Positions 1 through 64,000 of a stretch of 64,000 nucleotides of DNA are shown piece after piece. The notes under the pieces were generated by a model. It was not told the DNA's origin. It saw nothing but the letters and a program-made list of their open reading frames with translations, and did not search any database. The first letter of the stretch is position 1; the number at the start of each line of letters is the position of its first letter. The stretch lies in assembly GCA_031256675.1 (NCBI GenBank), contig JAIRQC010000027.1, positions 17,386 through 81,385 of the forward strand, written 5' to 3'. Source of the stretch: Rikenellaceae bacterium. Lineage in GTDB: Bacteria; Bacteroidota; Bacteroidia; Bacteroidales; Rikenellaceae. The translations under genes were made by a program, and so were the position numbers.

Positions 1-22
1 CTGGTCCACACGTGTAAACCCC

Positions 23-220
23 TTACTCGTGGCTCGACTGTTCGATCTTCTCGCTTGCTTTGGGCTGTTCGGACGAGTAGTCTTTGTTGGCAGCGTCCTT
101 GAACTCCTTGATGCCGCGTCCGAGGCCGCGCATGAGTTCAGGGATCTTTTTGCCACCGAAAAACAGCAGCGCTAACGCTGCGATAAAAATAATCTCGCCC
201 ATTCCGAATTTCTGAAACAT
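23..220 (-). CDS. tatA: Sec-independent translocase TatA/TatE-like protein
   Basis: 65 aa; N-terminal TM helix followed by [22 protein letters not shown], typical TatA hinge and amphipathic helix. Confidence 0.93.
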
Positions 221-500
221 ACTATTTGGTTTTAATGTTATCTATCTCTTTTTTAATTCCTTGCCGACTCCCTCCTGTTTCCCCGCCTCAGAAACTGCCG
301 CATCCTCCTGACAACGGGGCCTTGATTTTGTGGCCGGATTTTCGGCGAAGTTACGAATTATTTGGCAGTTTTGCACATTCGCGTCGAAAAATCTATTTTT
401 TCGGACGGGAAATCGAGGTCTGGTCTAAATCTCAGACGCTAAAAGCACTATATCACAGCTGATTAGAGGCTCAAAATAAAATGCATAGCGATACGGCAAT

Positions 501-558
501 CGGGCGGAGCGCAGCGATACGGCAACTGTCAGTTTACCGTATCGCTGCGCTCCGCCCG
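501..558. repeat. Perfect 22-bp inverted repeat (hairpin), terminator or REP-like
   Basis: cgggcggagcgcagcgatacgg (501-522) and its exact reverse complement (537-558), 14-nt loop. Confidence 0.85.
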
Positions 559-595
559 TAATGACTTTCGGCTCCGTCCTGCATGACGTGTAACG

Positions 596-1363
596 TCAGC
601 CGACGATCCGCATGAACCCTGAGCAATCAGAAAACGATCCGCATGAACCCTGAGCGATCAGAAAGTGTGTGTGACAGTCTTGCTCATCTCTTTGTTGCCT
701 GTACTGATCTTGACGGTAAAAGTATGGTCGCCGCTGTTGACGGGTGGTTTTGGTAAAGTAGAGATAGCAGAGCGGATAGAGCATTTTAGTGTTGTCGGCG
801 TTAACCATGTTTAACGGAATATCGATCGGCGTGTAAGCGCCAGGTGACCCGCCAAGATTTGCCCATCCAGCCCAATAGACTGGATATTCACTGGCTCTTA
901 TGTAGTTTTTATAACCGCTCTCGATGAACTCATAAGGCGAAACGGCACACAGCAGGACAATATCGTCAAGTGGTTGGCCGGCGTCATGGTCTGCATCGAA
1001 GTTGCTGTCGCACGAAACACTGATTTCGTCCAACGGCCGGATTAACGCTTTATTTGCATTGGGTATGAGATAGCTATTATACGAAGCGTCATTAAAATAT
1101 TCGGCCAGTTCTTTTAATTTTTCCTGATCGGTAGATTTATATATGGAACTGAAATCATCGCCTTTGAACCATATCCTTAAAATATACCTGTCAATTCCTT
1201 CAATTTCTTTTACGTCAAAATCATTGGCCTCAATATAATGCTGGACAAAATTGGGCGACCGCACAACGCCACTTTCGCCCTTATTGATGTCGTCACCGTA
1301 ATTGCAACCATGCTGCAATGAACAGACAATGGCCGCTATCGTCAAAAACAATCCGGTTTTCAT
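596..1363 (-). pseudogene. Putative lipoprotein with a frameshifted C-terminus
   Basis: Lipoprotein signal MKTGLFLTIAAIVCSLQHGC. Removing one base at the T-run 748-751 restores a coding-like C-terminus (PPVNSGDHTFTVKISTGNKEMSKTVTHTF*) ending near 658. Confidence 0.6.
604..665. repeat. 31-bp tandem duplication (2 copies)
   Basis: cgatccgcatgaaccctgagcaatcagaaaa / cgatccgcatgaaccctgagcgatcagaaag. Confidence 0.9.
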
Positions 1364-1447
1364 AACGCAATGTATTATTATTGACTATTTCAAGTTTTAC
1401 CGTTGCATCCAACACACCCGATCATTTCCTTATTCCGGTTACGGCCG

Positions 1448-2893
1448 TTATTTTTTTATATTCGGCAGTTGCAGTCCGTAGCCTTTGATGCGGTCTTCGC
1501 GGCGCAGCAGCAGCGACACGATGAGCGCCAGGGCCCCAAAACCGGTGAAGATCAGCATCGGCAGCGTGTAGTCGTACTGCGCCGCCACGGCCTTCTCCAC
1601 CCCGTCGACGACCACCGCAGAGGCCGGCGCGACGATGCAATACCGCTCCAACACTATGCCGACAAGCAGCGGCACTCCGGCCAAACCCCAATTCTGTATC
1701 CAGAATATCAGTGCATAAGCCGTACCCAACTGCCGCTCAGGGATGATCTTCGGCACCGAGGGCCACATCGCCGACGGTACCAGCGAAAAGGCAATCCCCA
1801 GCAATACCATCAGCCCCAGCGCGACGATCCAGCTGCTGAGCCCCGGCAGCGAGAACGTGGCGTGGATGGCCACGAGCATCACCGCGCCGATTATCATTAT
1901 GTTGGCCCCGTGGCCGCGGCGGTCGTAAAGGTTGCCGAAGAACGGCGTGAGAAGGATGGTTCCGAAGGGCAATATCGACGGGATGGCCCCTGCCAGATCG
2001 GGCGAAACGCCGAACTTGTTGGTCATCAGGCTGGCCGCATATTTCAGGAACGGAAAAACCGCCGAGTAGAACAGCACGCACAGCAAGGCAAGCAGCCAGA
2101 AGCCGCGGACGGCGACGATCGAGAATATATCTTTCGCCCTGAACTGTTCGTCGGACGCGCCGGCCTCGTCGCGGGCTTCGCGGTCGAGCCGCTTGTCCAT
2201 CACCGCGAAGACCAGATAGGTCATCAGCCCCACGCACATCGCCAGCAGCCCCACAAGCACCGGAGAGCCGACCGACGCGCTTAGTATGGCCGTCTTTTCG
2301 GCATTAGCATAGACTATCGAGGCCATGAGCGGCGCGCCGAGCAGCGCGACGCCCGTACCTATACGCGCGCAGGCCACCTGCAACCCCATCGCCAGCGCGA
2401 TCTCCTTACCCCTGAACCAGCGCACCAGGGCTTTGGTTACGGTAATCCCCGCCATTTCGACGCCGAAGCCGAATATCGCATAACCCACGGCAGCCCACAA
2501 CAGTTTTGCTACGATCACCGAGCCGAAGAATGTGAACGTCTGTCCGCCGAAATCGTGCATTATGGCCCAGTATTTCAGCCCTATACCGCCTATCATCACC
2601 GTTGCCGCCATGATCCCCGTAAAGCGGACGCCCATCCAGTCGAGAATGATGCCGCCCACGATGAGCATCAGCAGAAAAATGTTGATCCAGCCGTACGCGC
2701 TGGTAAAAAAGCCGTAATCGCTCCCCGACCAGCCCAGGCCGCCGAACTGTACGGGCAACTCGGCCACCGTCTGCAACGGCGCCATCACATCGGTCAGAAA
2801 ATAGCCGCACAGCATGGTGAACGACACCAGCGCCAGCGCCGTCCAGCGCGCCCCTGCCGACTCGCTCAACTTCTTTCGTAATCTGTCTGTCAT
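1448..2893 (-). CDS. MFS transporter
   Basis: 481 aa, about 12 hydrophobic segments, MFS-like loop (GNLYDRRGHGANIMIIG). Confidence 0.88.
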   Translation of the reverse strand: MTDRLRKKLSESAGARWTALALVSFTMLCGYFLTDVMAPLQTVAELPVQFGGLGWSGSDYGFFTSAYGWINIFLLMLIVGGIILDWMGVRFTGIMAATVMIGGIGLKYWAIMHDFGGQTFTFFGSVIVAKLLWAAVGYAIFGFGVEMAGITVTKALVRWFRGKEIALAMGLQVACARIGTGVALLGAPLMASIVYANAEKTAILSASVGSPVLVGLLAMCVGLMTYLVFAVMDKRLDREARDEAGASDEQFRAKDIFSIVAVRGFWLLALLCVLFYSAVFPFLKYAASLMTNKFGVSPDLAGAIPSILPFGTILLTPFFGNLYDRRGHGANIMIIGAVMLVAIHATFSLPGLSSWIVALGLMVLLGIAFSLVPSAMWPSVPKIIPERQLGTAYALIFWIQNWGLAGVPLLVGIVLERYCIVAPASAVVVDGVEKAVAAQYDYTLPMLIFTGFGALALIVSLLLRREDRIKGYGLQLPNIKK

Positions 2894-3103
2894 GATTTTT
2901 TGTTATTATTTAGTTTTTACAATTTAATTAATCTCCTTGCAGGCGCAACTTCGTGCCGCCTGAACCGGACGGAGCGAAGCACGGTGAACCGCAACGAAAC
3001 GCAGTTAGGCGCGGTCGATAATGTCGACAGTCGCATCCCCGCCCCACTGCCATAAAAAACCCTCAGGCCCGCCACGTTCCGCCCGAAATGACATATTAAC
3101 AAT

Positions 3104-5200
3104 TCATTTTTGTTCCGAATACTGTTTCAGTATGGCGTAGGCTTCCCTGACGCCGAGTTCGCCCGCCTTGCTCAGGTCGAGACAGCCGGCGCGCACGTCG
3201 TCGAGGAATATTTTGGCAAGGCCGCGGTTGTAGTAGGCCTCGGCCATCGCCGGATAGTATTTGAGCGCCGTGTCGTAATCGGCCACAGCCTCCTGCAAAC
3301 GCCCTGAAAGTATCAGCAGCCCGGCGCGGTTGTAGTAAATATATGCGAACTCGGGCAGCAGGCGGGCAGCCTTGTTGAGGTCTTCTATGGCCTCGTCGTA
3401 GCTGTAACTGCGTGAATATCCGCCTTTGGAGAGACTGGCAGGGTCGGCGTCTATGGTTGTTCGGTGATAGCTGTTGTTGTCGATCGAGGAGATGTAGTCG
3501 ATCATCTCGCTGCGCACCGTGCTGCGGTCGAAATAGAGGAACGGATTGGAGGGATTGCCGTCGATTGCCGTCGTCAGGGCGTTGATGGCCGGGGTGTACT
3601 GCCGTATGAGCGAGAGTATCACGCCCCGCTCGAACTGTGCGCACCAGTCGCCGCCGGAGGAGTTCTCGCGCTCGGCCAGACGACGCTCCATAGCCATTAG
3701 CGTGTCGGCGGGCAGGTCGCTTGCGCGGTTGCTCAGCCGCAGCAGCGGATTGGCCACCTCGTCGGTGAAATCCGTGACCCTCCGTGCATAGAAGCGGTTC
3801 AGGTCGAGGGACTTCACGCTGTCGGGGCGCATAAGTGTGAACTTGAACAGCGGTTGCAGCGTGGCCTGGCGGCTTGTGGAGCGCACGCGGCTGAAATCCT
3901 TGTCGGAATATTTGTCGGCAAATGAGATCAGGTGGTTGAACCGCTGCGAGGTGTCGGCATATATCGAATATTTGCCGTCGTTGCGGTGTTTGGCGTAGTC
4001 GGCAATCTTGCGGTCGGCGGCCTGCATGTCAGCCTTCGAACCGCTCATGTCGCCCATGCGGTAGCGCAGCAGCGAGCGGTTAACCCAGGCCGACGAGAAC
4101 TCAGGGAAGAGTTCTATGGCCTGCGTGTAATCTTTCAGCGCGCCGTCGTAGTCGCCCAGCCTGGTGAGCAGCAGCGCGCGGTTGAAATATACCAGCACAT
4201 TTTCGGGTGCGAGGCGATTCAGGGCGTTGTAGTCTTCGAGGGCGTTGTTGTAGTCGCCGATGTCGGTGCGGATGAGCGCGCGGTTGAGATATGCGCCGGA
4301 GTTCGTCGGCTCCACCTCGATCACCTTGCCGAAGTCGGCGATGGCCTGCACCGGGCGGCGCATGTTATTGTAAAGCACGCCGCGGTTGAACCTCACCGCC
4401 GGATTGTCGGGCAGCTGCGAGGCGAGGCGGTCGTAATCGGCCAGCGCGAGGCTGTTCTCGTTCCGTGCGGCGTAGATCAGCGCGCGGTTGAAACACGAGA
4501 ACAGGTCGGTGGAGTCGAGGGCTATTGCGCGGTCGAGGTCGGCCAGTGCGGGTTCGTAACGCTTCTGTTCCATATAGAGCAACCCCCGCCAGCGGTAACC
4601 GGCCGGACTGTTGCGGTTGCTGCGGATGGCCTCGGCGTAGTCGGCAAAGGCGCGGGTCGTGTCTTTGAGCATCAGGTAGCTGCGGCCGCGGTTGACGTAT
4701 GCATCCGCCGAGCGCCCGTCGCTGCGCAGATAGCGGTCGAAGTCGGCTATGGCGTTCTCGTACTGCTGGTTGTTGTAGTATGTCAGGCCGCGGTTGTAGT
4801 AGATGTTCGAGATGTCGGGCCGTATGCCGAGCACCTCGTCGAAATCGCTCAACGCCCCTTTCAGGTTGCCCAGATCGGCGCGGGTGTAGGCGCGGTAGAT
4901 ATATGCCCAAGTGTAGACCGGGTTGTGGATTATGGCCGAGCTGAAATCCTCCTCGGCCCCCAGCAGGTCGCCGAGACTGTACTTGGCTATGCCGCGCAGA
5001 AAGAAGCCCTCGTAGGCGCGCGGGTCGACTTTGAGCAGTATGTTGAGCGTGCGGACGGCGTCGCCGTACTGATTGTCTATCAGCAGGTCGCGCCCCATGC
5101 GGAAGAAATATCGCTTGTCGTACTGGGCGGGCGCCTGCGTCGCTGTCAGCAGCCCCGCCGCGAGGAGTATTGTTGCGAGAAACCTCTTCATAAAGGGCAT
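3104..5200 (-). CDS. TPR-repeat protein, secreted
   Basis: 698 aa with signal peptide and many TPR units (AYxNRGxxxxxxGDYxxALxDYxxA). Confidence 0.9.
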   Translation of the reverse strand: MPFMKRFLATILLAAGLLTATQAPAQYDKRYFFRMGRDLLIDNQYGDAVRTLNILLKVDPRAYEGFFLRGIAKYSLGDLLGAEEDFSSAIIHNPVYTWAYIYRAYTRADLGNLKGALSDFDEVLGIRPDISNIYYNRGLTYYNNQQYENAIADFDRYLRSDGRSADAYVNRGRSYLMLKDTTRAFADYAEAIRSNRNSPAGYRWRGLLYMEQKRYEPALADLDRAIALDSTDLFSCFNRALIYAARNENSLALADYDRLASQLPDNPAVRFNRGVLYNNMRRPVQAIADFGKVIEVEPTNSGAYLNRALIRTDIGDYNNALEDYNALNRLAPENVLVYFNRALLLTRLGDYDGALKDYTQAIELFPEFSSAWVNRSLLRYRMGDMSGSKADMQAADRKIADYAKHRNDGKYSIYADTSQRFNHLISFADKYSDKDFSRVRSTSRQATLQPLFKFTLMRPDSVKSLDLNRFYARRVTDFTDEVANPLLRLSNRASDLPADTLMAMERRLAERENSSGGDWCAQFERGVILSLIRQYTPAINALTTAIDGNPSNPFLYFDRSTVRSEMIDYISSIDNNSYHRTTIDADPASLSKGGYSRSYSYDEAIEDLNKAARLLPEFAYIYYNRAGLLILSGRLQEAVADYDTALKYYPAMAEAYYNRGLAKIFLDDVRAGCLDLSKAGELGVREAYAILKQYSEQK

Positions 5201-5292
5201 TTTGTCGGGCTAAATTACGACTTTTTTAATAAACCGCCTGCTTTCCCGAAACATTTTTGTATTTTTATCAGACAATTTTATCCCCAAAGCGC

Positions 5293-5838
5293 ATGAAAAA
5301 CCTTGCCAGCCTCACTAAAACCTGCAAGTATATTGCAGTGGGAGCAGTTCTGTCCGCCGCCACAGGGTGCGGAAGGGCCTATTTCGATTCGGACAAATAT
5401 GTCTATAAGAACGAGTGCTCGACGGAGATCGCCATTAAAGGTTTTTCTCATCGCATCTGCGACAACTTTCCATTCGGGCCCATTGAGACCATAGTGTTAT
5501 TGGATACTGTTTTTGTGCTCCCGTCAGGAGAATCCATTGAATTTTATAGCCAATCCAATACCCACCCTGCATATGGAACTATTTGTGGCAGCGACTCTAT
5601 TGTCGTGTCCAACGGAACGCATTATCTCGTTCACATGAGGAGATATACGGACGAGGATGATCCGTTATATCGTAAAGAGTGTTACACCTTTATCTCTACC
5701 GTTACCCGCAAAGCAGATATGGGACCACATTGTGGCATGGGCGGCACCCCTTACGAAACCCTGCGCACTTACCTCTATGTCTTCCGCGACGAGGACTTCG
5801 CAAGCGCCGTGCCTCTCCCTGCGCCTCCTGCGCAGTAA
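5293..5838 (+). CDS. Putative lipoprotein, unknown function
   Basis: MKNLASLTKTCKYIAVGAVLSAATGC lipobox; start taken at 5293 rather than the ORF start 5257. Confidence 0.65.
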   Translation: MKNLASLTKTCKYIAVGAVLSAATGCGRAYFDSDKYVYKNECSTEIAIKGFSHRICDNFPFGPIETIVLLDTVFVLPSGESIEFYSQSNTHPAYGTICGSDSIVVSNGTHYLVHMRRYTDEDDPLYRKECYTFISTVTRKADMGPHCGMGGTPYETLRTYLYVFRDEDFASAVPLPAPPAQ

Positions 5839-5898
5839 CCGCCTCCGTAACGCTCCGCCTGCATCCCCTGCGGAGCACTCTTTTTTATGCCGCGCCGT

Positions 5899-5928
5899 TT
5901 TGCAAAAACGAAAAAATCCGTATCTTTG
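5899..5928 (+). promoter_or_regulatory. Bacteroidetes-type promoter upstream of purA (TTTG-N18-TAtcTTTG)
   Basis: TTTG at 5899-5902 and TATCTTTG at 5921-5928, matching the -33/-7 consensus. Confidence 0.65.
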
Positions 5929-6116
5929 CAGGCTTCGAGAAACGAAGAATCTGGCTGAATTTTCCCGCCGAAGTTATTTGTATAGATATTTTCGGATGAT
6001 TTTGGCGGTAAATTTTGCAGACACAGCGAGGCCTAAGGCGAAAAATTTGCCGTCAAAATCGCCGAAAAGAACATCAGAACGGGAGCGGGAATTTTAGACA
6101 GATCCTATAAACACAG

Positions 6117-7382
6117 ATGAAAAAAATAGATGTAGCGTTGGGGTTACAATGGGGCGACGAGGGCAAAGGCAAGGTTGTTGATGTGCTTACGCCGATTTAC
6201 GACATAATCGCCCGCTTTCAGGGGGGGCCCAACGCCGGCCACTCGCTCCACTTCGACGGACAGAAGTATGTTCTGCATACCATCCCTTCGGGCGTATTCC
6301 GCAAGGGGGCCGTTAATATTATAGGTAACGGCGTGGTCGTCGACCCGCGGATCTTCGCCGAGGAGGTTGCCGAACTCGAAACGGTCGTGCCCGACATAAG
6401 CGCCAGGCTGCTGATCTCCAAAAAGGCACACCTTATCCTGCCCACCCACCGCGTTCTCGACGCGGCGCAGGAGGCCTCGAAAGGCAGCGGCAAGATCGGC
6501 TCAACGCTCAAAGGCATCGGCCCTGCATACGTCGACAAGACGGGTCGCGGCGGGCTGCGCGTTGGCGATATTCTGGCCCCCGATTTCCGTGCGCGCTACG
6601 AGGCGGCGCGGGACATCCATCTGCAACAGCTTAAATCATACGACTTTACCTTCGACCTTGCCGAGTTCGAGGCAGGATGGTTCGAGGGGATAGACTCCAT
6701 ACGCCGTTTCACGCTCATCGACAGCGAGCAGGTGCTCAACGACGCGCTCGCAGAGGGTAAAAGCATCCTCGCCGAGGGGGCGCAGGGGTCGCTGCTTGAC
6801 ATAGATTTCGGCACCTATCCGTTCGTAACATCCTCCAACACGGTCTGCGCAGGGGCCTGCACGGGCCTCGGCGTGGCCCCGTCGCGCATCGGCAAGGTCT
6901 ACGGCGTTTTCAAAGCCTACTGCACCCGCGTGGGCAGCGGCCCCTTCCCCACCGAACTTTTCGACGGGGACGGCGAGCGGATGCGCAAGATCGGCTTCGA
7001 GTTCGGGGCTACCACAGGGCGGGCGCGCCGGTGCGGCTGGCTCGACATGGTGGCGTTGAAATATGCGGTGATGATCAACGGCGTGACGGAGCTCATCATG
7101 ATGAAGGCCGACGTGCTCAACGACTTCGACACGATCAGGGTCTGCACGGCCTACGAGGCCGACGGCGGACGTACCACTACCCTGCCCTACGAGCTGACCG
7201 GCACGCTGCGGCCCGTATACAGGGAGTTTGCCGGGTGGCGGTGCGACGTAAGCGGGGCGCGACGGTGGGACGACCTGCCCCCCGAACTGAAAAGCTACAT
7301 AGAGTATATCGAGAACGAGTGCGGGGCGCCGGTGCGGATCATATCCGTCGGCCCCGACCGCGAGGAGACGATAGAGAGGTAG
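6117..7382 (+). CDS. purA: Adenylosuccinate synthetase
   Basis: 421 aa; QWGDEGKGKVVD, GPNAGHS, STLKGIGPAY motifs. Confidence 0.98.
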   Translation: MKKIDVALGLQWGDEGKGKVVDVLTPIYDIIARFQGGPNAGHSLHFDGQKYVLHTIPSGVFRKGAVNIIGNGVVVDPRIFAEEVAELETVVPDISARLLISKKAHLILPTHRVLDAAQEASKGSGKIGSTLKGIGPAYVDKTGRGGLRVGDILAPDFRARYEAARDIHLQQLKSYDFTFDLAEFEAGWFEGIDSIRRFTLIDSEQVLNDALAEGKSILAEGAQGSLLDIDFGTYPFVTSSNTVCAGACTGLGVAPSRIGKVYGVFKAYCTRVGSGPFPTELFDGDGERMRKIGFEFGATTGRARRCGWLDMVALKYAVMINGVTELIMMKADVLNDFDTIRVCTAYEADGGRTTTLPYELTGTLRPVYREFAGWRCDVSGARRWDDLPPELKSYIEYIENECGAPVRIISVGPDREETIER

Positions 7383-7405
7383 ACAGACAATTAATAATTT
7401 TATAA

Positions 7406-8284
7406 ATGGGAAAAGCGTTGAACATAGTTGTGCTGGCCAAGCAGGTGCCCGACACCCGCAACGTGGGCAAGGACGCCATGAAGGCCGACGGCACGGTAAA
7501 CCGCGCGGCGTTGCCGGCGATCTTCAACCCGGAAGACCTGAACGCCCTCGAACAGGCGCTCATCATCAAGGAGTCGTGTCCGGGCAGTACGGTCAGGATA
7601 CTCACGATGGGGCCTCCGCGCGCTGCGGACGTCATCCGCGACGCCATGTTTCGCGGGGCGGACGGCGGCGTGCTGCTCACCGACCGTAAATTTGCAGGGG
7701 CGGACACCCTCGCAACGAGTTACGCCCTGTCGCGGGCGCTGCTCAAAATCAAGCCCGACATCATCGTAGCCGGACGGCAGGCCATCGACGGCGACACTGC
7801 CCAGGTGGGGCCGCAGGTGGCCGAGAAGCTGGGCTGGCCGCAGGTGACCTACGCCGAACAGATCGAGAAGATCACCGACACGGAGATCGTCGTCAAGCGT
7901 CGCCTCGAACACGGCGTTGAGACTGTCTGTTCGCCAATGCCTATGGTGCTGACGGTCAACGGTTCGGCCCCCGAGTGCCGGATGAAGAACGCCAAGCGCG
8001 TAATGAAGTTCAAGAATGCCAAAACCCCAAGCGAACTGAACGAGGCGCAGGACGAGTACCTCAACATGGAGTGCTGCAAGAAGCCCTACCTCAACATCTC
8101 GGAGTGGGGCGTGAGCGACATCGAGTGCGACGAACAGCAACTTGGCCTGAGCGGTTCGCCGACGAAGGTCAAGCAGATCGAGAACGTCGTGCTGCAAGCC
8201 AAAGAGTCGAAGCAGTACAGCGCATCGGAGGGCGAGATCAACTCGCTCATGGTAGAACTTATCGCCAGCCACACGCTGGGTTAA
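7406..8284 (+). CDS. etfB: Electron transfer flavoprotein beta subunit
   Basis: 292 aa; KQVPDTRNV N-terminus, AGRQAIDGDTAQVGPQVAEKLGWPQVTYA. Confidence 0.96.
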   Translation: MGKALNIVVLAKQVPDTRNVGKDAMKADGTVNRAALPAIFNPEDLNALEQALIIKESCPGSTVRILTMGPPRAADVIRDAMFRGADGGVLLTDRKFAGADTLATSYALSRALLKIKPDIIVAGRQAIDGDTAQVGPQVAEKLGWPQVTYAEQIEKITDTEIVVKRRLEHGVETVCSPMPMVLTVNGSAPECRMKNAKRVMKFKNAKTPSELNEAQDEYLNMECCKKPYLNISEWGVSDIECDEQQLGLSGSPTKVKQIENVVLQAKESKQYSASEGEINSLMVELIASHTLG

Positions 8285-8285
8285 A

Positions 8286-9314
8286 TTGATGATTATGAAC
8301 AATATATTTGTATATTGCGAAATAGAGGGCGGCGCGGTGGCCGATGTGTCGCTGGAACTGCTGACCAAAGGGCGCGAACTGGCCGACACTCTCGGATGCA
8401 AACTTGAAGCGTTGGCCATCGGTCACAACCTCAACGGAATAGATAAACAATTGGCGCTTTACGGGGCCGATACGGTCTGGATTGCCGACGACAGAGAACT
8501 GGCCCCCTACCGCACGCTGCCCCACACAGCCGTCACCTGCGGCGTGTTCGAGGCCGAGAAGCCCCAGATAGCCCTTTTCGGGGCCACTTCGCTCGGTCGC
8601 GACCTCGGCCCGCGGGTCTCGTCGGCCCTGCACAGCGGACTGACCGCCGACTGCACATCGCTGGTTATCGGCGACCACCAGGACGCCAGGACGGGCACAA
8701 AATACGAAAATCTGCTCTACCAGATCCGCCCCGCCTTCGGAGGCAATATCATCGCGACGATCGTCAATCCCGACTGCCGTCCGCAGATGGCCACCGTCCG
8801 CGAGGGTGTGATGAAAAAGGAGCAGGCCGCCAAGCCCGGCAAAGGCGAGGTAAGGCAGATCGACGTCAGGAAATACCTGAAAGATACCGACCTGGCGGTC
8901 AAGATCGTATCGCGCCAGATCGAGGAGCGCAAACTCAACATCAAGGGGGCGCAGATCATCGTTTCGGGCGGTTACGGCGTCGGGTCGAAGGAGAACTTCA
9001 AGCTGCTTTACGAGCTGGCCGAGGTGCTGGGCGGCGAGGTCGGCGCGTCGCGCGCGGCGGTCGACGCAGGTTTTGCCGAACATGCCCGCCAGGTGGGCCA
9101 GACTGGGGTCACGGTGCGTCCGAAACTCTACATCGCCTGCGGAATATCTGGCCAGATCCAGCATACGGCGGGTATGGACCAGTCGGCGATGGTCGTCTCG
9201 ATCAACACCGACCCCGAAGCGCCGATCAACAAGCTCGCCGACTATGCCGTCACGGGCGACCTGCTTGACGTGATACCCAAAATGATCAATGCCTACAAGG
9301 CGAACAGCAAGTAG
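8286..9314 (+). CDS. etfA: Electron transfer flavoprotein alpha subunit
   Basis: 342 aa; C-terminal FAD motif GQTGVTVRPKLYIACGISGQIQHTAGM; real start may be 8295 (MNNIFVY). Confidence 0.96.
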   Translation: MMIMNNIFVYCEIEGGAVADVSLELLTKGRELADTLGCKLEALAIGHNLNGIDKQLALYGADTVWIADDRELAPYRTLPHTAVTCGVFEAEKPQIALFGATSLGRDLGPRVSSALHSGLTADCTSLVIGDHQDARTGTKYENLLYQIRPAFGGNIIATIVNPDCRPQMATVREGVMKKEQAAKPGKGEVRQIDVRKYLKDTDLAVKIVSRQIEERKLNIKGAQIIVSGGYGVGSKENFKLLYELAEVLGGEVGASRAAVDAGFAEHARQVGQTGVTVRPKLYIACGISGQIQHTAGMDQSAMVVSINTDPEAPINKLADYAVTGDLLDVIPKMINAYKANSK

Positions 9315-9317
9315 GCC

Positions 9318-10070
9318 ATGAAGGGTGGCAAAAGGGCTGCCGCAGGTGCAGACAAGGGCGCAGATGTTGATGGCATTTCGGGAGTTGCGGAAGTTGCGGA
9401 AGTTGCAGGCACGGAGGGCGTTTCGGAGGGCAAAGGCGTTTCTGGGGCTGCGGGCGGCAAGGATATTGTCGGAGACGGCACGGTCGAGGACAAGCAGAAG
9501 GCCGCAAGTGCAGGCAAGGACAAGCAGAAAGCCGCAGGCAAGGGCGGCAAGGGCGACGGCAAGGATGCAGGCCTGACGGTTTCGTTCGAACTGGACATGA
9601 ACGACGTGACTGTTTTCCACCGCCACTTCTACGCCACCAACGCCCAGGCGCGTCGGCAGCGCAGGATAATCAGGTGGGGCGTCGTGGCGCTGTTTTGTGC
9701 ATTGGCGTTGATGTTCGACGTGATCTGGATACGCATCTATTTCGGCGTGTTCGCCATACTGTGGCTCGCAATGACGCCGCGGCTGGCCCGCCGAAAGTTT
9801 GTCCGAATAATGCGCAAAATGTGGGCCAATCCCGAAAACGCACGGCTGTACGGCAGGCGCACGGTGACCTTCGGCGACCTGATGCGGATAGTTACCGACT
9901 GGTCGGACGACATGATACGCTGGGAGACGTTCCTGCGTGCGGTAGAACTGCCGGGCTACCTGCTGCTCTACGTCACCGAAAACAGCGCTATTGTCATCCC
10001 CACCCACAAACTGCAACAGCAGGAGGCCGGACAGGTCAGGGAGACAATCGCAGCGCACATGAAATTGTGA
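9318..10070 (+). CDS. Membrane protein with YcxB-like C-terminal half and G/A/K/D-rich low-complexity N-terminus
   Basis: Starts 3 nt after etfA; two TM helices around residues 120-150; LTVSFELDMNDVTVFHRHFY resembles YcxB-like proteins. Confidence 0.65.
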   Translation: MKGGKRAAAGADKGADVDGISGVAEVAEVAGTEGVSEGKGVSGAAGGKDIVGDGTVEDKQKAASAGKDKQKAAGKGGKGDGKDAGLTVSFELDMNDVTVFHRHFYATNAQARRQRRIIRWGVVALFCALALMFDVIWIRIYFGVFAILWLAMTPRLARRKFVRIMRKMWANPENARLYGRRTVTFGDLMRIVTDWSDDMIRWETFLRAVELPGYLLLYVTENSAIVIPTHKLQQQEAGQVRETIAAHMKL

Positions 10071-10472
10071 TTGCCGGAAATTACGCCTGCTTTTTGTCAG
10101 GTAATGAGGATGGAGGCGCATACTTCCCTCCCGAACCGGACATAAAGGTCGAACGCGGGAAGTTGATAATTTCCTACGCACACGGCAGATATGGCTGGTG
10201 GCAATATGTGTTCCGCTACCGCAACGGCAACTTCGAACTTATCGGACACGACGTTCGCAGCAATCGCGGGCCTGTAACACTATCGACCGGGAGCATCAAT
10301 TTCCTCTCCGTCAGGATGGAGGTGTTAACGAACGTCGGCGAAGACGAGGAAGATGAGCAACTCAAGACCGTATGGAAGAGTATCAAGGTCGGCCACACGT
10401 TTGAAACTGACCGAAATATCCGATTTCGACAACATTGACGCGGCGGATTGCTACCGCATCATCGAACAGTAA
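10066..10472 (+). pseudogene. Fragment of a hypothetical-protein gene (C-terminal part), frameshifted
   Basis: Coding-like peptide IVIAGNYACFLSGNEDGGAYFPPEPDIKVERGKLIISYAHGRYGWWQYVFRYRNGNFELIGHDVRSN without a start codon; continues after a shift near 10396 as RLKLTEISDFDNIDAADCYRIIEQ*. Confidence 0.6.
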
Positions 10473-10493
10473 GACAATTAAAAACAGAATAAT

Positions 10494-12215
10494 ATGGCTA
10501 ACTTTTTTTTAGACAACAGGGATTTGCAATTCCACCTCGACCATCCGTTGATGCGCAAGATCGTGGAGCTCAAAGAGAGGGGATTTGCCGACAGGGACCT
10601 CTACGATTACGCCCCGGCGGACTATGACGACGCGATGGACTCCTACCGCAGGGTTATGGAGATCATGGGCGAGGTTTGCGGCGATGTGATCGCCCCGAAC
10701 GCCGAGGAGGTCGACACGGTGGGGCCGAAGGTGGTGGACGACCGCGTGGTGTATGCTCCGGGGACGGCGCAGAACATCGAGGCGATCACCAAAGCCGGAC
10801 TGTTCGGCATGACGCTGCCCCGCAAGTACGAGGGGCTGAACCTGCCGCTGGTCTGCTTCGTAATGGCCAACGAGATGGTCTCGCGCGGCGACACGGGTTT
10901 CGAGAACATCTGGGGCTTGCAGGACTGCGCCGAGACGCTCAACGAGTTTGCCTCGGAGGAGATCAAGGCGGAATTTCTGCCCCGCGTCTCCCGCGGCGAA
11001 ACGTGCGCGATGGACCTTACGGAGCCCGACGCAGGCTCCGACCTGCAAGCGGTCATGCTCAAAGCGACGTGGGACGAGAAGAGGGGGACATGGCTGCTGA
11101 ACGGCGTTAAACGCTTCATTACCAACGGCGACGCAGAGATTTCGCTCGTACTGGCCCGCTCGGAGGAGGGTACGACCGACGCGCGCGGCCTGTCAATGTT
11201 CGTCTACGACAAGGCCAGCAACTGCACCAAAGTCCGCCGCATCGAGAACAAGCTGGGTATCAAGGGTTCGCCCACGTGCGAGTTGGTGTTCACCAACGCT
11301 CCGGCGCAGCTGGTCGGCGACCGCAAAATGGGGCTGATCAAGTATGTGATGTCGCTCATGAACGCCGCCCGTCTGGGTATCGGGGCGCAGAGTACCGGCC
11401 TGTCGGAGGCCGCCTACCGCGAGGCTTTGAAGTATGCCCACGAGCGCCGCCAGTTCGGCAAGCCGATCATCGAGTTTCCGGCCATGTACGAAATGCTGAC
11501 CAACATGAAGGCCAAGCTCCACGGTTCCAGGGCGTTGCTATATGAGACGACGCGCTTCGTGGAGATATACAAATGTTACGAGCATATCTCGCACGAACGC
11601 AAGCTGGAGGCCGACGAGCGCGCCGAACAGAAGGCCTACTCACGGCTGGCCGACGCTTTCACGCCGCTGTTGAAGCTGATGACCTCGGAATACTGCAACC
11701 AGCTGGCCTACGATTCGCTGCAAATCCACGGTGGGTCGGGCTACATGAAGGACTACCCCATTCAGCGCATCTACCGCGACGCCCGCATCACCAACATCTA
11801 TGAGGGAACGTCCCAGTTGCAGGTCGTTGCGGCCATTCGCCACGTCACCACCGGCACCTACCTGGCCAAGATCAAAGAGTACGAGGCCCTGCCATGCCCC
11901 ACCCCGCTGGCCCACCTGCACGGCCGTCTGGTCGCGATGCGCGAGGCCTATGAGCGTGCCGTCGAGAAGGTTACGGCGATGGGCGACGCAGAGCAGATCG
12001 ACTTCCACGCCCGCCGCATGGTGGAGATGGCCGGACATATCGTCATCAGCCACCTGCTCGTGCAGCAGTCGGGCGTCTCGGAGGACTACCGCCTTTCGGC
12101 CGAGGTCTACACCAAGTTGGGCGAAGCGCAGTGCACCGCCGCCGCCGAGTACATCGCCAAATCCACCGCCGCCGACGTCAACAGCTTCAAGAGCGTGCTC
12201 GACGAATATCTTTAA
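10494..12215 (+). CDS. Acyl-CoA dehydrogenase family protein
   Basis: 573 aa; MDLTEPDAGSD, ERRQFGKPI, QIHGGSGYMKDYPIQRIYRDARITNIYEGTSQLQ. Confidence 0.96.
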   Translation: MANFFLDNRDLQFHLDHPLMRKIVELKERGFADRDLYDYAPADYDDAMDSYRRVMEIMGEVCGDVIAPNAEEVDTVGPKVVDDRVVYAPGTAQNIEAITKAGLFGMTLPRKYEGLNLPLVCFVMANEMVSRGDTGFENIWGLQDCAETLNEFASEEIKAEFLPRVSRGETCAMDLTEPDAGSDLQAVMLKATWDEKRGTWLLNGVKRFITNGDAEISLVLARSEEGTTDARGLSMFVYDKASNCTKVRRIENKLGIKGSPTCELVFTNAPAQLVGDRKMGLIKYVMSLMNAARLGIGAQSTGLSEAAYREALKYAHERRQFGKPIIEFPAMYEMLTNMKAKLHGSRALLYETTRFVEIYKCYEHISHERKLEADERAEQKAYSRLADAFTPLLKLMTSEYCNQLAYDSLQIHGGSGYMKDYPIQRIYRDARITNIYEGTSQLQVVAAIRHVTTGTYLAKIKEYEALPCPTPLAHLHGRLVAMREAYERAVEKVTAMGDAEQIDFHARRMVEMAGHIVISHLLVQQSGVSEDYRLSAEVYTKLGEAQCTAAAEYIAKSTAADVNSFKSVLDEYL

Positions 12216-12230
12216 CGGTAATATATTAAG

Positions 12231-12266
12231 AGATAAGGGCCTCCATTGCGGAGGCCCTTATCTTTT
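12231..12266 (+). terminator. Rho-independent terminator after acyl-CoA dehydrogenase
   Basis: Perfect 14-bp stem agataagggcctcc / ggaggcccttatct, loop attgc, then T-rich. Confidence 0.85.
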
Positions 12267-12267
12267 C

Positions 12268-12393
12268 GTCACTGCCGGCGGCGAATGCGTCATTGTCGGC
12301 GACGAATGCGCCACTGCTTGCGGCAAAGCAACAGAACCTGCGGCAAAATGCGTCACTGCCGACGGCAAATGCAACAGAACCAGCGATGAAGCG
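12268..12393. repeat. Degenerate 21-bp tandem repeat, 6 units
   Basis: Units gtcactgccggcggcgaatgc / gtcattgtcggcgacgaatgc / gccactgcttgcggcaaagca / acagaacctgcggcaaaatgc / gtcactgccgacggcaaatgc / aacagaaccagcgatgaagcg. Confidence 0.75.
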
Positions 12394-12425
12394 GCGAAAC
12401 CAAATTGTCCTCGCGATCCCCAACT

Positions 12426-12504
12426 GTCATTGCGAGCGGAGCGAAGCAATCCAGCGTGGTCATGCCCATTTTCCCTGACTGCTTCGGCTGTGCCTCGCAA
12501 TGAC
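12426..12504. repeat. Interspersed palindromic (REP-like) element of the GTCATTGCGAG...CTCGCAATGAC type
   Basis: gtcattgcgagcggagcgaagcaatccag ... gactgcttcggctgtgcctcgcaatgac inverted ends. Confidence 0.75.
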
Positions 12505-12708
12505 AAAAAGGAACGGACTGCATCCGGCTTCCTGTTTCGGGCTGCGGGTTGTGGCTTCCTGCTGCTGGTTTCCTTGCCTGCTGCGAACTGCAGGTCGAAA
12601 GCTTCCGGCGGAGGACTGCGGGCTGGGGCTTCCGGCTTCGAGTTCCTGCTGCAGGCTTTCGGTTCCGGCTTCGCCCTGTTCGCAAAGACTTCCGCGCCTC
12701 GCTAACGG

Positions 12709-15534
12709 TCAGGGTTTGCGCGTGATGGCGATTATCGGGTCGGTGATCGCAGTGTTGCGCGTCAGGCGCGATGTGCCGCCGATGCTCGCATTGCCCAGGG
12801 CCAATATTGCGGGGTCGTGGCCTATGTAACCTTGCTCATTGATAGCCATATCGCCGGCGACCTTTATCCTGATATAAATATTGCCGTCGGCGATGTCCTG
12901 CGCAATGGGAATATCCACGTCTATCGTGTATGTTGCAGCAACCGTTGTATTGGGCGCGCCGAAATGATAGGCGACGGTACGGGCGGGCAGGGAGACGAAG
13001 TTGCCGGAGGTAAAGCCGAATGTTCCGGTGGTTGTGCCTGGAGCTGCCGTCCAGTCGCCGGCATTGCCTGTCAGCGAATACTCCACGACCCACAATTTCG
13101 GGCCGGTGGCCGAGTTGTTACCCGTCCCCTTTATGTTCACCGTTCCGGCGGTAAAGTTTTTGACCGGCACGGTAAACTTCCAGTAATCGTCCAGCCCCAT
13201 GCCGTAGATCAGCAGACGGTCTTCCAGTGCGCCCGCGGCGTCGCGGGTGTAGGACATAAGGCCTGGATTTGTGCCGCCCTGCCTTTGCTGTATGATCTCC
13301 ATGAGGGCCACTCCTGCGGTAGACTTGGCGGGGTAGAAATTGTCGGCATAGCACCACGGGGCGTTGTTGCCCGGGTTGGTCGCCCCGCCGGTGTTGACAT
13401 AGCCCGCAAATCCGTCCGCAACGGCCATAGCGGCCGTGACGCCGGAGGGCAGCGACCACTCGACCGGCAACCCCACGGGAGCGGTCGGGTCTGTCCACGG
13501 CGTGCCGGCGACGATGGTAGCGATAACGATGTTGTCGAGCAGCAAACGGTTGGACAGGGCTTTCTCTTTGGTATGGAAGGCGATCTGCGTCTTCGGGGTG
13601 AAGTTTGGTATCGTGACGCTGAAATTTTCCATTTGACGGTAGTTGTCGACAAGGATCTCGCCCAGCGGCGTTATCGTCGCGCCGTTGACCGCCGTCACAG
13701 AGACATACCTGCCCGCATCGCGCGTTCCGCTCATCGAAGCGTATGACGAGCAGTCGAACCGCACCGTAACACTGCTGTATTGCAGCGCCAACCCTGTTTT
13801 GGACTGGAGCGTCGGGGTGATTATGCCGCCGCCGACATTCGTCTTGCCCAGCTGCACATAGCCCGGGCGTGCATAAACGGTATACTCGCCGGTGTTGTTG
13901 AACATCGACGGGGCGGTGGTATAACCTTTGGCGACCCATGCCGCCGGCCACGTGTCGAAACGCGCTCCGGTTGCTCCGGTGGAGGGCTGGAAGTAATCGC
14001 TGCCGCCGTCGACGCCGCTGGTCGCATCAATCCAGTCGAAATTCTCCGTGAAGAGTATTGTTTCGGGGGGGGCTGTCCACGGCGTACCCTCGACGAGGGT
14101 CGATACGACGACATCGTCGAGTTCCAAACGGTTGGTCACATCTTTGGAGAAGGTGCGGAAGACTATCTTCGTCATCGGGGTGAAGTCGGCGATGGTGAAG
14201 CTGAACGTGGCCCACTCGCGGGCGTTCTCGACGACGAACTCCGTGTTCGACAGCGCGCCGCAGTTGGTGGCCGACACCGCTATCCTGTTCTCCGGATCGA
14301 ACGTGCCCGACACGGCCTGATAGGAGGCACACTTGAATGTAACCGTCACCAGCGAATATTGCAGGTTGAGGCCTGTCTTGGTCTGCAAGTCGGGCGAGAT
14401 GACGCCCGCGCCGACATTGGTGCGGCCCAGGCGGACATAGCCGGGGAAGGCGTATACCGCAGGGTCGGCAACGTTGTTGAACTGCGTTGCGTCGGTCGTC
14501 CAGCCCTGCGCGAGCCACGGGGCAGGCCAGCTGTCCATGCGCGTACCGGTGGCGCCGATGGAGCCCGGCGCGAAGTAGTCCTGACCACAGTTGTAGCCGT
14601 TATCCGAATTGAGCCAGCTGAAATCCTCCGAAAAAAGAATGGTCGAGGTCAACACCACCAGATCGCCGCCTCCCGTCCCTTCGAAAAAGGCGAAATCGTC
14701 GATCCTCACCCCGTCGACCAGCGATACCAGCTGTACCTTGATGTTGTTCACAACCTCCTCCAGCCTGAACTCGACCGAGGCCAAGCCCCATCCCCCGCCG
14801 GTGGAGACGATCTCCGGCGACAGCTCGCGCCACAGCTTGTCGTTGTACGTAATGCGCACCTTGACAGGTATCTGCGTCGCATCAGCCGGCAGGGTGTAGC
14901 CGAAGTTGAGTATGTAGCTCGGCGCGCCGTCGGGACGTATGCCGTTCATCTGGAACGTGTCGCCCGTGAGCGGAAGCAGGATGTTGTTGCCGCCCGACGC
15001 GCCCTGATAGCCCGTCGAAGGGTTCTGGCTGCTGACCACGGCCCCTGTCGAGGCGTAGGATACCCAGTTGTAGTCCGTTCCGTGTTTGTTCCAGCCGTGA
15101 TAGAGCCCCGCAGGCATATCCTCTTCGAGCGCAGAGCCGTCGTAGTCGTCGGCGATGTAAACAATCGAGGTTCCGGCCGCGCCCTGTTCGACGACCACCT
15201 CGGCGCGTTTTCCGTCGGCGGCCACCACCGTCAGCCTGGCGACGCGCGCATCGCCCAGATTGGGCGATACGGCGACGTTAACCGTCGTTTTGCCGTAGCC
15301 CGCTATGGGCGACACGGCGAGCCAGTCGTCGGACGGGTCGACCTCGATCGTCCAGTAGATGTTCGACGTGACCTCGAACGAGATCTTTTGTCCCAGATCG
15401 CTCACGCCCCTCTTGTTTGCCGACACGAGCGACGAACTCACGGCGAGCTGCGAATCTACTGCGTCGTCGCTCGTGCACGACCATATCCCTGCTGTTGCCG
15501 CAAGCAGCGCAAGGGAAGCTATATACCTTTTCAT
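12709..15534 (-). CDS. Lipoprotein with BACON-like domain and an internally duplicated ~190-aa module
   Basis: 941 aa; lipobox MKRYIASLALLAATAGIWSC; BACON-like SNIYWTIEVDPSDDWLAVSPIAGYGKTTVNVAVSPN; two copies of EDFSWLN.../ENFDWID... modules. Confidence 0.8.
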   Translation of the reverse strand: MKRYIASLALLAATAGIWSCTSDDAVDSQLAVSSSLVSANKRGVSDLGQKISFEVTSNIYWTIEVDPSDDWLAVSPIAGYGKTTVNVAVSPNLGDARVARLTVVAADGKRAEVVVEQGAAGTSIVYIADDYDGSALEEDMPAGLYHGWNKHGTDYNWVSYASTGAVVSSQNPSTGYQGASGGNNILLPLTGDTFQMNGIRPDGAPSYILNFGYTLPADATQIPVKVRITYNDKLWRELSPEIVSTGGGWGLASVEFRLEEVVNNIKVQLVSLVDGVRIDDFAFFEGTGGGDLVVLTSTILFSEDFSWLNSDNGYNCGQDYFAPGSIGATGTRMDSWPAPWLAQGWTTDATQFNNVADPAVYAFPGYVRLGRTNVGAGVISPDLQTKTGLNLQYSLVTVTFKCASYQAVSGTFDPENRIAVSATNCGALSNTEFVVENAREWATFSFTIADFTPMTKIVFRTFSKDVTNRLELDDVVVSTLVEGTPWTAPPETILFTENFDWIDATSGVDGGSDYFQPSTGATGARFDTWPAAWVAKGYTTAPSMFNNTGEYTVYARPGYVQLGKTNVGGGIITPTLQSKTGLALQYSSVTVRFDCSSYASMSGTRDAGRYVSVTAVNGATITPLGEILVDNYRQMENFSVTIPNFTPKTQIAFHTKEKALSNRLLLDNIVIATIVAGTPWTDPTAPVGLPVEWSLPSGVTAAMAVADGFAGYVNTGGATNPGNNAPWCYADNFYPAKSTAGVALMEIIQQRQGGTNPGLMSYTRDAAGALEDRLLIYGMGLDDYWKFTVPVKNFTAGTVNIKGTGNNSATGPKLWVVEYSLTGNAGDWTAAPGTTTGTFGFTSGNFVSLPARTVAYHFGAPNTTVAATYTIDVDIPIAQDIADGNIYIRIKVAGDMAINEQGYIGHDPAILALGNASIGGTSRLTRNTAITDPIIAITRKP

Positions 15535-17486
15535 TGAATTGCAAGATTAAAGTTTTTCGGACGGACCATAGTCTCGCGGTAGATGTTGCCGAAGTTGTCC
15601 CTGACCTCGATTTCGAGGGTTCCGTCGGCAGTTGCCGACTGTACGAGGAACATGTGCGTGGTGAGCTCGGTCGGGAATGTCAGGCTGCCTGCGGCCTTGT
15701 AGCGCGGCACGCTGTACGATATGGCGTGCAGCGGGTCGTAGGTGGTCTTGCGGGTGTACGGGAGCGTAGCGCCGTTCTCTCTGACGGTTAGCGACCAGCC
15801 CGTATCCCATCCCCAGATGTTGATCAGCGCGACATTGTCGGGCACGCTCTGGATTGCCGACTTCATTGCGACGTTCGTGTTCAGGTAGGCAACCGCATCG
15901 GCATTGGCTCCGAAATACTGCTTGACCCTGTTCATGTCGTAGGCGCGGAACTGACTGTCCACGCCGCCGCCCATGGGCTTGTACTGCCACGACAGGTTGC
16001 GTCCGTCGACCGTGAAGACCTTGTAGCCGCCCGGCGAGCCGTCGGTGCAGATGTGGTCGTTCGAGATGGCCTCCGTCCACCACCATGTCGAACATACGGC
16101 GGCGACGTTGTGTTCGCGTATGGCCGGCGAGAAGGTCATCGTCTTGTTGTTGTGCAGGTGGCCCGAGAAAAAGTTGATATTGGTGAAACCCTCCCCTGTG
16201 AGCAGGTTCTCGAGCGCGGAGACATACGACCCGCGCGAAACGGCGAAGGTCGTACTGTTGATCGAGTAGAACGGAATGTGGCCCGCAATGACTATCGGGG
16301 CCGACTTGTCCGCGACGAGGGCGAGGTCTTTTACGATCCAGTCCAGCTGGTTCTGGGTGACGGAGGCCGTGTAGCTGCGGTCGCCCGCCACGTTGTTGGC
16401 CGGATCGCCCGTGCCGGTATTCCTGTATACGATGTTGTCCACCACGATGTAGTGCACCTGGCCGAGGTTGAACGAGTAGTATGTCGGGCCCAGCTCCTTG
16501 CGGTACTGCTCCTCCGCCCCGCGGTCGTTGTTCGATACGGCAGGGTCGTTGTCGTGGTTGCCCATCGTGTGGAAGATCGGGGTCGGATAGCGGCTCAGGC
16601 TGGCCTTGTAGTCGGCTATGGAGTATCGGTTGCTATACCAGTAGAGATCCCATGTCATGTCGCCCAGGCAGAGCGTGTAGACCTTGCCGTAGGAGGCCAG
16701 CGAATTGGCAAAGAGCTCGACGTCGGGGATGAAGTTGTTGAAATAGCGCCACTGGTCGTTTGTGGTCGTGCGGGAGGCCAGATGGAGGTCGGCGGTCATG
16801 AGCACCACGTGTTTGGTGTTGTTAACCTGGAACAGCTCGAAATTGTGCTGTTCGACCTCGCCTGCCGGGGCGGTCAGCGGGGCCCACATGTCGGGCAGCG
16901 AACTGATGAACGAGGGTTCGTAACCCGAGGGGATGATCACAAAGACATGTTTCTGCTCCTTGTTCGAGTCGAGCCAGTAACAGCCGTCCGCGTCGGTCAG
17001 GACAATGTCCACGCCGTCCGATACCCCGACCCCGGCAAGCGGCTGTCCGTCGCAGTAGACCATACCCTTGACGGTAGCCCCCGTCCGGTCGGGGATCTGT
17101 GCGTTGATCGTCTTTCGGACTACATATTTGCCGAAGGTCTCGATGCGCCCTGCGCGGACAAGCGCTATTGTGTACTCGCCCGAGACAACCGTGGCGATGG
17201 GCGAGAAGAGGGCCGACGCCGCGTCGCACGAGGTCAGCGTGAGGATGATCTCGCTGCCCGAAGCGTCAACAAGGCGCAGCAGATCGCCCGTCCGGAAGCC
17301 CTTTCCCTGCACCTCGATGGGCTGGCCGTCGTAGAGCGAGAGCGGCGTGGGCAGCATGAAATCCTTTATCATGCCCTGCACTGCGACCGTCGGGTCGGTC
17401 GGACGGTCGTCCTTACATGCCGTAAGGGCAAACGTCAGGGCCGCTATCAGCGCAAAACCGCGCAGCAAAAAACGCAATGGTTTCAT
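15531..17486 (-). CDS. Calcineurin-like metallophosphoesterase lipoprotein with N-terminal IPT-like and CarboxypepD-like regions
   Basis: 651 aa; MTADLHLASRTT, LGDMTWD, TMGNHDND, IAGHIPFYS, FSGHLHNN metallophosphoesterase motifs. Confidence 0.9.
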   Translation of the reverse strand: MKPLRFLLRGFALIAALTFALTACKDDRPTDPTVAVQGMIKDFMLPTPLSLYDGQPIEVQGKGFRTGDLLRLVDASGSEIILTLTSCDAASALFSPIATVVSGEYTIALVRAGRIETFGKYVVRKTINAQIPDRTGATVKGMVYCDGQPLAGVGVSDGVDIVLTDADGCYWLDSNKEQKHVFVIIPSGYEPSFISSLPDMWAPLTAPAGEVEQHNFELFQVNNTKHVVLMTADLHLASRTTTNDQWRYFNNFIPDVELFANSLASYGKVYTLCLGDMTWDLYWYSNRYSIADYKASLSRYPTPIFHTMGNHDNDPAVSNNDRGAEEQYRKELGPTYYSFNLGQVHYIVVDNIVYRNTGTGDPANNVAGDRSYTASVTQNQLDWIVKDLALVADKSAPIVIAGHIPFYSINSTTFAVSRGSYVSALENLLTGEGFTNINFFSGHLHNNKTMTFSPAIREHNVAAVCSTWWWTEAISNDHICTDGSPGGYKVFTVDGRNLSWQYKPMGGGVDSQFRAYDMNRVKQYFGANADAVAYLNTNVAMKSAIQSVPDNVALINIWGWDTGWSLTVRENGATLPYTRKTTYDPLHAISYSVPRYKAAGSLTFPTELTTHMFLVQSATADGTLEIEVRDNFGNIYRETMVRPKNFNLAIQ

Positions 17487-17493
17487 ATATCTG

Positions 17494-19575
17494 TTATTTT
17501 TTCTCGGTTATTGCCAGGTATCCTATGCGGTTTGTACCCCCTGAGGCTATCTTGTTGGGGCCGCTGCTGCCAGAGTTGTTGCGCGCCTCGGCGTCGCCGA
17601 TCACGCGCAGCCTGACCACCAGCGTTGCCTGTCCCTTTGCCGCGTCGGGCATCGGGCAGGAGAATTGCACGGCGTGGTAGTTGCTGTTCCAGTCGACCGA
17701 TTCGTATTCGTAGAAACGGCGCCAGTCGGCTATCAGCGCCCCCTCGCCCGTCGCCCACTCCGCACAGAAGAAGCGCGGGCCGGTCTGCGAGCTGGATGTG
17801 GAGAAGACGAGTGTCATGTCGCCGGTCACGCCCGCGGAGGAGGTGGTTATGATCCACGCTTCACCCCTGACGGCGCCTGGTTCGCGCTGCGCGTCGAGAA
17901 TCGAACTGCCGGTGCCGTTCAGCCATACGTTAGCGTTGATGCAGGCGTACTGCATGGTCAGGCTGCCCTCCATGGCGGGATGGGCCTCGTTGTTATCGTC
18001 GACCGTAGCCGTAGCGAGGCGGGCATACGTCCATGCGAAATAGAGCGACGGGGTTCCCGTGCTGGCGTTGGTGATGTTACTGCGCATCGAATATTTGATA
18101 GTGCCCGTACCTGCGGCAGCCCTCACCTCGTTTGCGTCCGAATTGTTCGCCCACGGCCCGAAACGTACCACATCGCGGGTCAGGCGCGTCGTCTCGTCGG
18201 TCGAGATGGCGTCGTCGGCAGCGGAACGTATGCGCATAACATCGAACAGCCGGTTGTTCAGCATTTTGTGCTTCATCACCACGCCGGTTATCGAACCCGA
18301 ACCGTGCGCTATGAGTTTGGCGAAACGCTCCTTGAAGTAGGCGCTGGTCAGCAGCCTGATGCTATTGCCGGCGCCGTCGCGCAGGATGTGGCTGTACTGG
18401 CTGAGTGTTTCGCCCAGCGCGGCGCTGTTGGGGTTCATCGGGCTGGAGAGATTGGACTCGTCGATGTTGACGTAAGTACCCATCGGTATCTCGTACTGCA
18501 CGCCGCTCACCGTCACGAGCGTGTTCTCATAGTCGGACAGGTTGGCCAGCGAGCTGACAGCCACCGGCGCGACGCCGCTCGCAGAGGCCTCGACCGAAAG
18601 CATGTTCTCGACGCTGGCCCCGCTGACGCGCTTCTGGCCCGTAACCGGATCGACAAGCACCGTCAGGTCGACCAGATGCAACCTGATCTTGGAGTTCAGG
18701 TCGTAGATGTTCTCCTCGGGGGTGTTGAACTGGATGAGCAACGCCTTGCCGCTTGCATCCTGCACCCACATTTTGTTTGCGTCGAAGTTGCCCGACTTGC
18801 GGTCGCTGGTCACGTAAACCTCCGCGCAGATATTGTCGGTGAAGGAGCCCACTCCGCCGGGGAGCCTGCTCAGGGCTTCGGCCAGCGTTACGGTCTGGGC
18901 CAGGAGCGGGTCGGTGGCGCTGCCCCGCTGGCGAATGGTGGCCATAACCGAGATGTTCTCGTTGCCGGTGCCAACCATCGTGAAGCGCACCTGCGCCGAG
19001 CGGTAATCTGTAAGCGGCGAGGCGGAGACGTTGAATGTCTGCGTGGTGGCCGTACTCTCGCCCACGGTGAGCCATGTGGCGCCGAGCGTTTCGGCCTTCC
19101 ACACGACATTGGTGCGGAGCTTGACCGTGGCCGTGCACTCGCGGCTCGAGGCGGAGACGGTGCTCATGCCGTTCATGTCGAGTTCGAGGTAGGGTACGGC
19201 GGCCTCCTGACGGATGTGTATCGTGCCGTAGATGGCCCCGCCCGACACCACGCACACGTCGGCGCGACGGACGAATGGCTCGGTCGTATTCTCGGACACC
19301 GAAATGGTGAAGCGTCCGTCTTCCGCGCCACGGTTGTCGAACACATCCACCCACGACTCGTTGGAGGTGTGATAGACCACTTTGAGCTGCCAGCTTTTGA
19401 GGTTGGAGTACATCTCCACATCCTGTTTGCCGGCGGCGGCGGTGAAGTAGATCTCGTCGGAACTCATCGCCAGTCTGGCGTACAGGCCGTCGGCGTCATC
19501 CTTTCTGCACCCGCCCGACAGCGCGGCTGCGAGCAGCATAAAGAGCGACAGGCGGTTCAGGTTTAACGGTTTCAT
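17494..19575 (-). CDS. BACON/DUF5689-like surface lipoprotein
   Basis: 693 aa; lipobox LLAAALSGGC; BACON-like repeats near the N-terminus; AEVYVTSDRKSGNFDANKMWVQDASGKALLIQF segment typical of DUF5689. Confidence 0.78.
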   Translation of the reverse strand: MKPLNLNRLSLFMLLAAALSGGCRKDDADGLYARLAMSSDEIYFTAAAGKQDVEMYSNLKSWQLKVVYHTSNESWVDVFDNRGAEDGRFTISVSENTTEPFVRRADVCVVSGGAIYGTIHIRQEAAVPYLELDMNGMSTVSASSRECTATVKLRTNVVWKAETLGATWLTVGESTATTQTFNVSASPLTDYRSAQVRFTMVGTGNENISVMATIRQRGSATDPLLAQTVTLAEALSRLPGGVGSFTDNICAEVYVTSDRKSGNFDANKMWVQDASGKALLIQFNTPEENIYDLNSKIRLHLVDLTVLVDPVTGQKRVSGASVENMLSVEASASGVAPVAVSSLANLSDYENTLVTVSGVQYEIPMGTYVNIDESNLSSPMNPNSAALGETLSQYSHILRDGAGNSIRLLTSAYFKERFAKLIAHGSGSITGVVMKHKMLNNRLFDVMRIRSAADDAISTDETTRLTRDVVRFGPWANNSDANEVRAAAGTGTIKYSMRSNITNASTGTPSLYFAWTYARLATATVDDNNEAHPAMEGSLTMQYACINANVWLNGTGSSILDAQREPGAVRGEAWIITTSSAGVTGDMTLVFSTSSSQTGPRFFCAEWATGEGALIADWRRFYEYESVDWNSNYHAVQFSCPMPDAAKGQATLVVRLRVIGDAEARNNSGSSGPNKIASGGTNRIGYLAITEKK

Positions 19576-19684
19576 AATATCAAAAGTTTTTTCTTGTCGG
19601 GTTGCGTTCAGGCTGCGTTCATGTTGCGTTCATGTTGTTTTCAGGCAATCCTGTTGCCTCGGTTATTTGTCGTTTATCGCAAAA

Positions 19685-21088
19685 TCATTTAAGACTGCCC
19701 AACTCTATCGACGAACGGTACTGTCGTCCGAAGCGGTCGGTGGCGACGAACTCGACCGTGCGGGCGGAGGCCCCGGGCACGGCGGCGAAGTAGAAGAACG
19801 ACTTGACGGCCCGTTTGTAGGATGGCGGTTCGCCCTTGCCCTCGTCGCGACGGCGTTGCAGGTGGCGCAGGTAGTTAGGATCGTAATCGTCGAAGCGGGC
19901 GGCGACCCCCATCTCGCGGCCATCCTCCCGCCACTCTACCCTCCACTGCGGGTCCCAGTTCCATATCTTGGCCACCACGGCGTTGGGCCTGCGAGGGAAA
20001 GCGCCACGGTCGAAAAGCTCGATCTGCCAGTTGCGATCGTGGCCATAAACCTTGAAATACCAGCTCGTCACGCCATTGTCACGCTCAAAGACCTGATAGC
20101 CCATCGGGCAGCCGTCCTTGCCGAAACCCTCCGAACTCCACCATGCACCGCCGCACGAGGCGACGTTGTGCTCCGTGATCCCGGGCAGCACATCGAAATT
20201 GGAATTCAGGTGGCTGTGGCCGGTGAGGAAGCTCACGGTGTGGCCCTTGCATATCCCTGCAAGCTCTTTGGTCCCGCTGCCGATATGGATGGTCATGGCG
20301 TGCATGCAGATATTGATACGCGATCCTTTCTCGAGCAGCGCGACATAGCGTTTGAGCCACGCAAACTGCTCGGGGGTTATGCGCTCCTCGTAGCGTTTAT
20401 CCGTGTTGTAGACTATGTTGTTGAGCACGACGAAATGTTCGCCTCCCAGGTCGAAGGCGTACCACGTCGGGCCGAAACAGCTTTTGTAGGCCGTACAGTC
20501 GTTCACCCTGTCCTTGTCGTAGTCGTGGTTGCCAATGACCGGATAGACGGGGACGCCGAGCGTGGCGACGGCGCGTTTGTAGTCGGCAAAAAGGCCCATG
20601 TTGTCCCACACGATGTCGCCCAGTGCGATGGCCGTCACCCTGTTGCCGCCCTCGTTCGCCACAAATGCGGCAAGGTCGGCTACGGTCTCGTTGCGGAACC
20701 GCCCCATGTGGCGTTCGGTCTGCACCTGCGGGTCGCCGATAGCCGCCAGCACATAACCGTCGCTGCGTCCGTAGGGCTCGAGGGCGAAATCATACGTCTC
20801 GCGCCCCTGTTCGATACGCAGGTAGAACTCGGGCGATCCGCTGTCGAACGGCGCGACATAGCCCGAGGGGGTGACCACCGAGACGAACTCGGCCTCCCTT
20901 GCAGCATCCAGCGTCCACACCCCGCGATCGTCGGTGCGCGCAAAGTCGTGGCCGTCGGTCACGGCTACGCCCGCCAGCGGCTTGCCGGAGGCCGTCACAC
21001 GCCCGTGCAACTCCGCCGCAGGGAGCAGACCAACGGAGCAGTGCCACAGCAGCGTCGCTAAAAGCGATATTTTTCCAATAGGGCGCAT
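19685..21088 (-). CDS. Calcineurin-like metallophosphoesterase, secreted
   Basis: 467 aa; IGDPQ, LGDIVWD, VIGNHDYDKD, CMHAMTIH, LTGHSHLN motifs. Confidence 0.9.
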   Translation of the reverse strand: MRPIGKISLLATLLWHCSVGLLPAAELHGRVTASGKPLAGVAVTDGHDFARTDDRGVWTLDAAREAEFVSVVTPSGYVAPFDSGSPEFYLRIEQGRETYDFALEPYGRSDGYVLAAIGDPQVQTERHMGRFRNETVADLAAFVANEGGNRVTAIALGDIVWDNMGLFADYKRAVATLGVPVYPVIGNHDYDKDRVNDCTAYKSCFGPTWYAFDLGGEHFVVLNNIVYNTDKRYEERITPEQFAWLKRYVALLEKGSRINICMHAMTIHIGSGTKELAGICKGHTVSFLTGHSHLNSNFDVLPGITEHNVASCGGAWWSSEGFGKDGCPMGYQVFERDNGVTSWYFKVYGHDRNWQIELFDRGAFPRRPNAVVAKIWNWDPQWRVEWREDGREMGVAARFDDYDPNYLRHLQRRRDEGKGEPPSYKRAVKSFFYFAAVPGASARTVEFVATDRFGRQYRSSIELGSLK

Positions 21089-21091
21089 CGT

Positions 21092-22621
21092 CTATCGTTG
21101 CAATATTTCTGCGTCGCGGCTCCACCACACCGGCGTGAGCATGTTGTCGCCGCCGTCCATATAGGCGTCGCGCATCGCCTTGACCTGTGCTGCGTAGTTG
21201 TCGGGGTTGGTCGTCGCGCTGCCCACCGAGTAGGGAAAGCGGCGCGGCAGGATGCCGCTGTTCGAGGTGCCCGAACCTATGGTCAGGTTGGGATAGCCCG
21301 TGCGGCGGTATTCGTTCCACGCTTCGAGGCCGACCCAGAACAGCGCCACATATTTCTGGTTGATAATACACTCCAGCGTATTGTCGTATGGCAGTTTGGC
21401 CAGCAGCTGTTCGACGGTAGCGTCCGACACGGGAGGGGCGTTGCTGCTCCGAAAGGCATCCCAGTATTTGACCGAGGCGGTAATGGCCCGTTTGTAGTAA
21501 TCCTCGGCGAGTGCGGCCCCGCCGGCAACAATGCCGCGCTGGGCCGCTTCGGCCTTGATGAAGAGTACTTCGTCGTACTTGATAAAGCAATAGGGGGTCG
21601 TGGCGGTGCCCAGCGCGCCCTGGCGAATATGTGCCGCGCCCGAGCCGTCGGTATCCTGTGTCGGCATTCCGCTTGGGACGCCCTTCCACTCGCTGCCGCC
21701 CATCACGGCAAAGATCGACAGGCGGGGATCGCCCGCATCGTCGAGCGTCTTGACAAAATATTCGGCCATTGAGCGCGAGTTGTTGAAGTTCTTCTCGGTC
21801 TCGTCGGCAAAGTAGTTACGGAACGGGGCCACGCCGGTGAAGTTCAGCGAGACGTTCTCGTCGTTCGACTCTATGACGGGATAGAGGGCCGGACTGGAGA
21901 CTATCTGGTCGATCTTCTGCGAGATGTTCATCCCGCCGATGCTGTACGATAGATTGCGGTTGACGTTGCGCATCAGCAGCCGCAGATAGAGCGAGTTGGT
22001 GAACTTCTTCCAGCGCGCGATGTTGCCGCCGAACAGCAGGTCTTTCGATGGATAGTTCAACCCTTTCGAGATCTGATAGAGTTTGTTTGCCCGCTCCAGG
22101 TTTTCGAATATGCTGTCGTAGACCATCTGCTGCGGGTCGAAGCGCGGTTTGGTCAGGCCGCTGCCGATCTTGAATGCGTCGCGCAGGGGTATGTCGCCGA
22201 AGCTGTCGGTGAGCGTCGAGAGGCACAGCGCACGCAGCGTCAGGCCTATGGCCAGCGAATTGTTGTCGCTGTTCTTCACCGAGAGTTCCATTATTTCGTT
22301 GGCATTGGCGGCCCACACGGCGAAATCGCTCCACAAACCGCCGGTCACCCCGACGGGAAGGACATAACGATGGTAGGCGTTGGTCGAGGAGCCCGACACG
22401 GTATACTGTATCAGCTCGCCGTTAATGCCGTGCGTATCTTTCAACAGGTCGTTGCCGACGCCGCAGATGACCGTCTCGAACATGTTGGCCGGCAGGATGC
22501 TCCCCTTGCCCATCTGGTTGGGGTTGGAGTTGTACTCGTCGAACTTGTGACGGCACGACCCGAGCGAGAGGGCAACGGCGGCCGTCAGGAGCATATAATT
22601 TGCTTTTTTCATCTCTGTCAA
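21092..22621 (-). CDS. SusD/RagB-type nutrient-binding outer-membrane lipoprotein
   Basis: 509 aa; lipobox LSLGSC; SusD-like organisation, directly downstream of SusC. Confidence 0.92.
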   Translation of the reverse strand: MTEMKKANYMLLTAAVALSLGSCRHKFDEYNSNPNQMGKGSILPANMFETVICGVGNDLLKDTHGINGELIQYTVSGSSTNAYHRYVLPVGVTGGLWSDFAVWAANANEIMELSVKNSDNNSLAIGLTLRALCLSTLTDSFGDIPLRDAFKIGSGLTKPRFDPQQMVYDSIFENLERANKLYQISKGLNYPSKDLLFGGNIARWKKFTNSLYLRLLMRNVNRNLSYSIGGMNISQKIDQIVSSPALYPVIESNDENVSLNFTGVAPFRNYFADETEKNFNNSRSMAEYFVKTLDDAGDPRLSIFAVMGGSEWKGVPSGMPTQDTDGSGAAHIRQGALGTATTPYCFIKYDEVLFIKAEAAQRGIVAGGAALAEDYYKRAITASVKYWDAFRSSNAPPVSDATVEQLLAKLPYDNTLECIINQKYVALFWVGLEAWNEYRRTGYPNLTIGSGTSNSGILPRRFPYSVGSATTNPDNYAAQVKAMRDAYMDGGDNMLTPVWWSRDAEILQR

Positions 22622-22625
22622 TCTT

Positions 22626-25600
22626 TTAGAAGCTCAACTTTATGTTCATACCATAGGTCCGCGTCATGGGATAGGCGCCGATCTCGATACCGCGGCTGAT
22701 GGAGGAACCGTTGATGGCTGCGGCTTCGGGGTCGTAGAACGGGAAGTTAGTCCAGCAGAACAGGTTGGTGGCGTAGAAACCTATGTTGGCCGCCTGCAAC
22801 ACGCCTGTCTTTTTGCAGATGCTCGCCGGAAGGTTGTAACCTATTCGAAGCTCCTTGAATTTCAGGTATGAGGTGTCGAAGGTGTTCATCTCGGCGTTCG
22901 AACGCTCGTAGACCGTGCTGCTGTAATAGTCGACAATATCGGTGGTGATGGTGGCGTTCTTCTGATATGTGCCGTCCGGGTTGAGATTGACGCCGGGATG
23001 CACCAGGCCGTCGTAACGTCCGGGCAGGGTGTTTTTGAGCTTGCCCTGATAGGAGAGTGCGAAGTGGGATACCGAGTAGCAGTTGCCGCCCCACTGTCCG
23101 GCGAATGTCATGTCGACGTTGAAGTCCCACAGGCGCAGCGACGAGCCGAAGCCCCCTTTCCAGTCGGGGAAGATGCTGCCCAGGTCGATCAGGTCGTCGG
23201 CGCTGCTGTTTTTGAGCAGCGGTTTGCCGCTGACCGGGTCCACCACCACCGCCCCTTCGCAGTCGACCCTGTTGCCATTAGCGTCCATGTAGAACGCTCC
23301 CCGGGGGGCGCGCTGGTATCCGTATCCGTAGATGCGTCCGAGTTCGGTGCCGGGATACGCGTCGATGAACACGCGCGAACCGATAGTGTTGGGGTTTACG
23401 CTCCACTTTTCGACCCCCGGGGCCAGCGCGACAAGCTTGTTGCGGTTGAGCGACCAGTTGAGGCTCACCGACCAGCCGATATTGCGCGTTTTTACGGGCC
23501 ATACGGTTGTTGCAAGCTCTATGCCCCTGTTACGCACGTCGCCGGCGTTGATTATCAGATTGCCCGTCCCTGTTATGTCATCCACCGGGCTTGGAATGAT
23601 CTGGTTGGTGGTTTTGGCGCGATAGAGCACAAGGTCTAACGACCAGCGGTTGTTGAACAGTTTGGCTTCGAGGCCCGCCTCCCAGCTCTCGACGTTCTCG
23701 GGTTTGAGCAGCGGGTTTTGCAGCGTGCGCGGCAGGGTGTAGGAGGAGCTGAAATTGCTGTTGCTGTAATAGAGCGCCGTGCGATATGGGTCGGTGTCGT
23801 TACCCACGTTGGCCCACGACCCCCTCAGTCGCAGCATGTCGACCCACGGGGCATAGCGGCGCAGTCCGATTGCCTTGTCGAGCAGTACGCTTGCGCTCAC
23901 CGAGGGGTAGAAGTATGAGTTGTTGCTGCGGGGCAGCGTGCTCGACCAGTCGTTACGTCCGGTGATCTCGACGAAATATGTATCCCGCCATGCGAAGTTG
24001 GCGAAACCGTAGAGGCTGTTGATGGATTTGTTCGAGCGGGTCGGGGTGACCAGCGGGTTGTCCATCGAGTTCTGCATGGTGAATACGTTGGAGAAGAGTT
24101 TCGAGGCCACCACGTTCACATAGCGGTAGTTGGAGACCATGTTGTTGCCCCCGAAACCGGCGTAGAGGTTCAGCTCGCCCGGCAGATCGCGTTTCCATGT
24201 CAGCAGGAAGTCGTTGTTCATCTGGAAACTGGTGGTCGACTGCTCGCGATAGTAACCGTCAGCGTAACCGCTCGAATAGAGCGGGCGGCGCTGCGTGGCG
24301 AAGTCCGAGTTGAAGTCGACGCCGGTGCGCACCATAAGGTTCAGGTCGGGAAGGATGCCTGCCGTCGCCGAAACGTTGCCGTAGACGCGGTCGCGGTCGA
24401 GCGAGTTGAGGTTCTCGTAGACGATGCGGTAGACGTTCTCCGACAGGCCGTTGGTTATCAGTTTCTGGCTTTCGGAGGTGGTATTGTTGACCTGGTCGAG
24501 GCGCAGCATCTCGTGGATGCGTCCGCTGGCCCATTCGTCGTAGTAGGATTTGATGGGGATGCTGGTCACGTTCCACATCAGGGTGTAGAGTGGCGACGAG
24601 TTGCTGTAACCGGTCGTCGGCAGGTTGTCGCTGTTCTTGCGGTAGTATGTGGCCCGCGCGTCGAGCTTTATACGCCTGTTGATTTGCTGCGAGGCGGCCA
24701 GGTTGATGTTCTGGCTGGCGTAGCCGGTGTTGGGGGCGATCCACTCGTTGCGCGTATCCTTGAACGAGAGGCGGAACGAGCCGTCGCGCCCCATCGAGCC
24801 ATCCATCGAGACGCTGTTGGTGTAGGTCACGCCGGTGCGGAAAAAGCCCTTGTACCAGTCCTGCGCCACCCACGGCATTCGGGTGTATGTGTCGTCGTCG
24901 AAGTTGCGCGAATTGTAGGTGTAGAACATCTGTCCCTCGTAGCGCGGGCCGAAAGCGTAGCGCGACTGCAACCTGCCGACGCGCTGGCCGTTGTCGGTCT
25001 GGTTGGCCTGAATGGTCCAGAACGAGTAGTAGCGGCGGGCGTCCCCCGGGTCGCTGGCGATACCGGCGAGGTTGGCGTTGCCCGCGCCGTACTCGTCTTG
25101 AAAGTCGGGCCAGAAGCCCGCCCGTTCCAGCGTAACGGCCGAGTTGAGGGTTATGCCGAGCCCCGTGCGGCCCTTGCCGCTTTTGGTGGTGATGATGATG
25201 GCCCCCGCCCCTGCCCTCGAGCCGTAAAGGGCGGTTGCTGCCGGCCCTTTGAGCACCGACACCGACTCGATGTCGTCGGGGTTCAGATCGCCCACGCCGT
25301 TGCCCATGTCCACCGGCGCGTCGGTCGAATAGGCCGAGCCGCCGAAGTTCTGCGTCCGCGAGCCCACCGGCACGCCGTCGATGACGAACAGTGCCTGGTT
25401 GTTGTCGGGGTTGAGCGAGTTCTCGCCGCGCAGCGTCACGCGGGTCGATCCGCTCGGCCCCGACGACGCAGACTCGAGGTTTAGGCCGGCCACCTTGCCG
25501 TCGAGGCCGCTGAGCCAGTTGTTGGCCACCACGGTGGTGAGCTGTTCGCCCGTCACCTTTGAGACGGCGTAGCCGAGCGACTTCTCCTCGCGCTTCATGC

Positions 25601-25943
25601 CGAGGGCCGTCACCACAACGTTGTCGATTTGCTGTTCGTCGGCGACGAGTTTTATCGACATGGTGGTTGCGGAGCCCACCTTAACATCCTGCGTCGAGTA
25701 TCCCATACACGAGACCTCCAGCACGTCGCCCGTCCGGACGGTCATGACGAATGACCCTTTGGCGTCGGTCGTCGTAGCGGCGGAAGTACCCTTTACCGCG
25801 ATGCGGGCCCCCGCCACGGCGGTCTTACCATCGTTTTCGGTCACAGTCCCGTCGAGCCGGAAACCCTGTCCGCTGGCGCCCATACACAGCAGCAATGCCG
25901 CCGCGTGCAGCAACCATAGTCTACCGTACAATCTTTTGCCCAT
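22626..25943 (-). CDS. SusC/RagA-family TonB-linked outer-membrane protein
   Basis: 1105 aa; CarboxypepD_reg-like N-terminus, plug ALGMKREEKSLGYAVSKVTGEQL, DDIESVSVLKGPAATALYGSRAGAGAIIITTKSGK. Confidence 0.97.
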   Translation of the reverse strand: MGKRLYGRLWLLHAAALLLCMGASGQGFRLDGTVTENDGKTAVAGARIAVKGTSAATTTDAKGSFVMTVRTGDVLEVSCMGYSTQDVKVGSATTMSIKLVADEQQIDNVVVTALGMKREEKSLGYAVSKVTGEQLTTVVANNWLSGLDGKVAGLNLESASSGPSGSTRVTLRGENSLNPDNNQALFVIDGVPVGSRTQNFGGSAYSTDAPVDMGNGVGDLNPDDIESVSVLKGPAATALYGSRAGAGAIIITTKSGKGRTGLGITLNSAVTLERAGFWPDFQDEYGAGNANLAGIASDPGDARRYYSFWTIQANQTDNGQRVGRLQSRYAFGPRYEGQMFYTYNSRNFDDDTYTRMPWVAQDWYKGFFRTGVTYTNSVSMDGSMGRDGSFRLSFKDTRNEWIAPNTGYASQNINLAASQQINRRIKLDARATYYRKNSDNLPTTGYSNSSPLYTLMWNVTSIPIKSYYDEWASGRIHEMLRLDQVNNTTSESQKLITNGLSENVYRIVYENLNSLDRDRVYGNVSATAGILPDLNLMVRTGVDFNSDFATQRRPLYSSGYADGYYREQSTTSFQMNNDFLLTWKRDLPGELNLYAGFGGNNMVSNYRYVNVVASKLFSNVFTMQNSMDNPLVTPTRSNKSINSLYGFANFAWRDTYFVEITGRNDWSSTLPRSNNSYFYPSVSASVLLDKAIGLRRYAPWVDMLRLRGSWANVGNDTDPYRTALYYSNSNFSSSYTLPRTLQNPLLKPENVESWEAGLEAKLFNNRWSLDLVLYRAKTTNQIIPSPVDDITGTGNLIINAGDVRNRGIELATTVWPVKTRNIGWSVSLNWSLNRNKLVALAPGVEKWSVNPNTIGSRVFIDAYPGTELGRIYGYGYQRAPRGAFYMDANGNRVDCEGAVVVDPVSGKPLLKNSSADDLIDLGSIFPDWKGGFGSSLRLWDFNVDMTFAGQWGGNCYSVSHFALSYQGKLKNTLPGRYDGLVHPGVNLNPDGTYQKNATITTDIVDYYSSTVYERSNAEMNTFDTSYLKFKELRIGYNLPASICKKTGVLQAANIGFYATNLFCWTNFPFYDPEAAAINGSSISRGIEIGAYPMTRTYGMNIKLSF

Positions 25944-26022
25944 ATTGCTTGGAATTGTGGATTTATTGTTGTGTCTTGTTATATTTGGATGCGATTTTTT
26001 ATGCGCTCATTTTCAGCGGGGG

Positions 26023-26895
26023 TTAAAACAGATCGGGATAATCGGATATTATCGCGTCGACGCCCATTCTGGTCAGGCGCACGATCTCCGCCCTGTCGTT
26101 CACCGTCCAGGGAACCACTGCCACGCCCGCCTTGTGGCACAGGGCGATCATCTGTTCGGTGACGGTCGTGTATTCGGGGCTCAGCGCCGCAGGGACAAAA
26201 CCCAGCACCTGCCACAGTTCGTCCGGGGCGCGTTTCTCGTCGGCCTCGGTCAGCAGCGAGGCGGCAACCGCGGGATAGCGGCTGTGAAGATATTGCAGCG
26301 ACCGCATGTCGAACGACTGAATATATGTGCGGTCGGCGATCCCTGCGGCGTCGACGACCGCCATCGCCAGGTCAACGAACTCCCCGACAGGCGGGTGGAG
26401 CCTGCCATCGCCCCCCTCGCGCGACTTGATCTCGATGTTGTAGCGCATCGTGCGCCCTTTCGATGCGGCGTAACGCTCCGTCTCGCGCAGCAGGTCGGCG
26501 AGCAGCGGCTTCACGGCGGCCATCTTTTTCTGGCGAGGGAAGTCGGGATGCGGTTTGAGCCCCACGTCGTACAGGCGGATGCTGTCGTAATCCATCCCGA
26601 AGAGCAGCATCCTGCGCCCCTCTGACGAGGAGAGCGTGCGCCCGTCGGGGGTGGTGGCGATCTTGTGGTTGAACCACGGGTCGTGCGATACCACGACCCG
26701 ACGGTCGCGGCTGATCTGCAAATCCATCTCGAGCGTCGTCACGCCGCGGTCGATAGCGTCCAGCATGGCCGCAATGGTGTTTTCTGGCATCAGTCCACGA
26801 CCGCCGCGGTGGGCCTGCGTGTCGAGGGCCCTTTCCTGTGCGCCGCAACCCGCCGAAAGGGACAGCAGGGAGCAGATAATAACGGTGCGTATCAT
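26023..26895 (-). CDS. Glycerophosphodiester phosphodiesterase family lipoprotein
   Basis: 290 aa from MIRTVIICSLLSLSAGC; AHRGGRGLMPENT, ELDLQISRDRRVVVSHDP-type GDPD motifs; start corrected from 27153 to 26895. Confidence 0.92.
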   Translation of the reverse strand: MIRTVIICSLLSLSAGCGAQERALDTQAHRGGRGLMPENTIAAMLDAIDRGVTTLEMDLQISRDRRVVVSHDPWFNHKIATTPDGRTLSSSEGRRMLLFGMDYDSIRLYDVGLKPHPDFPRQKKMAAVKPLLADLLRETERYAASKGRTMRYNIEIKSREGGDGRLHPPVGEFVDLAMAVVDAAGIADRTYIQSFDMRSLQYLHSRYPAVAASLLTEADEKRAPDELWQVLGFVPAALSPEYTTVTEQMIALCHKAGVAVVPWTVNDRAEIVRLTRMGVDAIISDYPDLF

Positions 26896-28301
26896 GCGTT
26901 CAATGCTATTTTTTCTCTGCGCCAGGTAGTTGCGCAGAATATCATTCCCATTGCCCCTGCGGCGACGAAGAGCCAGAACACCGCGTCCCAGCCGCTCGCA
27001 TCGGCCACGGCCCCCATTGCGATCTTGGCCAGCAGTGCGTCGCCGATCAGATAGCCGAACAGCCCGACGAACCCTGCCGCAGTTCCGGCAGCATTCTTCG
27101 GCACGAGATTCAGGGCCTGCACGCCGATCAACGCCACCGGCCCGTAGATGCAAAAGCCTATCTCACAGAGCGACACATAAACTATCATGCGACATGCAGC
27201 CGCCGGATCGCCGCCGAACGTCCCCGTCCACCACTGGGCCAGCGGTTGCGCCTGCCAGTACATCACTATACCGATCAGCACCAGCAACATATAGAGCACG
27301 TTGGCCGGAGCGCACCGCCCCTTGAAGAAGCGCGCCGAGATCCAGCCGCAGACAATCGTCCCCGGCACCCCCGCGTAGTTGTGCAGCGAAAAGGCGAGGC
27401 TGCTCTGCGATTTGTCCATTATCTGCATCTCGTTCAGGTAGGTCGGGGCCCAGTCGCCAACGCCGTAGCGCACAAGGTAGACGAAGGCGTTGGCAAGGGC
27501 GATGATCCACAACATTCTGTTCTTGAAGACGTGATCGACGAAAAGTTTCCTGAACGGTATTTTCTCGCCCGTCTCGTTCCTGCGTCCGGTGGCGTCGTTC
27601 CGCCACTGTTCCACAGGTGGCAGGCCGCACGACCGGGGCGTGTCGCGCAACGCCCACCAGCAGAAGAGGGCAGGCAGCAGGGCTATCGCGCTCGGAAATA
27701 TAAACGCCGCGCGCCACGTCTGCCCCACCCCCCACGAGGCAAACAGCGCAACGCCGACGATGACCAGAAGCCCCAGCGAGCCGCTGCCGATGGTATGCGA
27801 GGTGTTCCAGAGCGACATTTTGAAGCTGCGTTCGTTCTGCGAGAACCAGTGGGCCATCACCCGTCCGCACGGAGGCCACCCCATGCCCGAAATCCACCCC
27901 ACGAGCAGCATGAAGCCGAACATCACCGCCATGTTCGTCCCCATCGAGGCGCTCATCGGCATCAATCCCACGCCGATCATCAACAGCGACGCAAGCACGA
28001 GCCCCAATGTCAGGAACTTGCGTGCGTCGCTGCGGTCCGACACGCTGCCCATGATGAATTTGCTGAAAGCGTAGGCTATCGAGATGGCCGACCCTGCAAC
28101 GCCTACGCCCGCCTTGTCCAGCAGCCCCTCCTCGATCATCCCCGGCGCGGCCAGCGACAGGTTTTTGCGCACCAGATAGTAGGCCGCATAACCGACAAAC
28201 GCGCCGACGAAGACTTTCAGGCGCATCCGCCTGTATGTCGCGTCGATCCTATTTTCCGGCAGCAGCTCTCTGTCCGGAGGCGGTTGTAGAAAGTTTCGCA
28301 T
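26892..28301 (-). CDS. glpT: MFS transporter, GlpT/UhpT-type (organophosphate:phosphate antiporter)
   Basis: 469 aa; YAAYYLVRKNLSLAAPGM, FGMGSVSDRSDARKFL-like loop, WISGMGWPPCGRVMAHWFS; 4-nt overlap with GDPD. Confidence 0.88.
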   Translation of the reverse strand: MRNFLQPPPDRELLPENRIDATYRRMRLKVFVGAFVGYAAYYLVRKNLSLAAPGMIEEGLLDKAGVGVAGSAISIAYAFSKFIMGSVSDRSDARKFLTLGLVLASLLMIGVGLMPMSASMGTNMAVMFGFMLLVGWISGMGWPPCGRVMAHWFSQNERSFKMSLWNTSHTIGSGSLGLLVIVGVALFASWGVGQTWRAAFIFPSAIALLPALFCWWALRDTPRSCGLPPVEQWRNDATGRRNETGEKIPFRKLFVDHVFKNRMLWIIALANAFVYLVRYGVGDWAPTYLNEMQIMDKSQSSLAFSLHNYAGVPGTIVCGWISARFFKGRCAPANVLYMLLVLIGIVMYWQAQPLAQWWTGTFGGDPAAACRMIVYVSLCEIGFCIYGPVALIGVQALNLVPKNAAGTAAGFVGLFGYLIGDALLAKIAMGAVADASGWDAVFWLFVAAGAMGMIFCATTWRREKIALNA

Positions 28302-30090
28302 GGGCTACTATATTTTGCGCTTCGGTTTGGGCCGTTGCTCCTGCGGGGGTTTGTGCTGCGGTCTCTGCGGTCGTTTGGGCGACAGTCGTGGCAGTCTTGG
28401 CAGCAGGGGCAGTCGCGCCGGTCGGGGTATGGGTTCCGGTTTTCGATGCGACTGCATCGCAAAACGGAACCGCAGTCACATCGGCAATCCCTGCCATATA
28501 ATTACCGGCATAGGCCGTGAAGGTCTCGACCTGCCGCCGCTCCCACTCTTTGTCCCTGCCCAGCTCGGCGGCGATGATCCCTGCCACCTTCGGGGCGGCT
28601 TCGACGGCCGCCGCAGCGTCCATGAACAGCAGCCTCACCCGGCGCGCCAGCACATCCTCCACATCGCGGGCCATCTCCTCGCGCACCGCCCAGACGACCT
28701 CCGCCGCGGTGAACGGGTAATGCTCGTGGATCGGCTGCGCCATCTCCGGCCCCGAGGCGGCCAGGGCGCGGACAAGGGGTTCGTCGCTGCCGTAAACATA
28801 CATGTGGTCGGCCAGATCGGGGGCCGGACGATAGCCGTGGACGCGCAGGTTCCTTGTCCGGCGCTTGCGGGGTTCGAGCAGCCCCAGCGCGATGGCCCTG
28901 TCGACAGCGTCCTCGGCCATACGGCGATAGGAGGTCCACTTGCCGCCGGTAATTGTAATAAGTTTATGCTCCGAAACTATGATCTTGTGGCCGCGCGAGA
29001 GCTCTTTGGTCTGTTTGCCCTCGCTTTTGGGGGCTGCCAGCGGACGCTGCCCTGCGAAGACCGATTCTATATCTTCATACCGCGGCGGAGTCTCGAAGTA
29101 GCGCGCAGCGGTGTTGAGGATAAAGTCGACCTCCTCTTTGAGCGGCAGCGGCTCGAGCTCCGGCGTGGGGCGCGGGATGTCCGTGGTGCCCACCACCACC
29201 TTGTCGCGCCACGGCACGGCAAACAGCACGCGGCCGTCGCTCGTCCTGGGAACCATCATCGCGTAGTCGCCCGGCAGGAATTTCTTGTCGAACACCAGAT
29301 GCACCCCCTGGCTCGGGACGACCATCGGTTTGTGTTCCGGCGCGTCCATACCCATGATGCTGTCCACGAACACGCCGCAGGCATTGACGACGCATTTCGC
29401 TTTCAGTCCGTACTCCCTGCCCGTTTCCAGATCTTTGAACCTCACGCCGTCAACCCTGCCGTCGCTGCCGTGGGTGATGGCCGTGACCTGTGCCCTGTTG
29501 AGCGCCGCGCCGCCATGTTCGACGCAGGTCTGCGCCAGATTGACCGCCATGCGGGCGTCGTCGAACTGCCCGTCGTGATATACGACGCCGCCCTTCAACC
29601 CCCTGCGTGCAATATGTGGCAAATAATCCATTACTTTTTTCGCCGAAATAAAACGACTGCGGCCATATCCGAAACCAAACGAAAGCAGGTCATAAAATGT
29701 CAGCCCGCAGAGATAGAGAATGTTGTCCCACCAGCTGTAGTTCGAGATGACGAACGACTGATCCTTGACCAGATGCGGCGCGTTGCGTTTCATGCGTCCC
29801 CGCTCGCGCAGGGCTTCGAGCACCAGCATCACATCGCCATGTTGCAGGTATCTCACACCGCCGTGTACGAGTTTCGTGCTCTTGCTCGACGTCCCTTTGG
29901 CAAAGTCGGCTACTTCGAGAATGGCGACCCTGTAACCTCGCGCCGCAGCGTCCACCGCCACGCCCAATCCTGTCGCGCCGCCTCCGACGACCACGCAATC
30001 CCACTGTTTCTCACGAGCCAGACGCTCCAGTATTTCAATTCTGTTCACAGAAAAAGAAAGTATTAATAACTTTTTGTGGCTCAAAAGCAA
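28249..30090 (-). CDS. glpD: Glycerol-3-phosphate dehydrogenase (FAD-dependent) with A/T-rich C-terminal tail
   Basis: 613 aa; VVVGGGATGLGVAVDAAARGYRVAILE, SKSTKLVHGGVRYL, TGGKWTSYRRMAEDAVD; tail overlaps the glpT start by ~53 bp. Confidence 0.93.
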   Translation of the reverse strand: MLLSHKKLLILSFSVNRIEILERLAREKQWDCVVVGGGATGLGVAVDAAARGYRVAILEVADFAKGTSSKSTKLVHGGVRYLQHGDVMLVLEALRERGRMKRNAPHLVKDQSFVISNYSWWDNILYLCGLTFYDLLSFGFGYGRSRFISAKKVMDYLPHIARRGLKGGVVYHDGQFDDARMAVNLAQTCVEHGGAALNRAQVTAITHGSDGRVDGVRFKDLETGREYGLKAKCVVNACGVFVDSIMGMDAPEHKPMVVPSQGVHLVFDKKFLPGDYAMMVPRTSDGRVLFAVPWRDKVVVGTTDIPRPTPELEPLPLKEEVDFILNTAARYFETPPRYEDIESVFAGQRPLAAPKSEGKQTKELSRGHKIIVSEHKLITITGGKWTSYRRMAEDAVDRAIALGLLEPRKRRTRNLRVHGYRPAPDLADHMYVYGSDEPLVRALAASGPEMAQPIHEHYPFTAAEVVWAVREEMARDVEDVLARRVRLLFMDAAAAVEAAPKVAGIIAAELGRDKEWERRQVETFTAYAGNYMAGIADVTAVPFCDAVASKTGTHTPTGATAPAAKTATTVAQTTAETAAQTPAGATAQTEAQNIVAHAKLSTTASGQRAAAGK

Positions 30091-30238
30091 AACAAAAGTA
30101 AGTAATTACTTTCTATTATGCAACTTTTATCCGAACATTTTTTCCTGTTTTTTCAATATTCAATATGTTTTCATGGCACGCAGCGACATAAAAAACATAA
30201 AAATCCGATCCGGTGCAAAAGTAGAAATAATTTTTATC

Positions 30239-30246
30239 TATCTTTG
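30239..30246 (+). promoter_or_regulatory. Candidate -7 element (TAtcTTTG) upstream of DeoR regulator
   Basis: TATCTTTG 53 nt upstream of the ATG; -33 box not clear. Confidence 0.35.
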
Positions 30247-30298
30247 TTAAGCAATCATTAAGAATTTGTCCGAACAGAACGTAATATAATTATAAGGT

Positions 30299-31078
30299 AT
30301 GGATTCCGAAAAACGATCTATCGTCCGGCGGCACAACTATATTCTCGAAGCCCTGCAAAAGCGGGGCGAATTGAAGATCGCCGAGTTGAGCGACGAGTTG
30401 GGCGTGTCGTCAGTCACGCTGCGCAAGGACGTCAAGATGCTAGAAGACAAGCGTTTGCTGTTTCACACCCACGGCAATATCCATCCCATCGACCAGTACA
30501 TGGCGCGGGATGTGAGCGTCAACGAAAAGGAATACATAGCCACCGACGAGAAGATGCGCATCGCGCAGCGGGCCGCCACGCTCATCGACGACAACGACGC
30601 GATCATCATCGCCTCGGGCACGACGGTGCTGTTTCTCGCGCGCCTCGTCGAGGCGCGCGGCTCGCTGACCGTGCTCACCTCGGCGCTCAACGTCGGGGTG
30701 GCCCTGTGTTCCAAACCCGACGTGGAGATCATCCACCTGGGGGGCGCGGTGCGCAAAACGTCGACCTCCGTCAGCGGCCCCTTCGCCCAGCAGATGCTGT
30801 CGCAGTTCTCGTGCAGCAAACTGTTCCTCGGCGTAGACGGCATCGACCTCGAGTATGGCTGCACGACCAGCAGCATGATGGAGGCCAACGTCAACCAGTG
30901 CATGATTTCGGCCGCACGGCGCACCATCGTGCTGGCCGACTCGTCCAAGTTCGGCAAGCGCGGCTTTGGGCGCATCTGCTCGTTCGAGCGTGTGCATCAG
31001 ATTATTACCGACGACAAGGTGAGCGACTCGATGGTCGGGACGCTCGAAGACATGGGGGTGGAGGTGACCGTCGTCTAA
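30299..31078 (+). CDS. DeoR/GlpR-family transcriptional regulator
   Basis: 259 aa; DeoR HTH (RRHNYILEALQKRGELKIAELSDELGVSSVTLRKDVKMLE), divergent from glpD. Confidence 0.92.
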   Translation: MDSEKRSIVRRHNYILEALQKRGELKIAELSDELGVSSVTLRKDVKMLEDKRLLFHTHGNIHPIDQYMARDVSVNEKEYIATDEKMRIAQRAATLIDDNDAIIIASGTTVLFLARLVEARGSLTVLTSALNVGVALCSKPDVEIIHLGGAVRKTSTSVSGPFAQQMLSQFSCSKLFLGVDGIDLEYGCTTSSMMEANVNQCMISAARRTIVLADSSKFGKRGFGRICSFERVHQIITDDKVSDSMVGTLEDMGVEVTVV

Positions 31079-31150
31079 GCGTTTTCATCGTCGCCGGAAC
31101 AACAATTCATCATCGCAGGGGCGACAATTCATCGTTACCCTGTCGTTGCC

Positions 31151-31190
31151 GGCTCGCCCCCTTTACGAATATCCGTAAAGGGGGCGAGCC
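31151..31190. terminator. Strong inverted repeat between convergent genes
   Basis: ggctcgccccctttacg (31151-31167) pairs with cgtaaagggggcgagcc (31174-31190), 6-nt loop. Confidence 0.75.
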
Positions 31191-31191
31191 G

Positions 31192-31239
31192 AAACAGAGG
31201 GCGCCGTCCGGATGTGCTCACGGGCAACGCCCTCTGTTT
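31192..31239. terminator. Second inverted repeat at the end of the GT2 gene
   Basis: aaacagagggcg (31192-31203) pairs with cgccctctgttt (31228-31239). Confidence 0.6.
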
Positions 31240-32237
31240 TAATACATTCTGCCGATAACCCTGAAAAAATTTCTGCGAACGTCAAAGCTGCCGCGCGAAA
31301 GGAACGGGACAGGGAAAAGCGGCAGTGTGGCGGCGGCCCATACAAGATTGAGCCAGTCGTGCCCGCGCCAGAAGATCGCCATGCTCCGGAAAACGTCGCG
31401 CCCCATGCGAAAGCGGAAGAAGAAACGTATAAGCTGCGAAGTCCACTATGCCCGCGTGCGGGCGACAAAGCGGGGATTTAGGCGGTTGTGCGCCTGTCGG
31501 CGGTCAAGATAGAAATAAACAATATCGCGCACTCCGCAAAAAAACCGGAAAGTCCTCCTCTTGTCCGCGCCGTTGCTAACAGAGCCGACGATAACGCGAT
31601 ATACGGCAGTTTCACGGTCGATAAAGTGAAATTTGGCGTGGTCGATCATCCACAGCCACGCGGGATAGTCGTGCGTCACCCATTCGGGGTGACTCCCGGG
31701 ATCGATCTGCGCAATATACCTCTCGAAAAGGTCTCGCCGGAAACACGCCGTCTGATTTGAAACGGTGTTCTCTCTTATCAGCTGCTCGAAGCCACCTGTC
31801 ACCGCCTTGCCTAAATATCCACGATACTGCCCGCTCGCCTGACAGTACACTGCCGCTTTGGTGAAAACCATCCCGTAATCGGGATGTTCCTCCAGAAAAT
31901 CGACCTGCTGCTGCAATTTCGACGGGTCGTTCCAATAATCGTCGCCTTCGCAAATGGCTATATATTTGCCCCTCACAAGCGGGAAAACATAGTGGTACTG
32001 CAACGCGAGGCCGAGTGTCCTGTATTGATTTTCACTCTGGTACACAGCCCGGACAATCTCCGGATAGCGGGCGGCATACTCGCGCACCATGTCGGTAGTC
32101 CCGTCCGTCGAAGCGTCGTCGTGAAGGATCACCTCAAATGCAAAGTCGCACTGCTGGGCCAGAAAGCCGTCCAGCGCCCGGCGCAGATATTCTGCCTGAT
32201 TATATGTTATGCAACAGATACTTACAAGAGGTTCCAT
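31239..32237 (-). pseudogene. Glycosyltransferase family 2 with in-frame TAG at 31446-31448
   Basis: GT2 N-terminus MEPLVSICCITYNQAEYLRRALDGFLAQ...; annotated ORF ends at TAG (31446) but the frame continues with WTSQLIRFFFRFRMGRDVFRSMAIFWRGHDWLNLVWAAATLPLFPVPFLSRGSFDVRRNFFRVIGRMY to TAA at 31239-31241. Confidence 0.7.
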
Positions 32238-32243
32238 ACTTCG

Positions 32244-35200
32244 TTACACCGCGCCGTGACAGTTCTTGAACTTTTTGCCGGAGCCGCAGGGGCATGGGTC
32301 GTTGCGCCCCACCTTTTTCTCGACATGGACGGGGGCGGGGCGACCCTTGTCGGCTTGTCCGGCGTTGCGGGCGGCCTCCATGCGCGAGGTCTGCAAACGG
32401 TTGACGTCCACCTTCGGCCTGTTCGGTGCAGCCTGACGTTGAGACTGTTGCGCCATCTCCTCCTCCGAGCCGCGCACCGGCAGATAGCCCTTGTCGAGCA
32501 CCTGCAACACCTCGCGATTGACCTTGTCCAGCATCTTGCGGAAGAGCTCGAACGACTCGAACTTGTAGATCAGCAGCGGGTCTTTCTGCTCGTATGATGC
32601 GTTCTGGACGCTCTGGCGCAGGTCGTCCATCTCGCGCAGATGTTCGCGCCAGTTGTCGTCTATCGCCGTGAGCATCACTATCTTGCTGAACGTGCGGTAA
32701 ATCTCGGCCCCGTCGCTGTCATAGCACTTTTTCAGATCGCACGAGACGTTGTAGGCCAGCCGTCCGTCGGTGATCGGGATCAGAATGTTCTCATACTGAC
32801 CGCCCTGGCCCTCGTAGACGTTGCGGATCACAGGGCGGGCTGTGTTAGCGACGGCTGTAGCGCGGCGGGCGCAGGTCTGACGGATGTCGTCGGCGATGCG
32901 GTTCACCAGCTCGGAGCGGTCGCCCTTTTTGTAGAGCGTTTCATCGACGCCGCTCTGGACGGCAACCTGCCTTATCAGCTCGAAATCAAACTCTTCAAGC
33001 GAATCGTCGCCGTACTGTTCGACAAAACTTTCGGCAAAGTCGTAGACGATGTTGTTCAGGTCGATCTCTACGCGCTCGCCGTATAGCGCATGGCGGCGGC
33101 GAGTGTAGATCACCTCGCGTTGCGAGTTCATAACATCATCATATTCAAGCAGTCGCTTGCGGACGCCGAAGTTGTTCTCCTCCACTTTTTTCTGCGCCCG
33201 TTCGATAGCGCGCGACATCATCCCTGCCTGGATCACCTCGCCCTCTTTGAGGCCCATGCGGTCCATCAACCCGGCTATGCGCTCCGAGCCGAACAGTCGC
33301 ATCAGGTCATCTTCCAGTGATACAAAGAATTGCGAACTTCCCGGATCGCCCTGGCGACCGGCGCGGCCCCGCAACTGACGGTCGACGCGGCGCGACTCGT
33401 GACGCTCGGTGCCGATGATGGCAAGTCCGCCCGCCGCCTTAACCTCCGGCGAGAGCTTGATGTCGGTACCGCGGCCCGCCATGTTGGTCGCGATCGTAAC
33501 CTGCCCGCTGCGTCCTGCCTCGGCGACAATCATGGCCTCCATCTGGTGTTGCTTGGCATTGAGGACGTTATGCTTAATGCCGCGCAGTTTCAACATTCGG
33601 CTCAGCAGCTCCGAGATCTCGACCGACGTGGTGCCGACGAGCACCGGACGGCCTGCCTCGACCAGCTTGACAATTTCGTCGATGACGGCGTTGTATTTTT
33701 CGCGTTTAGTCTTGTAAATCAGGTCGTCGCGGTCGTCGCGGATCACCGGACGGTTGGTCGGGATCACCACCACGTCGAGTTTGTAGATGCTCCAGAACTC
33801 GCTCGCCTCGGTCTCGGCCGTACCGGTCATGCCGCCCAGTTTGTGGTACATTCGGAAGTAATTTTGCAACGTGATGGTCGCAAATGTCTGAGTGGCAGCC
33901 TCTACCTTGACGCGTTCCTTAGCCTCGATGGCCTGATGAAGGCCGTCGGAATAGCGGCGGCCGTCGAGAATACGGCCCGTCTGCTCGTCGACGATCTTCA
34001 CCTTGTTGTCCATGACGACGTACTCCACGTCGCGCTCGAACATGCCGTATGCTTTAAGCAGCTGGTTTACAGTGTGTACGCGTTCCGATTTGAGGGCGTA
34101 ATCGTTGATCAGTGCATCCTTGCGCGCCACCTTCTCCTCGATCGGGCTGCCGTCCCGCTCAATCTCGGCCACCATCGCCCCCACGTCGGGCAGCACGAAG
34201 AAGCCCTCCTCGCCAACGCCATGCGAGAGTATTTCGTGGCCGCGCTCGGAAAGCTCCACCGAGTTAAGTTTCTCATCTATAATAAAATACAGCGCATTAT
34301 TTCCATACGGTTTTGTGCCTTGTTTGGCTTCGTCCTCCGTCAGGTCGTTGATCAGTTCGGGCATCCGGCGGCTGTTATCCGCCATGTAGGTGTTTTCTAT
34401 TTTGAGCATCAGCGCCTTAACGCCTGTCTCGCTGAGATATTTGATCAGCGGTTTGTACTTCGGCAACCCCTTGTGGGCGCGGTAGAGCAACCTGCCGCCC
34501 TCGTCGTTCCTGCCGTCGGCGATGAGTTTGCGGGCGTCGGCAAGCATCTGGGTTACAAGATTTTGCTGCATCTTGTAGAGCTGTTCTACCGAACCGCGGT
34601 ACTGCTCGAACATCTGGTCGTCGCCCTTGGGGACGGGGCCGGAGATGATGAGCGGCGTGCGGGCGTCGTCGATCAGCACCGAGTCGACCTCGTCGACGAT
34701 GGCAAAGTGGTGTTTGCGCTGCACGAGGTCTTCGCGGGCGATGGCCATGTTGTCGCGCAGGTAGTCAAAGCCGTATTCGTTGTTCGTACCGAACGTAATG
34801 TCAGCAAGATAGGCCTTGCGACGTGCGTCCGAATTGGGTTGATGCCGGTCGATGCAGTCGACCGACAGGCCGTGGAACTGGTACATCGGCCCCATCCACT
34901 CCGAGTCGCGCCTGGCGAGGTAATCGTTGACCGTAACGATGTGTACGCCCTTGCTTGCCAGCGCGTTAAGGAACACCGGCAGCGTCGCAACGAGGGTCTT
35001 GCCCTCGCCGGTGGCCATCTCGGCGATCTTGCCCTTGTGCAGCACCACGCCGCCAAACAGCTGGCAGTCATAGTGTATCATGTCCCACGTGATCTCGTTG
35101 CCCCCGGCCATCCAGCGGTTTTTGTAGATCGCCTGCGAGCCCTCGATGGTCACAAAGTCGACCGTAGCGGCCAGATTGCGGTCGAAATCGTTGGCCGTCA

Positions 35201-35591
35201 CCTCAACGGTTTCGTTCTGCGCAAAGCGGCGGGCGGTCTCCTTCATGATGGAGAAAGCCTCCGGAAGTATCTCATCCAGAACCTCTTCGATTTTTTCGTC
35301 GATGCCCTTTGCAAGTTTGTCTATCTCGCCCGAGATCGACTCTTTCTCTTCGAGCGGGAGGTCGCGCTCCAGCTCGGCCTTCAACTCGACGATACGCGCC
35401 TCGTCCGGAGCGATGAAATCGGCAATCTTCTGTCGCAAAGCCGCGCTGCGAGCGCGCAGTCCGTCGTTCGACAGCTCCTCAATCGAGGGATATACCGCCT
35501 TGATCCTCTCCACATAAGGCTCGATCTCCTTGCGGTCCTTATCGCTTTTGGTGCCGAAAAACAATTTCAGCAAACCCGATACAATATCCAT
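32244..35591 (-). CDS. secA: Preprotein translocase ATPase SecA
   Basis: 1115 aa; [26 protein letters not shown]-terminal zinc motif [19 protein letters not shown]. Confidence 0.98.
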
Positions 35592-35651
35592 AACATGAGT
35601 TTTTAACCCGCGAATTTACCAATAATCTTTTACATTATCATAATTATATGG

Positions 35652-35659
35652 TATCTTTG
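35652..35659 (+). promoter_or_regulatory. -7 element (TAtcTTTG) 7 nt before ATG of the 120-aa ORF
   Basis: TATCTTTG at 35652-35659, ATG at 35667. Confidence 0.5.
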
Positions 35660-35666
35660 TGTCACA

Positions 35667-36029
35667 ATGGGGGCCCTCGGCATATTTCGCGTCGTTGTCG
35701 GCAGTGATTTCGAACACTGGTCGCGCTTCGATCTGTTCCTGACCGTGGTCGGCTATGACGCCCGGGGCCAGCGGATTTGCTATTGCAGCTGCCGCGAGCG
35801 TCGGGCCGACGGAACTATCGCCGTCGAGAGCCAGCCGTGCTGTTACATAGAGATTTACGCATACGTAATAGCCAACGCTTTCCCCCCGTCCGAACTCATC
35901 AGGGACGCCCCGCCATTCACGACCGAACTGAGCGTCTGGCGCGACGGCATGTTGCTGTCGACCGCCCAATACGAGACCAATCAGTGGGGAGGGCTTACCG
36001 TCAATCAATTACGGGTTCCGAACGATTAA
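35667..36029 (+). CDS. Small conserved-looking hypothetical protein
   Basis: 120 aa with balanced non-shadow composition and a promoter-like element immediately upstream. Confidence 0.55.
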   Translation: MGALGIFRVVVGSDFEHWSRFDLFLTVVGYDARGQRICYCSCRERRADGTIAVESQPCCYIEIYAYVIANAFPPSELIRDAPPFTTELSVWRDGMLLSTAQYETNQWGGLTVNQLRVPND

Positions 36030-36939
36030 GCTGGTTCGCCTGCGCCATGCGCAATCTGCTCTCCACCCAGTTCGTCAGCTCCACAAACAGGCTGACGCTC
36101 AACGCTTCGGCGCGCATGGTGAAGAACGGATGTTCCTCGCCGCCAAAGTCGCCGAAGACCGCCCTGAGCGCGTTGCGCAGCATCTTGCGCCGCTGTCCGA
36201 AAGCCGCCTTGACCACCCGCACGAACAGCTCCTCGTCGCAGTCCAGCCGCTTTACTCCGTTGCGTCTCAGGCGTATAACCGCGCTCTTGACCTTCGGGGG
36301 CGGGTCGAACGCCCCCTCGCCCACCGTGAACAGGTACTCCACGTCGTACCACGCCTGCAACAGCACGCTCATGATACCGTAGTCGCGGCTGCCCTCGCGG
36401 CCCGCAATACGCAAGGCCACTTCACGCTGCACCATACCGACCACCTCGGGCGCCAAGTCGCGGCAGGCGATGACCCGAAACAGTATCTGCGACGATATGT
36501 TATAGGGAAAGTTGCCGATCACCCTGAACCCGCGCGGGAACATGGCGGGCAGGTCAATCCGCAAAAAGTCGCCGACAACAAGCCGCGGGGCAAACTGCGG
36601 GAAATGTTCGCGCAGGTAGGCCACGCTCTCGCGGTCGACCTCTACGCCGTGGAGCGTCAGGTCGTTACGCTCCAGCAGGAACTGCGTCAACGCCCCCATG
36701 CCGCACCCCACCTCCAGCACGTCGCCCACCCCGCCTGGCGACAAAACCTCGCCGGGCGACAGGGCATCTCCGGACAGCAAAGCATCGTTCGGCAACATGG
36801 CGTTTCCGGGCGACAGCGCCTCGACGATGCGCCGCGCCACCGCAAGGTCGGTCAGAAAGTGCTGGCCGAGGCTTTTCTTTGCGCGTACCTTACCTCGAGC
36901 CGTCACTGTCTTTGGAATCGTATCTCCCCGCCCCTGCAA
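36001..36939 (-). CDS. ksgA: 16S rRNA (adenine1518/1519-N6)-dimethyltransferase with hexapeptide-repeat insert
   Basis: KKSLGQHFLTD, VLEVGCGMGALT, VIGNFPYNISSQILF, VQREVALRI. Confidence 0.96.
   Translation of the reverse strand: MQGRGDTIPKTVTARGKVRAKKSLGQHFLTDLAVARRIVEALSPGNAMLPNDALLSGDALSPGEVLSPGGVGDVLEVGCGMGALTQFLLERNDLTLHGVEVDRESVAYLREHFPQFAPRLVVGDFLRIDLPAMFPRGFRVIGNFPYNISSQILFRVIACRDLAPEVVGMVQREVALRIAGREGSRDYGIMSVLLQAWYDVEYLFTVGEGAFDPPPKVKSAVIRLRRNGVKRLDCDEELFVRVVKAAFGQRRKMLRNALRAVFGDFGGEEHPFFTMRAEALSVSLFVELTNWVESRLRMAQANQLNRSEPVID
36737..36826. repeat. 18-bp degenerate tandem repeat, 5 units, inside ksgA
   Basis: ggcgacaaaacctcgccg/ggcgacagggcatctccg/gacagcaaagcatcgttc/ggcaacatggcgtttccg/ggcgacagcgcctcgacg. 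Confidence 0.85.
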
Positions 36940-37100
36940 GCGTCGACCAGAAGCAGGGGTTTGCCCTCAATGTATCCATAACAGCGCGCCCCTTCGCCCT
37001 GCGACAGCCTCGCGCTGTTATCCGACATGCTGTAATCCGCCCTCTTTTCGCAGGCCGAAAAAGCCGGCCCGATCATAAAGAGTGAAACGAGTTTTTTCAT
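36903..37100 (-). CDS. Small putative lipoprotein (65 aa)
   Basis: MKKLVSLFMIGPAFSACEKRADYS...; overlaps the start of ksgA; weak. Confidence 0.4.
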   Translation of the reverse strand: MKKLVSLFMIGPAFSACEKRADYSMSDNSARLSQGEGARCYGYIEGKPLLLVDACRGGEIRFQRQ

Positions 37101-37122
37101 GCTATATATTATAAGGTGTAGC

Positions 37123-37150
37123 TCCCCCCTCGACTTCGCTCGGGGTGACA
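37123..37150. repeat. Interspersed-type motif CCCCTCGACTTCGCTCGGGGTGACA
   Basis: Palindromic ccccctcgacttcgctcggggtgaca; resembles dispersed repeats in many bacterial genomes. Confidence 0.4.
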
Positions 37151-37230
37151 TTTTTTTGCGACAGGCGACAAGCGACAAGCGATTAACTACCTGCCGCCAG
37201 TCGCCGGCAGCTAATCATTTTATCACAATC

Positions 37231-39420
<2,190 letters not shown>

Positions 39421-39504
39421 ATATTCACTCGATTTCCAAAGATAAAATTATAAAAATTTTCAAGAATTATCTAATTTTGTATGAATTTTTCATCATAAAA
39501 TTTC

Positions 39505-40239
39505 ATGAGGCTATTCACGAGCGACCTTGTAAAGCGCTACAAAACTCGTACCGTTGTCGATCATGTGTCGATAGAGGTGCGTCAGGGCGAGATCGTAGGG
39601 CTGTTGGGCCCCAACGGTGCAGGCAAGACCACGACGTTCTACATGATCGTCGGATTGATAAAACCCAACGACGGCCACATCTGGCTCGAGGGGAACGGCG
39701 TCACGACCGAGCTCACCTCGCTGCCGGTCTACCGTCGCGCCCAGATGGGGGTGGGCTATCTGGCGCAGGAGGCGTCGGTGTTCCGTCACCTGAGCGTCGA
39801 GGACAACATCCGCGCGGTGCTCGAAATGACCGGACACCCAAAGGATTACCAGCGCCATCGGCTCGAGGGCCTCATCAATGAGTTCCGGCTGCAAAAGGTG
39901 CGCAAGAGCATGGGCATTCAGCTCTCCGGCGGCGAGCGGCGGCGCACGGAGATAGCACGCGCGGTGGCCATCAACCCGAAGTTCATCCTGCTCGACGAGC
40001 CCTTCGCCGGGGTCGACCCGATAGCGGTCGAGGACATCCAGAGCATCGTAGCCACGTTGAAACGCAGCAACATAGGGGTGATCATCACCGACCACAACGT
40101 CCACGAGACGCTGTCGATCACCGACCGCACCTACCTGCTTTTCGAGGGCAAGATCCTCAAAGCCGGTTCGGCCGAAGAACTGGCAAACGACGAGCAGGTG
40201 CGCAAGGTTTACCTGGGCAAGGAGTTCAAGTTGCGATGA
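39505..40239 (+). CDS. lptB: LPS export ABC transporter ATP-binding protein (LptB)
   Basis: 244 aa; [40 protein letters not shown]. Confidence 0.95.
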
Positions 40240-41531
40240 TCGTCCGGATCGGCCCATCCCCCGTTGCGGGCAGCATCGCCGCGCCGACCTCCAAGAGCTT
40301 CGCGCAGAGAGCGATAGCCGCCGCGTTGCTGGCCGGCGGACAGAGCGTTCTGCGCGCCGTCGAGCCGAGCGGGGATGTGTCTGCCGCCCTCGACGCCGCC
40401 CGCGCGCTCGGAACGGCGGTCGGAGCACAGGGGGTTGCGTCGGTCGGGTCGTCCGTCGGAGCGGCAGGGGCTGCGGATGTCGGGGGGGATACCTATAATA
40501 TAACGGGAGGGCTTTCGCCCGACGCTGCAACCGTCAACATCGGGGAATCGGGGTTGTCGGCACGGCTGTTTATTCCCGTTGCGGCCCTGTGCGACAGAGA
40601 GATAACCGTTACGGGGCGCGGGTCGGTACTCTCGCGACCGTTCGGCATGGTCGAGGCCCCGCTGCGCTCGCTCGGGGTGGAGGTGCGCACGTCCGAGGGA
40701 CGTTTGCCGGTGGTCTTGCGCGGCCCTCTTCGCGGCGGCGAGGCTGCGGTCGACGGGTCGGTGAGTTCGCAGTTCATCACGGGACTGCTGACCGCGCTGC
40801 CCGTGGCTTCGGGCGACAGTGTGCTAAGGGTGAGCGCGTTGAACAGTCGCCCATATATAAATATGACGCTCGATGTGTTGTCACAGTTCGGCATATCGGT
40901 GGAACACAACGATTTTCGCGAATTTCATATCCGCGGCGGGCAGCGTTACCGCCCGACCGACTACCGCGTCGAGGGGGATTGGAGCGGCGCGTCGACCCTG
41001 CTGGTGGCCGGGGCCGTCGGCGGCGAGATATGCGCGACCAACCTCAACGTCGCCTCGCAACAGGCCGACGCAGCCATTCTGGAGGCGTTGCGGCTCTGCG
41101 GGGCGTCTGTTTTTTTAGGGTCAGACAGCGTGCGGGTCGTTCGTAACGAGCTGCGCGCCTTTGAGTTCGACGCCACGCACTGTCCCGATCTTTTTCCCGC
41201 GCTGGTCGCGCTGGCGGCAAGCTGCACGGGGGTTTCGGTGTTGCGCGGCGCCTCGCGTCTGGCACACAAGGAGAGCGACCGCGCCGCCGCGCTGGCCGCC
41301 GAATTTGGGCGGATGGGCATAGCGATAGATTTGTCGCAGCCTGACGTTATGCGCGTTACGGGCGGCCTCATGCACGGGGCGGAGCTCGACAGCCACAACG
41401 ACCACCGCATAGCGATGGCCGTCGCCGTCGCCGCGCTCAATGCCCGCGGCCAAACCACGATAGCCCGCGCCGAAGCCGTCGAAAAGTCATACCCCGCATT
41501 TTGGAACGTATTGAAAAACATCACGATATGA
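40236..41531 (+). CDS. aroA: 3-phosphoshikimate 1-carboxyvinyltransferase
   Basis: 431 aa; [51 protein letters not shown]-rich insert after RALGTAVG. Confidence 0.93.
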
Positions 41532-42496
41532 ACAGTTTCGGCAGCAAATTCAGGATCTCGATATTCGGCGAGTCGCACGGGACGGCCATCGGGGTGGTCA
41601 TTGACGGCGTTCCGCCGGGGGTGGAACTGTCAGAGGACGACCTGAGGGGGGATATTGCCCGGCGCAAGAGCGGCGCGCGCGGCACCACGCAGCGCAAGGA
41701 GGCCGACGTACCGTACATCCTGTCAGGCACATACAACGGACGCACGACCGGCGCGCCGCTGACCGTCCTGTTCCACAACAAGAACACCGTTTCGGGCGAC
41801 TACAAGAACCTGGCCGACCATCCGCGCCCGTCGCACGCCGACTTTGTCGCGGCGCGCAAATATCTGGGTTTCAACGACCCACGCGGCGGCGGACACTTTT
41901 CGGGACGCATAACGCTGCCGCTGGTCGCGGCGGGGGCGGTGGCGAAGAAACTGTTGAAGGGGATAAGCATCGAGGCTCGTACCGTGGCCATTGGTGGCAG
42001 CAGCGATCCGGTGCAGTTCGACCGCATTGTTTCGGCTGCTCTGGCCGACGGCGATTCGGTGGGCGGCATTGTAGAGTGTCGCGCCACGGGGCTGCCGGTG
42101 GGGCTGGGCGAGCCGTTCTTCGATTCGGTGGAGGGCCTCGTAAGTCACCTCGTTTTCGCCATTCCAGCCGTGCGCGGCATTGAGTTCGGCAACGGTTTCG
42201 GGGCGGCGGCGTTGCGCGGATCGCAGAACAACGACATGATAGTCAGCGAGTCGGGCCTCACGGCGACGAACAACGCGGGGGGGATCAACGGCGGCGTCAC
42301 CAACGGCAACGACATGGTTTTTCGCGTTGCGATCAAGCCCACGCCGAGCATCGCACTGCCGCAACAGACGTTCAACACCCGCACGGGGCGCGTCGAAACG
42401 CTCGAGATCCGCGGGCGACACGACGCATGCATAGCCCTGCGCGCACCGGTGGTGGTCGAAGCTGCGCTGGCTATCGCGCTGGCCCAGTTTATTTAG
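41528..42496 (+). CDS. aroC: Chorismate synthase
   Basis: 322 aa; GESHGTAIGVVIDGVPPG, GRSSARET-equivalent GGGHFSGRITLPLVAAGAVAK, RHDACIALRAPVVVEA. Confidence 0.97.
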   Translation: MNSFGSKFRISIFGESHGTAIGVVIDGVPPGVELSEDDLRGDIARRKSGARGTTQRKEADVPYILSGTYNGRTTGAPLTVLFHNKNTVSGDYKNLADHPRPSHADFVAARKYLGFNDPRGGGHFSGRITLPLVAAGAVAKKLLKGISIEARTVAIGGSSDPVQFDRIVSAALADGDSVGGIVECRATGLPVGLGEPFFDSVEGLVSHLVFAIPAVRGIEFGNGFGAAALRGSQNNDMIVSESGLTATNNAGGINGGVTNGNDMVFRVAIKPTPSIALPQQTFNTRTGRVETLEIRGRHDACIALRAPVVVEAALAIALAQFI

Positions 42497-42524
42497 TGAC
42501 TGTCAGCGCGCGGCGAGTTCTGAG

Positions 42525-42580
42525 ATTACTCGTTCAGCGCGGCAAGTTTCACGCAAGCGCGAAATTACTCGTTCAGCGCG
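42525..42580. repeat. Duplicated end of the thioredoxin gene (39-bp period)
   Basis: attactcgttcagcgcg occurs at 42525 and 42564, second copy forming the thioredoxin C-terminus. Confidence 0.7.
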
Positions 42581-43020
42581 CGTTCAATCGCCTGCCTGTA
42601 CTCCTCTTTGGAGGCCGCGCCGACTATCCCGACAGGTTCGCCCTTTACGGGCAAAACCATCACAAGCGGTATTGAACTGATGTTGAGAGACATTGCAAGC
42701 GCGCGGGCATTATCGACGTCGACCTTGTAGAAGTCAACCCGCCCGTCGTACTCCGCCGCCAGCTCCTCGATAACGGGGGCGATCATCTTGCACGGGCCGC
42801 ACCAGTCGGCGTAAAAGTCGACCAGCACGGGCTTGTCCGAGAGCAGTTTGCGCTCGGCGGGGGCCTTTTTATAGTCGAACACCGTAACGGCGAACTCCGT
42901 CTGCGTCAACTGTTTGGGCTTGGCGACGCCGGCGGTCGGAACAGCCGACGGTTTTCGCGTGCCGCCGCACGATACGGCCACAAGGGCCAGGGCGATGATC
43001 AACCTTTTCATAAGTAGCAT
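42565..43020 (-). CDS. Thioredoxin-family lipoprotein
   Basis: 151 aa; lipobox ALALVAVSCGG; VDFYADWCGPCKMIAPVIEELA. Confidence 0.93.
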   Translation of the reverse strand: MLLMKRLIIALALVAVSCGGTRKPSAVPTAGVAKPKQLTQTEFAVTVFDYKKAPAERKLLSDKPVLVDFYADWCGPCKMIAPVIEELAAEYDGRVDFYKVDVDNARALAMSLNISSIPLVMVLPVKGEPVGIVGAASKEEYRQAIERALNE

Positions 43021-43079
43021 GTTTTCGGAACAAAGTTAATATTTTTCCTCCCGCTTTTACGGCTCCGGCGCAAAATAAT

Positions 43080-43087
43080 TATCTTTG
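43080..43087 (+). promoter_or_regulatory. -7 element (TAtcTTTG) immediately before polyprenyl synthetase ATG
   Basis: TATCTTTG ends 4 nt before the ATG at 43092. Confidence 0.55.
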
Positions 43088-43091
43088 CAGA

Positions 43092-44057
43092 ATGTACGGT
43101 CAACAGGACATATCGCGGCTCGTCGACGAGTATATGGCCAACCTGCCGATCCCCTGCGCGCCGCAGGGGATCTACGTGCCGATGGCCTACACGCTGGCCG
43201 AGGGCGGCAAACGACTGCGTCCGACGCTGGTGTGCGCGGCGTGCAACATATTCTCGGACAACATATTGCAGGCATTGCCACCGGCGGCGGCGGTGGAGGT
43301 ATTCCACAATTTTACCCTCATTCACGACGACATCATGGACAACGCCACGTTGCGCCGCGGCCGCGAGACGGTTTTTCGGCGGTGGGGGGCCAATACGGCC
43401 ATCCTGTCAGGCGACGCAACGCTGATCTTCGCCTACATGCTGTTGGGCAACACGCCGCGCGAGCATCTGGCGGCAGCGCTGGCGCAGTTCAACCTGCTGG
43501 CGCTGGAGGTATGCGAGGGACAGCAGTACGACGTGGATTTCGAGAGGGCCGACAGCGTCTCGACCGACGACTATTTTCACATGATCTCGCTCAAAACCGC
43601 CGCCCTCATGGCCCGCGCGCTGCGTATCGGGGCCATCGTGGGGGGGGCTGGCGAGGCCGATTGCGATGCGTTGCAGGACTTCGGCCTCAACCTCGGCCTG
43701 GCGTTCCAGTTGCAGGACGACCTGCTCGACGCTTACGGCGACGCGGCCACCTTCGGCAAAAGTATCGGCGGCGACATCCTCGAACGCAAAAAGAGCTACC
43801 TGATGATATGCGCCCTCGCTCAGGGTTTTTCCACGGAAATAGAGACGATACTGTCTAACGGCGCGCTCTCCGACGAGGCCAAAATAGCGCAGGTGAAGCA
43901 AATTTACGACCGCGCCGGGGCGGCGGCGGCGGCCCGCGAGGCCATAGAACACTATACATCGCTGGCATTGAAAGCGCTGGAACCGCTGTCCGTAGCTCCG
44001 GAACGTTGCGACGTGCTGCGCGCCATCACCCTCGAACTGCTAAACCGAAACAAATGA
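43092..44057 (+). CDS. Polyprenyl (isoprenoid) synthetase
   Basis: 321 aa; GGKRLRPTL, LIHDDIMDNATLRRGRETV, FQLQDDLLDAYGD. Confidence 0.95.
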   Translation: MYGQQDISRLVDEYMANLPIPCAPQGIYVPMAYTLAEGGKRLRPTLVCAACNIFSDNILQALPPAAAVEVFHNFTLIHDDIMDNATLRRGRETVFRRWGANTAILSGDATLIFAYMLLGNTPREHLAAALAQFNLLALEVCEGQQYDVDFERADSVSTDDYFHMISLKTAALMARALRIGAIVGGAGEADCDALQDFGLNLGLAFQLQDDLLDAYGDAATFGKSIGGDILERKKSYLMICALAQGFSTEIETILSNGALSDEAKIAQVKQIYDRAGAAAAAREAIEHYTSLALKALEPLSVAPERCDVLRAITLELLNRNK

Positions 44058-45271
44058 ACGCCATAAATACATTATTGACAACTGCGGCATGTCTGTCCCA
44101 GGGCCTCGCAATGGCGGAAAGGGTTATCGAGCCGACGCTCGGACTGACGCCGATCCTCGATTCGGTCGAACTGCGGCGGGAGTTGCAGGAGATCGACCGC
44201 GTCAGGCAGCAGTACGGCGATGATTGCGAGAAACATCTGACCGCAAGGCAACGACATGTCTATTGGCACGACTACGAAGAGCGCGAGGATCTCTGGGAGG
44301 TCGGCGAGATAGGCGACGGATGGTACAACTGCGCCACGGCGAGCGTCTCCGCCACCTCCGCACACCGGCCCGCGGGAAACATAACCTACACAGCTGCCAA
44401 CGCCCACGATTTTTCGCTCGGTACGGCATGGGTCTGCGAAGGCACGGGCGAAAGCATCACGTTCCGGATCAACGCCGACGAAGAAAACGAATGGGAATGG
44501 GAGCACGGGACGGTCACTACCGTGTTCATTTACAACGGCTATCAGAAATCCGCCAGGACATGGCGCGACAATTCGCGCATTAAACAGTTCCGGCTCCATA
44601 TCAACGACAAGCCATACGCGCTGCTCAACCTGCGCGACACCACCGCCGTACAGTGTTTCGATATCGGGCAGCACAGGGCGCAGCGGTGCGCGCTGCGGTT
44701 CGAGATAACGGAGGTCTATCGCGGCAACCGCTGGCCGAACGACGTGGCCGTATCGGAGATAGAGTTCGACGGCGACGGGTGCCTGTGTTTCGGGGCGGGG
44801 ACGATGATTGCCGTGCCGGATGGCGAGAAGGCTATCGAGCAGATAGTTGCGGGCGACGTGATCCTCGCGCCCGACCCTGCCTCGGGATGCTTGGCCCCTG
44901 CGACGGTACTCGGCACGGCCCGTCGCAATCATCGCCTCTACCGACTCGGATTCGACAGTGGGTTGAGCGTCGAGGTCACCGCCGACCACCCGCTGCTGTT
45001 CGACGGAGACTACTACTCCATAGCCGAAAACGCCCTCTACGGCCTGCAAACCAGGCAGTTGGCAGTTGGGCAGCAGTTGAACGTTTTCCGCAACGGCCAC
45101 ATGGAAGCCCTGACGCTCAGGTCAATAACACCGCTCGACGGACTGCGCGCAAGCTATACCATAACCGCCCTCGACCGTGGCGGGCTGTTCCTGGCAAACG
45201 GGCTGTGCGCAGCAGTGGAAGCAGTGGAGGCTGTGGAGACTGCGGCTACAACGGAGACGACAGGACGATGA
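44054..45271 (+). CDS. NADase-type glycan-binding-like domain fused to a C-terminal Hint (hedgehog/intein) domain
   Basis: 405 aa from MNAINTLLTTAACLS; DFSLGTAWVCEGTGESITF...NGYQKSARTWRDNSRIKQFRLHINDKPYALLNLRDT; Hint start CFGAGTMIAVPDGEKAIEQIVAGDVILAPD, ...VTADHPLLFDG..., end GLFLANGLCAA. Confidence 0.75.
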   Translation: MNAINTLLTTAACLSQGLAMAERVIEPTLGLTPILDSVELRRELQEIDRVRQQYGDDCEKHLTARQRHVYWHDYEEREDLWEVGEIGDGWYNCATASVSATSAHRPAGNITYTAANAHDFSLGTAWVCEGTGESITFRINADEENEWEWEHGTVTTVFIYNGYQKSARTWRDNSRIKQFRLHINDKPYALLNLRDTTAVQCFDIGQHRAQRCALRFEITEVYRGNRWPNDVAVSEIEFDGDGCLCFGAGTMIAVPDGEKAIEQIVAGDVILAPDPASGCLAPATVLGTARRNHRLYRLGFDSGLSVEVTADHPLLFDGDYYSIAENALYGLQTRQLAVGQQLNVFRNGHMEALTLRSITPLDGLRASYTITALDRGGLFLANGLCAAVEAVEAVETAATTETTGR

Positions 45272-46497
45272 CCCGGCGCGATATAGAGCTTATGGCCCCC
45301 GTGGGGTCGTTCGAGGCGCTTTGGGCGGCCATCGACGGGGGCGCAGACGCGATATATTTCGGCGTGGGCGGGCTGAACATGCGTTCGCGCAGCTCGGCCA
45401 ACTTCTCGCCGGATGACATGTCGCGGATCATCGCCGAAGCCCACGCCGCAGGGCTGCGCGCCTACCTGACGCTCAACGTGATACTGTACGACGACGATCT
45501 GGACGACATGCGCCGCACCCTCGACCGCGCCGCCGCCGAGGGCGTCGACGCAGTCATCGCGTCGGATCAGGCGGCCATCCATTACGCCCGTCGGCGCGGG
45601 GTCGAGGTGCACCTGTCCACGCAACTCAACGTCTCGAACACCGAGACGCTGCGTTTCTACTCCGCGTGGGCCGACGTAGCGGTGCTGGCGCGCGAACTCA
45701 CTCTCGAACAGGTTGCCGCAATAAGCCGCGCGGGCGTTTGCGGCCCATGTGGACAGCCGGTGCGCATTGAGATGTTCGCCCACGGCGCACTCTGCATGGC
45801 CGTTTCGGGGCGGTGTTACCTCAGCCTGCACGACTGCGGCGAGTCGGCCAACCGCGGGGCCTGCCGTCAGATATGCCGCCGCTCGTTCACCCTGCGCGAT
45901 AACGACAGCGGGGCAGAGATCGCCGCCGACGGACAGTGGCTGCTCTCGCCCAAAGACCTGTGCACCATAGAGTTCCTCGACCGGATGATTGCCGCCGGGG
46001 TGAGCGTGTTGAAGATCGAGGGGCGCGCCCGCCCGCCCGAGTACGTTCTGAGGGCCTGTCGCTGTTACGACAGGGCGCTCAGGGCGCTGGAGGCGGGAGA
46101 GTACACCCCCGAACTGGCTGCGGGGCTCAAAGCCGAACTTGCCGAGGTCTTCAATCGCGGCTTCTGGGGCGGCTACTACCTCGGCGCACCGACGGTCGAG
46201 CTCAGCCCCCGTTACGGCACGTCGGCCACCACGCGCAAGGTCTACGTAGGCAGGGTGACCAACATATACAAGCGTATCTCCGTGGCAGAGATACAGATAG
46301 AGGCCTCGCCGCTCGAACGCGGCAGCCGCATTCTTTTCACGGGGGCTACCACCAGGGCCGTAGAGGCCATGGCCGACGAGCTGTGGCTCGACGACCGTCC
46401 CGCATCACTCGCGCCGCAGGGGACGCTCTGCTCCGTCAAGATTGCCGCCACAGTCCACCGCGGAGACCGGCTGTTCAAGATTGTGAAGGCTGATTAA
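45268..46497 (+). CDS. Peptidase U32 family protein
   Basis: 409 aa; ELMAPVGSFEALWAAIDGGADAIYFGVGGLNMR; FAHGALCMAVSGRCYLS; CRQICRRSF; LSPKDLCTIEFLDRMI; 4-nt overlap with the upstream gene. Confidence 0.93.
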   Translation: MTRRDIELMAPVGSFEALWAAIDGGADAIYFGVGGLNMRSRSSANFSPDDMSRIIAEAHAAGLRAYLTLNVILYDDDLDDMRRTLDRAAAEGVDAVIASDQAAIHYARRRGVEVHLSTQLNVSNTETLRFYSAWADVAVLARELTLEQVAAISRAGVCGPCGQPVRIEMFAHGALCMAVSGRCYLSLHDCGESANRGACRQICRRSFTLRDNDSGAEIAADGQWLLSPKDLCTIEFLDRMIAAGVSVLKIEGRARPPEYVLRACRCYDRALRALEAGEYTPELAAGLKAELAEVFNRGFWGGYYLGAPTVELSPRYGTSATTRKVYVGRVTNIYKRISVAEIQIEASPLERGSRILFTGATTRAVEAMADELWLDDRPASLAPQGTLCSVKIAATVHRGDRLFKIVKAD

Positions 46498-47330
46498 CAG
46501 GCAGTTCCTCTCCCAGATATTTTTTTGCCGTGTCCAAATCCCCCATGAAAACCATCCTGCCGTCCGGAGCAAATATTACTATTGTGGGGAAAGCATTTAC
46601 TCCGAGCTCTTCCTTCAAAACCGCATCGTCCATATCCATAGACAGGCAGGGGAATGTGTATCCCCTGTCTCGAAATGTTTCGTCCCAGCCTGCCGGCGTT
46701 TCGCCCCGACCTGTCAACCGGCAGTAGACGGAATAGAACGCAATACGGTCATTATGGCTGTCGTAAAACTTCTGCACATCGGGGAACTCTTTGAAACATC
46801 CGCCGCAATGAGAATACCAGAAATCCGGCACGAGATATTTCCTCCAAGCGAGTCGAGGGTAATGTTATTACCTTCTTCGTCCTGAAAAACCACCGGCGAG
46901 GCGATTGTCCGATTGACCCTGCCGAAGAATGTGCCGAAACTCAATTTGTGAATCCATGCAAGACAGGCGTATCCGGCCATAAAAGCGCACAGCGACAGGG
47001 TGCACACGACGATCAATATACGACCATATCCAGAAACCATAGCCGGCAAACAGGCCTGTCGCGCGCAGAATGACTTCGGGCAAACTGATCTCCGTATTGG
47101 GGGAAAACCGTAAAGGCAAATTAAATATCAATCATCCGCTCAGGGCGGCCAGCAGCGCCGTCCGCCCTTTCATCACACCTTTACGCTTCAGGCACAGGTA
47201 CATGTAAACCCCCAATACAACAGGCGCAATCGTGCATGAAAGCCGAAAATCGACCCCTCACAGCGGAGCGAGCACTGTGTCCAACACCAGCGCGCCGAGC
47301 GCAATCCATACAAAACAATGTCGATTTTTA
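46475..47330 (-). pseudogene. Decayed membrane-redoxin gene (MauE/DoxX-like membrane part plus thioredoxin-like domain)
   Basis: Homologous-looking pieces in several frames: WIALGALVLDTVLAPL*GVDFRLSCTIAPVVLGVYMYLCLKRKGVMKGRTALLAALSG*LIFNLPLRFSPNTEISLPEVILRATGLFAGYGF / GRILIVVCTLSLCAFMAGYACLAWIHKLSFGTFFGRVNRTIASPVVFQDEEGNNITLDSLGG / KYLVPDFWYSHCGGCFKEFPDV... Confidence 0.65.
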
Positions 47331-47422
47331 TTTTCCGGTTATTATTATAGACACTTTAATTGCTTAGACAGTGAAAACGACCCTGCGCCGCAGGGGGCGC
47401 AGGGGGCGCAGGGCCGTAAACC

Positions 47423-49360
<1,938 letters not shown>

Positions 49361-49442
49361 AATGGTTGGGGGTTAGTGGTTATTATGCAATATGTGGTCG
49401 CTATATTCTTATTGTCCCTGCCGTGACACGCAGCCCGCAGCG

Positions 49443-49756
49443 GCGCGGAGGGCAGGTCGGCTTGGCGTAAAGGGCTGCCCAAGTCGGTTCGGCGTGGAGA
49501 GTTGCGCGGGTTGGCTTGGAATGGAGAACTGTCCAAGTCGGTTCGGCGCAGATTGTTGCCAGGGCTGGCCCTGTGTAAAGGGTTGCACAAATTGGCCCGA
49601 TGCGAAGAGCTGCACAAGTTGACCCCGTGTAAAGGACTGCACAAGTCGGTTCGGCGTGGAGGGCTGCGCGGGTTGGCTTGGAACGGAGAACTGTCCAAGT
49701 CGGTTTGGCGCGGAGGGCAGGTCGGTCAGGTGCGGAGAGTTGACCAAGTCGGCCCG
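49443..49756. repeat. 27-bp degenerate tandem repeat array (~10 full units plus truncated 22-bp units near both ends)
   Basis: Units from 49465 at exact 27-bp steps to 49707 (e.g. gcgtggagagttgcgcgggttggcttg, gaatggagaactgtccaagtcggttcg, gtgtaaaggactgcacaagtcggttcg), with gcgcggagggcaggtcgg... partial units at 49443 and 49708 and a last full unit at 49730-49756. Confidence 0.9.
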
Positions 49757-49865
49757 CAAAAAGACGCTCGCCGTTCTCCCTGCCGTTCTCCTTCCTGCAT
49801 GTCGCCCTGCAAAGTTTTATGCAGGCATGACCCTGCCCTCGTTCCTGCGTCGGGCCGACCTCAGG

Positions 49866-49943
49866 CCGCCTCCTTCGTCTGCAAACCGTTCCAGCCATTT
49901 GCGCCCGCCTCCGCCGTCTGCGGGTCGTCCCAGCCATTTGCTG
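49866..49943. repeat. 39-bp tandem duplication downstream of the MmcQ gene
   Basis: ccgcctccttcgtctgcaaaccgttccagccatttgcgc / ccgcctccgccgtctgcgggtcgtcccagccatttgctg. Confidence 0.88.
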
Positions 49944-49965
49944 CCGCAGCGGCACCTGAACTCAT

Positions 49966-50319
49966 CTATCCGAAATACTCTTCCCTTGTCTTCCTCGGCA
50001 GCTTCCTGACCACCTCGTCGTAGGAGTGGTCTATCAGTTCGCGTATCACGCCATCCGGCACATCGGCCTCGAGGCGCACCGTATTCCAGTACTTTTTGTT
50101 GAAATGATAGGCCCCCTCCATCCCGTCATAGCGTTCGCGCAGCTCCACCGCCAGCTCAGGGTCGCATTTCAAAGCGATCTGCGGCTCGTCGGCGTCGAGC
50201 GGGATCAGGGCAAACATCTTGCCCAGTACCTTCACCACCAGCGACACATCGTCGAACGGAAAGCACTCCGCGCTCCCCGCCTTCGCCAGACAATACTCGC
50301 GAACCTGTTCAATATCCAT
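49966..50319 (-). CDS. MmcQ/YjbR family DNA-binding protein
   Basis: 117 aa; EYCLAKAGSAECFPFDDVSLVVKVLGKMFAL, HFNKKYWNTV. Confidence 0.9.
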   Translation of the reverse strand: MDIEQVREYCLAKAGSAECFPFDDVSLVVKVLGKMFALIPLDADEPQIALKCDPELAVELRERYDGMEGAYHFNKKYWNTVRLEADVPDGVIRELIDHSYDEVVRKLPRKTREEYFG

Positions 50320-50365
50320 AATTAAGGGTTGGAAATAATATTTGATGTTTTAGAGCCGTGAGGTG

Positions 50366-50701
50366 ATTTTCGGCCCGCGGTCGGCAGAGGATGTTCGAGC
50401 AGCGCGAGAGCAGCCCTCCGCATCCGGCGGCTGCGGGCTGCCGACCTTGCTCCGCAAGGCAGGGCAAAACAATAAGCGAATAGTGCAGGGAGGTAGCATA
50501 TTAACGATAAGTGAGTAGTGAGAAATATTCGGAGCGGAGAATAATCGCTGACCGGAGCAGTCCGGTAGCCGGTGGGCGGCTAAATTTTAGTTAAAAACGG
50601 CCTTGCTTAGCAAGGTCGGCTGCCCGCTGCCGCTCCCGGCGAAGGGCTGCCCGCTCTGCCTACGGCATCGCGACATCCTCCGCCGACCGCGGGCCGAAAA
50701 T
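50366..50701. repeat. MITE-like element with ~100-nt imperfect terminal inverted repeats
   Basis: attttcggcccgcggtcggcagaggatgt (50366-50394) pairs with acatcctccgccgaccgcgggccgaaaat (50673-50701); inner arms ctgccgaccttgctccgcaaggc and gccttgcttagcaaggtcggctgcc also pair. Confidence 0.75.
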
Positions 50702-51289
50702 TGCATCGCAGTAGCGCCGATGGGCAGTGCAGTCACCGTGCGGCGGCGGGCGGTTAATATTATTGCCCTGCGATGTCTCCTTTTGCCAATGAAAAACGGC
50801 ATATTGTTGCCATTCGGGGTTGCCCGCGGCTTTTGCGCGCTGTCTCGACATACTCCTCAAACGGTCTCCCCGCTGCCCTTCTCCCTGTCGTTCAGCATAG
50901 CTCAAACTGCGTTTGCTCTCGCCTCGTTCCTGCGTCGGTTCGACTTCGCTTCACTGCGTCGCGCTTCGCCCTGCATGACTTTTTTATATCTAAACTATCA
51001 ATTTACATCACTATTTTTATGCAAAGATAGAAAATGTTTTTCTAAAATCCTCTGAAAAATAACATCTTGAACGCAAAAGTATCCTCAATGGGTAACGATT
51101 TAGGCACGGAAAGTATTCCGAAAATACGCCTGAAACCGCATTTATGCTACCCTATAGCCGAAAGCAAACAAAGATACTTAATGGCAGATACCGAGTCGTT
51201 TACCTGATTTTGCAGGTTTCTGCGCTTTTGAGCGGTCTTTTTCAAAAGTAACTAAAATTTGAGTAATTTTGTCGAACAATCCAACAATT

Positions 51290-52222
51290 ATGAACATCGA
51301 GAAAATCAAGTGTCTGATCATAGGCAGCGGGCCGGCGGGGCTGACGGCTGCGATCTACGCCTCGCGGGCCAATCTTGCGCCGACGCTCTACGAGGGGCTC
51401 GACCCGGGCGGCCAGCTCACCCGCACGGGCGACGTGGAGAATTTTCCTGGCTATCCCGAGGGGGTCGGCGGGCTGCAAATGATGGACGACATACGCCGTC
51501 AGGCCCTGCGTTTCGGCGCCGACGTCCGCACCGGTATTGTCACCGAGGCCGACCTCTCGCAGCGTCCGTTCCGTATCACGGTCGACGGAAGTTTGACGAT
51601 CGAGGCCCAAAGCGTCATTATCGCAACAGGGGCGGCGGCGCGCTGGCTGGGGCTGCCCTCCGAGCAGCGTTTCGTGGGCTCGGGCGTGTCGGCCTGCGCC
51701 ACCTGCGACGGGTTTTTCTATCGCGGGCAGGATGTGGCGGTGGTCGGCGGCGGCGACACGGCCTGCGAGGATGCGCTCTACCTCGCCTCGCTCTGCCGCA
51801 CGGTCTACATGATAGTGCGCAAGGACTATCTGCGCGCCTCGTCGGTGATGCGCGACAGGGTGCACGGCACGCCGAACATCACGATGCTGTACCGGCACGT
51901 CACGGTCGAGGTGCTGGGCGACGAGAGCGGCGTGACGGGGCTCGACGTTGAGGATACGGAGGGGAACAGGCAGCGTCTCGACGTTACCGGCCTGTTCGTC
52001 GCCATCGGCAACGACCCCAACACGGCGCTGTTTGCCGGCCAGCTCGACCTCGACGAACAGGGTTACATCCGCACCGTGCCCGGCACGTCGCGCACCAGCA
52101 TTCCCGGCGTATTCGCCGCAGGGGACGTTGCCAACCCACAGTACCGCCAGGCTGTCGTCGCCGCGGGCAGCGGCTCCGTCGCCGCCCTCGACTGCGAAAG
52201 GTTTTTACTGCACGGCGAATAA
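51290..52222 (+). CDS. trxB: Thioredoxin-disulfide reductase
   Basis: GSGPAGLTAAIYASRANL, CATCDGFFYRGQDVAVVGGGDTACEDA, GVFAAGDVANPQYRQAVVAAGSG; start at MNIEKIK (51290). Confidence 0.96.
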   Translation: MNIEKIKCLIIGSGPAGLTAAIYASRANLAPTLYEGLDPGGQLTRTGDVENFPGYPEGVGGLQMMDDIRRQALRFGADVRTGIVTEADLSQRPFRITVDGSLTIEAQSVIIATGAAARWLGLPSEQRFVGSGVSACATCDGFFYRGQDVAVVGGGDTACEDALYLASLCRTVYMIVRKDYLRASSVMRDRVHGTPNITMLYRHVTVEVLGDESGVTGLDVEDTEGNRQRLDVTGLFVAIGNDPNTALFAGQLDLDEQGYIRTVPGTSRTSIPGVFAAGDVANPQYRQAVVAAGSGSVAALDCERFLLHGE

Positions 52223-52295
52223 TATCCCGTGCCGTTCGGCCCTGCCCTGCGCCCGGGCGCGGGCAGGGCCGCAGAACGCCATTCACATAACCGTT

Positions 52296-53345
52296 ATGAA
52301 TATGGGAACACGTTACGCTATTGCCATCCTGCTTGCTGGAACGGCCTTTATCTCCTGCTCACGCAGCAAGGAGGGGTACAACAACGACAGGCCTGACGAA
52401 GTAATGCGGCTGACCATCGCCACCGACGGCAACACGGGGTTTTCGATGAACGGCCTCGGCGCCGCCGGCGTCGACTGGGGCGACTCGTCATACGACACGA
52501 AGCAGCTTGCATCCGATCCTGAAATCGACCAGACGATGTTCAGCCACAGCTATTCCGCCCCTGGCGAATATACGATAAAAATATATGGCGGGAACATCAC
52601 GACGCTGGACTGCTCCGGCTACGAACTGACGGGGCTGGACGTTACGGACAATCCCGCCCTGACGCGCCTTAGCTGCGGCGCAAGCGAGTTGTCTGCGCTG
52701 GACGTAAGCCACAATACTGCGTTGACGTATCTGGATTGCAGCGGCAACAGCCTTACGGGGCTGGACGTAAGCAGAAACACAGCCCTTGTCGAGCTGGGTT
52801 GCGGCTACAACCGGTTGACGGAGCTGGATTTAAGCAAAAATGCCGCATTGCGCCTCCTGTGGTGCAGCTTTATGGAGTTGACGGAGCTGGACACAGGCGC
52901 AAATCCCGCCCTGACCTATTTGGCCTGCGGCGGCAACCGGCTGACGGCCCTGGATGTGAGCGGTAATGCCGCGCTGGCGGAGTTGCATTGTCAGGACAAT
53001 CTGCTGACGAACCTCGACGTGAACGCAAACCATGAGTTAAAGGTTTTGGGATGCCATAACAATCAACTGTCGACGTTGAGGCCGGACGCCGCCGCCCTCA
53101 GAGTACTGTTTTGCGACGGCAACAGTTTGACCTCCCTTGACCTTACGGCGTGCATCGCATTGAGTAGCGTCCTTTGTCAGGACAACCTGCTCTCCGCCGT
53201 GGCGTTAAACGACCTGTTCGGGACGCTGCACGCCAATATTGTCGCAGGCGGCAAATTCATATACATAAATGGCAACGACGGCACGGACAGCTGCGACCAG
53301 AGCATAGCCGCGGGCAAGGGATGGACGGTGGACGTAACCGATTGA
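52296..53345 (+). CDS. Leucine-rich-repeat lipoprotein
   Basis: 349 aa; MNMGTRYAIAILLAGTAFISCS lipobox; about 9 LRRs of ~21 aa (L(D/E)VSxNTALTYLDCSGNSLTGLDVS); start at 52296 rather than ORF start 51948. Confidence 0.88.
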   Translation: MNMGTRYAIAILLAGTAFISCSRSKEGYNNDRPDEVMRLTIATDGNTGFSMNGLGAAGVDWGDSSYDTKQLASDPEIDQTMFSHSYSAPGEYTIKIYGGNITTLDCSGYELTGLDVTDNPALTRLSCGASELSALDVSHNTALTYLDCSGNSLTGLDVSRNTALVELGCGYNRLTELDLSKNAALRLLWCSFMELTELDTGANPALTYLACGGNRLTALDVSGNAALAELHCQDNLLTNLDVNANHELKVLGCHNNQLSTLRPDAAALRVLFCDGNSLTSLDLTACIALSSVLCQDNLLSAVALNDLFGTLHANIVAGGKFIYINGNDGTDSCDQSIAAGKGWTVDVTD

Positions 53346-53350
53346 CCGGC

Positions 53351-54307
53351 ATGCTCCCGCTCGACGACATACTCTCCGTCCGCTCCGAGGCCGACTTCCG
53401 GCGGGCGGCGATGGAACTTTTTGAGTTTCAGGCCAGGGAGTGTGCGCCGTATCGGGAGTATATCGCGCTGTGCGGGATTGATGCGCGGCGGGTGAGGGAG
53501 CCGAAGCAGATACCGTTCATGCCTATCGGACTCTGGCGGAGCCACAGGGTCTACTGCGGCGACGGGGAGCCGGAGATCGTTTTTACGAGCAGCACGACGG
53601 GCGGAACGGAGCCCTCGCGCCACTTTATGGCCTTCGAGCAGGACTACCGCGCGACGTTCAGGCGGGCTTTCGAGCTGTTCTACCCGGGACGGAGGAGCAT
53701 TTACGCGCTGCTGCCCAACTATTTGCAACGCACGGGGTCGTCGCTGGTCTTCATGGCCGACGACCTGATCCGCCGAGGCGGCGGCGGCTTCTATCTCGAC
53801 GACCACGATGCGCTCCTGCGCGACATGGCGGCCGACCGGGGCGGGAAGATACTGCTCGGGGTGAGCTACGCGCTGTGGGAGCTGGCCGAGAGAGGTTGTG
53901 TGTGCCTTGAAAACACGACAGTTATGGAGACCGGCGGCATGAAGGGGCGTCGCGAGGAGCTACCTAAGGAGGAGTTCCACGCGCTGCTGTGCAATGCTTT
54001 CGGGGTGAGCGAGATAGCGTCGGAATACGGCATGGCCGAACTCTCGTCGCAAGCCTACTCGTCGGGCAGGGGCATTTTCCGCACCCCGCCGTGGATGAGG
54101 GTGCTGGCGCGCGACATAAACGACCCTTTCTCGCGTCCGGAACCGGGACGCAGCGGCGGCCTCGACATTATCGACCTGGCCAACCGCTTCTCCTGCGCCT
54201 TTGTCCAGACCGACGACGTGGGGCGGGTGTGGCCGGAGGGGAGTCTCGAGATTCTCGGCCGTATTGACCACAGCGTGGCAAGGGGATGTAATTTATTGGT
54301 TGACTGA
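53351..54307 (+). CDS. LuxE-like acyl-protein synthetase
   Basis: 318 aa; FTSSTTGGTEPSRHFM, NTTVMETGGMKGRREELPKEEFH, EYGMAELSSQAYS. Confidence 0.82.
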   Translation: MLPLDDILSVRSEADFRRAAMELFEFQARECAPYREYIALCGIDARRVREPKQIPFMPIGLWRSHRVYCGDGEPEIVFTSSTTGGTEPSRHFMAFEQDYRATFRRAFELFYPGRRSIYALLPNYLQRTGSSLVFMADDLIRRGGGGFYLDDHDALLRDMAADRGGKILLGVSYALWELAERGCVCLENTTVMETGGMKGRREELPKEEFHALLCNAFGVSEIASEYGMAELSSQAYSSGRGIFRTPPWMRVLARDINDPFSRPEPGRSGGLDIIDLANRFSCAFVQTDDVGRVWPEGSLEILGRIDHSVARGCNLLVD

Positions 54308-55302
54308 TGGATATAGATTTCGTAATAGCCTGGGTAGACGGGGCCGACCCTGCGTGGCGGGCGGAGTTCTCCCGATACAGGGCGGCAGACGGCGCGGCGG
54401 CGGGCGAGTTGACCGACGCCTCCGTTTCGCGCTACCGCGACTGGGACAACCTGCACTACTGGTTCAGGGCCGTCGAGCGGTTTGCGCCGTGGGTGCGTCG
54501 CATCCATTTCATTACGTGGGGCCACCTGCCCGCGTGGCTCGACGCGGCCCACCCGAAACTGCATGTCGTCCGGCACGAAGAGATCCTTGATGCGGCGTAT
54601 CGCCCGACGTTCAATATCAATCCGCTGGAGCTGTCGCTGCACCGTATTCCGGGGCTGGCCGAACGGTTCGTATTCTTCAACGACGACATGTTCCTCGGCC
54701 GTCCCGTGGGGCCCGAACGCTTCTTCCGCTGCGGATTGCCGTGCGACGCCGCCCGCCTGAGCGTCATCGCCCCAAGCTCTATCGCCCATATCCTCCTCAA
54801 CGACGTTGCGCTGATCAACAGGCGGCACAGGAAACAGGTACTCAGGCAGTTCGGAAAATGGTTCAACCTGCGCTATTCGCTCGCGGACATGTTCAAGAGC
54901 CTGACGCTGCTGCCGTGGAGCGCCTTCGCCGGCTTCAAAGACCCCCACATGCCGCAGCCATTCCTCAAAGCTACCTTCGAGCGGCTGTGGGCCGAAGAGG
55001 GGGAGACGCTCGGAGGGACGCTGCCGCACCGGTTCCGCTCGCTGCTCGACTTCAATCAGTACCTGATGCGTTACGAGCAGCTTGTGACAGGCTGTTTCGC
55101 ACCCGTTTCGTACCGCGACGCCCGTCTCGACACCCTCGGCGAACAGAGCATCGAGCACATCTGCCGTTTTATCGCCGGGCGTCGCTATGCGATGTTCTGC
55201 CTGAACGACAGCGAGGCCATAGCCGATTTCGACGCGCTCCGTGCCCGTCTGTGCAGTGCATTCCAACAGATACTTCCCGAAAAGTCGAGCTATGAACTGT
55301 AA
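54307..55302 (+). CDS. Stealth-family sugar-phosphotransferase
   Basis: 331 aa; DIDFVIAWVDGADPAWRAEF (CR1), RDWDNLHYWFRAVERFAPWVRRIHFITWGHLPAWLD, NDDMFLGRPV; start shares 1 nt with the upstream stop. Confidence 0.88.
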   Translation: MDIDFVIAWVDGADPAWRAEFSRYRAADGAAAGELTDASVSRYRDWDNLHYWFRAVERFAPWVRRIHFITWGHLPAWLDAAHPKLHVVRHEEILDAAYRPTFNINPLELSLHRIPGLAERFVFFNDDMFLGRPVGPERFFRCGLPCDAARLSVIAPSSIAHILLNDVALINRRHRKQVLRQFGKWFNLRYSLADMFKSLTLLPWSAFAGFKDPHMPQPFLKATFERLWAEEGETLGGTLPHRFRSLLDFNQYLMRYEQLVTGCFAPVSYRDARLDTLGEQSIEHICRFIAGRRYAMFCLNDSEAIADFDALRARLCSAFQQILPEKSSYEL

Positions 55303-56218
55303 ATTCTCGGTGATAATACCGCTCTACAACAAGCGGGACGACATTGCCGCCACGCTTGCCTCCGCCCTCGCCCAGAGCTACCCGCCGCACGAGATTGTGG
55401 TGGTTGACGACGGCTCGACGGACGGCTCGGGCGACGTGGTGCGGACGTTCGACTCCCCGCTGATCAGGCTGATCTCCCAGCCCAACGCAGGGGAGTGCGC
55501 CGCCCGCAACCGCGCCATGGCCGAAGCGACGGGCGAATACTTCGCCCTGCTCGACGCAGACGATCAGTGGGAGACGGGCTATCTGGCCACGATAGCTTCG
55601 CTGATAGAGAAATACCCCGACTGCGGGGCATACTGCACGGCATTCACAATAGTCGGCGCGGGGGGCGAGAAACCGAGCCGGTCGCCCGAAAAAGAGGGGA
55701 TTGTAGACGACTATTTCCGCCGCGCGCTCGAATGCCATATACTGCTCCCCTCCGAAACCACCCTCCGGCGCGAGGTTGTGGAGCAGGTCGGGGGCTTTCC
55801 TGTGGGTATGAAGCTCGGCGGCGACCAGTACATGTGGGTAAAACTGGTTGCGGCGGGATGGCGTGTGGCCTGTTCGCCGCTGCGGATGATGCGTTACAGC
55901 GCCGTGGCGGCCAACCGCAGCTCGGCGATCTACGTCGCCGAGCAGACGGAGCACTCTTTCCGCGACTATTATGCCGAGGGTGACTTCTGGCGCAACGAAT
56001 ATCTGGCCCGCGTGGAGCTTAACAAGGCCATCGTCGTCTCGGCCAAAGGTGGCGCATCGGAGGCGCGCGACACGGAGCGGTTCTACCGCTATACCCGCCG
56101 TTCGCGCACGGCATGGTACAAACTCTGGACGCTCAACCGTCTACCCCGCCGCTGGCGCGCCCCGCTGCTCGGGCTCTACAACCGCGCGGCGTGGATCCTG
56201 GCAGGGAAAGGGTTCTAA
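55292..56218 (+). CDS. Glycosyltransferase family 2
   Basis: 308 aa; FSVIIPLYNKRDDIAATLASALAQSYPPHEIVVVDDGSTDGSGDVV. Confidence 0.93.
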   Translation: MNCKFSVIIPLYNKRDDIAATLASALAQSYPPHEIVVVDDGSTDGSGDVVRTFDSPLIRLISQPNAGECAARNRAMAEATGEYFALLDADDQWETGYLATIASLIEKYPDCGAYCTAFTIVGAGGEKPSRSPEKEGIVDDYFRRALECHILLPSETTLRREVVEQVGGFPVGMKLGGDQYMWVKLVAAGWRVACSPLRMMRYSAVAANRSSAIYVAEQTEHSFRDYYAEGDFWRNEYLARVELNKAIVVSAKGGASEARDTERFYRYTRRSRTAWYKLWTLNRLPRRWRAPLLGLYNRAAWILAGKGF

Positions 56219-56664
56219 TGCCTTAATTCTGCGAGCAGGTCTGCTACGACGAACGAACTGCCGCCGATGAAGATCATGTCGGAGGGCGAGGCGAGCGAGC
56301 GGACGGCGGAGTATGCCCCTGCAACGCTTGCGCTCGCCTCGCCGTGCAGCCCCGCCGCCCGACAGAGGCCGGCCAGCTCCGAAATGGTACGAACTCTGGA
56401 CGCTCAACCGTCTACCCCACCGCTGGCGCGCCCCGCTGCTCGGGCTCTACAACCGCGCGGCGTGGATCGCGGCGTGGATCTTGGCAGGGAAAGGGTTCTA
56501 ATGCCTTAATTCTGCGAGCAGGTCTGCTACTACGAACGTACTGCCGCCGATGAAGATCATGTCGGAGGGCGAGGCGAGCGAGCGGGCGGCGGAGTATGCC
56601 CCTGCAACGCTTGCGCTCGCCTCGCCGTGCAGCCCCGCCGCCCGGCAAAGGCCGGCCAGCTCCG
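56113..56664. repeat. ~281-bp tandem duplication spanning the ends of the convergent GT2 and folC genes
   Basis: atggtac(a/g)aactctggacgctcaaccgtctacccc at 56113 and 56394; both copies continue through the GT2 stop and the folC 3' end. Confidence 0.92.
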
Positions 56665-57835
56665 AAGCGGGCAAGGCGCGGGGGGTGGAGGGCTGTGTAA
56701 ATATATAGTGCGCCTCGCGAGGCAACAGTGGCACGATCTCAGACAGATTCTTGTCGGCCACAAAACCGACGACCATATATAACCGTTCGTACCCCTGCCG
56801 GGCGATCTGGGCGGTTACCTCTTTAAGCCCGTGGGCGTTATGTCCCGTGTCGCATATCGTCAGCGGATGGTCGCACAGCTTCTGCCACCGCCCCGAAAAT
56901 CCTGTCGAGCGGGCCGCCGAGGCGCAGCCGGCAAGTATCGCACCGCGCCCGATGCGCAGCGGCATGGCGTCGAGCGCCGCCATGCAGGCGACCATGTTTT
57001 TGCGCTGGTAACCGCCCGTCAGGTCGAGGGCGACCCTGAACGGTGAAAATTCGTCATGGAACGACGAATTTTCACCGCCCGACGGCAGCCCCCCATGCCT
57101 CTCTCCGCAGCGGACAAGCTCCATTACCTGCCCCTCCGCTGACGGTTCCGCGGCGACGCACTGCCAAAGGGCGTCGGCAAAGAGCAGCTCCGAGCCGCAC
57201 TCGCGGGCACGCCGCACGAAAACCCCGTCGTACTCCGGCGAGCTCTCCCCCACCACCGCCGTCACGCCCGGTTTGATGATCCCCGCCTTTTCGGCGGCGA
57301 TCATCGGCAGCGTGTCGCCGAGCAGCGCCGTGTGGTCGAGGCCGATATTGGTGATGACCGACAGTATCGGCGTGATGATATTGGTTGCGTCGAGCCGCCC
57401 GCCCAGGCCGGTCTCCACCACGGCCACGTCGACCCCCGAACGGCGAAAATGGTCGAAAGCCATGCCGACCGTCATCTCGAAGAACGACAGCCCCTCCATC
57501 GCCCCGCGCCACCGCCCGACAAACCCCACAACCTCCTCTTCGGAAACCGGCTGCCCGTCGACCCTGATACGCTCGCGGAAATCGACAAGGTGCGGCGAGG
57601 TGTAGAGCCCCACGCGATAGCCCGCCGCCTGCAACACCGAGGCAAGAATATGCGATGTCGACCCCTTGCCGTTCGTTCCGGCAACGTGTATCGACGCAAA
57701 ACTCCGCTCGGGCCGTCCCAGCCGCTCGCAAAAGGCCGCTACACGCTCCAGCCCGGGCTTGTAGGCCTGAGCGCCAACATGCTGAAACTCCGGCAGCGAA
57801 CCGTACAGATACTCCAGCGTCTGCCCGTATGTCAT
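56498..57835 (-). CDS. folC: Bifunctional folylpolyglutamate/dihydrofolate synthase
   Basis: 445 aa from MTYGQTLEYLY; HVAGTNGKGSTSHILASVLQ, ETGLGGRLDATN, TNIGLDHTALLGDT. Confidence 0.95.
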   Translation of the reverse strand: MTYGQTLEYLYGSLPEFQHVGAQAYKPGLERVAAFCERLGRPERSFASIHVAGTNGKGSTSHILASVLQAAGYRVGLYTSPHLVDFRERIRVDGQPVSEEEVVGFVGRWRGAMEGLSFFEMTVGMAFDHFRRSGVDVAVVETGLGGRLDATNIITPILSVITNIGLDHTALLGDTLPMIAAEKAGIIKPGVTAVVGESSPEYDGVFVRRARECGSELLFADALWQCVAAEPSAEGQVMELVRCGERHGGLPSGGENSSFHDEFSPFRVALDLTGGYQRKNMVACMAALDAMPLRIGRGAILAGCASAARSTGFSGRWQKLCDHPLTICDTGHNAHGLKEVTAQIARQGYERLYMVVGFVADKNLSEIVPLLPREAHYIFTQPSTPRALPASELAGLCRAAGLHGEASASVAGAYSAARSLASPSDMIFIGGSTFVVADLLAELRH

Positions 57836-57895
57836 TCTTGTTCTATATTTATATTGTATGCCGCCATGCCGCAGGCAACCCCCGCATAACAGGCG

Positions 57896-57940
57896 AAAAT
57901 CGAGAGGCCGCACCTGAACGGGTGGCGACCTCTCGATTTT
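57896..57940 (-). terminator. Rho-independent terminator of the M3 peptidase gene
   Basis: aaaatcgagagg (57896-57907) pairs with cctctcgatttt (57929-57940). Confidence 0.75.
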
Positions 57941-57955
57941 GCACGGAAAGAGATA

Positions 57956-60115
57956 CTATATCGGCTTTACGGCCGTGCTGTCGGCGGGCGTTGCGGGTTC
58001 GGGGATAAGGCCGCGACCGCGGAGCAGCGGCGTCCGGCTGGGCTCCTGACCGCGGAAGTTGCGATAGAGCGTCATGCCGTCGGCTGTGCCGCCCTTCGAG
58101 AGCAGCTCGTTGCGGAAGGCCGAAGCTATCTTGCGGTTGAATATGTCGCCGCTTTGGACGAAGTGGTCGTAAGCGTCCTTGTCGAGCGCCTCCGACCAGA
58201 TGTAACCGTAATAGCCCGCCGAATAGTCGTCGAAGCCGCCGAAAATGTGTTTGAAGTAGGGATAGTGGTAACGCGGCTCGATCTCGCCCATCAGCCCGCG
58301 CCTGGCGCCGAGGGCGTTATCCTCGAACTTGTTCACATCGAACGGCACGTAGGAACTCAGCGTGTGGAGGTCCATGTCGGAGAACGAGGCGGCCAGATAT
58401 TCGACCGTCGTGAAGCCCTGGTTGAACAGGCGGCTGTTGCTGATCTTCTCGATCAGGTAGTCGGGCATCGGCGATCCGGTGCGATAGTCGAGGGCGTAAC
58501 TGCGCAGCATCTGCGGTTCGAGGCACCAGTTCTCCATGATCTGCGACGGCAGCTCGACGAAATCGCGCTCCACCTCGCGCAGGCCGCTATACGGCGCGTG
58601 GATGAACAGATAGTGGACGGCGTGGCCGAACTCGTGAAAGAAGGTTTCGGTCTCGTCGAGGTTGAGCAGGGCGGGCGCGCCGTTGCCGGGACGGGTGAAG
58701 TTGCAGGTGATGTTGATCACGGGCGGGATGCGCTTGCCGTCCTTGTAGTTCTCCTCGCGGAAGAGCCCCATCCAAGCCCCCTGCCGCTTGCCGTCGCGCG
58801 GGAAGAAGTCCATGTAGATGATCCCGAGCGAGGTCATGTCGACGTCGAGCGCTTCGTAGGTCTGACATTCGGGGTTGTAGGAGGGTATCAGCGGCGCAGG
58901 GCGGAACGTAATGCCGTACAGGCGGTTACACAGGTCAAAGACGCCAGTGCGGACATTTTCAAGCGACAGGTAGGGGCGCAGCATCTCCTCGTCGAGGTCG
59001 TATTTGGCCTTGCGGAGCTTTTCGGCGTAATACCACCAGTCCCACGAGGCGAACTCGTCGCTGCCGGTCTCGGCCTTTTTGATCTCCTTCATCTCGCGCA
59101 ACTCCTCGCCGGCGCGCTCCAAAGCGGGTTTCCATAGCGCGTTGAGCAGCGAGTAGACGTTGGCGGGGTTGGCGGCCATGCGGTCGTCGAGCACATAGTC
59201 GGCGTGCGACTTGAAGCCAAGCAGGTTGACGCGCTCGGTGCGCAGGCGGATTATGTCGTTGATAACCTGTTTGTTGTCGAGGCTGTCATTGTGGTTGCAC
59301 TTGGAGGTGTAGCCCTTGTAGAGTTGCTCGCGGAGTTCGCGGCGGGGCGAGTTGGTGATGAAGGGGATGAGGCTCGGCTTGTCGATGGTGAAGACGAACC
59401 TGCCCTTCCTGCCCATCTCCGCAGCTTTGGCCGCGGCGGCCTCTTTGAGCCCGTCCGACAGCCCCTCGACGTCGGACGAGTCGACGGTCATCGTGAAGTT
59501 CTTGTTGTCGGCCAGCAGGTTGTTCGAGTAGGTCACCTGCAACGAGGCGAGCTGCGAGTTAATCTCCCTGAGCCGCGCCATGCCCTCGTCCGACAGCCCC
59601 GCCCCGGCGCGCATGAACCTTTTATAGGTCTTCTCCACGAGGCGCACCTGCAACGGGTCGAGGTCGAGGGTGGCGCGTTTGTCGTAGATCGTCTTGATCT
59701 TGGCGAACAGCCCCCCGTTCATCATTATCCGGTCGCTGTGGGCGGTGAGGATGGGCGAGATCTCCTCCTCGATAGCCTGCATCTCGGGGTTGGTGTCGGC
59801 CTCGGAGATCGAGAAAAAGACCAGCGACACGTTTTGCAGCATCTCGCCGCTGCGGTCGTAGGCCAGCATTACGTTGTCGAAAGTCGGCTCGTCGGGGTTG
59901 TTGACGATCGAGTCTATCTGCGACAGGTGCAGCATCATGGCGCTGTCGAACGCCGGACGGTAGTGTTCGTTCCTGATCCTGTCGAACGGCGGAACGCCAA
60001 ACGGAGTGTCCCACTCCTCGAAAAACGGATTGCTCTGAGAGATATTATTCTCCCTGCACGACTGGGCTGCCAGCATAACGGAGCAGATTGTTAGAATTAT
60101 ACCGAACTTTTTCAT
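57956..60115 (-). CDS. M3-family peptidase (peptidyl-dipeptidase/oligopeptidase A-like) lipoprotein
   Basis: 719 aa; HEFGHAVHYLF zinc motif; lipobox VMLAAQSC. Confidence 0.95.
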   Translation of the reverse strand: MKKFGIILTICSVMLAAQSCRENNISQSNPFFEEWDTPFGVPPFDRIRNEHYRPAFDSAMMLHLSQIDSIVNNPDEPTFDNVMLAYDRSGEMLQNVSLVFFSISEADTNPEMQAIEEEISPILTAHSDRIMMNGGLFAKIKTIYDKRATLDLDPLQVRLVEKTYKRFMRAGAGLSDEGMARLREINSQLASLQVTYSNNLLADNKNFTMTVDSSDVEGLSDGLKEAAAAKAAEMGRKGRFVFTIDKPSLIPFITNSPRRELREQLYKGYTSKCNHNDSLDNKQVINDIIRLRTERVNLLGFKSHADYVLDDRMAANPANVYSLLNALWKPALERAGEELREMKEIKKAETGSDEFASWDWWYYAEKLRKAKYDLDEEMLRPYLSLENVRTGVFDLCNRLYGITFRPAPLIPSYNPECQTYEALDVDMTSLGIIYMDFFPRDGKRQGAWMGLFREENYKDGKRIPPVINITCNFTRPGNGAPALLNLDETETFFHEFGHAVHYLFIHAPYSGLREVERDFVELPSQIMENWCLEPQMLRSYALDYRTGSPMPDYLIEKISNSRLFNQGFTTVEYLAASFSDMDLHTLSSYVPFDVNKFEDNALGARRGLMGEIEPRYHYPYFKHIFGGFDDYSAGYYGYIWSEALDKDAYDHFVQSGDIFNRKIASAFRNELLSKGGTADGMTLYRNFRGQEPSRTPLLRGRGLIPEPATPADSTAVKPI

Positions 60116-60222
60116 ATTTTTGTGGTTTTAAGTAGGTCGCTGTCCGTAATCGGAGGCTGATCCGGCGGTTTTTCGAGGCCTGCCACAAAAGTATTATTTA
60201 TTTACATTGATAGCACGCCGAC

Positions 60223-60924
60223 ATGCAACTTTTTTTTGTTCCGAACGTAACTTTACCCTTGTGCACCCTCTCCGAGGAGGAGTCGCGCCACTGTGCGCGG
60301 GTGTTGAGGCTCGCCCCGGGCGATGTGCTCCACCTGACCGACGGGCGCGGAACGCTGTTCGAGGCGCGCATCGTGACGCCCGACGCTCGACGCTGCGTGG
60401 TGGAGATCGTCGGCAGTTTTTCGGATTACGGCCGTCGGCCTTACGCCCTTACCGTGGCCATAGCCCCGACGAAAAATATCGACCGTTTCGAATGGTTTCT
60501 TGAGAAGGCGACCGAAATCGGCGTCGACGCCATAGTGCCGCTCGACTGTCGTCACAGCGAGCGGCGAACGGTCAATGTCGAGCGGTGCGGGCGGATTCTG
60601 GCCGGGGCAATGAAGCAGTCGTTGAGGTGTTTTCTGCCGCGCCTTGCGCCCGTTACGCGCTTCGAGGCGTTCGTAACCGCTCCGTTCGACGGCGCGCGGC
60701 TGATAGCCTGTTGCGGCGACGCGCCGAAGGATTATATCGGCTCGCTGATTGCGCCGGGCGATAACGCGCTGATAATGATAGGCCCCGAAGGCGACTTCTC
60801 GGACGGGGAGGTGGCGCTGGCCCTCTCGCACGGTTTCCGCACCGTAACCCTCGGCGAAAGCCGGCTACGCACCGAAACAGCAGCCATCATGGCCGTAGCA
60901 GAGGTGGGGATGATAAACAGGTGA
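60223..60924 (+). CDS. rsmE: 16S rRNA (uracil1498-N3)-methyltransferase
   Basis: 233 aa; EKATEIGVDAIVPLDCRHSE, MIGPEGDFSDGEVALALSHGFRTVTLGESRLRTETAA. Confidence 0.95.
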   Translation: MQLFFVPNVTLPLCTLSEEESRHCARVLRLAPGDVLHLTDGRGTLFEARIVTPDARRCVVEIVGSFSDYGRRPYALTVAIAPTKNIDRFEWFLEKATEIGVDAIVPLDCRHSERRTVNVERCGRILAGAMKQSLRCFLPRLAPVTRFEAFVTAPFDGARLIACCGDAPKDYIGSLIAPGDNALIMIGPEGDFSDGEVALALSHGFRTVTLGESRLRTETAAIMAVAEVGMINR

Positions 60925-61034
60925 TACTTTCCGTCCGCAGGCAGCGGGACGCCCGAAGTAGAAAACAGGCGGGAGCCCGCAGTTTGTAACAACTGCTGTT
61001 TGCCGATTTTGTTACGCAGGGCTGCTCACTGTTT

Positions 61035-61162
61035 TGTTTCGCCGCTTTGCGTCCCGCAACGATGGATAACTTCGCCGCAAAGAATGGAGAAGCACAACAT
61101 TTTTAGAATCTTCCTCATCGCCCCACCTGATTGTTTCACCGCTTTGCGTCCCGCAACGATGG
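61035..61162. repeat. 31-bp direct repeat with 97-bp period in rsmE-lon intergenic region
   Basis: tgtttcgccgctttgcgtcccgcaacgatgg at 61035 and tgtttcaccgctttgcgtcccgcaacgatgg at 61132. Confidence 0.88.
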
Positions 61163-61187
61163 CGTTCCGCTCACCGCGACGCAAAAG

Positions 61188-63611
61188 TTACCCTATCGCC
61201 AAGGCGAGCACGTCGCTGTTGGTGCGAACGTAATGGAAGGCGAGGCCGTCGATGTATTCGGGCTTGATTTCCGAGACGTCCTTGCGGTTGTCTTCGCTGA
61301 GGATGATCTCGCACAGTCCGGCGCGCTTGGCCGCCAGGATCTTCTCCTTGATGCCGCCGACGGGCATCACGCGACCGCGCAGGGTGGTCTCGCCCGTCAT
61401 GGCTATCCGCTCACGGACCGCCTTGCCCGTGAATGTCGACACCAGCGAGGTCATCATCGTGATGCCCGCGCTCGGCCCGTCCTTCGGGATGGCCCCCTCG
61501 GGAACGTGGATGTTGATGTCGCACTTCTCGAACTTCTCGCAGTCGATGCCCAGCTCCTCGTAATGGGCCTTGACCCATTCGAGGGCTATCGTGGCCGACT
61601 CCTTCATAACATCGCCCAGATTGCCCGTGACGTTCATGGCCCCCTTGCCCGGGGTGAGGATCGACTCGATGTAGAGAATGTCGCCGCCGACCTCCGTCCA
61701 CGCAAGGCCGGTCACCACGCCGACCATCCCCTCGATCTCGTACTGGTCCAGACGGAACTTGGGCACGCCGAGGATCTTTTCCACATCCTCGGGTGCGATA
61801 GCAGGGTCGAAATCGTTGTCGAAGCCGATCTCCTTGGCGCGGTAACGGGCTATCTTGGCTATGTTCTTGTCGAGGTTGCGCACGCCCGACTCGCGGGTGT
61901 ACTCGGCGATGATCTTCTCTATCGACGTCTCGGGCAGCTTCATGCTTTTGGCCGGCACGCCGTGGGCTTCCAGCTGCTTGGGTATGAGGTGATCGCGGGC
62001 GATCTGTACCTTGTCTTCGAGTATGTAGCCCGGGATGTTGATCAGCTCCATACGGTCGCGCAGGGCGGGCGGAATGTTGGCCACGTTGTTGGCCGTGGCG
62101 ATGAACAGCACCTTCGACAGGTCGAAATCCACGTCGAGATAGTTGTCGTGGAAGGTGGTGTTCTGCTCCGGGTCGAGCACTTCGAGCAGCGCCGACGACG
62201 GGTCGCCGTGGGCGCTCGAGGTCACCTTGTCGATTTCGTCGAGGATGATCACAGGGTTGGCTGACCCGCACCGCTTGATGGTCTGTATTATGCGTCCCGG
62301 CATGGCCCCGATGTAGGTACGACGGTGGCCGCGGATCTCCGCCTCGTCGTGCAGTCCACCGAGCGATATGCGTCCGAATTTGCGTTTGAGCGACTCGGCC
62401 ACCGACTTGCCCAGCGAGGTTTTGCCCACCCCGGGAGGGCCGTAGAGGCAGAGTATCGGCGATTTCAGGTCGCCTTTGAGCTTGATGACGGCAAGGTGTT
62501 CGAGTATGCGCTCTTTGACCTCTTCGAGGCCGAAATGGTCGCCGTCGAGCCGTTTGCGGGCGCGCGCCAGGTCGAGGTTATCTTTGGTATATTCGTTCCA
62601 CGGCAACTCGAGCATCATTTGCAGGTAGGTCATCTGCACCGAGTACTCCGCCATGGCCGGATTAAGCCGTTCAAGCTTCGCGACCTCCTTTTTGAACATC
62701 TCCCCCGTCTCCTTGCTCCACTTCTTTTTGCGGGCGCGGTTGCGCAGGTCGGATACGTCGTTGACGTCGGGATCGCCGCCAAGCTCCTCCTGAATGGTAC
62801 GGATCTGCTGTTGAAGGAAATACTCCTTCTGCTGCTGGTCGAGGTCGCGCTTGACTTTGCTCTGGATCTCGCTTTTGAGTTCAACCAGTTGCTGTTCGCG
62901 GGCCAGGATTTCCAGCAGGCGGCGGGCGCGGGCCAGCAGCCCCGGGGCCTCCAGCAGGTGCTGGCGGTCGGAGTCGGCAAAGTCGAGGTTGGAGCAGATA
63001 AAGTTGATCAGTCCGCGGTCGGAGTCGATGTTCTTGATGGCGAACGACGCCTCTTTGGGTATGTTGTGCGAAATGTTGATTATATTGATGGCGATGTCGC
63101 GGATCGAGTCGACCAGAGCGTTGAATTCCAGATTGTTGCTCTCCGGCGCGGTATCCCTGAGAGAGATGATCCTCGCCGTGAAGAACGGGTCGGAGGTGAT
63201 GAACTCCTTGGCCTCGATCTTGCGTATGCCGTGCATGATGACCGTCAGGTTGCCGTTGGGCATGTCGAGGATTTTGAGGATACGCGCCGCCGTGCCCACG
63301 CGGTACATGTCGTCCGGGCCCGGCTGGTCGACGTCGGCCTCCTTCTGCAACAGCGCCCCGAGCAGCCCTCCGGTAGCTTCGACGCTGCGCACGAGCTTCA
63401 TCGACTTCTCGCGCCCGACGGTAATCGGGGTGATGGAGCCGGGGAAGAGCACCGAACTGCGCAGGGTCAGGATAGGCAGCACCTCAGGGATCTCCACATC
63501 TTCGGGCATGTTGTCGTCGTCGCCAGTCACGATGGGGATCACCTGATGGACGCCTTCGACAACGTCTGCGCCAGCAAAATCGTCTCGCGAATATCTTTTT
63601 TTCTTATTCAT
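61188..63611 (-). CDS. lon: Endopeptidase La (Lon protease)
   Basis: CLYGPPGVGKTSLGKSVAESL, VPEGAIPKDGPSAGITMMTSLVSTFTGKAV. Confidence 0.98.
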   Translation of the reverse strand: MNKKKRYSRDDFAGADVVEGVHQVIPIVTGDDDNMPEDVEIPEVLPILTLRSSVLFPGSITPITVGREKSMKLVRSVEATGGLLGALLQKEADVDQPGPDDMYRVGTAARILKILDMPNGNLTVIMHGIRKIEAKEFITSDPFFTARIISLRDTAPESNNLEFNALVDSIRDIAINIINISHNIPKEASFAIKNIDSDRGLINFICSNLDFADSDRQHLLEAPGLLARARRLLEILAREQQLVELKSEIQSKVKRDLDQQQKEYFLQQQIRTIQEELGGDPDVNDVSDLRNRARKKKWSKETGEMFKKEVAKLERLNPAMAEYSVQMTYLQMMLELPWNEYTKDNLDLARARKRLDGDHFGLEEVKERILEHLAVIKLKGDLKSPILCLYGPPGVGKTSLGKSVAESLKRKFGRISLGGLHDEAEIRGHRRTYIGAMPGRIIQTIKRCGSANPVIILDEIDKVTSSAHGDPSSALLEVLDPEQNTTFHDNYLDVDFDLSKVLFIATANNVANIPPALRDRMELINIPGYILEDKVQIARDHLIPKQLEAHGVPAKSMKLPETSIEKIIAEYTRESGVRNLDKNIAKIARYRAKEIGFDNDFDPAIAPEDVEKILGVPKFRLDQYEIEGMVGVVTGLAWTEVGGDILYIESILTPGKGAMNVTGNLGDVMKESATIALEWVKAHYEELGIDCEKFEKCDINIHVPEGAIPKDGPSAGITMMTSLVSTFTGKAVRERIAMTGETTLRGRVMPVGGIKEKILAAKRAGLCEIILSEDNRKDVSEIKPEYIDGLAFHYVRTNSDVLALAIG

Positions 63612-63881
63612 ACGCCGCAAAGGTAAAGTATTTATCGGTACATTCCATCTCGCCGCAGTAATTTTGCCGACATTTTAATAACACAGGCAGCAAAAGGGGG
63701 CTGCCTGAGCAGGCTATAGGCGTCGAAATGAGGCTGTCGGATATCGACGGCAAGATCGACCAGCTGCTGGCAGGAAGCTCTTTAAGTGAAGATTTGATAG
63801 TATTGCCATTTTCGTCTTTCACCCCTGACATCGGTGTCGTCGACGTGAATACACTAATTCCTGTCAACGACGACGAATCAT

Positions 63882-63903
63882 GTTCGAATCCCCCTCTCTC
63901 CGC
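63882..63903 (+). other. Putative tRNA-Ser 3'-end fragment (possible integrase attachment core)
   Basis: GTTCGAATCCCCCTCTCTCCGC matches a T-loop/3' T-stem/acceptor arrangement, but no matching 5' acceptor or T-stem upstream. Confidence 0.45.
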
Positions 63904-64000
63904 TGGGTGATTGGGTAAATGCAAGTAAAACTGCGTAGATCAAGTATTTACGCGGTCTTTGTTTTGGGGTGTAACGCAAAAAAGAGGGATTTTGAGCAGT

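Follow-up and report, generated by a model that had tools for sequence, protein, structure and literature searches.

In a draft Rikenellaceae genome, a run of 27-bp tandem repeats takes up part of the gap that separates an MmcQ/YjbR gene from the gene of a TlpA-type lipoprotein, and the question it raises is whether this array is a gene, a regulatory or structural element, or simply repetitive DNA. We examined it within the window, by which we mean the whole analysed stretch of 64,000 nucleotides, and compared it with the rest of its own genome and with related genomes. The reading we favor, with a probability of roughly 0.78, is that of a single-copy non-coding intergenic minisatellite, which would have grown by slippage or unequal recombination, undergone duplication of a block of units and since diverged, and which lies beside a module of a dispersed repeat. 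The relevant features of the locus are the following (those given without a strand are unstranded).

47423-49360, minus strand: lipoprotein with a C-terminal thioredoxin/TlpA-like domain (PF13905, 5.4e-13), downstream neighbor
49443-49464: left-edge variant unit of 22 bp, overlapped by an exact 19-nt match (49442-49460 = 49707-49725)
49465-49707: core array, nine 27-bp units, pairwise identity 37-93% (10-25 of 27 positions)
49467-49552: 86-bp block, copy 1 (units 1-3), 91.9% identical to 49629-49714
49629-49714: 86-bp block, copy 2 (units 7-9), found by blastn
49708-49729: right variant unit of 22 bp
49730-49756: last unit, overlapping at its end the first bases of the dispersed hairpin module
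49751-49772, plus strand: hairpin-type module GGCCCGCAAAAAGACGCTCGCC, the sole exact match to the pattern in this genome
49751-49852, plus strand: right flank homologous to an intergenic mosaic of the congener (106 bp, 69.8%, E=1.5e-9 against L158)
49866-49943: 39-bp tandem repeat x 2 (77-81%), the second one in this spacer
49966-50319, minus strand: MmcQ/YjbR family protein (PF04237, 1.8e-27), upstream neighbor

The host assembly is a draft of 140 contigs and 2.38 Mb, estimated to be 82% complete. The Lon protease encoded in the window is 72-73% identical to proteins of metagenome-assembled genomes named Alistipes or Rikenellaceae, as against 52-55% for Bacteroides, Phocaeicola and Paraprevotella, and on these sequence identities we read the host as an Alistipes-like member of the Bacteroidales. 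The array occupies part of a 605-bp gap between two genes that are both on the minus strand, and the domain matches listed above bear out the neighbors named in the original prediction, MmcQ and a thioredoxin lipoprotein. Other features of this part of the window deserve mention in their own right. A MITE-like element of 336 bp (50366-50701) is separated from the array by mmcQ; its terminal inverted repeats of 29 nt (ATTTTCGGCCCGCGGTCGGCAGAGGATGT / ACATCCTCCGCCGACCGCGGGCCGAAAAT) are 97% complementary and enclose long, imperfect arms. It has 44 matching pieces in this genome at E<=1e-6 (the wider spacer has 121 at E<=0.1), the congener has 18, and 39 other genomes gave a single short match. A tandem duplication of ∼270-283 bp, 94-97% identical (56113-56666), covers the 3' terminus of a glycosyltransferase gene (55292-56218) and extends into the terminal part of folC (56498-57835). 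A leucine-rich-repeat protein with a 63-bp period (52296-53345) is encoded beside thioredoxin reductase, and its best NCBIfam match, internalin-J-like, falls far below the cut-off.

The periodicity of the array is well above background. Autocorrelation over 49440-49760 reached 0.56 at lag 27 and 0.60 at lag 54, while the highest values among 500 dinucleotide shuffles were 0.36 at lag 27 and 0.41 at any lag. Tandem Repeats Finder (TRF) also recovered the array, preferring a period of 54 (score 161) over one of 27 (score 88), and similarity between repeats is somewhat higher at a spacing of 54 bp than at 27 bp. The layout proposed in the original prediction, nine units at an exact 27-bp step with 22-bp variants at 49443 and 49708 and a final unit at 49730-49756, was reproduced in full, and the two variants share an identical 19-nt stretch, GGCGCGGAGGGCAGGTCGG. 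The higher-order duplication it had suspected is also present and is larger than claimed, since units 1-3 correspond to units 7-9: the pairs 1/7, 2/8 and 3/9 agree at 24, 25 and 25 of 27 positions, respectively, and blastn aligns the two copies of the 86-bp block, 162 bp apart, at 91.9% identity. The remaining units differ from one another at up to 17 of 27 positions, only 4 of the 27 columns are invariant across the units, and transitions outnumber transversions among the units by 301 to 72.

The unit matches together with the block identity indicate that the array grew by duplication of single units and of a block, and it is old enough for its copies to have diverged. A plausible course of events would begin with a ∼27-bp word in the mmcQ-lipoprotein spacer, beside the dispersed hairpin-type module; this word may have multiplied by slippage or by unequal recombination of the units with one another. 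Next, about three units would have been duplicated as a block 162 bp away, and the copies would later have diverged, mostly through transitions. The array would in this case have no function. The array has tandem units within the ∼10-100 bp range, a periodicity above chance and a position outside genes (between the YjbR and lipoprotein genes, with all six frames unlike genes in codon usage), as is expected of a minisatellite, one of the readings originally offered and the one that our results support.

The array sequence occurs once in its own genome, so that the proposed search for the same unit elsewhere gave no second copy. No homolog of the array was found in 60 relatives, the one exception being a match of its flank in the congener. 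An origin from phage was rejected, as the array sequence had no match among phage records or viral contigs. We also surveyed a 297-kb sample of the same genome, excluding the window, and found 17 tandem arrays with a TRF score of at least 90 (at least 160 in 7 of them); some of the arrays fall inside long open frames, and others apparently are in spacers. Because such arrays are many, the 27-bp array is typical of its genome. The strong examples include a 96-bp unit x2.4 at L238 14846-15070 (score 352) and a 62-bp unit x4 at L252 15644-15878 (score 260). Kinship between the 27-bp array and the arrays of L238, L245, L247 and L252 was considered and rejected, all four alignments being within shuffle range; the array at L247 13347-13422, which has a period of 27 and looks similar by eye, consists of a different word built on 13-14 bp.

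At its right edge the array passes in register into the hairpin module GGCNNGCAAAAAGACGCNNGCC / GGCCCGCAAAAAGACGCTCGCC. In the only congener compared (G001; 1.8 Mb, 54% complete), this module has 62+70 = 132 matches with at most 2 mismatches, against 0 for a reversed-pattern control; the array's own genome has one exact copy, that at the array, and two weak ones, and the other genomes searched are at control level. In the congener, short modules of the hairpin type, among them GTTGGCTCGCAAAAAGACGCTCGCC, GGCAGAGAGTTCGAGCGAGCTCGACTCTGC and GGTTACTTTTTATAAAAAAGTAACC, are combined into spacer mosaics in which their order and number vary (L144 1600-2200, L003, L005, L009, L111 and L113). The right flank of the array, which aligns to one such mosaic, belongs to a genus-specific intergenic repeat family.

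These observations bring up the possibility that the array itself is part of a mosaic element that occurs between genes throughout the genus, and that its 27-bp unit has diverged from the dispersed hairpin module (NAAGTTGGCNNGCAAAAAGACGCNNGC). This would be a refinement of the minisatellite reading, not fully exclusive of it, and we consider it unlikely. The module continues the register of the last unit, with CAAGTCGG at 49745 and likewise at 49480, 49534 and 49642, and the congener has one case of a tandem module pair at exactly 27 bp (L144 1942-1995). The natural phase of the alignment is the best of 54 rotations, and at that phase only 1.75% of column permutations equal its score; when the phase is left free, however, 43% of permuted profiles reach the match, which is thus not significant. 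Moreover, blastn of the array alone against the congener gave a best E of 1.7, and a Smith-Waterman alignment to the congener's mosaic was within shuffle range. We therefore did not accept homology of the 27-bp unit to the hairpin module, in spite of the shared register. A broader form of the idea would describe a genus-specific system, one that reshuffles hairpin-type modules (the congener has ∼130 of them in 1.8 Mb) among spacers and amplifies them locally into arrays with a 27-bp step; the end products would then differ in kind and location from one related species to the next. We regard this as rather doubtful.

The array also lies upstream of the lipoprotein start and on the same strand, where repeated protein-binding sites or an mRNA leader could tune expression of the downstream gene; the somewhat greater likeness of repeats at 54-bp spacing would fit such a cis-regulatory array. 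We think this very improbable, as so few columns are invariant and no intact box is preserved among the units. The fold of the array is no better than that of shuffles (z = +1.55) and a search of the window against Rfam matched no RNA family; a structured RNA was rejected on these results. Relatives of the lipoprotein in other genomes of the family are 28-54% identical, and at those of their loci that were examined there was neither a YjbR gene nor a comparable array; in the 54% complete congener no match to the lipoprotein was found.

That the array encodes a small repeat protein expressed from the minus strand, or serves as a nursery of repeat proteins, had been suggested from its open frames, and the case for it comprises three long minus-strand ORFs (49357-49698, 49401-49955 and 49409-49759) and the pattern of differences in one frame. 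All three minus frames are indeed open over the nine units, but over the full interval 49443-49756 only two of them are, the third containing a stop. Openness is a weak coding signal here, because a 27-bp unit free of stops is expected to stay open when repeated: among random 27-mers of the window used as repeat unit, 78% gave three open frames on one strand. Under stricter controls the openness is mildly unusual, since only 2% of column-permuted arrays reached three open frames and, when the full interval was shuffled by dinucleotides, 9% of the shuffles kept at least two. This, along with the differences by codon position in frame -2 (138/78/157, lowest at position 2 and highest at position 3), counts against a non-coding reading; the frame -2 pattern, the sole coding-like hint, has a p of about 0.05 over registers and comes from 27 columns only.

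Codon usage gave a different picture. With a codon model built from the 35 long ORFs of the window itself, the six frames of the array scored between -0.14 and -0.72 bits per codon, while genuine gene stretches of 243 nt had a median of 0.41 and a 1st percentile of -0.12. The three minus ORFs themselves scored -0.36 to -0.38, whereas the scores of MmcQ and the lipoprotein were +0.41 and +0.36, respectively. No Pfam family was matched by these three ORFs or by the plus-strand ORF of the array, and the 60 relatives yielded no homolog. The longest minus ORF has an Arg-rich non-repeat half, and Arg-rich translations are usual when GC-rich DNA is read spuriously. The stop of the ORF at 49357-49698 overlaps the ATG of the lipoprotein gene as ATGA (49357-49360), in the manner of translationally coupled genes, but since this minus frame has no coding signature the overlap is probably due to chance. 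The array thus shows neither the host-like codon usage nor the conserved homolog or known repeat domain of a repeat-protein gene; an expressed product of this kind seems to us highly improbable, and from its sequence properties we take the array to be non-coding. An assembly artefact is scarcely credible even in a draft of this fragmentation and completeness, as units that differ at so many positions are not stuttered copies and the flanks are continuous genes.

Viewed as a minisatellite, the array resembles the bacterial intergenic VNTR loci used in MLVA typing in its head-to-tail units of tens of bp, its location in a spacer, its imperfect copies and its signs of block duplication. VNTR loci are defined by variation in copy number between strains, whereas the array is known from one genome and its units are strongly diverged. 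The closest described analog is BrickBuilt, a minisatellite-MITE of Porphyromonas gingivalis that consists of 23-nt tandem units without spacers, and is intergenic and bounded by repeated 'leader' and 'tail' sequences; each genome has 19 copies, which possess small inverted-repeat ends and whose units show 0-11% mismatches within any one copy (PMC4596501). The array is like BrickBuilt in its Bacteroidales host, its spacer-less tandem units, its intergenic position and its repeated flanking sequence, but it occupies one genomic place instead of 19, and only one of its two flanks belongs to a repeat family. Around the array we found no good pair of inverted-repeat ends, the only candidate being a 24-nt pair at 71% (49433-49456/49832-49855). 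Membership in a BrickBuilt-like minisatellite-MITE family was accordingly rejected on copy number and inverted ends. The module at the edge of the array is in turn similar to REP-type palindromes, the dispersed intergenic families surveyed in PMC3733652, in being a short GC-rich hairpin-type word dispersed between the genes of the congener, while the array units are neither palindromic nor dispersed. An open-access search of the literature on repeats in Alistipes/Rikenellaceae returned nothing relevant.

The array is therefore an uncatalogued instance of a kind of repeat that is ordinary. By itself it has little significance, and it could serve as a typing marker if its copy number varies. Of wider bearing are the spacers of two species of one genus, which are rich in repeat modules that do not rise above background in the other members of the family searched; this genus-limited abundance suggests that repeats turn over rapidly within one genus.
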